A stretch of DNA of 64,000 bases from Nitratireductor indicus C115 (lineage in GTDB: Bacteria > Pseudomonadota > Alphaproteobacteria > Rhizobiales > Rhizobiaceae): contig NZ_AMSI01000008.1 in assembly GCF_000300515.1 (NCBI RefSeq), positions 124,001 to 188,000 on the forward strand. Reading direction: 5' to 3'. Below are positions 1-64,000 of the stretch, in pieces (the first letter of the stretch is position 1; every line of letters begins with the position of its first letter). The notes under the pieces were generated by a model. The model had not been told where the DNA came from. It saw nothing but the letters and a program-made list of their open reading frames with translations, and searched no databases. The translations under genes and the position numbers were made by a program.

Positions 1-638
1 GGGTCGGTGCGGTAGCGGGCCATGTTTTCCGCCGTCATGCGGAAGGGGAAGGCCTGAATCTGGAAGTCGCGCTGGCCGCCTTTGAAGGCGTCGCGAGCGA
101 AGGCATAAATCTCGGCCACCTGTTCGTCGGTCATCGAATAGCATCCAGCCGAAGAGCACGCGCCATGCACCATCAGATGTTGGCCGGTGCGCCCGTTGGC
201 GCGGTCATAGGCATTCGGGAAGCCGATGTTGAAGGACAGGTAATATTGCGATTTCGGGTTCATCTGCCCCGGTCGCACCGTATAGAAGCCCTCGGGCGCC
301 TGGCGATCGCCTTCGGTGAATTTCGGCCCCAGCTTGCCTGACCATTTGCAGATGTCGTAGCTGGCGATCACGTCGTAGCGGCCATTCTGCTTGGCCTTCC
401 AGATCTCCAGCTTCCCTTCTTCCTTGAAGATGCGCATCATGACAGGGGATGTCTTGCTCATCCCCTTGGCCTTCATCGACTGCACGATGCGCTCGGGCAA
501 TTGCCGCTCTGCCTTGGGGGAAATGTCCTCAAGGGTCTCGTTGCAGCCGGCAAGCGCCAGCGCGGCAGACAGGAAGAGTGCGTATTTGCCCAGTCGTTTC
601 ATCGAGTGCTGCGTGTCCCGCCTTGGTGGCGCTTTCAT
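1..638 (-). CDS. L,D-transpeptidase (YkuD/YafK-like) lipoprotein, C-terminus cut by window edge
   Basis: About 212 residues are readable from an ATG at 638. A second in-frame ATG at 602 starts a compact lipoprotein signal peptide whose lipobox reads LALAGC, so the mature protein would be anchored to a membrane through that Cys. The catalytic signature HGACSSAGC matches the family pattern HG-x-SxGC, in which Cys is the nucleophile that cross-links peptidoglycan peptides or attaches them to proteins. The surrounding sequence (APEGFYTV, LSFNIGFPNAYDR) resembles YafK-type murein L,D-transpeptidases. The 638 start has the better ribosome site (AGGA seven bases upstream); the 602 start gives the more typical signal peptide. 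The gene runs off the left edge, so its full length is unknown. Confidence 0.85.
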   Translation of the reverse strand, partial: MKAPPRRDTQHSMKRLGKYALFLSAALALAGCNETLEDISPKAERQLPERIVQSMKAKGMSKTSPVMMRIFKEEGKLEIWKAKQNGRYDVIASYDICKWSGKLGPKFTEGDRQAPEGFYTVRPGQMNPKSQYYLSFNIGFPNAYDRANGRTGQHLMVHGACSSAGCYSMTDEQVAEIYAFARDAFKGGQRDFQIQAFPFRMTAENMARYRTD

Positions 639-676
639 CTGCGAATCCTAAGATGGCAGTTCGCTTATAGAAAATG

Positions 677-696
677 AAGTATGAAGCCTCATACTT
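677..696. promoter_or_regulatory. Perfect inverted repeat, possible operator
   Basis: AAGTATGA and TCATACTT form perfect 8-base arms around AGCC. The site sits 39 bases upstream of the L,D-transpeptidase ATG at 638, in a locally AT-rich patch. Size and symmetry suit a dimeric repressor. The regulator is unknown and no regulator gene lies next to it. Confidence 0.35.
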
Positions 697-1004
697 TCAA
701 TTTCATTACCCGCGCTGTTAGGGCCTAGGCCCATCTTGCGACCCAAGCCGCGCATTTTGTGCTTCTTTGTGGCGATTTGACGGCTTCTATGCGGCTCGCG
801 CAGGGAACACAATCCCCCGTTCCTGCCACATGTTTGCGCATCTCCCGCTCACGACGGTTTTCGCCAGCCTGCGGGGAGCGCACGTTGGTTAGGGGTAGAT
901 TTCACGGTGAGATGAATATTTGAAATGAAATTCCAATGGCCCGGGATAATCGGAAGCCGGTTTCTTCACCGATGTCCTCAAAAGGCGTTTGATGAAAAAT
1001 AATG

Positions 1005-1036
1005 CTGAAAGGGCGCCTTGCAGGGCGCCCTTTCAG
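1005..1036 (+). promoter_or_regulatory. Strong 5'-leader hairpin upstream of amino-acid binding-protein gene
   Basis: CTGAAAGGGCGCC and GGCGCCCTTTCAG are perfect 13-base arms around the loop TTGCAG. The structure ends 40 bases before the ATG at 1077 and has no T-tract, so it is not an ordinary intrinsic terminator. It could stabilise the leader, act as an attenuator, or be a protein site at the DNA level. Confidence 0.45.
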
Positions 1037-1076
1037 TGCTTCATACGCAAGCGCCAAGGGCGCAACGGAGACTACA

Positions 1077-1820
1077 ATGCACAAGTTGACGCTGGCCGCG
1101 GTGTTGCTGGCCACCACGATTTCAGGAGCCCATGCCGATACGATCCGGGTCGGTATGTCCGGCGGCTATTTCCCCTTCACCTTCGTCAAGCAGGACAAGC
1201 TGCAGGGCTTCGAGGTGGATTTCATGAATGCAGTCGCGGAAGAAACCGGCGACGAAGTTCAATTCGTGACGATGGGTTTTTCCGGCCTTGTCGGCGCGCT
1301 GGATGCTAAGCGCATCGACACCATTGCCAATCAGATCACCATCACACCGGAACGTGAGGCGAAGTTCGCCTTCTCGCAGCCCTATGTGATCGACGGTGCC
1401 CAGGTGACGGTGAAAAAGGGCAATGAAAGCGAAATCACAGGGCCCGAGAGCCTTAAAGGGCGGACGGTGGCCGTTAATCTCGGCTCGAATTTCGAGCAGC
1501 TCCTGCGCGAACTTCCCTATGCGAGTGAAATTGAAATCAAGACCTATGAGAGCAATCTTGCGCAGGATACCGCGCTTGGCCGGGTGGATGCCTTCGTCAT
1601 GGATCGCGTGAGTGCTGCCCAGCTCATCAAGGAATCGCCGTTGCCGCTGGCGCTTGCGGGCGAGCCATTCTCCGAAATCCGCAATGCGCTTCCCTTCCGC
1701 AATGACGAGGAAGGCAAGGCACTGCGCGATCGCGTCGATGCGGCAATCGGCAAGCTCAAGGAAAACGGCAAGCTTTCGGAAATCTCCGAAAAGTGGTTCG
1801 GCACCGATATCACCAAGTGA
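1077..1820 (+). CDS. Polar amino-acid ABC transporter, periplasmic substrate-binding protein (SBP_bac_3)
   Basis: The 247-residue product starts with a Sec signal peptide (MHKLTLAAVLLATTISGAHA, cleaved after AHA), followed by the family opening DTIRVGMSGGYFPF and the GFEVDFMNAVAEETG block that shapes the amino-acid pocket. It should capture a polar amino acid or related small solute in the periplasm for the permease and ATPase just downstream. I chose the ATG at 1077 because the signal peptide begins there; a longer frame from 1002 would put a non-signal extension in front of it. A hairpin lies after the gene, before the permease. The exact ligand cannot be read from sequence. Confidence 0.88.
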   Translation: MHKLTLAAVLLATTISGAHADTIRVGMSGGYFPFTFVKQDKLQGFEVDFMNAVAEETGDEVQFVTMGFSGLVGALDAKRIDTIANQITITPEREAKFAFSQPYVIDGAQVTVKKGNESEITGPESLKGRTVAVNLGSNFEQLLRELPYASEIEIKTYESNLAQDTALGRVDAFVMDRVSAAQLIKESPLPLALAGEPFSEIRNALPFRNDEEGKALRDRVDAAIGKLKENGKLSEISEKWFGTDITK

Positions 1821-1890
1821 GGGGGTGGCGGAAGCCGGAAACCCGGCACTGCCGCTCGCCTTACGGCGCCACAGCACCTGATGCCCCGCG

Positions 1891-1919
1891 AAGCCTTCTC
1901 CCGTTCCGGGAGAGGGCTT
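1891..1919 (+). promoter_or_regulatory. Intercistronic hairpin between binding protein and permease
   Basis: AAGCCTTCTCCCG pairs with CGGGAGAGGGCTT around TTC, giving a 13-pair stem with one G-T pair. There is no strong T-run after it. Such hairpins between binding-protein and permease genes commonly terminate some transcripts or protect the upstream message, leaving more binding protein than permease. Confidence 0.5.
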
Positions 1920-1978
1920 TCGATTTATCGTGGTAGTCTCGACCTTTATGCATTTTCACAACGAAAGAAGCAGGACCC

Positions 1979-2653
1979 GTGAGACCGCTTGATCTGGACT
2001 ATATGCTCGGGCTTCTTCCCGTGCTCCTCAAATATGTCCCCCTGACGCTTGCAATGGCGTCGGTGGCGATGGTCCTCGCACTGGCTCTGGCCTCGCTGAT
2101 GGCCATCGTCCGCGTGTTGCGCGTGCCGGGGCTAGACCAGCTTACGAAGGTTTTCATCAGCTTTTTCCGCGGTACGCCGCTATTGGTGCAGCTCTTCCTG
2201 TTCTATTACGGGCTGCCGCAGATATTCTCTTTCCTGACGGCCATCGATGGCGTGACGGCAGCGGTGATGGGGCTCACGCTGCATTTTGCGGCCTATATGG
2301 CCGAGAGCATCCGCGCGGCCATCATCGGGGTCGACCGCTCGCAATGGGAGGCCTCGCTGTCGGTGGGCATGACCACGGCACAGATGATGCGGCGGATCAT
2401 TCTGCCGCAGGCCGCCCGGATCGCAGCGCCCACGCTGGTTAACTATTTCGTCGACATCATAAAGAGCACTTCGCTGGCCTTTACGCTCGGTGTCACGGAA
2501 CTGATGGGTGCAGCCCAGAAGGAAGCGGCGGGCAGCTTCCTTTATTTCGAGGCTTTCATCATGGTTGCGATCATCTATTGGGTGATCGTGGAGCTTCTCA
2601 CCATGGTGCAGCGGCAGCTCGAGGTACGGCTCGGAAAGGCGCATGCGCGATGA
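1979..2653 (+). CDS. Polar amino-acid ABC transporter, inner-membrane permease (HisM/GlnP family)
   Basis: This 224-residue membrane protein has about five hydrophobic segments. It carries the EAA loop (EASLSVGMTTAQMMRRIILP) that docks onto the ATPase, and the family phrase FRGTPLLVQLFLFYYGLP. Start is GTG at 1979 with an AGGA site just upstream; an internal ATG at 2003 is possible. Only one permease gene is present, so the channel is probably a homodimer. The stop overlaps the ATPase start by four bases, implying translational coupling. Confidence 0.88.
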   Translation: MRPLDLDYMLGLLPVLLKYVPLTLAMASVAMVLALALASLMAIVRVLRVPGLDQLTKVFISFFRGTPLLVQLFLFYYGLPQIFSFLTAIDGVTAAVMGLTLHFAAYMAESIRAAIIGVDRSQWEASLSVGMTTAQMMRRIILPQAARIAAPTLVNYFVDIIKSTSLAFTLGVTELMGAAQKEAAGSFLYFEAFIMVAIIYWVIVELLTMVQRQLEVRLGKAHAR

Positions 2654-3381
2654 TCTCGGTAAAGGGACTGACCAAGCGGTTTGGAGAGAACACCGTGCTC
2701 GACGGCATCGACCTCGATATTGCAACCGGTGAGCGGGTGGCGGTCATTGGACCGTCGGGTACAGGAAAATCGACGCTGTTGCGTTCGCTGAACTTTCTTG
2801 AAAAGCCCGATGCGGGGATCATCACCGTCGGCGATGTGACGGTCGACGCTTCCACGGCCAGCGCGTCGGAGCAGCGGGCGGTGCGGCGGCGCACTTCGTT
2901 CGTGTTCCAGAACTATGCGCTGTTCGCCAACAAGACGGCGCGCGACAACATAGCCGAAGGGCTGATCACGGTGCGTGGCTGGTCCCGGGCGCAGGCGCAG
3001 GCGCGCGCCGAGGAAATTCTGGCCACGATCGGTCTTGCGGAAAAAGCGGAGAGCTATCCGGCCGCCTTGTCCGGCGGACAGCAGCAGCGCGTTGGCATCG
3101 GCCGGGCCATGGCCGCGGATGCCGAGATCATGCTCATCGACGAGCCGACCTCCGCGCTCGATCCCGAGTGGGTCGACGAGGTGCTGCAGCTTCTCAAGCG
3201 GGTGGCGGATGCAAGGCAGACCATGCTTATCGTCACCCATGAGATGCAGTTTGCCCGCGACATTGCCGACCGGGTCCTGTTCATGGATGGCGGCCGCATT
3301 GTCGAGCAGGGGGCGCCGGAGGTGATTTTCACCGAGCCGAAGGATCCGCGTACGCGGGCGTTTCTCAGAAAGGTACTTTAG
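2650..3381 (+). CDS. Polar amino-acid ABC transporter, ATP-binding protein
   Basis: The 243-residue ATPase carries Walker A (GPSGTGKST), the signature LSGGQQQRVGIGRAM and Walker B with its catalytic Glu (IMLIDEPTSALDPE), followed by the switch His in IVTHEMQFARDIADR. It powers import through the permease just upstream. The start is the ATG at 2650, overlapping the permease stop as ATGA; upstream in-frame starts would lie deep inside the permease gene. It closes the three-gene operon and is followed by a hairpin and a dispersed repeat. Confidence 0.9.
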   Translation: MISVKGLTKRFGENTVLDGIDLDIATGERVAVIGPSGTGKSTLLRSLNFLEKPDAGIITVGDVTVDASTASASEQRAVRRRTSFVFQNYALFANKTARDNIAEGLITVRGWSRAQAQARAEEILATIGLAEKAESYPAALSGGQQQRVGIGRAMAADAEIMLIDEPTSALDPEWVDEVLQLLKRVADARQTMLIVTHEMQFARDIADRVLFMDGGRIVEQGAPEVIFTEPKDPRTRAFLRKVL

Positions 3382-3398
3382 GGCGCCCGGCGCAGACC

Positions 3399-3417
3399 AG
3401 GGTACGGAGTGTACCCT
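3399..3417 (+). terminator. Short hairpin after the amino-acid ABC operon
   Basis: AGGGTAC and GTACCCT form perfect 7-base arms around GGAGT, 17 bases after the ATPase stop. It abuts the palindromic repeat that follows, whose T-rich stretch near 3460-3470 could complete termination. Assignment as a terminator is inferred from position and structure. Confidence 0.35.
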
Positions 3418-3520
3418 AGAGAGCTTCATCGTTTCATGGAAACCCTGAGCCGCTCTCTCTCTTTGTTTTTCCGCATTTATGCAGATGTCAGGCGATTCCA
3501 CCTGACTGCAAAATGCTCTA
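3417..3520. repeat. Dispersed palindromic repeat, copy 1 (fullest copy)
   Basis: The element runs from TAGAGAGC to GCTCTA, so its ends are inverted. The first half is a hairpin with arms AGAGAGC/GCTCTCT enclosing GTTTC-ATG-GAAAC, then a T-rich run (CTTTGTTTTT). The second half is a hairpin with GCATTT/AAATGC enclosing GTCAGG/CCTGAC. Copies 2 and 3 at 22010 and 28237 share long stretches with it. The right end supplies the TAG stop codon of accA (3520-3518, minus strand). It sits between convergent genes. Confidence 0.75.
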
Positions 3521-4468
3521 AAGGCTTCGGCCGATGGCCAGGAACTTCTCCCGACGGTGCTCGCGATAGTCGACATTGGCGGCTGCGAGGTCGGCGAAGC
3601 CTTTCTCGATCTGGGCGCCGGTGGCCTCGATGACCGCTTCGGTCCCGCGATGGGCGCCGCCGATGGGTTCCGAAATGATGCCGTCGATGACTTTCAGGGC
3701 CATCAGATCCTGCGCCGTGATCTTCATGTTGGTGGCGGCATCCTTGGCGCGGGCGGCGTCGCGCCACAGAATGGAGGCCGCACCTTCCGGCGAGATCACC
3801 GAATAGATCGAATGCTCCAGCATGTAGACAAGGTTTGCGGTTGCGATGGCGATGGCGCCGCCGGAGCCGCCCTCGCCGATGATCACGGCGATGTTGGGAA
3901 CCTTGAGACTCAGGCTTTTCGACGTGGAGCGGGCGATGGCTTCGGCCTGGCCGCGCTCTTCGGCGCCAATGCCGGGATAGGCGCCTGCCGTGTCCACCAG
4001 GCTGATGACGGGAATGCCGAAACGGTCCGCCATGTCCATCACGCGCACCGCCTTGCGGTATCCTTCCGGGCGGGCCATGCCGAAATTGTGCTTCAGGCGG
4101 CTTTGGGTGTTGCTGCCCTTCTCCTGCCCGAGAATGGCAACCGATTCCCCCTTGAAGCGCGCAAAGCCGGCAACCACAGCTTCGTCCTCGCCGAAGGCGC
4201 GGTCGCCGGCAAGCGGTGTGAAGTCGGTGAACAGGCCTCGCACATAGTCAAGGCAATGCGGCCGGTCGGGGTGGCGGGCCACCAGCGCTTTCTGCGCGGG
4301 CACCAGTGAACGATAGATATCGACAAGCGCATCCTTGGAACGCTTTTCGAGGCGTGCGATCTCGTCTGCGACATCGACGGCCTCACCGGCCTCGGCGAGC
4401 TTCTTCAGTTCGAGAATCTGGCCTTCGAGATCGGCAATCGGCTTTTCAAAATCGAGATAATTGTACAT
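3518..4468 (-). CDS. accA: Acetyl-CoA carboxylase carboxyltransferase subunit alpha
   Basis: The 316-residue protein is the usual AccA length and opens with the family N-terminus MYNYLDFEKPIADLEGQI. It contains the crotonase-like carboxyltransferase core, with GRPEGYRKAVRVMDMADRFG, DTAGAYPGIGAEERGQ and the oxyanion-hole region GEGGSGGAIAI. With AccD it transfers carboxyl from biotin to acetyl-CoA, giving malonyl-CoA, the first committed step of fatty-acid synthesis in the cytoplasm. xerD lies 95 bases upstream on the same strand. The TAG stop lies inside the palindromic repeat, so the last few codons abut the element. Confidence 0.96.
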   Translation of the reverse strand: MYNYLDFEKPIADLEGQILELKKLAEAGEAVDVADEIARLEKRSKDALVDIYRSLVPAQKALVARHPDRPHCLDYVRGLFTDFTPLAGDRAFGEDEAVVAGFARFKGESVAILGQEKGSNTQSRLKHNFGMARPEGYRKAVRVMDMADRFGIPVISLVDTAGAYPGIGAEERGQAEAIARSTSKSLSLKVPNIAVIIGEGGSGGAIAIATANLVYMLEHSIYSVISPEGAASILWRDAARAKDAATNMKITAQDLMALKVIDGIISEPIGGAHRGTEAVIEATGAQIEKGFADLAAANVDYREHRREKFLAIGRSL

Positions 4469-4563
4469 TCACTCGCCAAATCGGGCTCGGGAAACCCAGA
4501 AGTTTCCCCTCGTTGAACATGGCCTGCCGCCAAGAATTGAGGCTCCAAATAACGATGATGGAG

Positions 4564-5502
4564 CTAATCGGCAAGCGGATGGTGCTTCTGAACCAGCTCA
4601 GTGAGGCGTTTTTCGAGCACATGCGTGTAGATTTGCGTGGTCGAAATGTCCGAATGCCCCAGGAGTTCCTGCACGGCGCGCAGGTCTGCGCCATTCTGCA
4701 GAAGGTGACTGGCAAAGGCATGGCGCAGCACATGCGGCGAGATTTTCGCGGCCGCAATACCGGCGCGCGCGGCGACCGATTTCAACTCTCGGGCAAAAAC
4801 CTGGCGCGGCAGATGGCCGCTTTGCGAACTCGCTGGAAAAAGCCACGGGCTGTCGACCATGGCCGGCTGCGTTGCGCGCTCCTTCAGCCAGACCTGCATG
4901 GCCTCGCGAGCCTTGGAGGAGAGTGGCACGATACGTTCCTTGCCGCCCTTGCCGCGCACGGCAAAGAAGCGCTCGTCGCGCAAGGCGACCGTGACGGGCA
5001 GGCCAACCAGTTCCGAAACGCGCAGGCCAGAGGCGTAGAGCACTTCCAGCAACGCGTGAAGGCGAAGGGCGGCCAGGCGTTCCGGGCCATCAGCCGGGGC
5101 CTCGCGCGCTTCCGCAGCCGCACGGTCGAGCAGCCGGCCGGTTTCCTCTTCGCTCAAGGTTTTTGGCAGGGGGCGTCCCCGCTTCGGGCTGTCGAGAACG
5201 CCCGTGGGATCGTCGGAACGCAGGCCTTCGGCATAGAGGAAATGGTAGAACTGGCGCAGAGCCGAAAGCTTGCGTGTCTGTGTGGTGGCGGCGAAGCCCT
5301 GCGCGGCAAGGCCGGCGAGGAAGCCGCGCAGGTTTTCGGACCCCGCATCGGTCAGGGCAATGCCTTCCCCTGCAAGATGGGTCGCCGCATCCTCCAGATC
5401 GCGCCTGTAGGATGAAAGCGTGTTGTCGCTCGCACCGCGCTCTGCGGCCATCATTTCCAGAAAGGCTTCAATGCGCGCGGCGCTGCCGATCCTTGCGTTC
5501 AT
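4564..5502 (-). CDS. xerD: Site-specific tyrosine recombinase XerD
   Basis: The 312-residue protein has an N-terminal SAM-like core-binding domain and a C-terminal catalytic domain. The active-site set is visible: Arg in [14 protein letters not shown], the [12 protein letters not shown] box (HxxR), the His in [10 protein letters not shown] and the Tyr in TQIYTHV. Length and position beside aroK match the chromosomal XerD that resolves chromosome dimers at dif with XerC and FtsK, rather than a phage or integron integrase. The start ATG lies 10 bases after the stop of the small membrane-protein gene, so the two are probably co-transcribed. Confidence 0.92.
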
Positions 5503-5512
5503 AGCGGGATGC

Positions 5513-5662
5513 TTACTGTGGCGGGTTCAGTTTCTCTGGGGGGATACGCACGCTGATCTCGCCGGTTTGCGGTTGAACGAAGGTCGCCAGGGCCACCATT
5601 GCCCCATAAACCAACCCCGCCAGCACAGCGATGATGACCACAAGCCGAAAAAGTGTCGGCAT
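5513..5662 (-). CDS. Small single-pass membrane protein, 49 residues
   Basis: A short frame reads [20 protein letters not shown], then a soluble tail ending PPEKLNPPQ. Residues about 5-28 form one transmembrane helix, with the C-terminal 20 residues probably periplasmic. It lies between divergent aroK and xerD, and ends 10 bases before the xerD start. A short hydrophobic protein at this spot is something I recall from other Rhizobiales, but no function is known. I call it real from the clean hydrophobic segment, intact frame and tight spacing to xerD. Confidence 0.7.
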
Positions 5663-5810
5663 ACGTCCGTCCCGAATTCCTGTTTCCCAGTCCCCACTCC
5701 GTTATGGGATGCCGGTCCTTTCAATGCAAGGGTAAGTGCTGATAACTGTCTGGCGAGCTTGACGGATTGCGGCTTTTGTGTCGAAACCGGCAGACGAGGG
5801 GCCCGCGATA

Positions 5811-6434
5811 ATGACAGTGACAGAAACTCCTGCTTCCACAAAATTTGCCGGCATCGCGCAGAAGCTCGGCAATCGCTCCATCGTCTTCGTCGGCCTCATG
5901 GGGGCCGGCAAAACCGTGATCGGGCGCAAGGTCGCCGAAATGCTGGGGCTTGCCTTCATCGACAGCGATCATGAGATCGAAACGGTGTCGCGCATGACTG
6001 TGGCCGATCTCTTTTCGTCTTACGGAGAGGCGGAGTTCCGCTCGCTCGAACGCCGGGTCATTGCGCGGCTTCTCAAATCCGGGCCACGCGTGGTGTCGAC
6101 CGGTGGCGGCGCCTTCGTCAACGCGCAGACGCGCCGGGCTGTCGCGCGCCGCGGAATCTCGATCTGGCTGAAGGCCGATCTGCCCACATTGATGGAGCGT
6201 GTGGGACGCAAGTCGACGCGGCCCCTTCTGAACAACCAGGACCCGGAGAGCGTGATGCGCCGGCTCATGGACGAGCGCTATCCTCTTTATGCGGAGGCCG
6301 ATATCGTCGTGCATTCGCGCAACGAGCCGAAGGATGTGATCGCCGGAGAAGTCGTGGATGCGCTGGCGCAATACCTCGAAAACGATGCCCACGCACCGCG
6401 CGAAGGCACGCGAGGCAATGGAGATGCAAAATGA
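5811..6434 (+). CDS. aroK: Shikimate kinase
   Basis: The 207-residue kinase has Walker A GLMGAGKT at residues 28-35, the shikimate-binding DSD motif near 52, FR near 76, the GGG triplet in STGGGAFV near 97, and the lid Arg in KSTRPLL. It phosphorylates shikimate with ATP, the fifth step of the chorismate pathway. I placed the start at the ATG at 5811; a GTG at 5778 would add 11 residues before the conserved part. The gene overlaps aroB by four bases (ATGA), and aroB overlaps corC the same way, so the three are one coupled operon. Confidence 0.94.
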
Positions 6435-7558
6435 ACGATAGCGCCATGGCGCCGGTCAAGGTCGAGGTTTCTCTGGGTGCACGCTCCTATGATATCCTGA
6501 TCGGGGCAGGTCTCGTGCGGCGGGCAGGCGCGGAGATCGCCCGTCGGCTGCCGGGCATTCGCGCGGCTGTCGTCACGGATGCAAATGTGGCCGCGCGCCA
6601 TCTCGAACCGCTGCGCGAGAGCCTTGCCGCGGCGGGCATCGAGGCTGCCGCGATCGTCGTTGCGCCGGGTGAAAAGTCCAAGAGTTTCGCGACGCTTGAG
6701 GACGTCGTGTCCGGCGTGCTTGCCGAGCGGCTTGAGCGCGGAGACGCGGTTATCGCGCTCGGCGGCGGTGTTGTTGGCGATCTGGCGGGGTTTGTTTCCG
6801 GCATCGTGCGGCGCGGCATGCGCTTCGTGCAGGTGCCAACATCTCTGCTGGCGCAGGTGGATTCCTCCGTCGGTGGGAAGACGGGCATCAACACCTCTCA
6901 CGGCAAGAACCTCGTCGGTGTCTTTCACCAGCCCAGGCTCGTTCTTGCGGATACGGATACACTCGACACATTGCCGGCGCGCGAGTTCCGCGCGGGCTAT
7001 GCCGAGGTTGCCAAATACGGGCTGATCGACCGGCCGGACTTCTTCGCGTGGCTTGAAAAAAACTGGCAGGCCGTTTTTGCCGGCGGGCCCGAACGGGTGG
7101 AGGCCATCGCCCAATCCTGCCGCGCCAAGGCCGATGTGGTGGCACGCGACGAGCATGAGAAGGGCGACCGCGCACTTCTCAATCTGGGGCACACTTTCGG
7201 TCATGCGCTTGAAGGCGCGACCGGATATGACAGCGCGCGCCTGGTTCATGGAGAAGGTGTGGCCATCGGCATGGCCTTGGCGCATCGCTTTTCCGCGCGG
7301 CTCAATCTGGCGAGCCCCGACGACGCGGATCGGGTCGAGGCCCATCTCAAGGCGGTGGGCCTGTCCACACGGCTTTCGGATGTTCCGGGCGGGCTCCCTG
7401 GAGCTGAGGAACTTTTGAACTATATTGCGCAGGACAAGAAAGTTTCCCGCGGTGCGCTGACCTTCGTGCTTACGCGGGGCATCGGCCAGTCATTCGTCGC
7501 CAACGATGTTCCGGCCAGCCAAGTTCTTTCCTTTCTTGAGGAGAATCTTACCCCATGA
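6431..7558 (+). CDS. aroB: 3-dehydroquinate synthase
   Basis: The 375-residue enzyme carries the NAD-binding stretch [16 protein letters not shown], the [19 protein letters not shown] block and the metal-binding GHTFGHALE. It converts DAHP to 3-dehydroquinate, the second step of the shikimate pathway, in the cytoplasm using NAD and a divalent metal. The length is slightly above the usual 350-370. It overlaps aroK upstream and the CorC-type gene downstream by four bases each, which points to coupled translation. The catalytic motifs are intact. Confidence 0.96.
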
Positions 7559-8820
7559 CCGCAGAGATGTGGATCACAGGTGGCATCATTCTGGGCCTGA
7601 TCGTGCTCTCCTTCCTGTTTTCGGGGACGGAGACGGGCATGACGGCCGTTTCACGCGCCCGCCTTCATACGATGGAGGCGAATGGCGATCCGCGGGCCGG
7701 GCTCGTCACCAGGCTCATCGCGCGGCGCGACCGTCTCGTGGGGGCGCTGCTGATCGGCAACAACCTGGTCAATATCCTGGCCTCTGCGCTGACGACGAGC
7801 CTGTTTCTGCGGCTCTTCGGCGATGCGGGCGTGCTTTACGCCACGGCCATGATGACGGTGCTTCTGGTTATCTTTTCGGAAATCCTGCCCAAGTCATGGG
7901 CGCTTGCCCGGCCCGAGCAGTTCGCCCTGTCGGTGGCGCCCTTCGCACGGCTGGCGACCCTTTTGTTCGGCTTCCTCTCCTCGCTCGCCAATTCCGTGGT
8001 GCGGCTCCTGCTTTCGGTATTCGGCATCAATCTGTCGAGCGGCCAGTCGATGCTTTCGGCGCATGAGGAACTGCGTGGCACGGTGGAGGTTCTGCACCGT
8101 GAAGGTGCCGTGGTGAAGCAGGATCGCGACCGCGTGGGCGGTCTGCTCGACCTGCACGAGCTGGAAGTGTCCGATGTGATGATCCACCGCACGAACATGC
8201 GTTCGGTGAATGCGGACGATCCGCCTGAAACGGTGGTGAAGGAAATTCTGCGGAGCCCCTATACGCGCATTCCGATCTGGCGCGGCTCCACGGAAAATAT
8301 CGTCGGTGTCGTGCACGCCAAGGATCTGCTCAGGGCACTGGGCGACGTGGAAAACGACTACTCCAAGGTGGACATCGGCAAGGTGGCCTCGAAGCCCTGG
8401 TTCGTGCCCGACACCACCACATTGCAGGACCAGCTGAATGCCTTCCTTCGCCGCAAGGCGCATATCGCCATCGTCGTCGACGAGTATGGCGAAGTTGAAG
8501 GGCTGGTGACGCTGGAGGACATCATCGAGGAAATCGTCGGCGACATCGCCGACGAACATGATGTCGAGGTCCAGGGCGTTAAGCAGGAGGCCGATGGCTC
8601 CATCGTCGTGGAGGGCTCTGTGCCGATCCGCGATCTCAACCGTGCGCTGGACTGGGATCTGCCGGACGAGGAGGCGACGACGATCGCCGGCCTCGTCATC
8701 CATGAAACGCAGACCATCCCCGAGGAAAAGCAGGCCTTCACCTTCTTCGGAAAGCGTTTCATCGTCATGAAACGCGACAAGAACCGCATCACACGGTTGA
8801 GAATCCGGCCGCTTTCGTGA
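7555..8820 (+). CDS. HlyC/CorC family transporter: CNNM (DUF21) membrane domain, paired CBS, CorC_HlyC domain
   Basis: The 421-residue protein has an N-terminal CNNM/DUF21 domain with about three or four hydrophobic segments, including [18 protein letters not shown]. Two CBS domains follow ([12 protein letters not shown] and the region ending [24 protein letters not shown]), then a C-terminal CorC_HlyC transporter-associated domain. Family members are linked to magnesium or cobalt efflux; older records call them hemolysins. It overlaps aroB by four bases, so expression is tied to the shikimate genes although no direct functional link is obvious. The gene faces bolA across a short hairpin. Confidence 0.9.
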
Positions 8821-8831
8821 AATCCTCCGGC

Positions 8832-8851
8832 GGGGCCATGATGGCGGCCCC
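8832..8851. terminator. GC-rich hairpin between convergent corC-like gene and bolA
   Basis: GGGGCC and GGCCCC pair around ATGATGGC, with flanking GC-rich sequence that may extend the stem. It lies in the 45 bases between convergent stop codons, where a bidirectional terminator would sit. No T-tract follows on either strand, so confidence is low. Confidence 0.3.
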
Positions 8852-8865
8852 GGCCGGTGCGGGCG

Positions 8866-9147
8866 TTACCAGCGGGTCGGTTCGCCTGGAGCTGCAGGTT
8901 CCACTGCCAGTGCGTGCACGCTGTCCTTCAGTTCGTCGGCCAGGAGATCGTTGACCGCGCGATGGCGCTGCAGGCGGCTCATTCCAGAGAAGGCGTTGGC
9001 GACGATGCGTACGCGGAAATGTGTCTCGCCGGTGCCGTCGAAATGTTCCTGATGACCGGCATGCAGGTGGCTCTCGTTGATGACGGCCAGGCGTTCGGGC
9101 GAAAATGCTGCCTTGAGCTTGGTTTCCATGGCGGACTGGATGGACAT
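8866..9147 (-). CDS. bolA: BolA family protein
   Basis: The 93-residue protein has the BolA fold signature: an N-terminal helix, then INESHLHAGHQEHF, THFRVRIVANAFSGMSRLQRHRAVNDLLADEL with the invariant RHR, and a tail VHALAVEPAAPGE. The His residues are the candidate ligands for [2Fe-2S] partnership with a monothiol glutaredoxin. Family roles include iron-sulfur trafficking and stress-linked morphology. It is divergent from the J-domain gene, with a 20-base palindrome in the shared 146-base intergenic region that could control either gene. Confidence 0.9.
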   Translation of the reverse strand: MSIQSAMETKLKAAFSPERLAVINESHLHAGHQEHFDGTGETHFRVRIVANAFSGMSRLQRHRAVNDLLADELKDSVHALAVEPAAPGEPTRW

Positions 9148-9194
9148 TCGGGCTTCCTCATACCATATGGGGACGGTTCCCCATTTCCGTGCGA

Positions 9195-9214
9195 TTCAAA
9201 TCGCTCGATTTGAA
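9195..9214. promoter_or_regulatory. Perfect 20-base palindrome between divergent bolA and J-domain genes
   Basis: TTCAAATCG and CGATTTGAA are exact 9-base inverted arms separated by CT. The centre is about 57 bases from the bolA start and 90 bases from the J-domain start. The symmetry fits a dimeric regulator binding DNA, although a transcript hairpin is also possible. No regulator gene is adjacent. Confidence 0.45.
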
Positions 9215-9293
9215 CGATGACGAAAAGTCAATTCTTGTATAGCAGCGTCAAGCCGCCATACTTCTTTCCTGATTTGGTGTCACGCGATCCGTT

Positions 9294-9911
9294 ATGAAAC
9301 CCTACTCGAAATATTTCGAGAAAATCCGCATCCGCCCCGACCGGGCAGCCGATGCAAAGCCCGATGTGCCGCGCTGTCAATGGGATGGCTGCGAAGCACC
9401 GGGCGTGCATCGCGCCCCTGTCGGCCGGCATAAGGAAGGCGAGTATTTTCGCTTCTGCGTCGATCACGCGCGCGAATACAATAAGAATTACAATTATTTC
9501 TCCGGCCTCAGCGATGGCGAGGTGGCGCGTTATCAACGGGAAGCGCTGACAGGGCACCGCCCCACCTGGAAATTCGCCGGAGGTGAATCGGCCCGTGCCG
9601 CGCCCGATTTTTCGCAGGCGCGCTCGGGCAGAGCCGGCTATCACAACCGCGTGGGCGATCCGTTCAACCTGTTCGGGGGACGGCGCGAGGCGGCGCAGCC
9701 CCGCCAGCGCAGGCTGCGCCCGCTTGAGGCCAAGGCGCTCGAAACGCTGGGCCTGGGTGCACAAGCGACTGGCGAAGAAATCAAGGCGCGCTATAAAAGC
9801 CTGGTGAAACGTCACCATCCGGACGCCAATGGCGGTGACCGGGGCTCCGAAGATCGGCTGAGAAACGTGCTTGAAGCTTACAGGCTGTTGAAGCAGGCCG
9901 GTTTCTGTTAA
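9294..9911 (+). CDS. DnaJ-like protein with C-terminal J domain and Cys/His-bearing N-terminus
   Basis: The 205-residue protein ends in a J domain (residues about 145-205) with the HPD motif in LVKRHHPDANGG, which stimulates Hsp70 ATPase activity. Unlike classical DnaJ, the J domain is C-terminal. The N-terminal part has the spacing RCQWDGCEAP...FRFCVDHAREYN, a possible C-x4-C...C-x2-H metal site, and the phrase NKNYNYFSGLSDGEV. I recall this architecture upstream of cobS in Rhizobiales. A role helping DnaK with a particular client is inference; the adjacent cobaltochelatase genes are candidates only by position. Confidence 0.85.
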   Translation: MKPYSKYFEKIRIRPDRAADAKPDVPRCQWDGCEAPGVHRAPVGRHKEGEYFRFCVDHAREYNKNYNYFSGLSDGEVARYQREALTGHRPTWKFAGGESARAAPDFSQARSGRAGYHNRVGDPFNLFGGRREAAQPRQRRLRPLEAKALETLGLGAQATGEEIKARYKSLVKRHHPDANGGDRGSEDRLRNVLEAYRLLKQAGFC

Positions 9912-9984
9912 AGCCCTTTTTTGATGAGACGCACCACGTAATATAGTTCAAGCGATGCAGGCAGGAAGCCTGGCCGCTGGAGGC

Positions 9985-10974
9985 ATGATGAACAAGATCG
10001 ACCGCGATATCGCCAACCTGCCGGACACGACCGTTTCGGTGAAAGAGACCTTCGGCTTCGAGTCCGATCTGGTCGTGCCCGCCTATTCGGTGGCGGACGC
10101 CCACGTGCCGGATATCGACCCGGACTATCTTTTCGACAAGCCGACCACGCTCGCCATTCTCGCCGGTTTTGCGCATAATCGCCGCGTCATGGTCTCGGGA
10201 TATCACGGCACCGGCAAATCGACGCATATCGAGCAGGTCGCCGCCCGCCTCAACTGGCCCTGCGTGCGTATCAATCTCGACAGCCATGTGAGCCGTATCG
10301 ATCTCGTCGGCAAGGATGCGATCGTGCTGAAGGAAGGCAAGCAGATCACGGAATTCCGCGACGGAATCCTGCCCTGGGCCTATCAGCACAACATCGCTCT
10401 GGTCTTCGACGAATATGATGCAGGTCGCCCAGACGTGATGTTCGTGATCCAGCGCGTTCTGGAAGCCTCCGGCCGCCTGACCCTGCTCGACCAGAGCCGC
10501 GTCATCCGCCCGCATCCCGCCTTCCGCCTGTTCGCGACCGCCAACACGGTCGGCCTCGGCGATACGACCGGCCTCTATCATGGCACGCAGCAGATCAACC
10601 AGGCGCAGATGGACCGCTGGTCCATCGTCACGACGCTCAATTATCTGCCGCATGATGACGAAGTCGCCATCGTGCTTGCCAAGAACAAGCACTTCCAGAA
10701 CGAGAAGGGTCGCGAGACCGTTTCGCGCATGGTGCGGGTTGCCGATCTCACACGCTCTGCCTTCATGAACGGCGATCTTTCCACTGTGATGAGCCCGCGT
10801 ACGGTCATCACCTGGGCGGAGAATGCCGAGATTTTCGGCGATGTGGGTTTCGCCTTCCGGCTGACCTTCCTCAACAAGTGCGACGAGCTGGAGCGTGCCG
10901 TTGTGGCCGAGTTCTATCAGCGCGCCTTTGGCGAGGAACTGCCGGAATCCTCGGCAAATGTCGCTTTGAGCTAG
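9985..10974 (+). CDS. cobS: Aerobic cobaltochelatase subunit CobS (AAA+ ATPase)
   Basis: The protein of about 329 residues has the family N-terminus ([15 protein letters not shown]), Walker [10 protein letters not shown] and Walker [12 protein letters not shown], with sensor and arginine-finger regions after it. With CobT it forms the ATP-driven partner of CobN, inserting cobalt into hydrogenobyrinic acid a,c-diamide in aerobic cobalamin synthesis. Start is ATG 9985 or 9988, just after GGAGG; a further in-frame ATG at 9955 has no such site. In this genome a small GFA-fold gene separates cobS from cobT. Confidence 0.94.
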
Positions 10975-11047
10975 CAAACCCGATTGCCGGGCCGCGTGTC
11001 CGGCATTTCTCGAATGCGGTGAACACAGGAAATGCGGGAGACGATCC

Positions 11048-11395
11048 ATGCGTTATGAAGGTGGGTGCCATTGCGGGGCGGTGCGTTACAATGTCGAGGT
11101 CGATCTCGCCAATCCGATCACCTGCAATTGCTCCTATTGTCAGAAGCGGGGCAGCATTCTCGCATTCACCCCGGCGGAGAATTTCATGCTCGAACAGGGT
11201 GAGGACAGCCTGACGGAGTATCGCTTCAATACGAAGACGATCGCGCATCTGTTCTGCTCGGCCTGCGGCATGGAATCCTTTGCCCGTGGCGTCATGCCGG
11301 AGGGCACCAAGATGGCGGCGATCAATGTACGCTGCCTGGATGGCGTCGATCCCGCCACGATGACACCGCACCATTATGACGGGCGCGCCCGCTGA
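11048..11395 (+). CDS. GFA/CENP-V-fold zinc protein (DUF636 family)
   Basis: The 115-residue protein carries the full set of Cys motifs of the glutathione-dependent formaldehyde-activating (GFA) fold: [20 protein letters not shown] and FCSACGMES. These should bind two zinc ions. Named members bind S-hydroxymethyl glutathione, but most relatives, probably including this one, have no proven reaction. It lies between cobS and cobT, with its 3' end 29 bases before the preferred cobT start, so it is probably in the same transcript. A link to cobalt chelation is conjecture from position. Confidence 0.85.
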
Positions 11396-11423
11396 GCCGC
11401 CCGGAGAAGACGCAGGGACGACC

Positions 11424-13310
11424 GTGACCCAATCCAACCGCAAGCCAGGGCAGCCCGCCGATGCGCCGCTCGATCCGTTCAAGCGCGCCGTCGGTGTCTG
11501 TATGCGTGCGGTCGCCGGCGATAACGAGTTCGACGTCGCCTTTTCCAAGGACAAACCGGCCCTCACGGGTTCCAGGGCGCGTCTGCCGGATCTCCCGAAG
11601 AAGCCAAGCGCGGAGTTGCTTCAGGTAACGCGTGGGCTCGGGGATTCGATGGCGTTGCGCCATGCCCGCCACGATACCAACCTGCATCGCCGCCTTGCGC
11701 CGGAGGGCAAGGACGCGCGCGCTATCTTCGACGCGGTGGAGCAGGCTCGCGTGGAAGCCATCGGCACCAATGCGATGCGTGGCATGGGCGACAATCTCGC
11801 CGCCATGCTTGAGGACAAGTATTCCCGCTCCAACATGGCCGAGGTTTCCGACAAGGCGGATGCGCCACTCGAGGAAGCGATTGCGCTGATGGTGCGCGAG
11901 AAGCTGACCGGGCGTCCCGTGCCGCCAAGCGGCGAAAAACTCGTGAACCTGTGGCGCGGCTGGATCGAGGAAAAGGCTGGCGCCAATATCGATGCGCTGG
12001 CCGGCCAGATCGACAATCAGGACGCATTTGCCCGTTCCGTGCGCGATCTCCTGACTTCCATCGACCTTGGCGAGGAACTGGCCGAGGAAGAGCAGAGCGA
12101 GGAGAGCGAGGACGATAGCGATGCTCCCGAGGCGCAGGAGCAGGCCGAGGAGAGCGAGCAGGAAGAGACCAGCGGCGAGGAAGCCGAGGGCGAGGAATCC
12201 GGCGGCGAGAGCGAGGATACCGAGACCGGCGAAAGTGAGGCCGGGGACACGACCGCCGAGGATGTCAGCGAGGACGACGATCTCGATTCCGAAACGCCCG
12301 GCGAGGCGCGCCGGCCCGACAATCCGTTCGATCTCGCCGCACGGGAAATGGACTACAAGGTCTACACCACCGATTTCGACGAGGAGGTGGGCGCCGAGGA
12401 TTTATGCGACGAGGAAGAGCTCGACCGGCTGCGCGCTTTTCTCGACAAGCAGCTTGCCAATCTTTCCGGCGTGGTCGGGCGGCTTGCCAACCGGCTGCAG
12501 CGCCGCCTGATGGCGCAGCAGAACCGCTCCTGGGATTTCGATCTGGAAGAAGGTGTTCTCGACACGGCGCGGCTGACCCGTCTCGTCATCGACCCGATGC
12601 AGCCGCTTTCCTTCAAGCGTGAGCGCGACACGAATTTCCGCGACACGGTGGTGACGCTGGTGCTCGACAATTCGGGCTCCATGCGCGGCCGGCCGATCAC
12701 GGTTGCGGCGACCTGCGCCGACATTCTGGCGCGCACGCTGGAACGTTGCGGTGTGCGCGTGGAAATCCTGGGCTTTACCACCCGAGCGTGGAAGGGCGGG
12801 CAGGCGCGCGAGAAATGGCTGAAGGACGGCAAACCCGCCAATCCGGGCCGGCTCAACGATCTTCGCCACATCGTCTACAAGAGCGCCGATGCGCCCTGGC
12901 GCCGGGCGCGCCGCAATCTCGGTCTGATGATGCGCGAGGGGCTCCTGAAGGAGAATATCGACGGCGAGGCGCTTCTGTGGGCGCATCACCGGCTGGTCTC
13001 CCGACCGGAGCAGCGCAAGATCATGATGATGATTTCGGATGGTGCACCGGTCGACGATTCCACCCTATCGGTCAATCCGGGCAATTATCTCGAGCGGCAT
13101 CTGCGCGGCGTCATCGAGCTGATCGAAACACGCTCGCCGGTGGAGCTTCTGGCCATCGGCATCGGCCACGATGTGACGCGCTATTACCGCCGCGCCGTGA
13201 CCATCGTCGACGCGGAGGAATTGGCCGGCGCCATGACCGAACAGCTTGCTTCGCTCTTTGAGGAAGAGGGCGCGCGCCGGGGTGGCAGCGCGATGCGACG
13301 TGCCGGCTGA
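11424..13310 (+). CDS. cobT: Aerobic cobaltochelatase subunit CobT
   Basis: The 628-residue protein has an N-terminal CobT domain (about 1-210), a long stretch dominated by Glu and Asp (about 215-300) and a C-terminal von Willebrand A domain with the metal-site motif [11 protein letters not shown]. With CobS it forms the chaperone-like complex that drives CobN. I chose the GTG at 11424, preceded by AGGGA at good spacing; an ATG at 11376 would overlap the GFA gene and add 16 residues. The acidic stretch is typical of CobT and not a frame error, since homologous sequence resumes after it. Confidence 0.93.
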
Positions 13311-13368
13311 TCGGCGCGTTTCCGGGGCCGATCTATCCAGCAGGTTCGAGCGCCTCTGGCGTGGTGGG

Positions 13369-14388
13369 ATGAAGCGCTCGTCATGGCGCTTCCTCGCGGC
13401 CATGGCGCTTTTCACCCTTGCAGCCTTGTTGCCGTTGGCTTCCGCCCGGGCGGAGGAAGCCGCCATCCCGATGGTGGTCAATGCGACCAGAATCGACCGT
13501 TTCAAGGTCGGCTCCGACGAGACCCGATTTGGACCTTTGGAGTTTGTCGGCGGTCTTTCGCTGACCTCGCAGGCCAGTCATTTCGGCGCCTTTTCGTCGT
13601 TTCGCTTTTCTTCTCCAGGCGCAGACTTCGTCGGTGTAGCGGATACCGGCTTCTGGTTTTTCGGCCGGGTGCAGCGGGATGGGGAGGGGCACCCCACGGG
13701 CTTCTCCGATTTCAGCATGCAGTCTATGGTGGATGAAAACGGCTCGACAGCCCGTGACAAGTGGACCACAGATGCTGAGGGCATAGCCCTGCGGGATGGG
13801 CAGGCTATCGTCAGTTTCGAGCGCGTGCAGCGCATTGCGCAGTTCCGTGTTGCCCGCGATGCGATGGGCGCGGCAGCGCGCGACATCGACTTTCTTGTGC
13901 CGCGCCGGGAGTTGCGCAGCAATCGCGGCTTCGAGACGGTCGCCTTTGCGCCGCAAGACAGCCGGCTTGGCGGTGCGCTGGTGGTGGTGACCGAACGCAG
14001 CCTCGATCCAGACGGCAATTGCTTTGCCGCCATCGTGGAAGGGCCGCACAAGGGCATTTTTTCCGTGGCGCGGCACGATGGGTTCGACGTTACCGACGGT
14101 GCCTTTCTCGCAAATGGCGATCTGCTGCTTCTGGAGCGGCGCTTCACCATGGCCGACGGGGTGGGGATGCGGTTACGCCGCATCCGGGGTGAGACGATCG
14201 CGCCCGGCGGGCTGGCAGACGGCCCTGTGCTTCTCACCGCCGATATGGCCTATCAGATCGACAATATGGAGGGCCTCGATGTCTGGACGCGCCAGGATGG
14301 CGCAACCATCGTCTCCATCATTTCGGACGACAATCACTCCATCCTTCAGCGCAATCTCTACCTGGAGTTCCGGCTGATCGAAGATTGA
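13369..14388 (+). CDS. Secreted esterase-like activity of phytase family protein
   Basis: The 339-residue protein begins with an Arg-containing signal peptide (MKRSSWRFLAAMALFTLAAL, ending ASARA), so it is exported. The rest is beta-rich and matches the phytase-esterase-like propeller family, with phrases such as FVGGLSLTSQASHFGAFSSF, DNMEGLDVW and ISDDNHSILQRNLYLEFRL near the end. Substrates are unknown in most members. The ATG at 13369 is preferred because the signal peptide begins there; frames starting at 13246 would overlap cobT. It follows cobT by 58 bases and may be co-transcribed with it. It converges with hyuB. Confidence 0.8.
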   Translation: MKRSSWRFLAAMALFTLAALLPLASARAEEAAIPMVVNATRIDRFKVGSDETRFGPLEFVGGLSLTSQASHFGAFSSFRFSSPGADFVGVADTGFWFFGRVQRDGEGHPTGFSDFSMQSMVDENGSTARDKWTTDAEGIALRDGQAIVSFERVQRIAQFRVARDAMGAAARDIDFLVPRRELRSNRGFETVAFAPQDSRLGGALVVVTERSLDPDGNCFAAIVEGPHKGIFSVARHDGFDVTDGAFLANGDLLLLERRFTMADGVGMRLRRIRGETIAPGGLADGPVLLTADMAYQIDNMEGLDVWTRQDGATIVSIISDDNHSILQRNLYLEFRLIED

Positions 14389-14431
14389 GTTTGCCGAACC
14401 ACGAGGGCGCCAGGCACACGCTGCCGGCAGA

Positions 14432-16183
14432 TCAACCGCGCCGCGCAGCCCGTGTCGCCGCCTCGTCCACCGCAGAGCTGTCAGCGCTCAACACCACGCC
14501 GAAAAGCAGTCTGGCCTCATCCGGGGTGTAATAGCCGAGCGCCACATCCCGGAGCACATCGCCTGCCAGGCGCTCCAGCGGATCGCCATAACCGCCGCCG
14601 CCCGGCGTGCCGACGCATACACGGTCGCCGGCTTTCAGCGGGATGTCCTGTTCCTTGGAAAGATGCGGGGGCACATGGGCGGAGCCATCGCGCCAGACCG
14701 TCACCTCGTTCACGCCGCCATCTCCGCCGCCGAGCACGCCCTGCGGGCCGGTGCGGCCGTGGTCCATGACGAAGGAGGCGCGTGCCTCGCCGCGCAGCAG
14801 CTCGACCTCATAGGACAGGCCGAAGCCGCCGCGATGGCGACCGGCACCGCCCGACCCCTCGCGCAGCGCATAGCGCCGGTAGAGAACGGGAAAGGCCTGT
14901 TCCATCACCTCGACCGGCGGCGATTTGGAAATGCCGATGGTCGAACAGCCATTGGTCAGTCCGTCATGATCTGCATTGCCGCCATAGCCGCCGCCTGAGA
15001 TCTGGTACATGACGAAGTCGCGCCCGCGTGCAGGGTCGTGGCCGCCGAGCGCGAAATTGCCGCTGGAGCCTGCGGGCGCTGCCGTCACCTTCTCGGGTAG
15101 CGCATTGACCATTGCCGCGAAGACGGCTTCGGCGATGCGCTGCGAGACCTCCGCCGCGCAGCCGGAAACGGGGCGTGGATAGCGCGCGTCCAGGAAGGTG
15201 CCTTCCGGACGCTTCACGATAAGCGGCTCGAACGCACCGGCACTGAGCGGCACTTCCGGGAAGATGTGACGCATCGCCAGATAAATGGAGGAAAGCGTGG
15301 TGGCGAGCACGCTGTTCATCGGCCCGGCGCAGGGCGGGCTCGACCCTTCGAAGTCGAAGGTCAGCGTGTTGCCCTTTTTTTCGACGGCAAGCGCGATGGT
15401 GAGGGGGGCATCCACCACGCCGTCCGAATCCACATAGGCGTTCCCGCGATAGGTGCCGTCGGGTATCGGCGCGATAAGGGTGCGCATCTGGGTGGATGCG
15501 CGCTCGCGCAACTCATCGATGGCGCTGCGTACCGTATCGTCGCCATAGCGATCGAGCACCTGGGCAAGACGCTCCGCCCCCACTTCCAGGGCAGCGCCCT
15601 GCGCGCGTATGTCGCCGATGCGCTGGTCGGCAACACGGATGTTGGAGCAGATGATGGCGTAGATTTCCGGGTCGAGCACGCCCTTCTTGAAGAGTTTCAC
15701 CGGCGGCAGGCGCAGCCCTTCCTGTTCGACGGCGGTGGCGGAAGCGGAGAAGCCTCCGGGAACCGCACCGCCGATATCGGGCCAGTGGCCGGTGTTCGAG
15801 AGCCAGCAGAAAATCTTGCCGTCGCGCCAGACAGGCATGGCGAAGCGCACATCCATGAGATGCGTGCCACCCAGATAGGGGTCGTTGACGATATAGATGT
15901 CACCCGGCTCCGGGGCCGCCGTCAGGCCCTCGGCGATGCGTTCGATAAGGGTGCGGGTGGAGTATTGCATGACGCCGACAAAGACGGGCAGTCCGCCTGA
16001 GCCTTGCGCGATGAGGGCGCCATCCTCGGCCGAATAAATGCCATCCGAGCGATCATTCGCCTCGGCAATGACGGGGGAGAAAGCGGCGCGCGAGAAGGTC
16101 AGGTCCATTTCGTCGCAGACCTGCTGCAGCGATGCCTGGATGACGGACAGGGTGATGGCGTCGAGGCTGGGGTGAGTGGTCAC
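14432..16183 (-). CDS. hyuB: Hydantoinase B / 5-oxoprolinase-type subunit
   Basis: The 583-residue subunit has the family landmarks EANDRSDGIYSAEDG, VNDPYLGGTHLMDVRF, NTGHWPDIGGAVPGG and a C-terminal Gly-rich VGTPGGGGYGDPLERL. With HyuA it should hydrolyse a cyclic amide such as a hydantoin or 5-oxoproline in an ATP-dependent way; the exact substrate is not readable. Start is the GTG at 16183, which overlaps the hyuA stop as GTGA, so the two are translationally coupled. Upstream in-frame codons lie within hyuA and are not the real start. Confidence 0.88.
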   Translation of the reverse strand: MTTHPSLDAITLSVIQASLQQVCDEMDLTFSRAAFSPVIAEANDRSDGIYSAEDGALIAQGSGGLPVFVGVMQYSTRTLIERIAEGLTAAPEPGDIYIVNDPYLGGTHLMDVRFAMPVWRDGKIFCWLSNTGHWPDIGGAVPGGFSASATAVEQEGLRLPPVKLFKKGVLDPEIYAIICSNIRVADQRIGDIRAQGAALEVGAERLAQVLDRYGDDTVRSAIDELRERASTQMRTLIAPIPDGTYRGNAYVDSDGVVDAPLTIALAVEKKGNTLTFDFEGSSPPCAGPMNSVLATTLSSIYLAMRHIFPEVPLSAGAFEPLIVKRPEGTFLDARYPRPVSGCAAEVSQRIAEAVFAAMVNALPEKVTAAPAGSSGNFALGGHDPARGRDFVMYQISGGGYGGNADHDGLTNGCSTIGISKSPPVEVMEQAFPVLYRRYALREGSGGAGRHRGGFGLSYEVELLRGEARASFVMDHGRTGPQGVLGGGDGGVNEVTVWRDGSAHVPPHLSKEQDIPLKAGDRVCVGTPGGGGYGDPLERLAGDVLRDVALGYYTPDEARLLFGVVLSADSSAVDEAATRAARRG

Positions 16184-18300
16184 TGTCCTGCCTCCACAGT
16201 GATGATGATGTTTCCGTCCCTGTCGGAAACCGCGCGGTCGCCGGGTTCGATCACCGTGGTCGTATCGAGCTGTTCGAGGATCGCAGGTCCTTCGATGACC
16301 ACGTCGAGCGGCAGCTTCTCGCGGACATAGACGGGGGTGTCGTGCCATTCCCCTGAAAACCAGACACGGCGGGTCTCGCTGAGCGCTTCGCCGAGTGTCG
16401 CCTTGCGGCCGGCCGGGTCTATGAGGCTGGCGAGGTCGATGCCGGCGCGCACGCCGATCACCGAAGTGTTGAGGTTGACGAGATTGGCGCGGATCTCCGG
16501 CAGGCGCACCTTGAAGCGGGCGAAATAGGCTTCCTCGAAAAGCTGCTGCAACGTTTCGCGGTTCACGTCCGGCCCGGGCAGTGGAACGTTGAGCAGATGG
16601 GTCTGGCCGACGAACTGCATGTCGGCGGTGTGGATGCATTCGATCCGCTCGGGTTGCACGACCTCCTTGGCGATCAGCGCTTCGCCCTCGGCGCGTTGCT
16701 CTGCCAGAACTGCCCGCAGAAGGTCGAGATCGAGGCTTGCGACAGGCCGGTTGAGCGTGCGCACGAAGTCGTGGCGCAGGTCCGCCACCACACAGCCCAG
16801 TGCATTGGTGATGCCCGGCCGTGCCGGCACCATGACGCGTGGAATGCCGAGTTCGCGGGCAAGGGCTGCGGCATGCAGCGGGCCCGCGCCGCCGAAGGCG
16901 AAGAGCGCGAAGTCACGCGGATCGTGACCCTTGCCGAGGGACACCATGCGGATCGCACCGGCCATCCTGATGTTGGCGAGCCGCAGGACGGCGCCGGCTG
17001 CCTCGATGCCGGAAAGGCCTATGGGCGCTCCGAGCCTTTCTGCGAAGATGGCCTCCACATCTGCCACGGAGACAGGGCTTTCGACGGACAGCAGCTTGCC
17101 GGGGTTCAGGCGCCCCAGCAACAGGTTCGCGTCGGAAATCGTCGGCTCGGTGCCGCCGCGCCCATAGCAGATGGGACCGGGCTTGGCGCCGGCGCTTTGC
17201 GGACCGACCTCCAGCAGGCCGGCATCATTCAGCCGCGCGATGGAGCCGCCCCCAGCGCCGACCGTATGCACATCCACCATCGGCACATGGATCGGCATGG
17301 CATATTCCACCTCGATCTCGTTGGAAACGGCGGGCCGTGCGCCACGCACCAGTGCCACGTCCGTGGAGGTGCCGCCCATGTCGTAGGTGATGAGGTTCTC
17401 GATCCCGGCGCTGCGCCCGGTGAAGGCAGCAGCCATGACGCCGGAGGCGGGGCCGGACATGACGGTCTTGGCTGCCTCGCGTGCGACATGGGCAGCCGAA
17501 ATCATGCCGCCATTGCCGTTCATGACCAGAAAATCGCGGGAATAGCCGAGGTCCTTCAGCTCCGCTGCGAGTCGCGCGACATAACGCTCGAGGATCGGTT
17601 GAACCGAGGCGTTTACGGCCGCGGTAACGCCTCGTTCGAACTCGCGGGCTTCCGACAGGAGCGCGTGGCCGGTGGTGATATAGCTGTTCGGCCAGAGTTC
17701 AGCTGCGATTTCGGCGGCCCTGCGCTCATGTGCCGGGTTCGCATAGGAATGCAGGAAATGGATGACCAGCGAAACGCACCCCGCCTCGCGCAACGTGCCT
17801 ATCGCGCGGCGGAGCGCATCCTCGTCAAGCGGGATCAACACGTTGCCGGCAGCATCCATGCGCTCGGGGACTTCCAGGCGCAGGTTGCGAGGAATGACGG
17901 GGCTGAACGTCCCGGTCATGCCATAGGCGTTGGGCCTGGTGCGGCGGCCGAGCTCGATGACGTCGCGGAAGCCGGCGGTGGTGATCATACCGGTCGTGGC
18001 AAGCTGGCGTTCCAGGACGGCGTTGGTGGTTGTTGTGGTGCCGTGGACGATGAGGCCGATATTCGCAGCCGGGACGCCTGTCGCGCGGATCGCATTCACG
18101 ACGCCATAGGCCTGATTTTCCAGGGTGGTTGGCGTCTTGGCGATTTTGACGCGGGCAGGCCCTGCCTGCGCACCGTCTGCCGCGTCCGTTTCGATCAGGA
18201 TGAGGTCGGTGAATGTGCCGCCGACATCGATCCCCACGACCGCGCTTGGGACCCCATTTGGGGCAGCAACGCCCGAATTGATGCCATTTTTCTCATCCAT
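16180..18300 (-). CDS. hyuA: Hydantoinase A / 5-oxoprolinase-type ATP-binding subunit
   Basis: The 706-residue protein opens its N-terminal Hydant_A_N domain with GIDVGGTFTDLILIE, an acetate/sugar-kinase-fold phosphate loop. It continues with HGTTTTTNAVLER, TYDMGGTSTDVALV, GAGGGSIARL and FGGAGPLHA, all classic for the family. It would phosphorylate the cyclic amide for ring opening with HyuB. Same-family genes also encode acetone carboxylase subunits, but no third subunit is present here, which favours hydantoinase or oxoprolinase. The 197-base space to divergent fpr carries a GntR-type palindrome. Confidence 0.88.
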   Translation of the reverse strand: MDEKNGINSGVAAPNGVPSAVVGIDVGGTFTDLILIETDAADGAQAGPARVKIAKTPTTLENQAYGVVNAIRATGVPAANIGLIVHGTTTTTNAVLERQLATTGMITTAGFRDVIELGRRTRPNAYGMTGTFSPVIPRNLRLEVPERMDAAGNVLIPLDEDALRRAIGTLREAGCVSLVIHFLHSYANPAHERRAAEIAAELWPNSYITTGHALLSEAREFERGVTAAVNASVQPILERYVARLAAELKDLGYSRDFLVMNGNGGMISAAHVAREAAKTVMSGPASGVMAAAFTGRSAGIENLITYDMGGTSTDVALVRGARPAVSNEIEVEYAMPIHVPMVDVHTVGAGGGSIARLNDAGLLEVGPQSAGAKPGPICYGRGGTEPTISDANLLLGRLNPGKLLSVESPVSVADVEAIFAERLGAPIGLSGIEAAGAVLRLANIRMAGAIRMVSLGKGHDPRDFALFAFGGAGPLHAAALARELGIPRVMVPARPGITNALGCVVADLRHDFVRTLNRPVASLDLDLLRAVLAEQRAEGEALIAKEVVQPERIECIHTADMQFVGQTHLLNVPLPGPDVNRETLQQLFEEAYFARFKVRLPEIRANLVNLNTSVIGVRAGIDLASLIDPAGRKATLGEALSETRRVWFSGEWHDTPVYVREKLPLDVVIEGPAILEQLDTTTVIEPGDRAVSDRDGNIIITVEAGQ

Positions 18301-18383
18301 GGGCGAAATCCGGAATGCGAAACCTTTTTTGATCCAGCATCATGAAATAGGTCTCGAAGCTTGTTAAGCTTGGTGCTAAATTC

Positions 18384-18397
18384 ATTTGTATACCAAT
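18384..18397. promoter_or_regulatory. GntR-type operator-like palindrome upstream of hyuAB
   Basis: ATTTGTATACCAAT is symmetric around GTATAC with one mismatched position per arm. It resembles TTGTATACAA-type sites bound by FadR-subfamily GntR regulators, which often control amide and amino-acid catabolic genes. It lies 84 bases upstream of the hyuA start and about 100 bases from fpr. No GntR gene lies in this window, so assignment rests on site form alone. Confidence 0.35.
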
Positions 18398-18497
18398 AAT
18401 TCCGGCAAGCAAGAGCGAGCATCGCTGCCGGTACCCCGGTTTGCAAACGGATCAGAAACAGGCATAGAGATTTCCGACTGAACGAGGAAACTTATCC

Positions 18498-19325
18498 ATG
18501 GACAGCGCTGTGCTCCGCGAAATTCCCGAAGAGAAGACGCCAGAATTCCCGATTCCCGCCGGATGTCACGCCGAGCGTGTGGTTTCGGTGAAGCATTATA
18601 CGGATCGCCTGTTCTCCTTCCGCATCACACGTCCGCAGAGTTTCCGCTTCCGTTCCGGTGAGTTCGTGATGATCGGTTTGCCGAATGCGGCGAAGCCGGT
18701 TTTCCGTGCCTATTCGATTGCGAGCCCTGCCTGGGATGACGAGATCGAATTCTATTCGATCAAGGTGCCGGACGGTCCGTTGACGCAGCACCTTCAGAAG
18801 ATCCAGCCGGGCGATACGGTGCTTCTCAGGCAGAAGTCCACCGGGACGCTTGTCAATGACGCGCTGACGCCGGCGAAGAACCTCTACATGATCTCCACGG
18901 GCACCGGCATTGCGCCCTTCGCAAGCCTTATCCGCGAGCCGGAAACCTATGACAAGTTCGAGCGCATCATCCTGACCCATACCTGCCGGGATGTGGCTGA
19001 GCTGGAATATGGCAATGAACTCGTTGCGGCGTTGAAGGACGATCCGTTGATCGGGGAACTGGTCGAGGGGCGGCTCGTTCATTTCACCTCCACCACGCGG
19101 GAAACCTCGCCGGTGATGGGGCGCATCACCGCGTTGATCGAGAATGGCGAGCTGTTCAAGGCGCTGGGCACCGAGCCTTTCAATCGCGAGAACGACCGTG
19201 TGATGATCTGCGGCTCGATGGAGATGCTGAAGGACGTCAAGGCGCTGGTCGAGAAGGCCGGCCTGAAGGAAGGCTCCAATGCCGAGCCTGCCGATTTCGT
19301 CGTCGAGCGCGCATTCGTGGGCTGA
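18498..19325 (+). CDS. fpr: Ferredoxin/flavodoxin--NADP+ reductase
   Basis: The 275-residue flavoprotein shows the FAD-binding RAYSIASP motif, the GTGIAPFASLIREPE nucleotide segment and a C-terminal VERAFVG typical of the bacterial subclass in which the last aromatic residue stacks on flavin. It exchanges electrons between NADPH and ferredoxin or flavodoxin, and is usually tied to redox-stress defence. The start ATG at 18498 follows GAGGAA at suitable spacing. It is divergent from hyuA. The C-terminus and motifs are intact. Confidence 0.92.
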   Translation: MDSAVLREIPEEKTPEFPIPAGCHAERVVSVKHYTDRLFSFRITRPQSFRFRSGEFVMIGLPNAAKPVFRAYSIASPAWDDEIEFYSIKVPDGPLTQHLQKIQPGDTVLLRQKSTGTLVNDALTPAKNLYMISTGTGIAPFASLIREPETYDKFERIILTHTCRDVAELEYGNELVAALKDDPLIGELVEGRLVHFTSTTRETSPVMGRITALIENGELFKALGTEPFNRENDRVMICGSMEMLKDVKALVEKAGLKEGSNAEPADFVVERAFVG

Positions 19326-19653
19326 CGTCGCCTCGGTCGCGGGCGTTTATTGCCCGTGCCATGAAGCCGGATGCGCGGTTTGCGGTTCCGGCATGAATCC
19401 TCGGGGAAGGCCCGAGGATGACGAAGAGTCGAATGACGGTCGATCAATGCGGCCTCGTTCCTCATCCGTCTTGTAGTTTGCGTCAACTCTTCGTCTGCCC
19501 TCGTTTGCAGGTTTGTCCAGTTGCCGCGCGCGCCCGCGCTTGAGCCTGACCGGTCGATGTTTCCATCCCGAAATCATCTCTGAGGTCTTGACCCGCCATG
19601 GCGGTCATGCGATACGCAAATCCAATATATCTATAAATCTGGATATTTGGATA
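19326..19653. other. Intergenic region between fpr and arsR
   Basis: This 328-base stretch holds no credible gene. It has a hairpin at 19339-19355 (CGGGC/GCCCG) and a perfect one at 19398-19418 (TCCTCGGG/CCCGAGGA around GAAGG), the latter within a CCCGAGGATGACG phrase of a kind I recall repeatedly between rhizobial genes. Either may end the fpr message. The last 40 bases turn sharply AT-rich and form the arsR promoter/operator. Confidence 0.55.
19627..19646 (+). promoter_or_regulatory. Candidate ArsR operator/promoter
   Basis: ATATC and GATAT lie as inverted arms 10 bases apart in an AT-rich run (ATATATCTATAAATC) ending eight bases before the arsR ATG. Autoregulating ArsR proteins bind imperfect AT-rich dyads at this position and release them on binding As(III). 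Assignment is from position and symmetry. Confidence 0.5.
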
Positions 19654-19986
19654 ATGAACAAGGTGGAAGCCATTGGCGCGCTTGCCGCTCTCGGGCAGGA
19701 AACCAGACTTGATGTGTTTCGCCTGCTCGTTCAGGCCGGGCCAGCCGGTCTTCCGGCCGGCGATATCGCGGCGAAGCTGGGCGTCGTTCAAAACACCGCA
19801 TCGGCTCATCTCAAGGTGTTGTCCCAGTCGAGCCTGATCCGTGCCGAGCGCGAGGGACGGACTATCCGCTACACAGCGGACATGGCCGGTTTCCGCGATC
19901 TCCTTGCCTATCTGATGGAGGATTGCTGCAACGGCAATCCCGATCTCTGCCGCCCCGTCATCGAAGCGGTGACGTGCAATTGCTAG
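19654..19986 (+). CDS. arsR: ArsR-family arsenite-responsive repressor
   Basis: The 110-residue winged-helix protein has the ArsR DNA-recognition segment KLGVVQNTASAHLKVLSQ and the wing EREGRTIRYTAD. The classical CVC pair in the recognition helix is absent. Cys residues cluster at the C-terminus instead: DCCNGNPDLC and VTCNC. Metal sensing by such displaced cysteines is known for several ArsR subtypes. The ATG at 19654 follows directly after the AT-rich dyad. As first gene of the operon it should repress itself and the three resistance genes downstream. Confidence 0.9.
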   Translation: MNKVEAIGALAALGQETRLDVFRLLVQAGPAGLPAGDIAAKLGVVQNTASAHLKVLSQSSLIRAEREGRTIRYTADMAGFRDLLAYLMEDCCNGNPDLCRPVIEAVTCNC

Positions 19987-19998
19987 GAGTGTGCCGCC

Positions 19999-20514
19999 TT
20001 GCGTGACCGACCGTTTAACGTTCTCTTCCTGTGCACCGGCAACTCTGCCCGCTCGATCCTCGCCGAGGCGATTCTGAACCGTGCCGGTGCCGGGCGCTTC
20101 GTCGCTTATTCCGCGGGTTCGCGTCCCAGGGGAGCGGTGCATCCCCATGCGCTCGACCTGCTCGCGCGCATGAACCATGACACGGCCTTTGCGCGGTCGA
20201 AGGATTGGGCGGAGTTTGCCGTGCCCGGGGCTCCGGAGATGGATTTCGTCTTCACGCTCTGCGACAGTGCCGCCCAGGAGCCTTGCCCGGTGTGGCCGGG
20301 CCAGCCGATGACGGCGCATTGGGGCCTGCCGGATCCTGCCGAAGCCATAGGAACAGAGGCGGAAAGGCGTCTGGCCTTCGCCGATGCCTACCGCATGCTC
20401 AACAATCGAATTTCCGTTTTCACGGCGCTTCCGCTCGCCACGCTCGACCGGCTTGCACTGCAACGCCGTCTCAACGAAATCGGCGGTGCGACAGAAACAC
20501 CAGAACAGGCATAG
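19999..20514 (+). CDS. arsC: Arsenate reductase, low-molecular-weight phosphatase type
   Basis: The 171-residue protein has the phosphatase P-loop LCTGNSARS (C-x5-R) and two further cysteines in [17 protein letters not shown], the arrangement of thioredoxin-linked ArsC of the Staphylococcus aureus type. It reduces arsenate to arsenite using a Cys relay. The start appears to be TTG at 19999; an AGGAG site overlapping the arsR stop lies at correct spacing, and no in-frame ATG or GTG precedes the conserved core. It is the first of two unrelated arsenate reductases in this operon. Confidence 0.9.
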
Positions 20515-20516
20515 AC

Positions 20517-21596
20517 ATGACAGACAATGCAATTTCGTGCGCCGAACGGCCGGCAGGCGGGATCGGCTTCTTCGAGCGTTACCTGTCCATCTGGGTGGCG
20601 CTTTGTATCGTGGCGGGTATTGCGCTTGGCAATCTGTTTCCCGGCTTGTTCAGCTTTCTCGCGGGCCTTGAATACGCTTCGGTCAATCTCGTCGTCGCGG
20701 TGCTCATCTGGGCGATGGTGTTCCCGATGATGGTGAATGTGGATTTTGCGAGCCTCAGCCATATCGGCGACCGTCCCAAGGGACTGGTGCTGACACTGGT
20801 CGTCAACTGGCTCATCAAGCCTTTCACCATGGCGGCGCTTGGCGTGCTGTTCTTTCAGTATGTGTTCGCGCCATGGATCGAGCCTGTGGACGCGCAGCAA
20901 TATATCGCGGGGCTTATCCTGCTCGGGGCCGCGCCCTGCACCGCGATGGTCTTCGTCTGGAGCCAACTCACGCGTGGCGACGCCACATATACGCTTGTGC
21001 AGGTCTCGCTCAACGACGTGGTGATGATCTTTGCGTTCGCGCCCATTGTCGCGCTGCTGTTGGGCGTCACCGATATTGCCGTACCCTGGGAGACCTTGCT
21101 TCTGGCAACCGGGCTCTATGTGGTGATACCGCTCGTAGCAGGCGTTCTTACGCGGAAATGGCTGACTGCGCGGGCAAACGGCGCAGAAGCGGAGGCGGCG
21201 GTTACCCGCTTCACGTCGTCCCTGAAACCCGTTTCCGTCATCGGACTTCTGGTCACCGTCGTGCTCCTGTTCGGTTTCCAGGGACATGTGATCGTGGCGC
21301 GACCGGTTCTCATCGTCCTGATCGCGGTGCCCCTTCTCCTCCAGTCCTACGGCATATTCTTCCTCACCTATTTCGCGGCACGCATCTGGAAAGTGCCGTT
21401 TAATGTCGCCGCGCCCTGCGCGCTGATCGGTACTTCGAACTTCTTTGAACTGGCGGTTGCGGTTGCCATCAGCCTCTTCGGCTTGAATTCCGGCGCCGCT
21501 CTTGCGACGGTGGTCGGCGTTCTGGTGGAGGTGCCGGTGATGCTGTCGCTGGTGGCCTTCGCAAACCGTACCCGGGACTGGTTTCCCCAAAGCTGA
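20517..21596 (+). CDS. acr3: ACR3-family arsenite efflux transporter
   Basis: The 359-residue protein has about ten hydrophobic segments. It carries the ACR3 signatures: the N-terminal [34 protein letters not shown], and the conserved Cys in [20 protein letters not shown] that is needed for As(III) transport. It exports arsenite using the proton-motive force. The ATG lies two bases after the arsC stop. It is not an ArsB; the fold and motifs are of the BART superfamily. Confidence 0.95.
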
Positions 21597-21607
21597 GTGA
21601 GAGACGA

Positions 21608-22012
21608 ATGAGCGCAACCATCTATCACAATCCCAAATGCGGCACGTCGCGCAATGCACTGGCCATGCTGCGGGAAGCCGGTGAGGACCCCGAGGTCATC
21701 GAATATCTGAAAACGCCGCCGAGCCGGGAGAAACTGGTTTCGCTGATCGGGGCGATGGGCATCACGCCACGCGATCTCCTGCGCCAGAAGGGCACGCCCT
21801 ATGACGAGCTCGGTCTGGGCGAGGACAAGTGGAGTGACGACCAGCTCATCGATTTCATGCTCCAGCATCCGATCCTGATCAACCGGCCGGTCGTGGAAAC
21901 CGATCTTGGCGTTCGTCTGTGCCGGCCGTCCGAAGTGGTTCTGGAAATCCTGCCCGAGGGGGCTGTGAAATCCTTCACCAAGGAAGACGGGGAAGTGGTG
22001 AAGAAGGGCTAG
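21608..22012 (+). CDS. arsC: Arsenate reductase, glutaredoxin-linked thioredoxin-fold type
   Basis: The 134-residue protein begins ATIYHNPKCGTSRNALAML, carrying the R773-type catalytic Cys motif CGTSRN, and ends with the conserved HPILINRPVV block and LCRPSEVVLEIL. This class reduces arsenate with glutathione and glutaredoxin, unlike the phosphatase-type enzyme two genes upstream. It follows ACR3 by 11 bases. Its TAG stop codon is the first three bases of palindromic repeat copy 2, which also forms the operon's apparent terminator. Confidence 0.93.
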   Translation: MSATIYHNPKCGTSRNALAMLREAGEDPEVIEYLKTPPSREKLVSLIGAMGITPRDLLRQKGTPYDELGLGEDKWSDDQLIDFMLQHPILINRPVVETDLGVRLCRPSEVVLEILPEGAVKSFTKEDGEVVKKG

Positions 22013-22090
22013 ATCGGTTCACCGTTTCACGGAAACCCTGAACCGATCTATTTTTTGTTTTCCGCATTTATGCAGACTGCAAAATGCTCT
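22010..22090 (+). repeat. Dispersed palindromic repeat, copy 2, acting as terminator of the ars operon
   Basis: AGATCGGTTCA and TGAACCGATCT are perfect 11-base arms. Inside, a CC/CC internal loop leads to a second stem GTTTC-ACG-GAAAC. A run ATTTTTTG follows at once (22050-22057), making this a credible intrinsic terminator. The second half (GCATTT/AAATGC) is shorter than in copy 1 because the GTCAGG/CCTGAC inner stem is missing. The element supplies the arsC stop codon. Confidence 0.75.
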
Positions 22091-22155
22091 TGGTTCCCGG
22101 CATCACCGGCGGCGGGCGTTGACTTGTCGGGCCAGGCACGCGAGGGTGCCGGCCC

Positions 22156-23550
22156 GTGAACACAAGCAGCCAAATGCCTCCGCCGGCCATTCCTCTGCGG
22201 ATATGGAAGATCGCCGCCGTCACGGGCGCCGGTGCCTTCATGGCCATGCTGGATTCCACCGTGGCCAATCTGGCGCTGGAAACCATCCGCCGCGATTTTT
22301 CCGCCTCTCTCCCGCTTATCCAGTGGATTGCCACGGGCTATCTGGTCGCGCTTGCGATTTCTCTTCCTGCCGCAGCCTGGCTCGGCAAGCGCCACGGCTA
22401 CGGCAGGTTGTGGGCAGGCAGTCTTGCCGGGTTTGTGGTGGCGTCGGCCCTGTGCGCCCTGGCGCCCGGTCCGTTGACGCTGATCGCTGCGCGGTTCCTG
22501 CAAGGCCTCGCGGGCGGTTTGATGGTGCCAGCCGGGCAAGCGGTGATCGGTGCTGCGGCCGGGCCCAAGCAACTCGGGCGGATCATGGGCGCCCTTGGCC
22601 TCGTCGTGGCGCTGGGCCCGGCGATAGGCCCGGCAATCGGCGGCCTGGTGCTCGGCCATGCCTCCTGGCGCTGGCTGTTCTGGATCAATGTCCCGATCGG
22701 GATTGCGGCCCTCGCCTTGGCGCGCGGGCTTGTACCCGGTGGCGCGCGGGACGGGGCGCGGCCTTTCGATCTGAAGGGCATGCTGCTTCTCGGCATGGGC
22801 CTGCCACTTCTGCTTTACGGCGCGCTGGAGATGGGCGCGGACGGGATCAGGACACGCTATTTCTTCTCCATCGCCGCTGGTGCTCTGCTGGTTGCGTCAT
22901 TCGTCGCGGTCGCCTTGCGGACACGCCAGCCACTGATCGATCTCACATTGTTGCGAAGGCCGGTTTTTTCCGCTGCCACGGCGACTACGGGCCTGACCGG
23001 CGCCAATATGTATGGCGGGCTTCTGCTTATCCCGCTTTACCTTCAGATCGTGGCGGGGCGCAGCACGGCAGAAACAGGCTTCCTGCTTCTTGCCATGGGG
23101 ATTGGCAGCGCACTGACATTGCCCGTCGGAGGCATCCTCACCGACCGGTTCGGCGCGGGAAGGGTGAGTTTTGCCGGCGGTCTGCTGCTTCTTGCTGGCA
23201 CATTGCCCTTTCTGCTTCCCGGTGTGCTCAACGACAGGATGCTCGTTCCCGTTCTTGTTCTGAGAGGCATCGGTATGGCGCTTGGTCAGATGCCTGCAAT
23301 GACGGCGGCCTATGCCAGTGTGCGGAAGGAAGAGATGGGAGATGCCACGACGCTGGTAAACATCGTGCAACGCGTGGGAGGCGCGGTAGGCGCGGCGGGC
23401 ATCGTCATTCTGCTCGCCCAGATGGCGGGAGAGGCAGCCTATGCCGCCGCGTTTCTGGCACTGGCAATCGGCGCGGCGCTGGTCCTGTTGCTCGCCCTTC
23501 TTCTCATGCGCTTCGGCGATGCGGAAAAGCGGGAAGCTTCGGCTGCCTGA
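22156..23550 (+). CDS. MFS drug-efflux transporter, DHA2 (14-TM) family
   Basis: The 464-residue protein is strongly hydrophobic throughout, with the DHA2 landmarks FMAMLDSTVANLALETI (motif D1), RFLQGLAGGLMVPAGQAVI, and the motif C-like GALGLVVALGPAIGPAIGG. It should export hydrophobic or cationic compounds by proton antiport. The start is GTG at 22156 or the ATG at 22174; the conserved helix 1 begins later, so either is possible. It stands alone after the ars terminator, with no adaptor protein beside it. Confidence 0.88.
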   Translation: MNTSSQMPPPAIPLRIWKIAAVTGAGAFMAMLDSTVANLALETIRRDFSASLPLIQWIATGYLVALAISLPAAAWLGKRHGYGRLWAGSLAGFVVASALCALAPGPLTLIAARFLQGLAGGLMVPAGQAVIGAAAGPKQLGRIMGALGLVVALGPAIGPAIGGLVLGHASWRWLFWINVPIGIAALALARGLVPGGARDGARPFDLKGMLLLGMGLPLLLYGALEMGADGIRTRYFFSIAAGALLVASFVAVALRTRQPLIDLTLLRRPVFSAATATTGLTGANMYGGLLLIPLYLQIVAGRSTAETGFLLLAMGIGSALTLPVGGILTDRFGAGRVSFAGGLLLLAGTLPFLLPGVLNDRMLVPVLVLRGIGMALGQMPAMTAAYASVRKEEMGDATTLVNIVQRVGGAVGAAGIVILLAQMAGEAAYAAAFLALAIGAALVLLLALLLMRFGDAEKREASAA

Positions 23551-23680
23551 AAAATCGCTTCTCTTCTGTACATTTGCGCCTCGCCCGCGTAGGTACGGCG
23601 CAAAGCGTCGGCGAAAACACTGCGCCGCGCGCCCATGACCATGACAGACGGGCGCGACCACCGTTTCCGAAAGAAGAGAA

Positions 23681-25630
23681 ATGACTGAATACGAAGGCAT
23701 TGTTCCGGCGCTCGGCCGGGCGTTGGCAAAGCGTGGCTACACGGAACTCACCCCGGTCCAGAAGGCGGTGCTCGAGATGGAGCCCGCAGGTGCCGATGCG
23801 CTCGTTTCCGCGCAGACGGGATCGGGCAAGACGGTCGCCTTCGGCATCGCGCTGGCGCCGAGCCTGCTCGACGGAAAGGAGCAATTCGGCCCCGCTGCAG
23901 CGCCGCTCGGCCTTGCTGTCGCACCGACCCGCGAGCTGGCGCTCCAGGTGAAGCGCGAGCTCGAATGGCTTTATGCCGAAACGGGCGCGGTGGTGGTTTC
24001 CTGTGTCGGGGGCATGGACATGCGCACCGAACGCCGTGCGTTGGAACGCGGCGCGCATATTGTCGTGGGAACGCCGGGCCGGCTCTGTGACCATATCCGC
24101 CGCCATGCGCTCGACGTTTCGGATCTCAGGGCCGTGGTGCTGGACGAGGCCGATGAGATGCTCGATCTCGGCTTCCGCGAGGATCTCGAATTCATCCTCG
24201 ACGCAGCACCCGCCGAGCGGCGCACGCTGATGTTTTCGGCAACGGTGTCGCGGACCATCGCGAACCTTGCCAAAAGCTACCAGAAAGATGCCATTCGCAT
24301 CACCACGGCGGCCGAGCAGAAGCAGCATGGCGACATCGAGTATCGCGGCTTCCTCGTTCCTCCGCAGGAGCGCGAGAACGCCATCATCAATGTGCTACGC
24401 TTCTATGAAGCCAAGAACGCGCTGGTGTTCTGCAACACGCGCGCCATGGTCAACCATGTGACGGCGCGCTTCAACAATCGCGGCTTCTCCGTGGTCGCTC
24501 TTTCGGGCGAACTCAGCCAGAATGAGCGCACCCATGCGCTGCAGGCCATGCGCGACGGGCGCGCACGGGTCTGCGTGGCGACGGATGTCGCCGCGCGCGG
24601 TATCGACCTACCCAATCTCGAACTGGTGATCCATGCGGATCTGCCGACCAATGCGGAGACGCTCCTGCACCGTTCGGGCCGTACGGGCCGGGCCGGACGC
24701 AAGGGTGTCAGCGCGCTCATCATGCCGGTGAGCGGCCGCCGCCGCGCCGAGCGCCTGTTGCGCGACGCCAAGGTGCAGCTCGAATGGGACAACCCGCCTT
24801 CCGCCGAGGCGGTTCTTCAGCGCGACGACGAACGTCTTCTCGCCGATCCGAACCTCACCGAATCCGTGCATGAGGATGAGGCCGATTTCGTGCGCCGCCT
24901 TCTTGCCGAACACGGGGCGGAGCAGGTTGCGGCGGCTTTCGTGCGTACCTATCGCGGCAAGCTTTCTGCGCCCGAGGACCTCTCCGAAGTGCGTATCTTC
25001 GACAAGAGTGTCGACAAGGGGCGGGAGGGGCGCGAAAGCCGGGACGGCGGTGCGCGCGACGAGGGCAAGCCGCGCCGGCAGGATTTCGAGCGCAGCGTCT
25101 GGTTCTCCCTTTCGGTGGGGCGCAAGCAGAATGCGGAGCCGCGCTGGCTCATTCCCATGCTCTGCCGTGCGGGCGAACTCACCAAACGTGAGATAGGGGC
25201 CATCCGCATGCAGCAGGATGAGACCTTCGTGGAGCTCGACGCGGACAGCCTGGAACGCTTCCTCGAAGTGCTGGGACCGCAGGCGACGCTGGAGCGCAAC
25301 ATCCGTGTCGTGCAGCTCGATGGGGTGCCGGACATGTCTGCGCGCCCATCCTTCAGGGATGGGGGTGGCAAAGGCTTCCGCAACGAGGAGCGGCCATTCG
25401 ACAAGCGCAAGCCCAAGCCGCACCGCAAGAGTGGAAAACCCTTTGGTGAGGGCAAGCCGCAGGGAGACAAGCCCTATGCGGACAAACCCTATGCGGACAA
25501 GGGCGGCAAGAAGAAAAAGGATTGGAAGGAGCGCAAGGACGCGCCCACCGGTTTCGGCAAGGCGAAATCCGCAAAGCCTGCGGGAAAACCCGCCGGCGCA
25601 AAGAAGAAGCCGCGCGGCAAACACGATTGA
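23681..25630 (+). CDS. DEAD-box ATP-dependent RNA helicase with DbpA-type RNA-binding domain and basic tail
   Basis: The 649-residue protein has the Q motif (YTELTPVQKAVL), Walker A AQTGSGKT near residue 44, VLDEADEML near 155, FSATVS, and the arginine-finger motif HRSGRTGRAG in the second RecA domain. About residues 475-550 resemble a DbpA RNA-binding domain (VWFSLSVGRKQNAEPRWLIP). The last 90 residues are Lys/Pro/Gly-rich and include a direct repeat KPYADKPYAD. This layout matches DeaD/CsdA-like helicases that remodel ribosomal RNA or structured mRNA, often in the cold. It is probably monocistronic. Confidence 0.9.
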   Translation: MTEYEGIVPALGRALAKRGYTELTPVQKAVLEMEPAGADALVSAQTGSGKTVAFGIALAPSLLDGKEQFGPAAAPLGLAVAPTRELALQVKRELEWLYAETGAVVVSCVGGMDMRTERRALERGAHIVVGTPGRLCDHIRRHALDVSDLRAVVLDEADEMLDLGFREDLEFILDAAPAERRTLMFSATVSRTIANLAKSYQKDAIRITTAAEQKQHGDIEYRGFLVPPQERENAIINVLRFYEAKNALVFCNTRAMVNHVTARFNNRGFSVVALSGELSQNERTHALQAMRDGRARVCVATDVAARGIDLPNLELVIHADLPTNAETLLHRSGRTGRAGRKGVSALIMPVSGRRRAERLLRDAKVQLEWDNPPSAEAVLQRDDERLLADPNLTESVHEDEADFVRRLLAEHGAEQVAAAFVRTYRGKLSAPEDLSEVRIFDKSVDKGREGRESRDGGARDEGKPRRQDFERSVWFSLSVGRKQNAEPRWLIPMLCRAGELTKREIGAIRMQQDETFVELDADSLERFLEVLGPQATLERNIRVVQLDGVPDMSARPSFRDGGGKGFRNEERPFDKRKPKPHRKSGKPFGEGKPQGDKPYADKPYADKGGKKKKDWKERKDAPTGFGKAKSAKPAGKPAGAKKKPRGKHD

Positions 25631-25890
25631 ACCCAGGGAGCCTCCGCCCCCTTCTCCCCGCATGCGGGGGAAGGAGGCCTCGACATTGGCGCGCCGCCTC
25701 CGGTTGCCGGTTGCGGGCGATGTTGCATTGCGGCAGGCAATCGGGTTAAAGGACCGCCATCCGCTCTGGACCCGGTGAAACTCCGGGTGGCTCTGCCGGC
25801 CGCCGATCCGCCGGCTCACTCCATGTGTGTCGTTCCAAAAAGTGCGCAGCGTTCGGATTTGCGCGCGGCGGCCACGTATCCGGATATTTC

Positions 25891-27375
25891 ATGTTCTCGC
25901 TTACCCATTATCGCCAGCAGTGGTTCGGCAATGTGCGCGCCGATCTATTGTCGGGCCTCGTGGTGGCCCTGGCGCTCATTCCAGAGGCCATCGCCTTTTC
26001 CATCATCGCGGGGGTCGATCCGAAGGTCGGTCTCTATGCGTCCTTCTCCATCGCCGTCGTAACCGCAATCGCGGGCGGGCGGCCCGGCATGATCTCGGCC
26101 GCGACGGCGGCCACAGCCGTGCTCATGGTCACGCTGGTGAATGAGCACGGGCTCGATTATCTGCTGGCCGCCACCGTGCTTGCCGGCCTCCTGCAGATCG
26201 GTGCGGGGTTGTTGCGGCTCGGCAGGCTCATGCGGTTCGTGTCGCGCTCGGTGATGACCGGTTTCGTCAACGCGCTGGCAATCCTCATCTTCATGGCACA
26301 ATTGCCCGAGTTGATCGGCGTGCCCAACCTCACCTATGTGATGGTCGCGGCAGGGCTTGCCATCATCTATCTTTTCCCGCGTGTGACAAAGGCCGTTCCT
26401 TCGCCGCTTATCTGCATCATCGTGCTGACGGCGATCTCCATCGCCTTCGGGCTCGATGTGCGCACGGTGGGCGATATGGGCGAATTGCCATCCACCTTTC
26501 CCACCTTCCTTTTGCCTGACGTTCCGCTCAATTTCGAAACACTGCGCATCATCCTTCCCTATTCGGCAGCGGTGGCGGCTGTCGGCCTGCTCGAATCCCT
26601 CATGACGGCATCGCTGGTCGATGAACTGACCGACACGCGCAGCGACAAGAACCAGGAATGTATCGGCCAGGGCCTGGCCAATGCTGCGACCGGCTTCATA
26701 GGCGGCATGGCCGGCTGTGCGATGATCGGCCAATCCATGATCAACGTGAAATCCGGCGGGCGGGGGCGGCTTTCATGCTTTGTTGCGGGCGTTTTCCTGC
26801 TCATCATGATCGTGCTTCTGGGCGACTGGGTGCGCCAGATTCCGATGCCGGCGCTGGTAGCGATCATGATCATGGTGTCGATCGGCACCTTCTCCTGGTC
26901 GTCGATCCGCAATCTGCGCAGCCATCCGCTGTCTTCCTCCATCGTCATGCTGGCGACGGTGGCCTGCGTGGTTTTCACCCACAATCTGGCCATCGGCGTT
27001 CTGGTGGGCGTGCTTTTGTCGGGCATCTTCTTCGCCGGCAAGATCGCGCAAATCTTCCGCGTCACCTCGACGCTTTCCGAAGATGGCCGTCAGCGCACCT
27101 ACCGGGTGGAAGGACAGGTCTTCTTCGCCTCGGTGGAAGATTTCAATGCAGCCTTCGACTTCAGGGAGGTGCTGGAGAAGGTCGTCATCGACGTTTCGCG
27201 GGCGCATATCTGGGACATTTCCAGTGTTGGCGCGCTCGACATGATCGTGCTCAAATTCCGCCGTGACGGGGCGGAAGTGGAAATCGTCGGCATGAACGAG
27301 GCGAGCGAAACCATCGTCGACAAGCTCGGCATTCACGACAAGCCCGGTGCGCTTGAAAAACTGATGGGGCATTGA
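25891..27375 (+). CDS. SulP-family anion transporter with C-terminal STAS domain
   Basis: The 494-residue protein has about ten to twelve hydrophobic segments, beginning [20 protein letters not shown], a hallmark SulP opening, with VGLYASF soon after. A STAS domain occupies about residues 405-490 ([35 protein letters not shown]). SulP members import sulfate, bicarbonate or other anions; the substrate here is not determined. I chose the ATG at 25891; an upstream start at 25825 would add a poorly hydrophobic extension. It is followed after two bases by a universal stress protein gene. Confidence 0.9.
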
Positions 27376-27377
27376 TC

Positions 27378-28229
27378 ATGACAATTGCAGCGTTCATCGA
27401 TGGCTCCGTCTATGCACAAAGCGTGTGCGAGCACGCGGCATGGATTGCAGGGCGACTTAACACCGGTGTCGAACTCGTGCATGTGCTGGGCCGGCGCGAG
27501 ACGGCGAGCGCGCCGTCCGACCTGTCGGGCAACATCGCGCTTGGTGCCCGCAGTGCACTTCTGAAAGAGCTTTCCGAACTCGACGAGCAGCGAGCAAGGC
27601 TTGCGCAGAAGCGGGGTCGGGCCATTCTGGAGGACGGCGAAGCGGTGGTTCGGGCTGCCGGCATCGACGCTGTGGCCAGCCGGTTGCGCAATGGCGATCT
27701 CGTGGAGACGATGGCCGAAGTGGAGGCGGAAGCCGAGCTGATCGTCATCGGCAAGCGGGGCGAGGCGGCAGATTTCGCACGGTTGCATCTGGGGTCCAAT
27801 CTGGAGCGCGCAGTGCGTTCCAGCAACAAGCCGGTCTTCGTGGCATCGCGCGCCTTTCTGCCGGTGGAGAGGGTGCTGGTCGCCTATGATGGCGGACACA
27901 GCAGCATGAAGGCGGTGGATGCGATGGCGCGCTCGCCGCTCTTCGCCGGCCTTGAGGTCACGCTTCTGACCGTGGGCGCGAAAACGGATGAAGCCGTGAG
28001 GCGTCTGGACGATGCCAGGGCGGTGCTTGCCGCCGGTGGCATCGAAGCCGAGACGAAGGTTGTTCCCGGGCAAGCCGAGACGGCAATCGCCGACCGGGTG
28101 GAAACGGAACGGTATGAGCTGCTCGTCATGGGCGCCTATGGCCATTCGCGCATTCGCAGCCTCATCATCGGCTCCACCACGACCGAGATGCTGCGCTCCT
28201 GCAAGATACCTGTGATGTTGTTCCGTTAG
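27378..28229 (+). CDS. Universal stress protein, tandem UspA domains
   Basis: The 283-residue protein has two UspA folds. The second is the better conserved, with VERVLVAYDGGHSSMKAVD and the nucleotide-loop-like VMGAYGHSRIRSLIIGSTT. The first half has ADLIVIGKRGE-type sequence (AELIVIGKRGEAADFA) but lacks a full G-x2-G-x9-GS/T loop. The ATG lies two bases after the SulP stop, so the pair is almost certainly one transcript. Tandem Usp next to SulP suggests regulation of, or response to, the transporter's anion; this is inference. Confidence 0.85.
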   Translation: MTIAAFIDGSVYAQSVCEHAAWIAGRLNTGVELVHVLGRRETASAPSDLSGNIALGARSALLKELSELDEQRARLAQKRGRAILEDGEAVVRAAGIDAVASRLRNGDLVETMAEVEAEAELIVIGKRGEAADFARLHLGSNLERAVRSSNKPVFVASRAFLPVERVLVAYDGGHSSMKAVDAMARSPLFAGLEVTLLTVGAKTDEAVRRLDDARAVLAAGGIEAETKVVPGQAETAIADRVETERYELLVMGAYGHSRIRSLIIGSTTTEMLRSCKIPVMLFR

Positions 28230-28236
28230 GGCTTCG

Positions 28237-28283
28237 GCATTTGTGCCGCGACAGGTGATTTTACCTGACCGCAAAATGCTCTA
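28237..28283. repeat. Dispersed palindromic repeat, copy 3 (second half only)
   Basis: Only the second hairpin of the element is present: GCATTT...AAATGC enclosing CAGGTGATTTTACCTG, ending GCTCTAG. The inner stem ACAGGT/ACCTGA is preserved, unlike copy 2. It lies between the universal stress protein gene and the phosphofructokinase gene and could end or process the SulP-Usp message. Confidence 0.65.
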
Positions 28284-28319
28284 GGACTAGGCGAGGCCCG
28301 TCAACGGAGGATCGCCGAC

Positions 28320-29486
28320 ATGACCGTGACCATCGTCATCGCGCAGGGAGGCGGGCCAACGGCCGTCATCAACCAGACGGTCGCAGGTGCCGCGCTCGAA
28401 ACGATGAAGCGCTATCCGGGCGCGCGCGTCCTTGGGGCGCTGCATGGTGTGCGCGGCATACGGGAAGGGCGCTTCGTCACGCTTTCCGATCTGTCGGAAC
28501 AGGAATTGCTGCGAATTGCCGCGACGCCCAGCGCGGCCCTCGGTTCCACGCGCGACAAGCCGGACGAGGCCTATTGCGAGGCGATTATGCGAGGACTGCG
28601 CGGGGCCGGTGCGGACGCCTTCATCAACATCGGGGGAAACGACACGTCCGGCACGCAGGCGATCCTGCGCGACGCGAGCGGTGGAGGCATCACCTTCCTG
28701 CATGCGCCCAAGACCATCGACAACGATCTCATGGAAAACGATCACACGCCGGGCTTCATATCGGCGGCGGAGATGGTGGCGGGCGCGTTCCTCAGCATCG
28801 ATCTCGATTTTCGCGCCTTGCCGGGCATCTATGTGGGCATCGTCATGGGGCGTCATGCGGGGTTCTTGACGGCGTCAGCTGCGGCGTGGTCGCTGGACGA
28901 GGAAGGCGGGCCGCATCTGATCTATGTGCCCGAGCGGGCCTTTTCGCGCGAACGCTTCGTCGAGGACGTCAAATCGGTCTTTCATCAATATGGGCGCTGC
29001 ATCGTCGCCATGTCCGAAGGGGTGACTGATGCCGAAGGCCGCTCCCTGGTGGAGACGCTGGTGCCGCGCGAAATGCAGGAGCGCGACGCGCACGGCAATC
29101 TGAAGCTTTCAGGCAGCGATCTTGGGCAGGCCATCGAGCGCATTCTGGCGGAGGACCTGCCGGGCAGGCGCGCCCGCGTGGATACGTTCGGCTATCTGCC
29201 ACGCGGCAATATCGCGACCATCAATGATACCGATGCGCGCGAGGCCTATGCCGCGGGCGCCTTCGCCGTTGCCTCCCTGGAACAGGGACATGGTTCGGTG
29301 GCCCTGCAATTCGACGGAGAGCGGACGGTCTGCAAGCTCGTCGAGCTCGATGCAGTGGCGGGCAAGACACGCGAAATGCCCGATCGTTTCATGCATGTTC
29401 ACGAAAGTCGTATCTCGCAGGAGGGGCTGGCCTATTTCAACCGCCTCCTGCCGCGCCGCTACGATCCGGCCAAGCCCTTCGTGTGA
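28320..29486 (+). CDS. pfp: Phosphofructokinase, pyrophosphate-dependent type
   Basis: The 388-residue protein has the PFK fold with GGGPTAVINQT at the phosphoryl-donor loop, GGNDTSGT at residues 105-112, PKTIDNDL at 130-137 and MGRHAGF at 176-182. Lys in PKTIDND and Asp following GGN are the pair that marks pyrophosphate rather than ATP as phosphoryl donor. The preceding acidic residue (Asp in most PFKs, GGD) is Asn here. It would interconvert fructose 6-phosphate and fructose 1,6-bisphosphate reversibly. SD-like GGAGG lies upstream of ATG 28320. It may belong with the SulP-Usp genes. Confidence 0.88.
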   Translation: MTVTIVIAQGGGPTAVINQTVAGAALETMKRYPGARVLGALHGVRGIREGRFVTLSDLSEQELLRIAATPSAALGSTRDKPDEAYCEAIMRGLRGAGADAFINIGGNDTSGTQAILRDASGGGITFLHAPKTIDNDLMENDHTPGFISAAEMVAGAFLSIDLDFRALPGIYVGIVMGRHAGFLTASAAAWSLDEEGGPHLIYVPERAFSRERFVEDVKSVFHQYGRCIVAMSEGVTDAEGRSLVETLVPREMQERDAHGNLKLSGSDLGQAIERILAEDLPGRRARVDTFGYLPRGNIATINDTDAREAYAAGAFAVASLEQGHGSVALQFDGERTVCKLVELDAVAGKTREMPDRFMHVHESRISQEGLAYFNRLLPRRYDPAKPFV

Positions 29487-29501
29487 AGCCCGCCGGCGCG
29501 G

Positions 29502-31061
29502 TTATCGGCGTGTGAAGTCGCCGTTCCCGCTTTCATTGAAGTACTCCACGCTCACTCGTTCGGGTTTGCCGCCTTCGCCGATCTGGAAAAACACGGAGGA
29601 GATGGAGCCTTCCGGTGCGTTCTCGTTCTGCGGACGGAAGACGAATTCATCACCTGTCCAGTGCTCCAGGCTGAAGCTGGCCCCACTGTCCTTCAGTTGC
29701 ATGACGAGGCTCTCGCCCGACGGCTTCACCGTCAGGTCGCCGAAATAGGCATTGGCGTAGGTCCCGGAATAGTCGGCAAGTGGCCGGGGCGGTGTGGTGG
29801 CGTCAGGGGCTTCCTCGCCCGCATGTTTGCCGACGGGCTGGAATGCCGGCTTCATCAGTTCGCCGTACATGGGAAGCCAGTCGCGGCGTATTTTGCCATA
29901 TTGCACCATGTCCATGAAGCTCATGCCGACCGCTTCGGCAGCACCGATGGGCTGGGCATTCGTCAGGACCGCGATGCCGATATCGGCAGAGGGCAGCAGT
30001 ACGTAATTGGTGCCCGCGCCGAGAAGGAAGCCGCCGGAATGGCTGATCATGACGCGCCCGGCTGGTGAGACACCCACTCCAAAACCATACCCATAAAAGC
30101 CCGCGCGGGCGTCTGGGGCATAGGGGCGAGAAGAGACGGCCTGCGGGCTCAATGCGGGAAGAAGTGCTTCGGCGGCCACGATGCGTTTGCCTTCGTATTC
30201 GCCCATGCCGAGCACCATCTGCATCCACCGGGCCATGTCGGCCGCGCTGGAGCTGACGCCGCCTGCCGGAGTCTGCGCATCGGGTTTGCGCTGGAACACC
30301 GAATCCCAGGCGTCGCCAATGCGCACATGCGGATAGGCCCGGTTTTCCCGCGCCATGAAATCGGAAAAGCGCGATGAGGTGCTTTCCATGCCGAGCGGCT
30401 TGTAGAGCACCTCTGCGCTGAGGCTGTCCCAGTCGGTGCCTGCAGCTTCGGCAACCGCCTGCGCGGCAGCGGTGAGGCCGAAATTGGTATAGGCGTAGTG
30501 GGTGCGAAACGCGCTGAGCGGTTCCTGCGAAAGGCGTTCAAGAATCTGCTGGCGGGAAAAGCCCAGGTCTTCCAGATCGTCACCGGCATGGTCGGGCAGG
30601 CCGGAGCGATGGGCGTAGAGATCGCCGACGGTGAGCAGGGCCGTCACCTGCGGGCTGGCGAGCTTGAACCAGGGCAGCAGCTCCGTCATCGGCGTGTCCC
30701 AGTGGACCACGCCTTCGCCCACCTCATGGGCAACGACGGTCGCGCCAATGGATTTCGACAGGGAGGCGAGCTGGAACACCGTGTCGGCATCCACCTTTTC
30801 GGGCGCGCCGGCCTTGCGCACGCCATAGCCCTTCAGGAAGAGGACCTTGTCCTTGCTGACGACCGCGACGGCAAGGCCGGGAATTCCCGTTCTCTCCATG
30901 ATGCCGGCGACAATGGCATCCACTTCGCCGACAGCTCTTTCGATCTGCCCGTCAGGGATCGCGATGCCGGCCGTTTGCGGCGGGGGAGGAAGGTCCTCGG
31001 CTTGGGCGGAAATGGTCAGAATGCCAAGGACAGCGGTCAGGCAAAACAGGCGGCGTGGCAC
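29502..31061 (-). CDS. Secreted serine hydrolase, class C beta-lactamase / DD-peptidase family
   Basis: The protein of about 519 residues starts with a signal peptide (VPRRLFCLTAVLGILTISAQA). It has the catalytic SxxK in LASLSKSIGAT, the YxN motif in HYAYTNFGLT and an HSG motif in MISHSGGFLLG, followed by a C-terminal beta-barrel-like lipocalin-type extension. It is probably a periplasmic esterase or peptidase rather than a true beta-lactamase. I prefer GTG at 31061 (GGAGA upstream, signal peptide begins there) over a TTG at 31106. It lies downstream of a LysR gene on the same strand, separated by a tandem repeat. Confidence 0.85.
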   Translation of the reverse strand: MPRRLFCLTAVLGILTISAQAEDLPPPPQTAGIAIPDGQIERAVGEVDAIVAGIMERTGIPGLAVAVVSKDKVLFLKGYGVRKAGAPEKVDADTVFQLASLSKSIGATVVAHEVGEGVVHWDTPMTELLPWFKLASPQVTALLTVGDLYAHRSGLPDHAGDDLEDLGFSRQQILERLSQEPLSAFRTHYAYTNFGLTAAAQAVAEAAGTDWDSLSAEVLYKPLGMESTSSRFSDFMARENRAYPHVRIGDAWDSVFQRKPDAQTPAGGVSSSAADMARWMQMVLGMGEYEGKRIVAAEALLPALSPQAVSSRPYAPDARAGFYGYGFGVGVSPAGRVMISHSGGFLLGAGTNYVLLPSADIGIAVLTNAQPIGAAEAVGMSFMDMVQYGKIRRDWLPMYGELMKPAFQPVGKHAGEEAPDATTPPRPLADYSGTYANAYFGDLTVKPSGESLVMQLKDSGASFSLEHWTGDEFVFRPQNENAPEGSISSVFFQIGEGGKPERVSVEYFNESGNGDFTRR

Positions 31062-31115
31062 GGCGGTGTCTCCGTTCGTCGTTTCGTCCGGTGTGTTCTC
31101 GGACAAACATACTAA

Positions 31116-31151
31116 CGAAAGAAGAACTTCCGGCGAAAGAAGAACTTCCGG
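31116..31151. repeat. Two perfect tandem 18-base repeats
   Basis: CGAAAGAAGAACTTCCGG occurs twice back to back (31116-31133 and 31134-31151). It fills the gap between the LysR stop codon and the serine hydrolase leader on the minus strand. It could be a regulator site pair for the hydrolase or a simple replication-slippage duplication. Confidence 0.85.
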
Positions 31152-32033
31152 CTAAACAAATAACTGCCGTTCCTTTTCCACAAGCTCACCGATGAAGGCG
31201 GCGGCGGCCTGGACGCGACGCGTCGGGCGCATGGATTCGTGATAGACGATCCAGTAGGCGCGGCGGATGGGCTTAGCCCAGGCGATGGGAACGAGATCGT
31301 CATGGGGGCGAGCGATGAAGGTATGCAGGATGCCGATACCGGTGCCGGCACGCACCGCCTCCACCTGGCCCATGGCGGAGGATACGGCAAAATCGGCGCG
31401 CCAGTTCTCCCAGATCTCCGTGCCGTAATCGAGGGTGGGGCTGAAAACCAGATCGGGGACGTAGCCGACCAGCTTGTGCTCGTTGAGCGCGGCGGGGCCG
31501 GAAGGCAAGCCGCGTTCGGCTGCATAGGCCTTCGAGGCGTAGAGGCTGAGGGTGTAATCCACCAGCTTGGCAGCCACCAGGCGGCCTTCCGTGGGGCGGT
31601 CCACCGTTATGGCGATATCGGCCTCCCGGCGAGACAGGGAAAAGGAACGCGGTACGGGAACGAGCTGGACTGAGAGACCGGGATGCCGCGCCGTCATCGC
31701 GCCGAGGCGAGGGGCGAGAAAGGTCACGCCGAAACCGTCGGGTGCGCCGATCCGGATGGTTCCCGTGATCTCCTCGCTTTCGCCGGCGATTTCGGCGCGG
31801 GCGGCAATCATGTCCGCTTCCATGCGTTCGGCGGTGGCCAGCAATTGCTCGCCCGCCGCCGTCAGCTCCGTGCCGGTGGTGAGCCGGTGAAACAGCTTCG
31901 CTCCCACAGCCTCTTCAAGGGCTGCTACCCGGCGCGATACGGTTGCATGGTTGAGCTCCAGTCGTCGCGCCGCGCCGAGGATCTGCCCCGCCCGCGCTAC
32001 AGCCAGAAAGATGCGCACGTCGTCCCAATTCAT
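31152..32033 (-). CDS. LysR-family transcriptional regulator
   Basis: The 293-residue protein has an N-terminal helix-turn-helix (MNWDDVRIFLAVARAGQILG, RRLELNHATVSRRVAALEE) and a C-terminal effector-binding domain with the typical GTIRIGAPDGFGVTFLAPRL opening. I chose the ATG at 32033, preceded by GGAGG, over a GTG at 32069. It is divergent from mmsA with 159 bases between them, the usual layout for a LysR protein and its target, so regulation of mmsA by a metabolite of valine or propionate breakdown is plausible. The serine hydrolase downstream may be a second target. Confidence 0.88.
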   Translation of the reverse strand: MNWDDVRIFLAVARAGQILGAARRLELNHATVSRRVAALEEAVGAKLFHRLTTGTELTAAGEQLLATAERMEADMIAARAEIAGESEEITGTIRIGAPDGFGVTFLAPRLGAMTARHPGLSVQLVPVPRSFSLSRREADIAITVDRPTEGRLVAAKLVDYTLSLYASKAYAAERGLPSGPAALNEHKLVGYVPDLVFSPTLDYGTEIWENWRADFAVSSAMGQVEAVRAGTGIGILHTFIARPHDDLVPIAWAKPIRRAYWIVYHESMRPTRRVQAAAAFIGELVEKERQLFV

Positions 32034-32192
32034 GCCTACCGCCTCCGGTTGAGCAATTTTCGCACTCACTATTTTATGATGACTTTAATTTTTGCACAAC
32101 GGTTGCTTTTTGCCTCGCGTTGCCAAGAGGGGCAGGAAGCGTGACAATACACTGGATTTCAGTCCCAAAAAGTCTAGTCAGGGAGACGCCTC

Positions 32193-33689
<1,497 letters not shown>

Positions 33690-33718
33690 CCGGCTTTCAA
33701 GCCTATTTCCAAGCTTGC

Positions 33719-33760
33719 AAAAGCGCCCGTATCCGGTCTGGATGCGGGCGCTTTTCTTTT
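33719..33760 (+). terminator. Rho-independent terminator after mmsA
   Basis: AAAAGCGCCCG and CGGGCGCTTTT form an 11-base stem, with extra pairing possible in the loop (ATCCG/GGAT). A T-rich run, CTTTTCTTTT, follows. It lies 30 bases after the mmsA stop. Confidence 0.85.
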
Positions 33761-33801
33761 ATAACTAAAGCGCTTTTTCCTGCGATTGTTTCGAAGAAAA
33801 T

Positions 33802-33827
33802 TGCAATATAATTGCACAATTATGCAA
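33802..33827. promoter_or_regulatory. Overlapping palindromes upstream of the liv operon
   Basis: TGCAA-N5-TTGCA (33802-33816) and TTGCA-N6-TGCAA (33812-33827) share the central TTGCA, making an alternating array of three half-sites 10-11 bases apart, on one face of the helix. The array sits about 235 bases before livH in AT-rich sequence. It suits an Lrp-like or other oligomeric regulator. The factor is not identified. Confidence 0.4.
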
Positions 33828-34060
33828 ATTTTCGCCGTAAAATAACGAAAATTCCTGAAAAATAGACCTTCATTGCGATGACAATGCAACTCTGGAGTGC
33901 TAGCCTCCAGTCAGTAGAATAAACGAGGGCGCAAGGCCTGTTGTGCGGAGCCGGTCGCGGGAAATTTGGCGTTGCAATCGAGCGCCAATTCTCTACGACT
34001 AGAAGGGGAACAATAAGAAATGCGTCCATGTGGCGACATTTCAGGGGAGTTGCATATCAA

Positions 34061-34990
34061 ATGGAATATTTCGTCCAGCAGCTTATCAACGGGCTGACGC
34101 TGGGTTCCATCTACGGGCTGATCGCCATCGGCTATACGATGGTCTACGGCATCATCGGAATGATCAACTTCGCCCATGGCGACATCTTCATGATCGGTTC
34201 TTTCATCGCGCTGGCGGTGTTTCTGATCCTGACGACGGTCCTGGGCTTCACATTCCTGCCCGTGGTCCTGCTCATCGTCCTGATCATATCGATGTTCTTC
34301 ACGGCGGCCTGGGGCTGGACCGTGGAGCGCCTGGCCTACCGGCCCCTGCGCGGCTCATTCCGTCTGGCGCCGCTCATCACTGCAATCGGCATGTCGATCG
34401 TGCTGCAAAACTTTGTCCAGATCACGCAGGGCGCGCGCGTCAAGCCGCTGCCGCCGCAGATTCAGGGCGGCGTCACGCTGATGGAAGGCTCCACGGAAGC
34501 CGGCACCATCGTCGTTCAGATGTCCTACATGCAGATGATCATCATCCTGAGCACCATCGTGCTGATGGTCGGCTTCACCATGCTGATCTCGCGTACGCCG
34601 CTCGGCCGGGCACAGCGCGCCTGCGAACAGGACCGCAAAATGGCGGCGCTGCTCGGCATCAATGTCGACCGTACCATCTCGCTGACCTTCGTCATGGGGG
34701 CGGCGCTTGCCTCGGTGGCTGGTCTGATGTTCCTGCTGCTTTACGGTGTGATCGACTTCTACATCGGCTTTCTGGCAGGCGTTAAGGCCTTTACCGCGGC
34801 CGTTCTGGGCGGCATCGGTTCTCTGCCGGGCGCCATGCTCGGCGGGCTGTTGATCGGCCTGATCGAAGTGTTCTGGTCCGGATACTTCTCCGTGGAATAC
34901 AAGGACGTTGCGGCCTTCTCGATCCTGGCCATCGTGCTCATATTCCTGCCCTCCGGCCTGCTTGGCCAACCGGAAGTGGAGAAGGTCTGA
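34061..34990 (+). CDS. livH: Branched-chain amino-acid ABC transporter permease LivH
   Basis: The 309-residue membrane protein starts with the family hallmark MEYFVQQLINGLTLGSIYGL and continues GYTMVYGIIGMINFAHGDIF, with about eight hydrophobic segments. The coupling segment ACEQDRKMAALLGINVDRTI contacts the ATPases. It forms the inner-membrane channel with LivM for leucine, isoleucine or valine uptake. I chose the ATG at 34061; an ATG at 34028 adds only a polar leader. Its stop overlaps the livM start (TGATG). Confidence 0.93.
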   Translation: MEYFVQQLINGLTLGSIYGLIAIGYTMVYGIIGMINFAHGDIFMIGSFIALAVFLILTTVLGFTFLPVVLLIVLIISMFFTAAWGWTVERLAYRPLRGSFRLAPLITAIGMSIVLQNFVQITQGARVKPLPPQIQGGVTLMEGSTEAGTIVVQMSYMQMIIILSTIVLMVGFTMLISRTPLGRAQRACEQDRKMAALLGINVDRTISLTFVMGAALASVAGLMFLLLYGVIDFYIGFLAGVKAFTAAVLGGIGSLPGAMLGGLLIGLIEVFWSGYFSVEYKDVAAFSILAIVLIFLPSGLLGQPEVEKV

Positions 34991-36429
34991 TGGCTGCCTC
35001 TAACACCAACGCACCCACCTCCGACGTGACGCCCGTTGGGGCCCAGGCCGAAGCGGAGGCTCATCGTCTGCCGCCAGCGCCTGCCAACAATCCGCACTCT
35101 CTTGCCGCCTCGGTCAGAGACGCGGCGATCGCGGCCTTCCTGGCCGGCGTGCTGGGATTCTTCTTCATCGGCGTGCGCACCGACATCGCGCCGGGCGGTC
35201 TCGATCTCAGAATGCGCTGGGGCGCGTGGATCGTTTCGATCCTCGTCGTCTTCGCCGGCCGCCTTCTGCTCAATATCTTCGTCTGGAAGACCGACAAGCC
35301 GATTACGCGGCGGGTGAAGACCGGCAGCGGCGGCATGTCCGAGACGGTGAGCAAGACGCTGAAATATGCGCTCCTGGCCTTCGCTCTCATCCTGCCTTTT
35401 TTCTTCACCACCTTCTTCCCCGGCAAGGACCGGCAATTCATCGACCTCGCTATCCTGATCATGACCTACATCATGCTGGGTTGGGGCCTGAACATCGTTG
35501 TGGGGCTCGCGGGCCTGCTCGATCTCGGCTACGTCGCCTTCTATGCGGTGGGAGCCTATTCGTTCGCGCTTCTTGCCCAGTATCTGGATTTCGGCTTCTG
35601 GCTGGCGCTGCCGCTGGCGGGCCTGCTTGCCGCGACCTGGGGCATGATCCTCGGTTTTCCGGTGCTGCGCCTGCGCGGTGATTATCTCGCCATCGTGACG
35701 CTTGCCTTCGGTGAGATCATCCGTGTGGTGCTGTTGAACTGGTATGAGTTCACGAAAGGACCGGATGGCATTTCGGGCATTCCCAAGCCGACATTCTTCG
35801 GTCTCGAACTGAAGCGGGGCGAGGGCGGGTTCGCCGATTTCTTCGGCATCGCCTATGATCCCATCCATCGCTTCATCTTTCTCTATTACATCATCCTTGC
35901 CCTTGCGCTGATCACCAATCTGGTGACGATGCGCCTGCGCCGCCTGCCTATCGGGCGTGCCTGGGAGGCTCTGCGCGAGGATGAGATCGCCTGCCGCTCG
36001 CTCGGCATCAACACGCGCAACACCAAGCTCACGGCCTTTGCCATCGGCGCGATGTTCGGCGGGTTCGCCGGCTCGTTCTTCGCCACGCGGCAGGGGTTCA
36101 TCTCGCCCGAGAGCTTCACCTTCCTGGAGTCGGCGATCATCCTGGCTATCGTGGTTCTGGGCGGTCTTGGCTCGCAGATCGGCGTTGTGATCGCCTCCGT
36201 CGTCATGATCGGCGGCATCGAGCTTCTGCGTAATCTCGGCTTCCTCCAGCAGGTGTTCGGTTCCGGCTTCGATCCGGTGCAATACCGCATGCTCATTTTC
36301 GGCCTCGCCATGGTTCTCATCATGGTTTGGAAGCCGCGCGGCCTGGTTTCGACGCGTGAGCCTTCCGCCGTCTACAAGGAGAAGAAGCGTATTGGCGCCG
36401 ATATGGTGGCTCAGGGTGAGGGACACTGA
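34990..36429 (+). CDS. livM: Branched-chain amino-acid ABC transporter permease LivM
   Basis: The 479-residue membrane protein has the LivM core from about residue 150 (LGWGLNIVVGLAGLLDLGYV, AVGAYSFALL, VLRLRGDYLAIVTLAFGEI) and the coupling loop WEALREDEIACRSLGIN. The first ~140 residues form an N-terminal extension with two to three hydrophobic segments and an Ala/Pro-rich start, as in the long LivM subtype. It pairs with LivH. Start and stop overlap both neighbours by one base (TGATG), indicating tightly coupled translation. Confidence 0.93.
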   Translation: MAASNTNAPTSDVTPVGAQAEAEAHRLPPAPANNPHSLAASVRDAAIAAFLAGVLGFFFIGVRTDIAPGGLDLRMRWGAWIVSILVVFAGRLLLNIFVWKTDKPITRRVKTGSGGMSETVSKTLKYALLAFALILPFFFTTFFPGKDRQFIDLAILIMTYIMLGWGLNIVVGLAGLLDLGYVAFYAVGAYSFALLAQYLDFGFWLALPLAGLLAATWGMILGFPVLRLRGDYLAIVTLAFGEIIRVVLLNWYEFTKGPDGISGIPKPTFFGLELKRGEGGFADFFGIAYDPIHRFIFLYYIILALALITNLVTMRLRRLPIGRAWEALREDEIACRSLGINTRNTKLTAFAIGAMFGGFAGSFFATRQGFISPESFTFLESAIILAIVVLGGLGSQIGVVIASVVMIGGIELLRNLGFLQQVFGSGFDPVQYRMLIFGLAMVLIMVWKPRGLVSTREPSAVYKEKKRIGADMVAQGEGH

Positions 36430-38198
36430 TGAACGCCGAAACAACCATGAAAACCATCGATCAAACGGCGCCGAACTGGGAGCGCGATCCCGTTCTCAGC
36501 GTCCAGCATCTCACCATGCGCTTTGGCGGCCTCGTGGCTGTCGGGGACCTCTCCTTTGAGGTGGGGCGCGGCGACATCACGGCCCTGATCGGGCCGAACG
36601 GCGCCGGCAAGACGACCGTCTTCAACTGCGTGACCGGTTTCTACAAACCGACCGAGGGGCGTGTCGTCATGCGCCATGGTCCGGGCCGGCAAGATGAAGC
36701 CGTGGACGAGGTGACAGCCAGCGGGCTGCGCTGGAAGTCCTCGGACAAGGGCGCGGTGTTCCTGCTTGAGCGCATGCCCGATCATGAAATATCGCATAAG
36801 GCCAAGGTGGCCCGCACCTTCCAGAACATTCGCCTTTTCGGCGGTATGACGGTGCTCGAAAACCTTCTGGTGGCGCAGCACAATCCGCTGATGGTGGCTT
36901 CCGGCTTTTCCATAGGCGGCATTCTCGGGCTTCCGAGCTATCGCAACGCACAGAAAGAGGCCATCGACAAGGCCATCTACTGGCTGGAGCGCACCAATCT
37001 GGTGGAACGCGCCGACGACCCGGCCGCAGACCTGCCTTACGGCGACCAGCGCCGGCTGGAAATTGCCCGCGCCATGTGCATCGGGCCGCAGCTTCTGTGT
37101 CTCGACGAGCCTGCCGCTGGTCTCAATCCACGCGAGTCGGCGGAGCTCAACGGGCTCCTGAAATACATCCGTGACGAGCACAATGTTTCCGTGCTTCTGA
37201 TCGAACACGACATGGGTGTGGTGATGGAGATTTCCGACCATGTCGTGGTTCTCGACTACGGGGTGAAAATTTCCGACGGTTCGGCGGATTTCGTGAAGTC
37301 GGATCCCAAGGTTATTGCCGCTTATCTCGGCGTTGACGAGGAATCCGAGATCGACATGCCGGAAGTCCTCGAAGACGTGGAGAAAGTGGTCGAAGAAGCC
37401 GATACGACCAAGGCCGGGAAGTCTTCCGCTTCCAGCAGGAAGCCTGCGGCCAAAGCCGGCTCGGGCAAGGCCTCCGGAAAGACACCGGCGGCGAAGAAGA
37501 CAAGTTCTCGCGGAGCGAAAGTGCCGGCGGCATCAAAAGCTGAGCCGGTGCCGCAAGGGCTGCTCGATACAGGCACGGCAAAGGCCAAACCGGCCGCCCG
37601 CAAGCCGGCATCCAGGGTGAGTGCGGCCAAGCCGACGGGAACTTCGGCAACCGCGACAACGGTGAAGCCCGCTGCCGCGAGCAAGGCCACTAAAAGTACG
37701 GCTGCTCAGATAAAAGCCGAGAAGCCCGCAAAGAGCGCTTCCGGAACCGCGCGGGCCAAACCGGCCGCCAAGGCAAAGGTGGCTGCGCCGGCTGCGAGCG
37801 AAATCAAGATTGCCGATGCCGGAAATTATCCCGGCCAGCAACCGCACGGCACGAAGAAGCCACGGGCGGGCGGGGCCAACAACCTGACGCGCGTCAAGGG
37901 TATCGGGCCGGCCAACGAGAAGAAGCTCAACGCTCTCGGCATCTGGCATTTCGACCAGATTGCCGCCTGGAAGAAGGCGGAGATCGAATGGGTCGGGGCC
38001 TATCTTTCCTTCCCGGGTCGTATCGACCGGGAGGAATGGGTGAAACAGGCGAAGGTCCTGGCAAAGGGTGGAGAGACCGAGTTCTCCAAGCGCGTGGATA
38101 GGGGCGATGTGCCCACCAGTGTTCCAGGCAAGCGCGGGGCGCAGCCCAAACCTTCGACCGGATCCAGGAAAGCCACCGGTAAGGGAGGCAAGGCATGA
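36429..38198 (+). CDS. livG: LivG ABC ATPase fused to an Ala/Lys-rich linker and a helix-hairpin-helix domain
   Basis: The 589-residue protein is about twice the usual LivG length. Residues 1-305 are a complete ATPase: Walker A GPNGAGKTT (55-63), ARTFQNIRLF, signature LPYGDQRR, Walker B LLCLDEPAAGLNP and IEHDMGVVM. Residues about 306-485 are a low-complexity Ala/Lys/Ser/Pro linker of repeated AAK/KPA units. Residues 486-545 (NNLTRVKGIGPANEKKLNAL, GIWHFDQIAAW, GRIDREEWVKQAK) are a helix-hairpin-helix of the kind I recall at the C-terminus of alphaproteobacterial NuoE and ribosomal L21. A basic tail follows. The frame is continuous, and livF overlaps its stop. Confidence 0.93.
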   Translation: MNAETTMKTIDQTAPNWERDPVLSVQHLTMRFGGLVAVGDLSFEVGRGDITALIGPNGAGKTTVFNCVTGFYKPTEGRVVMRHGPGRQDEAVDEVTASGLRWKSSDKGAVFLLERMPDHEISHKAKVARTFQNIRLFGGMTVLENLLVAQHNPLMVASGFSIGGILGLPSYRNAQKEAIDKAIYWLERTNLVERADDPAADLPYGDQRRLEIARAMCIGPQLLCLDEPAAGLNPRESAELNGLLKYIRDEHNVSVLLIEHDMGVVMEISDHVVVLDYGVKISDGSADFVKSDPKVIAAYLGVDEESEIDMPEVLEDVEKVVEEADTTKAGKSSASSRKPAAKAGSGKASGKTPAAKKTSSRGAKVPAASKAEPVPQGLLDTGTAKAKPAARKPASRVSAAKPTGTSATATTVKPAAASKATKSTAAQIKAEKPAKSASGTARAKPAAKAKVAAPAASEIKIADAGNYPGQQPHGTKKPRAGGANNLTRVKGIGPANEKKLNALGIWHFDQIAAWKKAEIEWVGAYLSFPGRIDREEWVKQAKVLAKGGETEFSKRVDRGDVPTSVPGKRGAQPKPSTGSRKATGKGGKA

Positions 38199-38929
38199 GC
38201 GGCGCGGCTGAACTATTGCTCGCCGTACGCGGCGTCGAAACCTATTACGGCAATATCGTTGCCCTGCGGGGCGTCGACATGGATGTGCATCGGGGTGAGA
38301 TCGTCACGCTGATCGGTGCCAATGGCGCTGGCAAGTCAACGCTGATGATGACCATTTGCGGTGATCCCCGCGCCCGCAAGGGGCGGATCGTCTACGACGG
38401 AATGGACATCACCCAGATGCCGACGCATGAGATCGTGAGCCACGGCATCGCTCAGTCGCCAGAAGGCCGCCGTATTTTCCCGCGCATGACGGTGATGGAA
38501 AATCTGCAGATGGGCGCGGCGCTTGTCGATCCCGATCATTTCGACAAGGATATCGAAAAGGTCTTCAAGCTGTTTCCGCGCCTTAAGGAGCGCATCGCCC
38601 AGCGTGGTGGTACGCTTTCAGGCGGTGAGCAGCAGATGCTGGCAATCGCGCGTGCGCTGATGAGCCGGCCGAAACTCCTGCTGCTTGACGAGCCTTCGCT
38701 TGGGCTTGCACCGCTTATCGTCAAACAGATTTTCGATGCCATTCGCGAACTGAACGAGAAAGAGGGGCTGACCGTGTTCCTCGTCGAACAGAACGCCTTT
38801 CACGCCCTGAAACTTGCTCACCGGGGCTATGTCATGGTCAACGGCGTCATCACCATGAGCGGCACCGGCGCTGAACTCCTCAAGAAGGAGGAAGTGCGGG
38901 CGGCCTACCTCGAAGGCGGGAGGCACTGA
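38195..38929 (+). CDS. livF: Branched-chain amino-acid ABC transporter ATP-binding protein LivF
   Basis: The 244-residue ATPase is of normal length, with Walker A GANGAGKST, signature LSGGEQQMLAIARAL, Walker B LLLLDEPSLGLAP and switch His replaced by the LivF-typical VEQNAFHALKLA. It pairs with the enlarged LivG to power LivHM. Its start overlaps the livG stop by four bases (ATGA), and its own stop overlaps the next gene's start. No extension is present, so the linker and helix-hairpin-helix tail are confined to LivG. Confidence 0.94.
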   Translation: MSGAAELLLAVRGVETYYGNIVALRGVDMDVHRGEIVTLIGANGAGKSTLMMTICGDPRARKGRIVYDGMDITQMPTHEIVSHGIAQSPEGRRIFPRMTVMENLQMGAALVDPDHFDKDIEKVFKLFPRLKERIAQRGGTLSGGEQQMLAIARALMSRPKLLLLDEPSLGLAPLIVKQIFDAIRELNEKEGLTVFLVEQNAFHALKLAHRGYVMVNGVITMSGTGAELLKKEEVRAAYLEGGRH

Positions 38930-39285
38930 TGGAACATCAGAACACGCTCATCTGGGAAGTCACCTTCTGGGAGTTTTTCTTCGTCACGCTGCTCCTGGCG
39001 GGGGCGGCGGCATTTCTGACCGGACGGGCCATGGCCCGAACCTGGCAGGGCGACAAGCAGCTCGCCCTCTACATCGTGCTTCTGGCTGCGGCCACGCGTT
39101 TCATCCATTTCTCGCTGTTCAGCGGCACGCTGCTTTCGCTGCACTACTATATCGTCGATCTGATCGCGCTTCTGATTATCGCCTTCGTGGGAAAGCGCAT
39201 GACACGAGCCGGTCAGATGTCGACGCAATATAGTTTTGAATATAACCGGAGCGGCCCTCTAGGCTGGCAGCGGAAAGGCAAATGA
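38929..39285 (+). CDS. Small membrane protein of the liv operon (DUF6867-like)
   Basis: The 118-residue protein has three hydrophobic segments: FWEFFFVTLLLAGAAAFLTG, LALYIVLLAAATRFIHFSLF and YYIVDLIALLIIAFVG. A polar tail follows (MSTQYSFEYNRSGPLGWQRK). I recall small proteins of this type (DUF6867) following livF in Rhizobiales liv operons; function is unknown. It starts on the last base of livF, so it is co-translated and is probably an accessory subunit or regulator of the transporter. The binding-protein gene comes 157 bases later. Confidence 0.8.
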   Translation: MEHQNTLIWEVTFWEFFFVTLLLAGAAAFLTGRAMARTWQGDKQLALYIVLLAAATRFIHFSLFSGTLLSLHYYIVDLIALLIIAFVGKRMTRAGQMSTQYSFEYNRSGPLGWQRKGK

Positions 39286-39442
39286 GATTCATGATTAACC
39301 GGTGTGAAGCCTTTATTTCTCTTTGGAATTGAGCTTTCATGCCAGTTAGGCGGGCCCAAGAGCCCGCATGGGCCAAACCGGAAAACCGAACACCATTTCC
39401 GGAGAGCCAAGGGAACTTCTGGTGTTTTTTGAGGGAGAAGTC

Positions 39443-40543
39443 ATGAAAAAGGCACTTATGGCTGGCGCAGCACTCAGCCTGATGATGACCGGTTCCGCAT
39501 GGGCGGACATCACGATTGCCGTTGCCGGTCCCATGACGGGCCAGTATGCGTCTTTCGGTGAGCAGATGAAGGCCGGCGCCGAGCAGGCCGTCGCCGACAT
39601 CAACGAGGCCGGTGGCGTGAACGGCGAAATGCTGAAGCTGGAAGTGGGCGATGATGCCTGCGATCCCAAGCAGGCCGTTGCGGTTGCCAACCAGTTCGCC
39701 GGTTCGGGCGTCGTCTTCGTGGCGGGCCATTTCTGTTCGGGGTCCTCTATCCCGGCTTCCGCCGTCTATGCCGAGGAAGGCATCATCCAGATATCGCCGG
39801 CCTCGACCAATCCGGCCTTCACCGACGATCGTCCGGGTCCGGGCATCTTCCGCGTTTGCGGCCGCGATGACCAGCAGGGCGATGTGGCAGGCAAGTTCCT
39901 TGTCGAGAAATTCCCCGACAAGAAGGTCGCCTTCATCCACGACAAGACCGCCTACGGCAAGGGTCTCGCCGATGCGACCATGGCTGCCTATGAGGCTGCG
40001 GGCGGCAAGCCGGCCATGTATGAAGCCTATACCGCAGGCGAAAAGGACTACAGCGCGCTCGTCTCCAAGCTGAAGCAGGAAGGCGTCGGCGTTCTCTATG
40101 TGGGCGGTTATCACACGGAAGCCGGCCTCATGGCCCGCCAGATGCGTGAGCAAGGCATGGATACGGTGCTCGTCTCGGGTGACGCCCTCGTCACCGACGA
40201 GTATTGGGCCATCACCGGCGATGCCGGTCAGGGCACGCTGATGACCTTCTCGCCCGATCCGCGCAAGAACGAGATCGCCAAGCCGGTGGTCGACAAGCTT
40301 CTTGCTGCCGGTAAGACGGCCGAAGGCTATGCGCTCTACACCTATGCCGCCATCCAGGCTTGGAAAACCGCTGTCGAGACCGCAAAGACCACCGATTACG
40401 ATCCGGTGGTGAAGGCGCTCGACGATGGCGAGTTCGACACCGTGCTTGGCAAGCTCTCCTTCGACGACAAGGGTGATGTGACGCTGCCCGGCTATGTCTT
40501 CTACGAGTGGAAAGACGGCAAGTACGACTATCTCGAGCAGTAG
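39443..40543 (+). CDS. livJ: Branched-chain amino-acid ABC transporter, periplasmic binding protein
   Basis: The 366-residue protein has a clear signal peptide (MKKALMAGAALSLMMTGSAW, cleaved near AWA|DIT), followed by the type I periplasmic-binding fold: ITIAVAGPMTGQYASFGEQM, VNGEMLKLEVGDDACDPKQA and AGHFCSGSSIPASAVYAEEG. It delivers Leu/Ile/Val, or a related amino acid, to LivHMGF. The ATG at 39443 has GAGGGAG at proper spacing. It closes the operon and is followed by a strong terminator. Two Cys (in DDACDP and GHFCSG) may form the family's disulfide. Confidence 0.94.
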   Translation: MKKALMAGAALSLMMTGSAWADITIAVAGPMTGQYASFGEQMKAGAEQAVADINEAGGVNGEMLKLEVGDDACDPKQAVAVANQFAGSGVVFVAGHFCSGSSIPASAVYAEEGIIQISPASTNPAFTDDRPGPGIFRVCGRDDQQGDVAGKFLVEKFPDKKVAFIHDKTAYGKGLADATMAAYEAAGGKPAMYEAYTAGEKDYSALVSKLKQEGVGVLYVGGYHTEAGLMARQMREQGMDTVLVSGDALVTDEYWAITGDAGQGTLMTFSPDPRKNEIAKPVVDKLLAAGKTAEGYALYTYAAIQAWKTAVETAKTTDYDPVVKALDDGEFDTVLGKLSFDDKGDVTLPGYVFYEWKDGKYDYLEQ

Positions 40544-40565
40544 TCGCTCGCGATCGTCTCTTTGG

Positions 40566-40598
40566 ACGGCCCGGCGTTTTCGCCGGGCCGTTTGCTTT
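40566..40598 (+). terminator. Rho-independent terminator after livJ
   Basis: ACGGCCCGGCG and CGCCGGGCCGT form a perfect 11-base stem with a TTTT loop, followed by TTTGCTTTTG. It lies 22 bases after the livJ stop and ends the liv operon. Confidence 0.88.
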
Positions 40599-40610
40599 TG
40601 AGGGGTGCCT

Positions 40611-41042
40611 TCAGAGTGCTTCGACGATGAGGTGAGGGAAGCCGTCCGAGGTCTTCTCCTTCGATCTGCCCGCAGGGCCGATCACGCCCGTCACCCGTTT
40701 GCGCAGGTTCGAGAAATCCTCGGAGCGTACGACGTCAATGGGCTTGTCCAGTTCGAGCGTCAGGCGAAACCAGCCTGATTGCAGCGCTTCGACGGCGATG
40801 ATCTCCGCCAAGAACGGGTGGGACAGATAAGCCCCGCGCACCCGGTTCCCTGGCTTCCAATCTACGGCTTGGCGGTCGCTGATGGCCGCGCGAAATGTGT
40901 TCCAGTCGCGAAAGCCATGCTGGTGGGCAACAAGTTCCAGCGATTGCCCATGACTGATGCATGTGCCCTGTTCCTGGAGCTTGAGCCTGAGACGTTTTGC
41001 CAGCGCCTTTGCGGCCTCGTTCGAAGGCAATGTTTTATCCAC
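40611..41042 (-). CDS. Glyoxalase-superfamily small protein (Glyoxalase_8-like)
   Basis: The protein of about 143 residues has an N-terminal helical module (AAKALAKRLRLKLQEQGTCI, then SHGQSLELVAHQHGFRDWNT) typical of the Glyoxalase_8 group. A beta-rich second half follows (FRLTLELDKPIDVVRSEDF). No enzyme activity is established for this group. GTG at 41042 is preceded by GGGAG at good spacing; an ATG at 41066 would overlap the MATE gene by 20 bases. It follows the MATE exporter by four bases on the same strand, so the two are co-transcribed. Confidence 0.7.
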   Translation of the reverse strand: MDKTLPSNEAAKALAKRLRLKLQEQGTCISHGQSLELVAHQHGFRDWNTFRAAISDRQAVDWKPGNRVRGAYLSHPFLAEIIAVEALQSGWFRLTLELDKPIDVVRSEDFSNLRKRVTGVIGPAGRSKEKTSDGFPHLIVEAL

Positions 41043-41046
41043 GCAT

Positions 41047-42474
41047 TCAACTCCCGTCCCATGCATCCGCTGTGGCTGCGCCTTGAACCGCAGACGGTGC
41101 GGTGAAGACGCCCCATCCCAGCTTGCGGTGTCGCGCTGTGTGCCTCAGAACGATGGCGGTCAGCCCCAGTAGCAGCATCTCGGCGGCGGGGCCGGCCATC
41201 CATATTCCCGGTTCCGCAAAGGCAAGCGGCAGGATGAAGGTGAGCGGAATGGCAAAAAGATAGGGTTTGGACAAACCCAGAATTGCCGCCCGTCCAGCAT
41301 CGCCTATCGCCTGAAAATAGGTGGCCACCATCAACAATGGTCCGGTGGCGAAAAACATTGCGACCATTACCGGCATGATGCGCCCGACTTCGCTTGCGAC
41401 CTCTAAGTCATCGACGAAAAGGCGCCCGATCGGATTGGCGTAACTCATCAGGACGATCTCGACCGTTGCACAATAGAGAAAGGCGATTGCCACGCCCAGC
41501 CGCAGGCTGTCGTCTGACCGGCGCCACAGCCCTGCACCATAGTTGTTTCCCGTGATCGACTGCTGGGCCTGGCTCAGGCCCATGAGCGGCAGGAAGACGA
41601 AGGTCATGATGCGCGTGATGACGCCGTAGGCCGAAACCGTCGCTTCGTAGGTCTGGCTCCCGACAATCTGAAGGGCGGTAATGATGGTTGCAGACCCCAG
41701 GGCGATCCCGAGCAGATTCAGGCTTTGGGGAGCGCCCAGCGCAAGGATGCGCGGCCACCAAGCCGTCAGGCGGTGGTGCAGCAATGCGGATGGCCGTAGT
41801 CTTGTCTGACCGACAAGCCGGAAAGCGAGGATGATCGCCAAGGCAAGAAACTGCGCCATGACGGTGCCGTATGCCGATCCGGCAACCCCCATATGCAGAA
41901 GCACAATCAGCACGAAGTTGAAACCGATATTGGCGAGCGAGACGAGCAGGCTCATCGCAGCCATCAGGCCGACCCGGCCCTCATTGCGAAGGGCGTCGGA
42001 GTTGATCGCGAGAACGAAAAGAACGGGCGACAGGAAAATGACGATGCCGAGATAGGATCTGCCCATTTCTGACAAGGGTATGGACCCATCGGCAAGCAAC
42101 AGCACCAGCCGTTCGCCGAAAGACAGGAAAAGGACGATGAGACAGGCGCTGATGGCGAGTGCCAGCCCATGCGCGCCTGAAAACACCGCTTGCGCTTCGG
42201 AAAAGCGCCTGGCGCCCAGATCGCGGGCCAGAAGGCTGGACATGCCGCTTGCCACCAGGGAGGCAAGCGCGACGATCAGCATATAGAGCGGAAACATCAA
42301 TGTGACGGCGCCCAGCGCGTCGGGACCGACGTAAACGCCCAGAAAAACGGCATCGACGACTGCAAGCAGTCCGTTCATGCTCATCACGAAGACGATGGGC
42401 AAGGCGGTTCTGGCGTAAACGGCGCCAAGCGAACCATGCGTGAATGGATTTGCGGCTTCGATGTGCGACGACAT
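41047..42474 (-). CDS. MATE-family multidrug/cation exporter
   Basis: The 475-residue membrane protein has about twelve hydrophobic segments in two homologous halves. MATE features include ALPIVFVMSMNGLLAVVDAV, FLGVYVGPDALGAVTLMFPL, MGLSQAQQSITGNNYGAG at the start of the second half and AIGDAGRAAILGLSKP. It should export organic cations or drugs by Na+ or H+ antiport. The ATG at 42474 has GAGGAG seven bases upstream and begins just before the first helix; an upstream frame from 42591 is not needed. It is divergent from pyc. Confidence 0.88.
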   Translation of the reverse strand: MSSHIEAANPFTHGSLGAVYARTALPIVFVMSMNGLLAVVDAVFLGVYVGPDALGAVTLMFPLYMLIVALASLVASGMSSLLARDLGARRFSEAQAVFSGAHGLALAISACLIVLFLSFGERLVLLLADGSIPLSEMGRSYLGIVIFLSPVLFVLAINSDALRNEGRVGLMAAMSLLVSLANIGFNFVLIVLLHMGVAGSAYGTVMAQFLALAIILAFRLVGQTRLRPSALLHHRLTAWWPRILALGAPQSLNLLGIALGSATIITALQIVGSQTYEATVSAYGVITRIMTFVFLPLMGLSQAQQSITGNNYGAGLWRRSDDSLRLGVAIAFLYCATVEIVLMSYANPIGRLFVDDLEVASEVGRIMPVMVAMFFATGPLLMVATYFQAIGDAGRAAILGLSKPYLFAIPLTFILPLAFAEPGIWMAGPAAEMLLLGLTAIVLRHTARHRKLGWGVFTAPSAVQGAATADAWDGS

Positions 42475-42864
42475 CTTGCGCTCCTCGCTTCTTGCATTCC
42501 GTGGCGGAGGATGATGGGGCTCGCATTGCCACCTGCACGGGATGCGTGAAGGGGAGGGCTTGTCGTCGAAGCAGGACTTCACCGTGACCATACGGTCCGC
42601 GAGCGGCAGGTGCCTGAAACCAGGCGGGTTCGATATACGGATGATACAGCGCCGTCAACCGGGTGGATGCGGTGCAGCAAAGCATTGTGCTGCGCCGCTT
42701 CAGGAGCGAGGACCCCGGAGGTCTTTGGTTTACCCCAACGTCAACGGCGTTTGCACTGCAGCACGGAGCGCGCTAATCATGGCGCGTCGTTTTGGCGCGG
42801 GCCTGTCGGGAGCGTGCCATGGCGGCATCCCATCGCATCCAGCCCTCTTCCCGGAGTTTTGCCA
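42475..42864. other. Intergenic region between divergent MATE gene and pyc
   Basis: The 390 bases hold no credible gene. The frames present are continuations of pyc-frame or antisense shadows. One modest hairpin is visible (GCAGCA/TGCTGC, 42674-42693). Both promoters must lie here, but I could not assign boxes. GGAG lies nine bases before the pyc GTG. Confidence 0.5.
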
Positions 42865-45800
42865 GTGCAAATCAAGAAGATCCTTGTCGCCAATCGTTCT
42901 GAAATCGCTATCCGCGTGTTCCGCGCGGCCAATGAGCTGGGCATTCGAACGGTGGCGATCTGGGCGGAAGAGGACAAATATTCGCTCCATCGGTTCAAAG
43001 CGGACGAATCTTATCAGGTGGGCCGCGGGCCGCATCTTGAGCGCGATCTCGGCCCGATCGAGAGCTATCTCTCGATCGAGGAGGTGATCCGCGTTGCCAA
43101 GCTCTCCGGCGCCGATGCTATTCATCCGGGCTACGGCCTGTTGTCCGAGAGTCCGGAATTTGCCGAAGCCTGCGCGCAAAATGGCATCACCTTCATTGGC
43201 CCCAAGCCCGAGACCATGCGCAGGCTCGGGAACAAGGTCGCTGCGCGCAATCTTGCCGTCGAGGTCGGGGTGCCGGTCGTGCCTGCGACGGAACCTTTGC
43301 CTGACGATATGGCGAAGGTCGCCGAGATGGCGGAGGCCGTCGGCTTCCCGGTCATGCTCAAGGCTTCATGGGGCGGCGGCGGGCGCGGCATGCGCGTCAT
43401 CCGCAGCGCAAAGGATCTTGCCGGCGAGGTGACGGAAGCCAAACGTGAGGCAAAGGCTGCCTTCGGCAAGGACGAGGTCTATCTGGAGAAGCTGGTCGAG
43501 CGGGCCCGCCATGTGGAAGTGCAGGTGCTGGGCGATACGCATGGCAACGCCGTGCACCTGTTCGAGCGTGATTGCTCCATCCAGCGGCGCAACCAGAAAG
43601 TGGTCGAGCGCGCACCAGCCCCTTATCTGGATGATGCCAAGCGTGCCGAGCTTTGCGGTTATGCGCTGAAGATCGCTGAGGCGACGAACTATATCGGTGC
43701 GGGAACCGTCGAATTCCTGATGGACGCCGATACGGGCGCTTTCTACTTCATCGAGGTCAACCCGCGCATCCAGGTCGAGCACACGGTTACCGAGGAGGTG
43801 ACCGGCGTCGACATCGTGAAGGCGCAGATTCATATCCTCGAGGGCGAGAAGATCGGTGACGGGGCCTCTGGCGTTCCCGCCCAGGCCGATATTCGGCTCA
43901 ATGGCGCCGCGCTTCAATGCCGTATCACCACAGAAGACCCGGAACAGAATTTCATTCCGGACTACGGCCGCATCACCGCCTATCGCGGCGCCACGGGCTT
44001 TGGCATCCGCCTCGATGGCGGCACGGCCTATTCAGGCGCGGTGATCACCCGTTTCTACGACCCGCTGCTCGAAAAGGTGACGGCCTGGGCGCCGACAGCA
44101 GAAGAGGCCATCGCACGGATGGATCGCGCTTTACGCGAATTCCGTATTCGCGGCGTGGCGACGAACCTCACCTTCCTTGAGGCGATCATCAGCCATCCCA
44201 AATTCCGCAATGCGTCCTATACGACGCGCTTTATCGACGAGACACCGGAACTCTTCACGCAGGTGAAGCGGCGCGACCGGGCAACGAAGCTGCTCAACTA
44301 TCTTGCGGATGTGACCGTGAACGGGCATCCCGAGGCACGCGGTCGCGCCAAGCCGAATGCAGAAGCGGCAGCCCCGCGTGTGCCTTATCTTGAAGCGCCT
44401 ATCCCCGATGGCACGAAGCAGAGGCTCGACGCGCTCGGTCCGGAGGGCTTCGCCAAATGGATGCGCGCCGAAAAGCGCACACTCATCACTGACACGACCA
44501 TGCGCGACGGTCATCAGTCGCTTCTGGCGACCCGCATGCGAACCTTCGACATGGCACGCATTGCCGGCGTCTATGCGCGTGCCCTGCCGGAATTGCTGTC
44601 GCTCGAATGCTGGGGCGGTGCGACATTCGACGTCTCCATGCGCTTTCTCACGGAAGATCCGTGGGAACGCCTTTCCGTTATTCGCGAAGGGGCGCCGAAC
44701 CTGCTGTTGCAGATGCTTCTGCGCGGGGCCAATGGCGTCGGCTACACCAATTATCCCGATAATGTGGTGCAGCATTTCGTCAAGCAGGCTGCCGCCGGCG
44801 GCATAGACCTCTTCCGCGTGTTCGACTGCCTGAACTGGGTGGAGAACATGCGTGTGGCCATGGACGCGGTCGGTGCCGAAGGCAAGCTGTGCGAAGCGGT
44901 CATGTGCTATACGGGCGATATTCTCGATCCGGATCGCGCCAAGTATGACCTGAAATATTATGTGGGCCTCGCCAAGGAACTGGAGGCGGCAGGGGCGCAT
45001 ATCATCGCCATCAAGGATATGGCAGGGCTTCTGAAGCCGGCGGCGGCAAGGGCGCTCTTCAAGGCGCTGCGGGAAGCCACCGATCTGCCGCTTCATTTCC
45101 ACACGCATGACACGTCAGGCATTTCTGCGGCCACGGTTCTGGCTGCGGTGGAGAGCGGCGTGGATGCCGTGGATGCGGCGATGGATGCCCTTTCGGGCAA
45201 CACCTCGCAGCCCTGCCTTGGCTCCATCGTCGAGGCGCTGAAGGGCGATGAGCGCGACACCGGCCTCGACCGCGAGTGGGTGCGTCGCATCTCCTTCTAC
45301 TGGGAAGCCGTGCGCAACCAGTATGCCGCCTTCGAGAGCGATTTGAAGGGACCCGCTTCCGAGGTTTACCTGCACGAGATGCCGGGTGGCCAGTTCACCA
45401 ATTTGAAGGAGCAAGCGCGTTCGCTTGGCCTGGAAACGCGCTGGCACGAGGTGGCGCGCGCCTATCACGACGTGAACATGATGTTCGGCGACATCGTGAA
45501 GGTCACGCCTTCGTCCAAGGTGGTCGGCGATATGGCGCTGATGATGGTCTCGCAGGACCTCACGGTTGCAGACGTGGAGAACCCGGAGAAGGATATCGCT
45601 TTCCCGGAATCCGTCGTCTCCATGTTGCGGGGCGATCTGGGGCAGCCGCCTGCCGGCTGGCCCACAGGCTTGCAGAAGAAGGCGCTGAAGGGCGCAAAGC
45701 CCATCACCGTACGCCCCGGCTCGCTTCTGGAAGCTGCCGACCTTGGCAAGGATCGGTCAGGGCTCGAGGAGAAGCTCGGCCGCAAGGTCAGCGAGTTCGA

Positions 45801-46332
45801 GTTCTCCGCATGGCTGATGTACCCGAAAGTGTTCACCGATTTCGCGACGGCTTCGGAAAATTACGGTCCGGTCAGCGTTTTGCCGACGCCGGTCTATTTC
45901 TACGGAATGGAGCCCGAGGATGAGATTTTCGTCGAGATCGAGCGCGGCAAGACACTGGTGATCCGCTGCCTTGCCGTGGGCGAGGTCGACGAAAAGGGCA
46001 TGGTGACGGTGTTCTTCGAACTCAACGGCCAGCCCCGCCGCGTCAAGGTGCCGGACCGGGCGCATGGTGCTTCGGCCACAGCCGCCCGACGCAAGGCGGA
46101 GCCGGGCAATGAAGCGCATGTGGGGGCTCCCATGCCGGGGGTGGTTTCCACGCTCGGCGTTGCTCCGGGGCAGAGCGTGCAGGCGGGCGATGTGCTGCTT
46201 TCCATCGAAGCCATGAAAATGGAGACCGCGCTTCATGCAGAACGCGACGGGATCATTGCCGAAGTTTTGGTGAAGGCCGGAGACCAGATCGACGCGAAAG
46301 ACCTGCTCGTGGTGTTCGAAAACGGCGAATAG
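42865..46332 (+). CDS. pyc: Pyruvate carboxylase
   Basis: The 1155-residue enzyme is a full single-chain pyruvate carboxylase. The biotin carboxylase domain comes first (KKILVANRSEIAIRVFRAAN, GYGLLSESPEFAEAC, KASWGGGGRGMRVI, ERDCSIQRRNQKVVE). The carboxyltransferase domain begins near LITDTTMRDGHQSLLATRMR. The C-terminal biotin carrier ends in EAMKMETALHAERDG with the biotinylated Lys. It makes oxaloacetate from pyruvate and bicarbonate for anaplerosis and gluconeogenesis. Start is GTG at 42865, immediately before the conserved QIKKILVANRSE; longer upstream frames have no conserved sequence. Confidence 0.97.
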   Translation: MQIKKILVANRSEIAIRVFRAANELGIRTVAIWAEEDKYSLHRFKADESYQVGRGPHLERDLGPIESYLSIEEVIRVAKLSGADAIHPGYGLLSESPEFAEACAQNGITFIGPKPETMRRLGNKVAARNLAVEVGVPVVPATEPLPDDMAKVAEMAEAVGFPVMLKASWGGGGRGMRVIRSAKDLAGEVTEAKREAKAAFGKDEVYLEKLVERARHVEVQVLGDTHGNAVHLFERDCSIQRRNQKVVERAPAPYLDDAKRAELCGYALKIAEATNYIGAGTVEFLMDADTGAFYFIEVNPRIQVEHTVTEEVTGVDIVKAQIHILEGEKIGDGASGVPAQADIRLNGAALQCRITTEDPEQNFIPDYGRITAYRGATGFGIRLDGGTAYSGAVITRFYDPLLEKVTAWAPTAEEAIARMDRALREFRIRGVATNLTFLEAIISHPKFRNASYTTRFIDETPELFTQVKRRDRATKLLNYLADVTVNGHPEARGRAKPNAEAAAPRVPYLEAPIPDGTKQRLDALGPEGFAKWMRAEKRTLITDTTMRDGHQSLLATRMRTFDMARIAGVYARALPELLSLECWGGATFDVSMRFLTEDPWERLSVIREGAPNLLLQMLLRGANGVGYTNYPDNVVQHFVKQAAAGGIDLFRVFDCLNWVENMRVAMDAVGAEGKLCEAVMCYTGDILDPDRAKYDLKYYVGLAKELEAAGAHIIAIKDMAGLLKPAAARALFKALREATDLPLHFHTHDTSGISAATVLAAVESGVDAVDAAMDALSGNTSQPCLGSIVEALKGDERDTGLDREWVRRISFYWEAVRNQYAAFESDLKGPASEVYLHEMPGGQFTNLKEQARSLGLETRWHEVARAYHDVNMMFGDIVKVTPSSKVVGDMALMMVSQDLTVADVENPEKDIAFPESVVSMLRGDLGQPPAGWPTGLQKKALKGAKPITVRPGSLLEAADLGKDRSGLEEKLGRKVSEFEFSAWLMYPKVFTDFATASENYGPVSVLPTPVYFYGMEPEDEIFVEIERGKTLVIRCLAVGEVDEKGMVTVFFELNGQPRRVKVPDRAHGASATAARRKAEPGNEAHVGAPMPGVVSTLGVAPGQSVQAGDVLLSIEAMKMETALHAERDGIIAEVLVKAGDQIDAKDLLVVFENGE

Positions 46333-46345
46333 ATTGTCAGGCTTT

Positions 46346-46367
46346 GGGGCGGCTGCAGTGCCGCCCC
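46346..46367 (+). terminator. GC hairpin after pyc
   Basis: GGGGCGGC and GCCGCCCC form a perfect 8-base stem around TGCAGT, 13 bases after the pyc stop. No T-run follows, so it may need Rho or serve mainly to stabilise the 3' end. Confidence 0.5.
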
Positions 46368-46516
46368 GTGGTCAAAGCCTGCGATCCTGAAGTTGTGGCT
46401 TGCTGCCTGAGCTACAATCATAGGTTATTCTGGGGCATTGACGCATCTATCTAAATCGATTTAGAAATCGAAAGGCCGGCTGGCGACAGCCGGTTTTGCT
46501 GCGTTTGGAGCCAGTT

Positions 46517-47692
46517 ATGTCAATGCAGGGTGCGGCCGCGGGCCGGTGGGCTGTGGCGGCCTGCTTTTTTGTGAACGGGTTTCTGGTGGGAAGCTGGGCT
46601 CCCCAGATTCCGCTGGTCGCAAGCCGCTTCGGCCTGAGCGAGACGGCGATCGGGCTTCTGATCCTCGTTTTCGGTATCGGCGCGGTGCTGGCCATGCCGG
46701 CATGCGGTTATCTGATCTCGCGGCTCGGATCGCGTCCCGTACTCAGGGTGGCGTCCATCCTGTGCGCGCTTTCCTTCGCGGGGCTCGCCATCGCTGCTGA
46801 AGTCTGGCAGCTGGCCATCGCGCTTGCGCTGTTCGGCATGGTCCTCGGGGCGATGGATGTTTCCATGAACGCCAATGCGGTTGCCGTGGAGCGTGGCCTC
46901 CAGCGTGCGATCATGTCATCCTCGCACGGCTTCTGGAGCCTTGGAGGATTTGCCGGAGCCGGCATCGGTGGCCTGCTTATCGAACAGGTGGGATATGCAC
47001 TGCATGCCGGTCTCGTCGTGGGGTTCTGTCTGGCACTGGTGCTTCTGGCGCTTCCGTTTCTGATTGCCGAGGAAAGGGCGATCGGCGGGCATGGTGCCGA
47101 AGGGGCAAGGCGGGGGTTGCCGCGCAATCCGCTTGTCTATCTGACCGGGGTGATTGCCTTGTTCTGCATGTTGCCGGAAGGCGCGGTGCTGGACTGGGCG
47201 GCGCTCTACCTGAAACAGGAGATGGGCGCGGGCATTGCGGAAGCAAGCCTGGCCTATACGGCGTTTTCGGGCACAATGGCGATCATGCGCTTTGCCGGCG
47301 ATGGCCTGCGCAATCGACTGGGGGCGGTGAAGACGCTGCGTTATTCTGGCATGATTGCGACGCTTGGCATGTTGGGGGCGGGGCTTGCCCCAACGCCGCT
47401 GATTGCAACGTTCGCCTTTGCTTTTGCCGGGCTCGGGATTGCCAATATGGTCCCGATCATTTTTTCAGCAGCTGGAAATCAGCCCGGGCTTTCACCCGGC
47501 GCGGGCATGAGCGTTGTCACCACAATCGGCTATTCGGGAATACTCGTTGCGCCGTCGCTGGTGGGTTTCGTCGCGGAACGAACGGGCTTTTCGCTCATCT
47601 TCATCGCCTTCTCGGGAATGCTGGCGGTGGTGCTTCTGATGGCCAGACTTGTCCGCTCAGCCGACGGGATCAGGGTTGAGACCGCCGGCTGA
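46517..47692 (+). CDS. MFS transporter (YbjJ-like, 12 TM)
   Basis: The 391-residue protein is hydrophobic throughout, with the MFS opening WAVAACFFVNGFLVGSWAPQ and the motif-A-like loop GYLISRLGSRPVLRVASIL after helix 2. SSHGFWSLGGFAGAGIGGLL is typical of the YbjJ/FucP-like branch. Its substrate is unknown. The ATG at 46517 follows GGAG seven bases upstream. It is monocistronic between pyc and a convergent DUF3309 gene. Confidence is high for family and low for role. Confidence 0.85.
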   Translation: MSMQGAAAGRWAVAACFFVNGFLVGSWAPQIPLVASRFGLSETAIGLLILVFGIGAVLAMPACGYLISRLGSRPVLRVASILCALSFAGLAIAAEVWQLAIALALFGMVLGAMDVSMNANAVAVERGLQRAIMSSSHGFWSLGGFAGAGIGGLLIEQVGYALHAGLVVGFCLALVLLALPFLIAEERAIGGHGAEGARRGLPRNPLVYLTGVIALFCMLPEGAVLDWAALYLKQEMGAGIAEASLAYTAFSGTMAIMRFAGDGLRNRLGAVKTLRYSGMIATLGMLGAGLAPTPLIATFAFAFAGLGIANMVPIIFSAAGNQPGLSPGAGMSVVTTIGYSGILVAPSLVGFVAERTGFSLIFIAFSGMLAVVLLMARLVRSADGIRVETAG

Positions 47693-47700
47693 ACGCTGGC

Positions 47701-47859
47701 TCATATCCGGCCCATCAGCATCAGGATCAGCACGATCACAAGGATCAGGCCGAGAATTCCCGACGGACCATATCCCCAACTGCGCGAATGCGGCCATGCC
47801 GGAACTGCGCCGAGCAGGATGAGGATCAGAATGATAATCAGAATAGTACCAAGCGACAT
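47701..47859 (-). CDS. DUF3309-family small membrane peptide
   Basis: The 52-residue protein reads MSLGTILIIILILILLGAVP, then WPHSRSWGYGPSG and a second hydrophobic run ending LMLMGRI. Two short membrane segments flank the conserved aromatic turn, the exact pattern of DUF3309. Function is unknown; homologues are widespread in Proteobacteria. I chose the ATG at 47859 as the family starts MSLGTIL. The gene is monocistronic. Confidence 0.88.
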   Translation of the reverse strand: MSLGTILIIILILILLGAVPAWPHSRSWGYGPSGILGLILVIVLILMLMGRI

Positions 47860-48013
47860 GGTCTTTTCCTCGCTGGGTTGAAACGGCAAGAGTTCAACGC
47901 CGCGAAGCTAAAGGGGTTCCCGTCGCCTGTGATTTGTTCGTGTTTCGATTGCGATTGTGTGGCTATCCGCGAAACCGGCGCCGGGCAGGAAGCCAGGCGC
48001 CGGGTCGTCTGTC

Positions 48014-51000
48014 TTACTCCGCGGCCTTCGGGAAGGCACCGGTCGCAGGCGCATTATTCTCTTTAGCCTGCCCGGCTGCCTCATCCTTCTGTTTGCGGCG
48101 GAAGAGGCGGGACAGGAGCCCCCTGCGCTTCTGACCGGCGGGCAGCGTCTCGCGGGTAAACACCATCAGGGCGGATGGTGTCACGATGAGCGTCAGCACC
48201 GTGGCGAAGGACAGGCCATAGACGATGGCGCCCGACAGCGAGACCCACCACTGAGTGGAAGGCGCGCCAATTGTCACCTCATGATCGAAGAGCTCCAGGC
48301 CGAGGCCGAACGCGATGGGCAAAACACCGAGCACGGCGGAAATTGCCGTCAGCATGACCGGGCGGGCGCGTTCGCGGCAGGTCTGCAGAATGGCTTCCTT
48401 CTTCTTCCAGCCCTCGTGCCGCAATCGATCATAGGTGTCGATCAGGACGATGTTGTTGTTCACCACCACGCCCGCCAGTGCGATGACCCCGATGCCGGAC
48501 ATCACGATACCGAAGGGTTGCCCGGTGATGAGCAGTCCGAGGAACACGCCGATGGTAGCCATCACCACGGTCATCAGCACGAGGAATACGCTCGTGAACT
48601 TGTTGAACTGGGCCAGAAGCACGATGAAGATCAGGAAGATCGCCGCGCCGAAAGCCTTCGACAGGAAGGCGCTCGCCTCCTCGCTTTCCTCATTGGAGCC
48701 CGCGAGTTTCCAACGGGTGGCGCCAAGGTCTGTTTCACCGAGCGTGCGGGAGACATCCGCCTGCACGTTTGCGACCTGATAACCGCTGGCCACATTGGCC
48801 GAAACCACGATGGTCCGCTGACCATCGATGCGGTTCAGAATGCCGGTCGAACGTTCGGGCTCACGCGTGACGAAGTTGGAAATGGGGACGGGCCCCTGCG
48901 CGGTCTGGACGCGCAACTGGTCCATCGTGGCGAGCGTTCGCCGGTCTTCGGGCAGTCGCAGGCGGATGTCCACCGCATCGTCGACGCCGGCTGGCCGGTA
49001 TTCCGACAGCTTCAGCCCATTGGTGACGAGCTGCACGACCGTTCCCACGGCAACCGGGCTGATGCCGTATTGCGCAGCCTTCGCGCGATCCACATTGATC
49101 GCCCAGTCGATGCCGGGTGGCGGCAGGCCGTCCGAAACGTCGATCACGCCGGGAATGTCGCGGATCATGCGGGCCACGTTTGCGGCCTGATCGTTCAGAT
49201 TGGTCGGATCGGCGGCCGAGAGGCGAATCTGGATCGGCTGGCCGGTGGGGGGGCCAGCGTCAGGCACGCGTACCTCGATCTCGACACCGGGCGTATCCTG
49301 AAGGGCAACGCGCAGATCGTTCAGAATCTCGCTCGCGGGCGCGCGTTCGCGCCAATCGACGAATTCATACTGGATGACGCCGATCACATCCTCATCGATG
49401 TCCTGTCCGCCGCCGCGGGTCTTGCCGACGCGGGTATAGACGGATTCGATGCCGGGCCAGTTGAGAAGCTTTTCCTCCGCGGGGAGCACCAGGCGGTCCA
49501 TTTCGTCCAAGGAAAGGTTGCCGCGGGCATGGACATACATCAGGCCGTATTCGGGCTCGACATTGGGAAAGAACTCAACGCCGGCGCCATATTGCGAATA
49601 GGTGTACATCACGCCGCCGAGCAGGCCGACCGTGAGAAGCAGGACGGTCTTGGGGAAGCGCACGGCCTGCTTGACGAGGCCCATATACCACCCGTCGGGC
49701 TTTTCCTCTTCTTCCACATGCGCCTTGGCGAACAGGGCGCCGAGCGTGGGCGTGAAGATCAGCGCGTAAACCATCGAGGCACTGAGCGTGACAATCAGCG
49801 TGATCGGAAGATATTTCATGAACTCGCCGACGATGCCCGGCCAGAACAAGAGTGGCGAGAAGGCGGCGACGCGGGTCATGGTGGCCGCGATCACCGGTCC
49901 GGCCATGCGTTTTGCAGCAAGCTCGAAGGCCTGCGCCTTGTCCATGCCTTCGGTCATTCGCCGCTCGGCGAACTCGGTCACGATGATCGCATCGTCGACG
50001 AGCATGCCGACCGCCAGAATGAGACTGAACAGCACCACCATGTTGACGGTGAAGCCGCCCAGGGAAAGCGCATAGATGCCCATCAGGAAGGAAGCCGGAA
50101 CGGCAAGGCCGATCAGCAGCGAGGCACGCCCCGACAAGGTGTAGAGCACGACGATGAAGACCAGGATCACGGCGATCAGAACGTGGTTCTGAAGATCGCT
50201 CAGCATGTCGCGGATCATCACCGACTTGTCCTGGCTGTAGGACACGGCGATCGTGCCGCCGGTTCCTTCCTCGAAGGTCTTGGCGGCCGTCTTCACGGCG
50301 TCCACCGTCTCCACGAGATTGGCCCCCACACGCTTCTTCACCTCGATGGCGATGGCCTTCTTGCCGTTGAGCCGGGTCACGGTCTCGGCGTCCTTGAAGG
50401 TCGAGCGGATCGCCGCGAGGTCTCTCGCGCGCACGACCGCATTCGAACTCGAAACGACGGGAAGGTTTGCCACATCCTCGACCGTCTCGATCAGCGAGGG
50501 CACCTTGACCGCGTAGCGGCCTTCCTGCCCTTCGATGGAGCCGGCGGCGACGAGGCTGTTCGATGCGCCAACGCCATTGATGAGCTGATCGAGCTGGAGG
50601 CCATAGGAGGAAAGCTTCATCGGGTCGATGACGACTTCGACGAGCTCGTCGCGAGAACCCTGCAGAGTGCCCTCGAGCACGCCCGGAATTTCCTCGATGC
50701 GGTCGCGCAGCTCGCGCGCGGCGGTGGATAACACGCGTTCAGGGACATTGCCGGCCAGAGTTACCACGAGGATCGGGAATTCCGAGATATTGACCTCGTG
50801 CACGGTCGGCTCGTCTGCGCCTTGCGGCAGTTCGCGCCGCGCATCGGCCACCTTGGCGCGCACGTCCTCGATGGCGTTGGAGAAGTCGTAACCGGCCTGG
50901 AATTCGACCAGCACATAACCGCCGCCCTGATAGGCGGAGGAGCGCATCTCCTTGACGCCTTCGAGGCTCTTTAGTCGTGTTTCGACGGGGCGCAGAAGGA

Positions 51001-51184
51001 GCCTTTCGGAATCCTCCGGCGAAATGCCCTGGTAGGTAAGGCTCACATAGATGATCGGAATCGGAACATCAGGCTCAGCCTCCTTCGGAATGCTGACATA
51101 AGCCAAGGCGCCCGCGATCACGAAGAACAGCAGGATCGAGAGAGTCAGCCGGGCATTGTGGATGGCGATACGGACGATATCCAT
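48014..51184 (-). CDS. RND efflux transporter inner-membrane permease
   Basis: The 1056-residue protein has the 12-helix RND layout. It opens with a first helix (RLTLSILLFFVIAGALAYVS), then PEDSERLLLRPVETRLKSLEGV, and carries the proton-relay acidic pair in MLVDDAIIVTEF and the late-helix GVVVNNNIVLIDTYDRLRHE. The ending is a charged cytoplasmic tail. It should pump a drug, metal or lipid-like compound in complex with the periplasmic adaptor encoded just upstream. Sequence style is of the hydrophobe/amphiphile branch that lacks a dedicated outer-membrane channel gene. None is encoded nearby, so it probably shares a TolC-like channel. Confidence 0.92.
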   Translation of the reverse strand: MDIVRIAIHNARLTLSILLFFVIAGALAYVSIPKEAEPDVPIPIIYVSLTYQGISPEDSERLLLRPVETRLKSLEGVKEMRSSAYQGGGYVLVEFQAGYDFSNAIEDVRAKVADARRELPQGADEPTVHEVNISEFPILVVTLAGNVPERVLSTAARELRDRIEEIPGVLEGTLQGSRDELVEVVIDPMKLSSYGLQLDQLINGVGASNSLVAAGSIEGQEGRYAVKVPSLIETVEDVANLPVVSSSNAVVRARDLAAIRSTFKDAETVTRLNGKKAIAIEVKKRVGANLVETVDAVKTAAKTFEEGTGGTIAVSYSQDKSVMIRDMLSDLQNHVLIAVILVFIVVLYTLSGRASLLIGLAVPASFLMGIYALSLGGFTVNMVVLFSLILAVGMLVDDAIIVTEFAERRMTEGMDKAQAFELAAKRMAGPVIAATMTRVAAFSPLLFWPGIVGEFMKYLPITLIVTLSASMVYALIFTPTLGALFAKAHVEEEEKPDGWYMGLVKQAVRFPKTVLLLTVGLLGGVMYTYSQYGAGVEFFPNVEPEYGLMYVHARGNLSLDEMDRLVLPAEEKLLNWPGIESVYTRVGKTRGGGQDIDEDVIGVIQYEFVDWRERAPASEILNDLRVALQDTPGVEIEVRVPDAGPPTGQPIQIRLSAADPTNLNDQAANVARMIRDIPGVIDVSDGLPPPGIDWAINVDRAKAAQYGISPVAVGTVVQLVTNGLKLSEYRPAGVDDAVDIRLRLPEDRRTLATMDQLRVQTAQGPVPISNFVTREPERSTGILNRIDGQRTIVVSANVASGYQVANVQADVSRTLGETDLGATRWKLAGSNEESEEASAFLSKAFGAAIFLIFIVLLAQFNKFTSVFLVLMTVVMATIGVFLGLLITGQPFGIVMSGIGVIALAGVVVNNNIVLIDTYDRLRHEGWKKKEAILQTCRERARPVMLTAISAVLGVLPIAFGLGLELFDHEVTIGAPSTQWWVSLSGAIVYGLSFATVLTLIVTPSALMVFTRETLPAGQKRRGLLSRLFRRKQKDEAAGQAKENNAPATGAFPKAAE

Positions 51185-51308
51185 AAGGATTCCAATCGTG
51201 TGTCACTCATCGCGCAGGGTCGGTCCAGATCACTCGGAAACCATTTCCCGTGCGGGATTGCATCGGTCGAACCGGACAAGCCCCTCGCTGGCGAGGGGAC
51301 GCTGCCGG

Positions 51309-52442
51309 TCAGTTCATTTCCGAGGCGAGCATACCCGCCAGTTCACGGATCATCTTTTCATCGGCCTGCTGCGGTTTGACCACGTCTCCCTCAGTCACGA
51401 GGTCCTGACCGGAGACAATGATCTGCGCATCGGCCGGAATGCCGGCGAGATAAAGGGCGCGCGGCGTGTCGTCGATGAGATCGATCGGATAGAAAACAAC
51501 CTTCTTATCGCTATCGACGGCGCGCACGCCCAGTTCGCCATCCTCGCTCAGCGTCACCACGGAACGAGGCAGGGCAACGGCTTCCAGCGGCTCGGCGCGG
51601 ATGTCGATTTCGGCTGTCATACCCGCAGGAATAGCGCCGTCGGCGTTGGGGATCGCGACTTCGATGCGGAATGTCCGCGTCGTCTCGGAAGCTTCCCGGC
51701 TGACAAAGCGCACCTTGCCGGAAACGGTCTTTCCACTCACCAGACGCACATCGGCCTCATCGCCCGTATTGACCGTGCCGAGATCGGTTTCGCTCACTTC
51801 GCCGACCGCGATCATCGGATCGAGCTTGAGAAGCGTTGCGACTTCGGCGCCCTGCATGATGGCGGCGCCGAGCTCCACATCCACCTTGTCGATGACGCCG
51901 TCGAAAGGCGCACGCACCGTGATGCGGGCCAGTTCGGCTTCGGCAAGCTCAAGTTGTGAACGCGCCGTCGCGAGGGCGGAGCGTGCGCTGTCGAGCTGGA
52001 GGCGTGCAAGATTGCCCGTTTTCGTGAGGCGGTTGGCGGCTTCCGTTTCGGCTTCGCGCTGCGCCAGGACCTGACGGGCGGTCTCGACGGCGGCTTCCTT
52101 GCCTTCCGATTCCAGACGCAGGATCAGGTCGCCGGCCTTCACATGCTGCCCCTTTGTGACGGGCAGATCGTCGATGATGCCGCCCGAACGGGCGGCCAAC
52201 GCCGTGCGCTTGTCGGCCGATGTGAGCCCGGAAACGCGGATCGTGCGGGAATGATCGATGCGCGGAGGCTTGGCGACGATAACCACCTGGGCCTCGGTTC
52301 GCCCGTTTTCCGGGCGCTCGGCAATGGTTTGGGCTTCCTCGTTGGCACTGCCGACGGAAGCGAATTCACCGGTCGCAATCCATGCGGCCGTGACGACGAG
52401 AACTGCGACTGCGGCAATCTTGTGAAACCGTAATTTCGGCAT
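51309..52442 (-). CDS. RND efflux periplasmic adaptor (membrane fusion protein)
   Basis: The 377-residue protein has an N-terminal hydrophobic anchor (FHKIAAVAVLVVTAAWIATG). It carries the barrel-lipoyl-hairpin arrangement of adaptors: GLTSADKRTALAARSGGIID, then VTKGQHVKAGDLILRLES, a coiled-coil hairpin (AETEAANRLTKTGNLARLQL), then ITVRAPFDGVIDKVDVELGA. It links the RND pump to an outer-membrane channel. It precedes the pump gene by 124 bases in the same direction, forming a two-gene operon. No regulator is adjacent; the 216 bases upstream are shared with nothing obvious. Confidence 0.9.
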   Translation of the reverse strand: MPKLRFHKIAAVAVLVVTAAWIATGEFASVGSANEEAQTIAERPENGRTEAQVVIVAKPPRIDHSRTIRVSGLTSADKRTALAARSGGIIDDLPVTKGQHVKAGDLILRLESEGKEAAVETARQVLAQREAETEAANRLTKTGNLARLQLDSARSALATARSQLELAEAELARITVRAPFDGVIDKVDVELGAAIMQGAEVATLLKLDPMIAVGEVSETDLGTVNTGDEADVRLVSGKTVSGKVRFVSREASETTRTFRIEVAIPNADGAIPAGMTAEIDIRAEPLEAVALPRSVVTLSEDGELGVRAVDSDKKVVFYPIDLIDDTPRALYLAGIPADAQIIVSGQDLVTEGDVVKPQQADEKMIRELAGMLASEMN

Positions 52443-52658
52443 GTTGTTTTCCAGTTCGACGAGGCGGCCTGACGAGCAAGGATCGCTGCGATATGGGAAC
52501 GCGACGGACCGACTTCAATTCACGCAGGCTGGCTCCGGATGGGCTAGCCGCAAAACACCCAACCATATCGCAGCGTTAAGCTGCAAAAAAGTTAAGCGGC
52601 CAACGCTCCTGACATCAACCGCAACGCGAGATACCGGAACGTAAAGCGGGGTGCTCTT

Positions 52659-53456
52659 TTACTGCGCTGTCCAGCCGCCGTCCACCGGCAAGGCTGCTCC
52701 GGTGATCTGGGCGGCGTGATCGGAGCATAAAAACACGACCAGGCCGCCGATTTCTTCCACCGTAACGAATTCACGGCTCGGTTGGCGTGCAAGCATGACC
52801 TCGCGCACCACTGTTTCGCGATCCATGTGGTGCACCTTCATCTGGTCGGGAATCTGCGCTTCCACCAATGGTGTCAGAACATAACCCGGACAGATGGCGT
52901 TGCAGGTGATCTTCTCTTCGGCCAGTTCAAGGGCGACGGTCTTGGTGAGACCCAGAACGCCGTGTTTTGCCGACACATAGGCGGACTTGAAAGGAGATGC
53001 GCGCAGACCGTGGGCGGAGGCAATGTTAACGATGCGTCCGTGGCCGGCGCGTTTCATATGCGGGATGGCGGCGGCAATGGTGTGGAAGGAGGAGGACAGA
53101 TTGATCGCGATAATGGCGTTCCATTTGTCGATGGGGAACTCCTCGACCGGGGCAACATGCTGGATGCCGGCATTATTGACGAGTATGTCCACCGTGCCGA
53201 ACCGCTGCGCTGCCTGTTCCACCAGGGCGCGGCACGCCGCCGCATCCGACATGTCCGCCTGGATATAGGCCCCCTCGACGCCGTGCCTGTCGGCGACATC
53301 ACGAACGAGCGCGTGGTCGCTGTCGGTGTCGGAAAAGGAGTTGAGAACGATGTTGCAGCCGCTGGCGGCCAGGGCCTCGGCGATTCCAAGTCCTATGCCG
53401 GAGGTGGAGCCGGTCACGATTGCAGTTCTGCGGGCCGGGTTCGATGCTTTGCTCAT
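52659..53456 (-). CDS. bdhA: 3-hydroxybutyrate dehydrogenase (SDR)
   Basis: The 265-residue short-chain dehydrogenase has TGSTSGIGLGIAEALA at the NAD site, NNAGIQHVAPVEEFP, and the catalytic Ser-Tyr-Lys set in NIASAHGLRASPFKSAYVSA followed by KHG. GIQHVAPVE and HGLRASPFKSAYV are typical of BdhA. It oxidises 3-hydroxybutyrate to acetoacetate with NAD, recycling the product of polyhydroxybutyrate breakdown. I chose the ATG at 53456 since the longer reading frame upstream has no conserved sequence. It complements phaA and phaB some 5 kb away. Confidence 0.9.
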   Translation of the reverse strand: MSKASNPARRTAIVTGSTSGIGLGIAEALAASGCNIVLNSFSDTDSDHALVRDVADRHGVEGAYIQADMSDAAACRALVEQAAQRFGTVDILVNNAGIQHVAPVEEFPIDKWNAIIAINLSSSFHTIAAAIPHMKRAGHGRIVNIASAHGLRASPFKSAYVSAKHGVLGLTKTVALELAEEKITCNAICPGYVLTPLVEAQIPDQMKVHHMDRETVVREVMLARQPSREFVTVEEIGGLVVFLCSDHAAQITGAALPVDGGWTAQ

Positions 53457-53631
53457 GTGGCTACCTGCGTCGCTTGGCGCTATATTGCGACGCAGCAAAG
53501 CCGCGCCACGAGATTGAGTCAAGCGGGAGCGGCCAGAGTGTGCGCCGACGAATCGACATCGTCGCCATTGACATTCGAGCCGCGCTCGGCCACGTCAGGG
53601 CCCGACACGGTTGAAATCGGGATGCTCCCCC

Positions 53632-54909
53632 ATGACCGGAACATTCACGGCCAGCAAGACATTGACGGGCTATTTCTCATCGCCTTTTCCGCGCCGCGAC
53701 GCTGTCGGGGTTGCCGTCGGCAACGTAATCGTCGGCGGTGATGCACCTGTTGTCGTGCAGTCGATGACCAATACCGATACGGCCGATGTCGACCGGACGG
53801 TGGCGCAGGTGGCGGCGTTGCACCGGGCCGGCTCCGAGCTCGTGCGCATCACGGTGGACCGCGACGAGGCGGCTGCCGCCGTGCCGAAAATCCGCGAGCG
53901 GCTGGAGCGCGTCGGCATCTTCGTGCCGTTGATCGGCGATTTTCACTACATTGGCCACAAGTTGCTTGCTGACCACCCCGCCTGCGCGGAGGCGCTCGCC
54001 AAATACCGCATCAATCCGGGCAATGTCGGTTTCAAGGACAAGAAGGACAGGCAGTTCGCCGCCATCATCGAAACGGCGATCAAATATGACAAGCCGGTCC
54101 GGATCGGCGTCAATTGGGGATCGCTCGATCAGGAACTGCTGACGAGCCTGATGGACGACAACCAGTCCAGAGGTTTTCCGATGACCGCCGAAGAAGTGAC
54201 GCGCGAAGCGATCGTGCAGTCGGCGCTGATCTCGGCCGAACTTGCCGAAGAGATCGGCCTTGGGCGTGACCGCATCATCCTGTCTGCCAAGGTCAGCCAG
54301 GTGCAGGACCTGATCGCGGTCTATACCGAATTGGCGCGCCGTTCCAACCATTCGCTGCATCTTGGCCTCACCGAGGCCGGCATGGGCACGAAGGGCATTG
54401 TCGCCTCGTCGGCTGCGATGGGTATTCTCCTGCAACAGGGGATCGGCGACACGATCCGGATTTCGCTGACGCCCGAGCCCGGCGGCGACCGCACGCGCGA
54501 AGTACAGGTGGCGCAGGAATTGTTGCAGACCATGGGTTTTCGCCAGTTTCTGCCGGTGGTGGCGGCGTGCCCGGGATGCGGGCGCACGACCTCGACCGTG
54601 TTCCAGGAGCTTGCACAGAAGATCGAGGGCGATCTGCGCAAGAACATGCCGGTCTGGCGCAAGAAATATCCCGGCGTCGAGGCGCTGAAGGTCGCTGTCA
54701 TGGGCTGCATCGTCAACGGACCGGGCGAATCGAAGCATGCCGATATCGGCATTTCCCTTCCCGGAACCGGTGAGACGCCGGCAGCTCCCGTCTTTATTGA
54801 CGGCCGGAAGGCGGCGACGCTGCGTGGTACGGGTATCGCCGAGGAGTTCGAGAAGATGGTGGGCGACTATATCGAGCAGCGCTTCGGCTCTGCGCGCGCC
54901 GGCGACTGA
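53632..54909 (+). CDS. ispG: 4-hydroxy-3-methylbut-2-en-1-yl diphosphate synthase
   Basis: The 425-residue enzyme has the conserved [30 protein letters not shown] and [10 protein letters not shown] of the TIM-barrel domain. The [4Fe-4S] ligands are visible in [11 protein letters not shown] and in [18 protein letters not shown]. It performs the penultimate step of the MEP pathway, making HMBPP from the cyclic diphosphate. The ATG at 53632 gives the expected N-terminus; an ATG at 53611 adds seven residues. It converges on ispA, so two isoprenoid genes are side by side. Confidence 0.95.
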
Positions 54910-54968
54910 GGTTTTGGCTTCACCAGCCAGCCGTTGCGCCGGGATATCTCTGCGGACAAAACCTGTTG

Positions 54969-55886
54969 TCAGTTCTGCCGTTCGGCGACGAAGAGCGCGG
55001 CTTGGCGCAGTCCTTCGGCTTCCTCGCCATAAGGCGCGAGAATATCGCGGGCCTGTGCGACCAGTCCGCGGAGTTGTGCCCGTGTCCAATCGATACCGTG
55101 AAGGCTGGCCAGCGTCGCCTTGCCGGCGGCGGCATCCTTGCCTGTGGCCTTGCCCATGGCTTCGCTGCTGGCTGTCAGATCAAGCAGATCGTCGGCGAGC
55201 TGGAAGGCGAGCCCGATTGCGGCGCCGAATTCGCCCAGTCTTTCACGATCCGCATCGTTTCCGCTGCCGATGATTGCGCCTGCTTCGCACGCATAGCGGA
55301 TCAGTGCCCCCGTCTTCATGGCCTGAAGACGCAATATTTCTTCTTCGGCGAGCGTCTCGCCTTCGGCTGCCAGATCCAGTGCCTGCCCGCCGGCCATGCC
55401 GCCGATGCCCGCTGCACGGGCGAGGCGCAGGGTGAGGGCAAGGCGTTTTTCCGCGGAAAGCAGGGTGGCGTCGTCAGCGATGATGTCGAAGGCATAGGTG
55501 AGGAGGCTGTCGCCGGCCAGAATGGCGGTGGCCTCGTCGAAGGCGCGGTGAACGGTCGGCTGGCCGCGCCGAAGGTCGTCGTCGTCCATGGCCGGCAGGT
55601 CGTCATGAACCAGCGAGTAGCAGTGCACGCATTCAAGCGCCGCCGCCACGCGCAGCGCGGCCTCACCCTGCGCGTCGAACAAGGAGGCCGTTTCCAGGAC
55701 CAGGAACGGGCGCAGCCGCTTCCCCCCGTTGAGCACGCCATGCCGCATGGCGTCGAGCAGGCGTTGCGGGCGTGCAACCTCGCCTTCAAGCGGGCGCGTA
55801 TCCAGCAGACGGCGCAGCGTGTCCTCGACCATCTCGGCGCTGACGGCGAGCTTGATCTCGAAAGGGGGCGTTGTTGTCTCGTTCAT
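54969..55886 (-). CDS. ispA: Short-chain polyprenyl diphosphate (farnesyl/geranylgeranyl) synthase
   Basis: The 305-residue enzyme has the first Asp-rich motif in [20 protein letters not shown] and the second in [12 protein letters not shown], which bind the magnesium-diphosphate substrates, plus [11 protein letters not shown]. It condenses IPP with allylic diphosphates; family and length suit farnesyl diphosphate synthase. The start ATG at 55886 precedes the conserved N-terminus; an apparent longer frame upstream runs antisense to mtgA and is not coding. It is convergent with ispG and divergent from mtgA. Confidence 0.92.
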
Positions 55887-56054
55887 GGGCGGAGCGATAG
55901 CGCAAAGGCGCTGTGGGTCAAGTCCCGTTTGTGTCGCGCTCAGGCAATAGCTGGCATTGCGCCGCCGTCCATGGGAGGTTATGCGGAAAGCCCAAGCTGG
56001 CTTCAACCGGGGAAAAGGGTGAGCGGACCAACGGTCGAACCCGAAAGAAGGACG

Positions 56055-56780
56055 ATGGCGCGAGGCAGGAGCCGAAACGGTCGTGGCAGAACGACGCGCG
56101 GGCGGCTCGGCTGGCTCTTGCGGCGTGTCGTGGTCGTGCTTGCGCTGCTTGCCTTCATTCCGGCGGCGTTGACGCTGCTGTACCGCGTGCCTGTCGTGCA
56201 TCCGATATCGACCCTCATGGTGAAGGATCTCGCCACTTTTGCCGGCTATGACAGGAAATGGACGTCGCTTGAGGATATGGGGACCCTGATCCAGTATTCG
56301 GTGATGATGTCGGAAGACGGGCAGTTCTGCAGCCATGGCGGGGTGGATTGGGGGGCTCTCAACACGGTCATCAACGACGCTCTTTCCGGTGAAGCGGCGC
56401 GAGGGGCCTCGACAATCCCTATGCAGACGGCCAAGAACCTTTTCCTGTGGCAGGGGCGCTCCTTCATCCGCAAGGGGTTGGAACTGCCGCTGGCGCTTTA
56501 TATCGATGTGATCCTGCCGAAGCACCGCATCATGGAAATCTATCTCAACATTGCCGAGTGGGGCCCAAATATCTACGGCGCGGAAGCTGCCGCACAACAC
56601 TATTTCGGGCGTTCGGCCAAGAACCTGACGCGCAGGCAGGCCGCACTTCTGGCCGTCACCCTGCCCAATCCGCATGCCCGCAACCCGGCCAAACCCTCCG
56701 GCGGGCTCAACCGGCTTGCCGCCAATATCGAGCGGCGGGCACAGCGTGCCGGCGGTTATGTGGGCTGCCTGAAGCGGTGA
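56055..56780 (+). CDS. mtgA: Monofunctional biosynthetic peptidoglycan transglycosylase
   Basis: The 241-residue protein has one N-terminal membrane anchor ([20 protein letters not shown]) and a GT51 glycosyltransferase domain. The catalytic stretch [16 protein letters not shown] holds the conserved Glu, and [17 protein letters not shown] and [15 protein letters not shown] follow. It polymerises lipid II into glycan strands at the periplasmic face of the inner membrane. Start is ATG at 56055; a GTG at 56020 is also possible. rpmF lies 169 bases downstream. Confidence 0.93.
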
Positions 56781-56949
56781 GATAGCGGCTGCGACGCGAA
56801 AAAAAGCGGTACCCCACTGGCCAAAAGCCGTTTGGGCGTGTATAGGCACGCCGACTTCCAATTCCCGGACGAAATGCTGGGCCCTGGATCGAAGGGCCGC
56901 AACGGCCTTTTGTCGATTTAGCGGATGACCGATTTAGCGGAGCAGGACA

Positions 56950-57132
56950 ATGGCTGTACCAAAAAGGAAAACCTCGCCGTCGAAGCGCGGCATGCGTCGC
57001 TCGGCTGACGCGATCAAGGCCCCGACCTATGTCGAGGACAAGAATTCGGGCGAACTGCGCCGTCCGCACCATGTCGATCTGAAGACCGGCATGTATCGCG
57101 GCCGCCAGGTTCTGGAGCCCAAGGACGCATAA
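56950..57132 (+). CDS. rpmF: 50S ribosomal protein L32
   Basis: The 60-residue basic protein opens [20 protein letters not shown], exactly the L32 pattern, and continues with [20 protein letters not shown]. The four Cys zinc-ribbon positions found in some bacterial L32 proteins are absent, so this is the Cys-free form. It stands alone, with AGCAGGA before the ATG, and is closed by a strong bidirectional terminator shared with phaR. Confidence 0.96.
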
Positions 57133-57153
57133 GCGTTCTGCTTCGAGTATGAA

Positions 57154-57188
57154 AAAAAGACCGGCCACTGGCCGGTCTTTTTGTTTTT
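57154..57188. terminator. Bidirectional rho-independent terminator between rpmF and phaR
   Basis: AAAAAGACCGGCC and GGCCGGTCTTTTT form a 13-base stem around ACT, followed by GTTTTT. On the other strand the leading A-run becomes a T-run, so it can end both convergent transcripts. Confidence 0.9.
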
Positions 57189-57195
57189 GCGGATA

Positions 57196-57801
57196 TCAGC
57201 CGTCGCCCATGGAATCGATCTTGCGCTGCATGGCCGCGATCTGGTCGCGTAACTCCCTGAGGTCGTCGGAACGACCGCCTTCGGATGGTGTTTCGCTCTC
57301 GCGGGCAGGCGAGGCGGCAGGCGCTGTAGGAGAGAACATGCGCATGGCATTTTGAAACATTTCAATGTTTCGACGCGTCTGTTCCTCCACCATCTTCATC
57401 TGGGCGGACATGCCCATCATGTCCATGGACGGTGTTCCAAAAGCCTTGCTCATCTGCTCGCGCAGACGCTCCTGCTCCTTGGAGAAGGCGAGCATGGATT
57501 GCTCCAGAAAGCTCGGCACAACCATCTGCATCTGGTCGCCGTAGAAGGAGATCAACTGGCGCAGGAAAGAGACGGGCAGCATGTTCTGGCCGTTGCGGTC
57601 ATTCTCCAGCTCGAAGATGATCTGCGTCAGAACCGAGTGGGTGATGTCTTCGCCGGACTTGGCGTCCTGCACGACGAAATCCTCGTCACGCTTGACCATC
57701 TCGGCCAGATCTTCCAGCGTCACATAGGTGCTGGTGCCCGTGTTGTAGAGGCGGCGGTTGGCATATTTCTTGATGACGATCGGGTCGTCCTTGGCTGGCA
57801 T
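57196..57801 (-). CDS. phaR: Polyhydroxyalkanoate synthesis repressor PhaR
   Basis: The 201-residue protein starts with the PHB-accumulation regulatory DNA-binding domain (IVIKKYANRRLYNTGTSTYV, then LEDLAEMVKRDEDFVVQDA). The PHB_acc domain follows (FYGDQMQMVVPSFLEQSMLA) and a charged, Glu-rich C-terminus with a probable coiled coil. It binds both DNA and PHB granules, derepressing phasin and PHB genes when polymer is present. It is divergent from phaA across a 481-base region and shares a terminator with rpmF. Confidence 0.93.
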   Translation of the reverse strand: MPAKDDPIVIKKYANRRLYNTGTSTYVTLEDLAEMVKRDEDFVVQDAKSGEDITHSVLTQIIFELENDRNGQNMLPVSFLRQLISFYGDQMQMVVPSFLEQSMLAFSKEQERLREQMSKAFGTPSMDMMGMSAQMKMVEEQTRRNIEMFQNAMRMFSPTAPAASPARESETPSEGGRSDDLRELRDQIAAMQRKIDSMGDG

Positions 57802-58282
57802 TACTGACCTCCCCGTAGCACGGTTTCCTGGGACGTTGGCCGGGCTTTCAACATCGGACCGGCTTGCCCCACTACTCTGTTCTCTCCGTCATGAGACGGC
57901 AGCCGGACCAGCGGGCCCGGCCTGCTATGCTGGCACATCGGGTCTGGCCTCTGCCGCGCCGCGATGCTGGATTTCAAGGACTGGGAGCACTCTCCCGAAA
58001 TGGCCGATCTGCAATGACCATTCCGTTGGAGGCCCCCGCCACGAAAGGCATGAGAAACCATTTCGTGGCCGCCAGCTGTCAGGATATGCCCAAAATCAGG
58101 GCGATTGAAAGCGCTTTGTGCGCCGGCGAAGAGTAGGTGCCCCTCTTTACGGCACATGCTGATGCCGCAGTGCACACATCCGTTTGACTTGTGCCTGGGA
58201 AGCCGCGACAAATGGAGAAAAGCGGGGCCTGTCGCAAGGCCTCCATAAATGCATGCATATGACTGTCTCAAGGGAGCTTTCC
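57802..58282. other. Intergenic region between divergent phaR and phaA
   Basis: The 481 bases should hold the phaR and phaA promoters and, if PhaR acts locally, its operator. I see no gene with a conserved product. Short TGC-rich motifs (GCAGTGCACACATCC, GCATGCATATGAC) lie in the last 130 bases before phaA, where a PhaR site would be expected, but no strong palindrome stands out. Confidence 0.5.
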
Positions 58283-59467
58283 ATGTCCACTGCCGATGCC
58301 ATCGTGATTGCCAGCGCCGCCCGCACGCCGGTCGGTTCCTTCAACGGTTCCTTCGCCAACGTGCCAGCGCATGATCTCGGCACGACCGTCATCCGCGAAG
58401 TGCTGCAGCGCTCGGGTGTTGCGCCGGAAGAGGTCGATGAGGTCATTCTTGGCCAGGTGCTGACTGCCGGGCAGGGGCAGAATCCGGCACGCCAGGCTTC
58501 CATTGCCGCCGGGCTTCCCAAGGAGACCACGGCATGGGGGCTGAACCAGGTCTGTGGCTCGGGACTGCGCACTATCGCCATCGGCATGCAGCAGATCGCC
58601 ACCGGGGATGCAGATATCATCATCGCCGGGGGGCAGGAATCGATGTCGCTTTCGCCCCATTGCGCGCATCTGCGCAGCGGGGTGAAGATGGGCGATTATT
58701 CGCTGATCGACACCATGATACGGGATGGTCTGTGGGACGCCTTCAACGGCTATCATATGGGCATCACCGCCGAGAACGTTGCCAAGGAATTCCAGATCAC
58801 GCGTGAGCAGCAAGACGAATTCGCGCTTGCCTCGCAAAACAAGGCGGAAGCCGCGCAGAAGGCTGGCCGCTTCAAGGACGAAATCATTCCGGTGACGATC
58901 AAGTCGCGCAAAGGCGATGTTGTCGTCTCGGATGATGAGTATATCCGTTACGGCGCAACGCTCGAGGGGATGCAGAAGCTGCGCCCGGCTTTCGACAAGG
59001 AAGGCAGCGTGACGGCGGGCAATGCTTCGGGTCTCAACGATGGCGCGGCAGCCGTTCTTTTGATGCGCGAGAGCGAGGCCGCGCGCCGCGGCCTTCAGCC
59101 GCTCGCGCGCGTCGCTTCCTGGGCAACTGCCGGCGTCGACCCGGCTGTCATGGGAACTGGCCCCATCCCTGCTTCGCGCCGTGCGCTGGAGAAGGCAGGC
59201 TGGAAGGCTGAGGACCTGGATCTCGTGGAAGCCAATGAGGCATTCGCGGCACAGGCCTGCGCGGTGAACAAGGGCATGGGCTGGAATACGGATATCGTGA
59301 ACGTCAATGGCGGCGCCATTGCCATCGGGCATCCGATCGGTGCTTCGGGCGCCCGCATTTTCAACACACTGGTCTACGAAATGCGTCGCCGCGGCGCGCG
59401 CAAGGGTCTGGCCACGCTTTGCATCGGTGGCGGGATGGGCGTCGCCATGTGCGTGGAAGCGCTGTAG
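58283..59467 (+). CDS. phaA: Acetyl-CoA C-acetyltransferase (beta-ketothiolase)
   Basis: The 394-residue thiolase has the nucleophilic Cys in [16 protein letters not shown], the His of [15 protein letters not shown] and the second Cys in [13 protein letters not shown]. It condenses two acetyl-CoA to acetoacetyl-CoA, the first step of polyhydroxybutyrate synthesis. The ATG at 58283 follows AAGGGAG; upstream in-frame starts precede no conserved sequence. phaB follows after 122 bases. Residues and length match PhaA/AtoB biosynthetic thiolases. Confidence 0.95.
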
Positions 59468-59589
59468 GATTTTAGCCGGCGTGCGGTGGATTCGCCGTCT
59501 GCGCGCCGGCTTGTCGAAACGGCTCAGGCAAAACTAGAGCGGTGCGGCGGGGAACATTGCGGCGAACACATATCAGGGAGGCGATCCTC

Positions 59590-60309
59590 ATGAGAACGGC
59601 ACTGGTTACGGGCGGTACGCGCGGCATTGGCGCTGCGATTGCAAAGGCGTTGCAGGATGCGGGCTACAAGGTAGCAGCCAATTATGCCGGCAATGACGAA
59701 GCGGCAGCGCGCTTCAGCGAGGAAACGGGTATCAAATCCTATAAATGGTCCGTGGCCGATTACGACCAATGCGCCAAGGGCGTGGAGGCAGTGGAAGCTG
59801 ATTTCGGCCCTGTCGACGTGCTGGTCAACAATGCCGGTATCACGCGCGACGTGATGTTTCACAAGATGACGCCTGAGGATTGGCAGGCGGTGATCAACGT
59901 CAACCTCAACGGCATCTTCAACATGACGCATCAGGTGTTTGCGGGAATGCGCGAGCGCAAATTTGGCCGCATCGTGAGCATCTCCTCCATCAACGGCCAA
60001 AAGGGACAGATGGGGCAAACCAACTATTCGGCGGCGAAGGCGGGCGAGATCGGTTTTACCAAGGCTCTGGCCCAGGAGGCCGCCCGCTTCGGCGTGACGG
60101 TCAATGCGATCTGCCCCGGCTATATCGCCACCGATATGGTGATGGCGGTGCCTGAAGCCGTGCGTGAGAAGATCGTCGCGCAGATTCCCGTGGGTCGATT
60201 GGGTGAGGCCCCGGAAATCGCCCGCTCTGTTCTGTTCCTTGCCTCGGACGAGGCGGGCTTCATCACCGGCTCCACACTCACAGTGAATGGCGGCCAGTAC
60301 ATCGTCTGA
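59590..60309 (+). CDS. phaB: Acetoacetyl-CoA reductase
   Basis: The 239-residue short-chain dehydrogenase has TGGTRGIGAAIAKAL, NNAGITRDVMFHKMTPEDW, and the catalytic Ser-Tyr-Lys in SISSINGQKGQMGQTNYSAA followed by KAG. These are textbook PhaB signatures, including GITRD and the Gln-Met-Gly-Gln loop. It reduces acetoacetyl-CoA to (R)-3-hydroxybutyryl-CoA with NADPH. The ATG at 59590 follows AGGGAGG. It forms a PHB-precursor pair with phaA and is closed by a very strong terminator. No phaC synthase is in the window. Confidence 0.95.
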   Translation: MRTALVTGGTRGIGAAIAKALQDAGYKVAANYAGNDEAAARFSEETGIKSYKWSVADYDQCAKGVEAVEADFGPVDVLVNNAGITRDVMFHKMTPEDWQAVINVNLNGIFNMTHQVFAGMRERKFGRIVSISSINGQKGQMGQTNYSAAKAGEIGFTKALAQEAARFGVTVNAICPGYIATDMVMAVPEAVREKIVAQIPVGRLGEAPEIARSVLFLASDEAGFITGSTLTVNGGQYIV

Positions 60310-60333
60310 TCGCTTAAAAACGGATTCGATTCA

Positions 60334-60369
60334 AAAAGCCCCCGCCGGTTCATGCCGGCGGGGGCTTTT
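60334..60369 (+). terminator. Rho-independent terminator after phaB
   Basis: AAAAGCCCCCGCCGG and CCGGCGGGGGCTTTT form a perfect 15-base stem around TTCATG. The T-run is in the descending arm. It starts 25 bases after the phaB stop. Confidence 0.9.
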
Positions 60370-60405
60370 GTGGAAAGAGGTTCGGGTGCTTCTGCAAAAA
60401 GAATG

Positions 60406-60422
60406 TGTATCAGGATGATACA
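60406..60422. promoter_or_regulatory. Perfect palindrome downstream of phaB
   Basis: TGTATCA and TGATACA are exact 7-base arms around GGA. The site lies after the phaB terminator and about 600 bases before the helicase, so it more likely controls something within the patch than phaB. TetR- or LacI-type proteins bind sites of this size. Confidence 0.4.
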
Positions 60423-60527
60423 TAAGTCTTAATGAAGTTCCGGATGGCGGTTCCGAACCCTGTGGACAAGATGTGCCTCGTCTGTTTGTGTCCTGTGGAA
60501 ACCACAAGATGTAGGTGGAAACGAAAC

Positions 60528-60568
60528 GGGAACATCTGCCCGTCACTGATTCGTCGCCGATTCGTTCC
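60528..60568. repeat. 41-base direct repeat block, copy A
   Basis: The block begins GGGAAC and, 14 bases later, continues GTCACTGATTCGTCGCC and GATTCGTTCC. Within it, GATTCGT recurs at an 11-base interval, so it behaves like an iteron pair. Copy B lies 273 bases downstream with the same internal spacing. Confidence 0.8.
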
Positions 60569-60604
60569 GCCTTTGATCGAAGTGTTAATCCTCGAAAGCA
60601 CGCA

Positions 60605-60793
60605 ATGCCGCACGAAGTTTACAATTCGTTGGGATTTCCTAACGAATTCTTAAGCTTAAACGCAGCGCTGGAACGGCTGCCGTGGCCGGACTTCCAAAAG
60701 TTAACGCAGCTAAGGGATTTATGTCTTGAAGCAAGTCGCGGCGATTCAGCATTTCGGTATGGGTCGGTTCCAATTGCCTATATGTTGTGGTGA
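60605..60793 (+). CDS. Possible small hypothetical protein between the repeat blocks
   Basis: A 62-residue frame starts at ATG 60605 (MPHEVYNSLGFPNEFLSLNA) and ends PIAYMLW before a TGA. It contains plausible amphipathic segments (ERLPWPDFQKLTQLRDLCLE), but no strong ribosome site precedes it and I recognise no family. A longer frame from ATG 60515 would begin upstream of repeat copy A and run through that block. It may be a remnant or may not be translated. Confidence 0.3.
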   Translation: MPHEVYNSLGFPNEFLSLNAALERLPWPDFQKLTQLRDLCLEASRGDSAFRYGSVPIAYMLW

Positions 60794-60800
60794 ACGAATG

Positions 60801-60841
60801 GGGAACTTGCAAAAGTCAGTGATTCGTCGCTGATTCGTTCC
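60801..60841. repeat. 41-base direct repeat block, copy B
   Basis: The block begins GGGAAC and, 14 bases later, has GTCAGTGATTCGTCGCT then GATTCGTTCC. The final 27 bases differ from copy A at two positions. A third, weaker unit AGACTCGTTCC follows directly, continuing the 11-base period. Confidence 0.8.
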
Positions 60842-61024
60842 AGACTCGTTCCAAACCTTAACGTGGAACGGATTTCACCGCGGAGATCCACGAGAAAACG
60901 GGTGGCTTCGCTTTGCTGGGCAGGGGATATCTGCAGGGCGAAACTGGCACCTTGGAATAACCATGCAAAGCGTGGTACCGAAGAAACTCATTTTGTTGCT
61001 GAGGAAGACGGCTTCCCGGGCCTT

Positions 61025-64000
61025 ATGATTCTCCAGATAAATACAAACAGGCCGCAGGCGCTGTCCGGTCGAGATGTGACGGCAATCCTCGGGCCCACCA
61101 ATACGGGCAAGACGCATCTTGCCATCGAACGCATGGTCGCTCATCACACGGGCGTCATCGGCCTGCCGTTGCGCCTTCTGGCGCGCGAGGTTTATGCACG
61201 TGTGGCCGCCAAGGTCGGCGAGGCGAATGTCGCTCTCATCACGGGCGAGGAGAAAATCACGCCGCCCGGCGCGCGATACTCGGTCTGTACAGTCGAGGCG
61301 ATGCCTCGCGAGACGGATGCCGCATTCGTTGCCATCGACGAGGTGCAGCTTGCGGCGGATCTCGAGCGCGGGCACATCTTCACCGATCGTATCCTGCATT
61401 TGCGGGGGCGGCAGGAGACCCTGCTTCTGGGAGCCGGCACCATGCGCGGCATTCTCGAGAAGCTTCTGCCTGGCCTTTCGGTCATCACCCGGCCGCGCAT
61501 GTCGGTCTTGACCTATGCCGGATCGCGCAAGATCACGCGGCTCCCGCGCCGCTCGGCCATCGTGGCTTTCTCATCCGACGAGGTCTATGCCATCGGCGAA
61601 CTGATCCGCCGTCAGCGCGGCGGCGTGGCCGTCGTTCTGGGCGCGCTCAGTCCGAGAACGCGAAATGCGCAGGTTGCGCTCTACCAGTCGGGCGATGTGG
61701 ACTATCTGGTGGCCACGGACGCCATCGGGATGGGGCTCAATCTGGATGTCGACCATGTCGCCTTTGCCCAGAACCGCAAGTTCGACGGGTTCCAGTATCG
61801 CGATCTCAACGCGGCGGAACTCGGGCAGATTGCGGGCCGTGCGGGCAGGCACCTGCGCGACGGCACCTTTGGGGTGACGGGGCAGGTCGACCCTTTCCCG
61901 GACGATCTGGTGCAGCGGATCGAGGCGCATCAGTTCGAGCCGGCAAAGGTTCTGCAGTGGCGTACCGCGAATTTCGACTTCGCAAGCGTCGATGCGTTGA
62001 AGGCCTCGCTGGATACGCCGCCGCCGGTCGAGGGGCTGACGCGGGCCCTGCCTGCGGCCGACGCCCGGGTGCTCGACTATCTGTCGCGGGAAGATGAGGT
62101 CCTGAAACTGGCGCATGGCCGGGAGCGTGTTGCGCTTCTGTGGGATGCATGCGCCCTGCCGGACTATCGAAAGATAGCACCCGCCCAACATGCCGAGCTT
62201 GTGAGCGCGGTGTTCAGCGACCTGGCGCGTTTAGGCCACGTTGATGAAGATTATATGGCAGATCAGGTGCAGCGGGCCTCTTCCACTGAGGGTGATATCG
62301 ACGCATTGTCGCAGCGGATCGCGCAAATCCGCACCTGGACCTTCGTTTCACACCGGCCGGGGTGGCTGGCCAATCCGACACACTGGCAAGAAAAAACACG
62401 CGAGATTGAGGACAGTCTGTCCGATGCGTTGCATGAGCGATTGACGAAACGCTTCGTGGACCGCAGGACTTCCGTGCTCATGAAGCGTCTGAGAGAGAAT
62501 GCAATGCCGGAAGCAGAAGTCAGTCCCGTTGGCGAAGTGCTGGTCGAGGGACATCATGTTGGGGAAATGCAGGGGTTCCGCTTCACCGCCGACCGTTCGG
62601 CGGAGGGAGAGGATGCACGCGCGGTGAAGACTGCTGCGCAGAAGGCCCTGGCTGTCGAGTTCGAGGCGCGCGCGGATCGTTTCGCTGCATGCGCGAATGG
62701 CGACTTGGCGTTGGATTCCGACGGTTTCGTGCGTTGGCTTGGACAGCCGGTGGCGACGCTGGTTGCCGGCGAAGAGGCGCTCAAGCCCCGCGCGGTGCTT
62801 CTGGCGGACGAGCAGCTTACCGGCGCGTCGCGTGACAAGGTTGCCGCCCGCGTCGAGCGTTTCGTGTCCTTCCAGATCGAATCGCTCTTGAAACCGCTGA
62901 TCGATCTCAGAGATTCGGAAAGCCTTTCCGGCATGGCGCGCGGCATCGCGTTCCAGCTCGCGGAGAATTTCGGCCTGCTCAATCGCCGCAATGTTGCCGA
63001 GGATGTGCGGGCGCTCGATCAGGATGCGCGCGCTGCGCTGCGCCGTCTGGGCGTGCGCTTCGGCGCGTATCATATCTTTGTGCCGGCGCTCATCAAACCG
63101 GCACCGGCAGGGCTCATGACGCTTCTTTGGGCGCTGAAGAACGATGCCAAGGACAAGCCAGGCTTTGGCGATGTGGTGGCTGCGCTTTCTGCCGGCCGTA
63201 CCTCAATCGTTTCGGAACCCAGTTTCGAGCGCGCCTTCTATGGTCTGGCGGGTTATCGCAATCTGGGACGCCGCGCGGTGCGCGTCGATATTCTGGAGCG
63301 GCTTGCCGATCTCATTCGTCCGGCGCTGGCCTGGAAGCCGGGCACCGGCTCGCGGCCGGATGGCGGCTATGATGGCGGGGCCTTCGTGGTGACGCCCGCC
63401 ATGATGTCGATCCTTGGGGCGACAGCCGACGATATGGAAGCGATTCTAAAGGGGCTCGGTTACCGTGGGGAGCCGAAGCCTGCCGAGGAGGTCGCTGCGC
63501 ATCTGAAGTCTCTGGAAGATGCTGCGCAGACCCCAGCCGCGCCGCAGGCGGCTTCCACCGAAGCGACCGAGGTTTCGGCCGATGCAGGCGAGGCTGTTTC
63601 GGAAGCGTCGCCTGAGCAGGAGGCCGAAAAGCCGGCAGAGGCTGTCGAGAGCGCGCCGGTTTCGAGCGAGGCTGCTGTGGTGGAAGCGCCGGCTGCCGAC
63701 ACCGAGGTGGCTTCGGCTGGAGAGGCCGCGCCTGAGGAGGAGCCGAAGCCGGTTCTTCTGTGGCGCCAGGGGCGCTTTGACGGACCGCGCAAGCGTCAGG
63801 GCCAGAGGCCGACGGGCAAGGGTGGCGAGCGTCATGGCCGGCCTGGCGGTGGGCGCGAACAGCGGGACGGCGGTGCTCCGCATCGCGGCAAGCCGCGTGT
63901 GCGCGACGGCGACAAGCACGGCGCCAAGCACAAGGGCGCGCCGCAGCGTCAGCGCGAGGAGCGTCCGGTTCGCATCGATCCGGATTCGCCTTTCGCGAAG
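61025..64000 (+). CDS. SUV3-like superfamily 2 helicase, C-terminus beyond window
   Basis: At least 992 residues are present. The N-terminal RecA pair shows LGPTNTGKTHLAIERMVAHH (Walker A), AIDEVQL (DEVQ box), LGAGTMRG and the motif VI region QIAGRAGRHLRDGTFGVTG, closest to mitochondrial SUV3-type RNA helicases common in alphaproteobacteria. A long helical middle follows. From about residue 830 the sequence becomes an Ala/Glu/Pro-rich linker, then an Arg/Gly/Lys-rich tail starting near 63770. ATG at 61025 lacks a clear ribosome site; GTG at 60902 or 60863 are in-frame alternatives. It probably acts in RNA turnover or ribosome metabolism. Confidence 0.9.
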   Translation, partial: MILQINTNRPQALSGRDVTAILGPTNTGKTHLAIERMVAHHTGVIGLPLRLLAREVYARVAAKVGEANVALITGEEKITPPGARYSVCTVEAMPRETDAAFVAIDEVQLAADLERGHIFTDRILHLRGRQETLLLGAGTMRGILEKLLPGLSVITRPRMSVLTYAGSRKITRLPRRSAIVAFSSDEVYAIGELIRRQRGGVAVVLGALSPRTRNAQVALYQSGDVDYLVATDAIGMGLNLDVDHVAFAQNRKFDGFQYRDLNAAELGQIAGRAGRHLRDGTFGVTGQVDPFPDDLVQRIEAHQFEPAKVLQWRTANFDFASVDALKASLDTPPPVEGLTRALPAADARVLDYLSREDEVLKLAHGRERVALLWDACALPDYRKIAPAQHAELVSAVFSDLARLGHVDEDYMADQVQRASSTEGDIDALSQRIAQIRTWTFVSHRPGWLANPTHWQEKTREIEDSLSDALHERLTKRFVDRRTSVLMKRLRENAMPEAEVSPVGEVLVEGHHVGEMQGFRFTADRSAEGEDARAVKTAAQKALAVEFEARADRFAACANGDLALDSDGFVRWLGQPVATLVAGEEALKPRAVLLADEQLTGASRDKVAARVERFVSFQIESLLKPLIDLRDSESLSGMARGIAFQLAENFGLLNRRNVAEDVRALDQDARAALRRLGVRFGAYHIFVPALIKPAPAGLMTLLWALKNDAKDKPGFGDVVAALSAGRTSIVSEPSFERAFYGLAGYRNLGRRAVRVDILERLADLIRPALAWKPGTGSRPDGGYDGGAFVVTPAMMSILGATADDMEAILKGLGYRGEPKPAEEVAAHLKSLEDAAQTPAAPQAASTEATEVSADAGEAVSEASPEQEAEKPAEAVESAPVSSEAAVVEAPAADTEVASAGEAAPEEEPKPVLLWRQGRFDGPRKRQGQRPTGKGGERHGRPGGGREQRDGGAPHRGKPRVRDGDKHGAKHKGAPQRQREERPVRIDPDSPFAK

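Follow-up and report, generated by a model that had tools for sequence, protein, structure and literature searches.

The liv operon and the architecture of its LivG

The window analysed here, a stretch of 64,000 nucleotides from the 4.99 Mb genome of Nitratireductor indicus C115, contains a liv operon with the gene order livH, livM, livG, livF, DUF6867 gene and substrate-binding protein gene. The livG frame (36429-38198, forward strand) is uninterrupted in the ORF list and its translation and encodes 589 aa, running from an ABC ATPase through a linker into a helix-hairpin-helix (HHH) module. The features are given below by their position in the window.

34061..34990, forward strand: livH permease (ORF list; start inferred at MEYFVQQ)
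34990..36429, forward strand: livM permease (PF02653, 3.5e-52)
36429..37337, forward strand: LivG ATPase, residues 1-303 (Pfam, NCBIfam, AlphaFold2)
37338..37796, forward strand: Ala/Lys/Pro-rich linker, predicted disordered, residues 304-456 (composition, AlphaFold2, dN/dS)
37797..37877, forward strand: conserved lead-in, residues 457-483, YPGxQPHGTKKPR (alignment, dN/dS)
37878..38099, forward strand: HHH module, residues 484-557, hairpins around KGIGP and FPGRIDR (profile matches)
38100..38195, forward strand: basic C-terminal tail, residues 558-589, its end overlapping the probable livF Shine-Dalgarno (sequence)
38183..38188, forward strand: GGGAGG, probable livF Shine-Dalgarno inside livG (direct reading; GGAGG or a close form at fused loci)
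38195..38929, forward strand: livF ATPase without a tail, 244 aa (ABC_tran, 1.8e-34)
38929..39285, forward strand: DUF6867 membrane protein (PF21741, 4.2e-32)
39368..40543, forward strand: substrate-binding protein, LivJ-like (ORF list)

The families of livH and of the LivJ-like protein are presumptive assignments. By direct reading livM and livG share one base (TGATG) and livG and livF share four, the stop and start combining as ATGA; the DUF6867 gene lies directly 3′ of livF with an overlap of one base. The fused protein was classed as LivG, being an ABC ATPase with the BCA C-terminal motif in a liv operon, with livM 5′ and livF 3′. Pfam ABC_tran (PF00005, residues 40-229) and BCA_ABC_TP_C (PF12399, residues 280-304) were both above cut-off, and the NCBIfam LivG profile NF008449 was matched at 318.5 bits (2.7e-95), under its cut-off of 362 bits. 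No known defence protein was matched by the fusion in PADLOC.

Prediction of the whole protein by AlphaFold2, using 20 fused LivG sequences, gave pLDDT values of 62-96 for the ten-residue blocks of 11-300, below 50 for nearly all of residues 330-456 and 64-93 for the blocks of 461-570. The prediction for the fused LivG is thus a confident ATPase, disorder over residues 330-456 and a folded module. A preliminary description of this DNA had placed LivG at residues 1-305, then about 180 residues of low complexity, an HHH module at 486-545 and a basic tail. The in-frame linker stands but is about 150 aa long and gives way to a lead-in, which measured 27 aa in all 12 rows read; the module is likewise present but spans 484-557, and its similarity to NuoE continues beyond residue 545 (query 37866-38195, residues 2-80 matched). 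Residues 310-484 carry a charge of +21 with a pI of 10.4 and the tail has a pI of 10.3; by eye, we take the linker to resemble AAKP-type H1-like sequence. The C-terminal GKGGKA also encodes the probable livF Shine-Dalgarno and the ATGA overlap, and this accounts in part for the basic tail. LivF has no such extension, as had been noted, and two weaker LivG-like ATPases of this genome (150 of 304 candidates scored) have frames of only 285 and 267 aa, leaving no room for a comparable tail.

Relationship of the module to NuoE, L21 and PhaH

Searched without the linker, the module matched the NCBIfam profiles of long NuoE (NF009040, 8e-32), L21 (2.2e-19 and 1.1e-15), S2 (1.5e-14) and the phasin PhaH (NF045508, 5.5e-13), always at the profile's C-terminal end, and the likeness to NuoE and L21 given in the preliminary description was borne out. 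With the C-terminal 65-80 residues matched, it is classed as a PhaH/NuoE/L21-type HHH module; the part of the PhaH profile covered was residues 170-233 of 234. As whole proteins neither family was recovered, the LivG tail scoring 50.8 bits against NF045508 (cut-off 250) and 122.5 bits against NF009040 (cut-off 514; profile residues 164-398 of 400). NF045508 reached 51.3 bits in the N. indicus genome, and its 250-bit cut-off was exceeded in none of 144 genomes of the class and in one of 14 control genomes, that of Caulobacter vibrioides. Pfam HHH_5 (gathering score 27 bits) was not listed for the LivG tail and was above cut-off for two other carriers of the module, L307 and L239.

In the Protein Data Bank the module matched 8yy9 (3.6e-28), in the protein-O chain of the RC-LH1 complex from Dinoroseobacter shibae, and 9wqv (1e-23), in a chain of 229 aa labelled as a subunit of complex I; the rows below these were DNA polymerase beta and non-significant (0.2 and up). 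Foldseek returned no match at E 0.001 or better, and every comparison with solved domains gave a Z below 8, possibly reflecting a mere common arrangement. At that level the NusA AR2 domain, solved with its protein partner SuhB, scored like RadA, and weak SAM-domain rows also appeared.

Five polar residues, E497, Q510, R531, R534 and Q540, are retained in 87-97% of 261 modules, irrespective of linker charge. R531 is Arg in 97% and R534 in 95%; both fall in the predicted second hairpin, where they may contact phosphate. E497 is Glu in 87% of modules, at a position that holds a small residue in textbook HhH hairpins. The retained polar residues, together with the NusA AR2 and SAM-domain rows, are also what would be expected of a tag for protein docking, through which a shared partner or self-binding would gather complex I, importers, ribosomes and granules, or recruit a common factor. 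We know of no shared protein partner of the module, which counts against such docking, and we consider it somewhat unlikely.

Occurrence of the fusion in other assemblies and selective constraint

LivG with the module was found in nine of the 10 other genus genomes at 86-92% identity; the remaining genome, G006 (completeness 90%, about 270 contigs), gave no matching LivG with module. Seventy-nine named loci yielded 78 with a reading frame (L084 had none), of which 19 were LivG fusions, 12 were NuoE and 47 matched neither reference host; L044, among these 47, is a LivG-type tail at a contig end. The two genome sets overlap, with several genomes evidently common to both. At all 19 named fused loci livM precedes livG and livF follows it, the latter joint showing the ATGA overlap with GGAGG or a close form 5′ of it. 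The number of assemblies and the identical operon joint rule out a misassembly or sequencing join, in agreement with the preliminary description. The ATGA overlap is itself no mark of fusion, since in the family set it occurred in fused and plain LivGs alike (16 of 38 and 42 of 74, respectively).

Calculated over 45 pairs from 10 members of the genus (two further rows, L042 and L118, were left out), dN/dS was lowest in the module (0.058) and rose through the ATPase (0.077) and the lead-in (0.159) to the linker (0.31), which varied from 88 to 178 aa and was poorly alignable. The module is constrained as strongly as the ATPase, and the linker less; the linker conserves its character over its sequence, while the module conserves its sequence. 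A value as low as that of the ATPase core argues against the module being a passenger, that is, an addition to the C-terminus, neutral or of slight use, that spreads by gene-to-gene duplication and is easily lost, an explanation that we regard as very unlikely.

Distribution and history of the fusion

From 151 family genomes, 113 were obtained with one close LivG orthologue each (E 1e-65), and 38 of these orthologues carry the module. The fusion is therefore neither restricted to N. indicus, a possibility that was ruled out, nor peculiar to this LivG; profiled across LivG homologues, it is present in close relatives and patchy in the family. One orthologue, L154, is interrupted by a contig end before the module position; it was scored as fused on the LivG tree (39/113) and stands outside the count of 38. 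The module is absent from the other 74 and is thus dispensable in many lineages.

The LivG tree required at least 15 changes of state, four of them forced by well-supported branches (shuffled labels averaged 32), and gain and loss are indistinguishable in these counts. Such changes, and sister LivGs whose tails do and do not hold the module, would be expected of a passenger. In L158 (plain) and L169 (fused), two such sisters, the tail begins alike and closes with the same KPKKGGE, the difference being the module between, and the plain LivGs L211, L215, L218 and L222 retain a linker motif of fused relatives, for example L193 and L224.

In the module tree, 49 of the 50 LivG modules fell in one group together with one membrane-anchored copy (support 82, not firm). 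Module trees were made from about 80 columns after removal of identical copies and modules of fewer than 56 profile positions; they hold few firm forks, and a short search missed better trees. In AU tests on 97 of the 261 modules, a clade of the 49 LivG modules alone was not rejected (p-AU 0.83), nor was one of all 50 (p-AU 0.54). With the former the fusion would be old and long kept, which does not suit a passenger. L053, which comes from a Rhodobiaceae MAG, is separate from these in the larger module tree and may be a second fusion. Taken together, we read the patchy pattern as probably one old fusion, in the main, followed by many losses; alternatively, the module may have been gained several times on a linker that is older than it, or tails may have passed from one LivG to another. 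Statistics on the family linkers were set aside, 17 of the 38 fused tails falling outside the pattern used. A recent copy of the NuoE tail of the same genome is not favoured, as the LivG modules group apart in a tree with few firm forks.

Several further observations were made among these sequences. The membrane-anchored copy inside the LivG module group (L273:2220-2918) comes from a genome, G165, that also has a fused LivG. Six plain LivGs (L211, L215, L218, L222, L223 and L178) have a conserved tail of 70-100 aa, mostly acidic (SMxAGxVSDTI ... GASKA), which is also found N-terminal to the module in fused relatives. By sight, the LivG L177 of the 1.9 Mb genome G089 runs in frame into a LivF-like ATPase; this genome is without the HHH module at E 1e-5.

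The module on other proteins

Four matches to the module were found in the N. indicus genome at E 10 or better: LivG and three that we take, from their sequences, to be NuoE, L21 and a 178-aa carrier, the last with a hydrophobic N-terminus and encoded beside an OmpA-like gene. A tally at E 1e-5 found the module in 135 of the 151 family genomes. Of the 16 genomes without it, seven have a size of about 2.0 Mb or less; G061, at 1.5 Mb, retains one. By profile at E 1e-6, 13 of 144 class genomes, the present one included, had the module, and 33 of 150 genomes in a phylum sample matched, two of them weak and from outside the class (2.7e-8 and 8e-7).

At least nine further kinds of protein carry the module, mostly C-terminally: NuoE, L21, S2, S1, L19, a two-ABC peptide-importer ATPase (PF08352), PhaZ, an RND pump, many proteins whose N-terminus is hydrophobic (protein-O being one kind), and five soluble 'phasin-like' proteins. 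The median number of residues after the module was 1-12 in the larger groups, whereas some membrane-anchored proteins had as many as 248. The assignment of hosts used signature motifs and hydropathy, with manual naming of the 21 modules (20 loci) left over, so the tallies describe the sample and are no census. 'Phasin-like' is a designation by eye; at E 0.001 three of these five proteins match no Pfam family, L306 has only a sub-threshold HHH_5 and L307 only an HHH_5 above cut-off. Individual examples ending in the module include ribosomal S1 (L292:295-2250) and L19 (L232:1520-2212) and the PHB depolymerase PhaZ (L238:1802-3343); an AcrB-type RND pump (L239:973-5205) has two copies. A lone 81-aa frame in G003 (L243:1296-1493) corresponds to the latter half of a module (KAERDWFDKQLKFRGRVERDDWVKQA) and is perhaps a decaying copy.

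Peptide-importer ATPases of the OppDF type carried the module at seven loci: L227, L228, L229 (genus), L272, L285, L268 and L234. Those of the genus end in VFGKKPR, as does NuoE, and six of the seven modules fell among the NuoE modules of the same family, in both respects as if copied; the latter grouping, which has no firm support, would also suit a passenger domain. A single clade of the six tested modules was not rejected (p-AU 0.68). No peptide-importer ATPase with the module was matched in the N. indicus genome at E 1e-100 among 150 of 222 candidates scored, which leaves absence unproven.

The coupling of amino-acid uptake to translation or respiration, as proposed in the preliminary description, finds no support in that form: the module sits on many unrelated proteins, which suits a general tether or docking tag more than one specific connection of uptake with translation. 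The presence of L21, S2, L19 and S1 among the carriers points to a further explanation, contact with RNA or the ribosome, by which the module would bind RNA, help mRNA or rRNA on ribosomal proteins and put translating ribosomes near the importer. HhH folds are able to bind RNA, but RNA has no evident use for carriers in the membrane, in respiration or on granules, and the published report on PhaH, considered below, concerns DNA; we judge RNA contact improbable.

The median net charge of the module was -3 on S2, -2 on L21 and -1 on NuoE, and that of the preceding 80 residues was -9 on S2, -7 on S1, -5.5 on the RND pump and -3 on the phasin-like proteins. The acidic modules of several hosts would favour docking to protein, as would the location of NuoE, which adjoins membrane-anchored carriers in Rhodobacteraceae loci and in D. 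shibae, in part according to PMC12079452.

A proposed tether between importer and nucleoid

According to a review (PMC13052382), the HHH domain of PhaH binds DNA, nonspecifically, and positions PHB granules on the nucleoid. Nucleic-acid binding is therefore our leading idea for the module, which matches this C-terminal domain, and the same report weighs against protein docking. From the homology with the PhaH domain and the strongly basic linker we propose that the module is a portable tether, which here may hold the membrane importer to DNA; the probability we give to this is about 0.45. The disordered basic linker would keep the compact HHH domain away from the LivG ATPase, and the domain, at the cytoplasmic face of the inner membrane, would most likely bind DNA without sequence preference, like that of PhaH. 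The LivFGHM importer would then be loosely tied to the nucleoid, with a presumed effect on the place of the importer or the evenness of its distribution, not on transport itself.

Several results count against this tether. On other hosts the module often has a net negative charge, with acidic stretches before it on several; E497 is mostly Glu where a textbook HhH has a small residue; Foldseek gave no match, all Z values were below 8 and the protein-bound NusA AR2 scored like RadA; and the module is missing from 74 of the 113 family LivGs. The acidic modules elsewhere and the protein-binding relatives of the fold lend some weight to a shared protein partner.

The wider proposal, that many alphaproteobacteria hold unrelated assemblies to the nucleoid or to each other by one portable, mostly C-terminal tether domain, is possible but tentative. 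If true, the chromosome would serve as anchor for a membrane importer, and there would be a general positioning system for importers, complex I, photosynthetic reaction centres, ribosomes and storage granules. The same terminal domain is found on an ABC import ATPase, a reaction-centre subunit, a granule enzyme, complex I and a number of ribosomal proteins, and this shared tag poses one testable question, namely whether unrelated machines have a common chromosome tether or a common partner.

Comparison with known systems

The module was already known on PhaH, NuoE, L21, S2 and protein-O, and LivG is a new class of host; searches of the open-licence literature yielded no report of the module on LivG, no paper combining HHH with NuoE, L21 or LivG, and PhaH as the only member with a DNA-binding report. 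PhaH of Caulobacter (NF045508) has a C-terminal HHH domain like the LivG module, whereas its host is a PHB granule protein and that of LivG an ABC ATPase. The long alphaproteobacterial NuoE (NF009040) bears the same module, and the match extends through the LivG linker too; its host is a complex I subunit, and the LivG modules group apart from family NuoE modules, with no firm support. On L21, S2, L19 and S1 the same C-terminal module is found on ribosomal hosts, with acidic linkers on S2. Protein-O (D. shibae RC-LH1, PDB 8YY9) has a C-terminal domain of the LivG type behind a long flexible loop and, unlike LivG, is anchored by transmembrane helices. The 2025 structure paper (PMC12079452) describes its transmembrane part, the loop and a C-terminal domain resembling those of NuoE and others, terms the function of such domains obscure, and reports that only residues 8-59 are visible in the 8yy9 map, the C-terminal domain being unseen.

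PhaM, PhaF and AlgP have histone-like regions in contrast to the HHH module of LivG. The DNA-binding C-termini of PhaM and PhaF, histone-like and not HHH, position granules on the nucleoid according to PMC13052382. Two polyhydroxyalkanoate synthases are also described in the literature in related terms, PhaC2 of Halomonas with a COG3743 domain match (PMC8686332) and PhaC of Haloferax with an HHH domain (PMC12028471).
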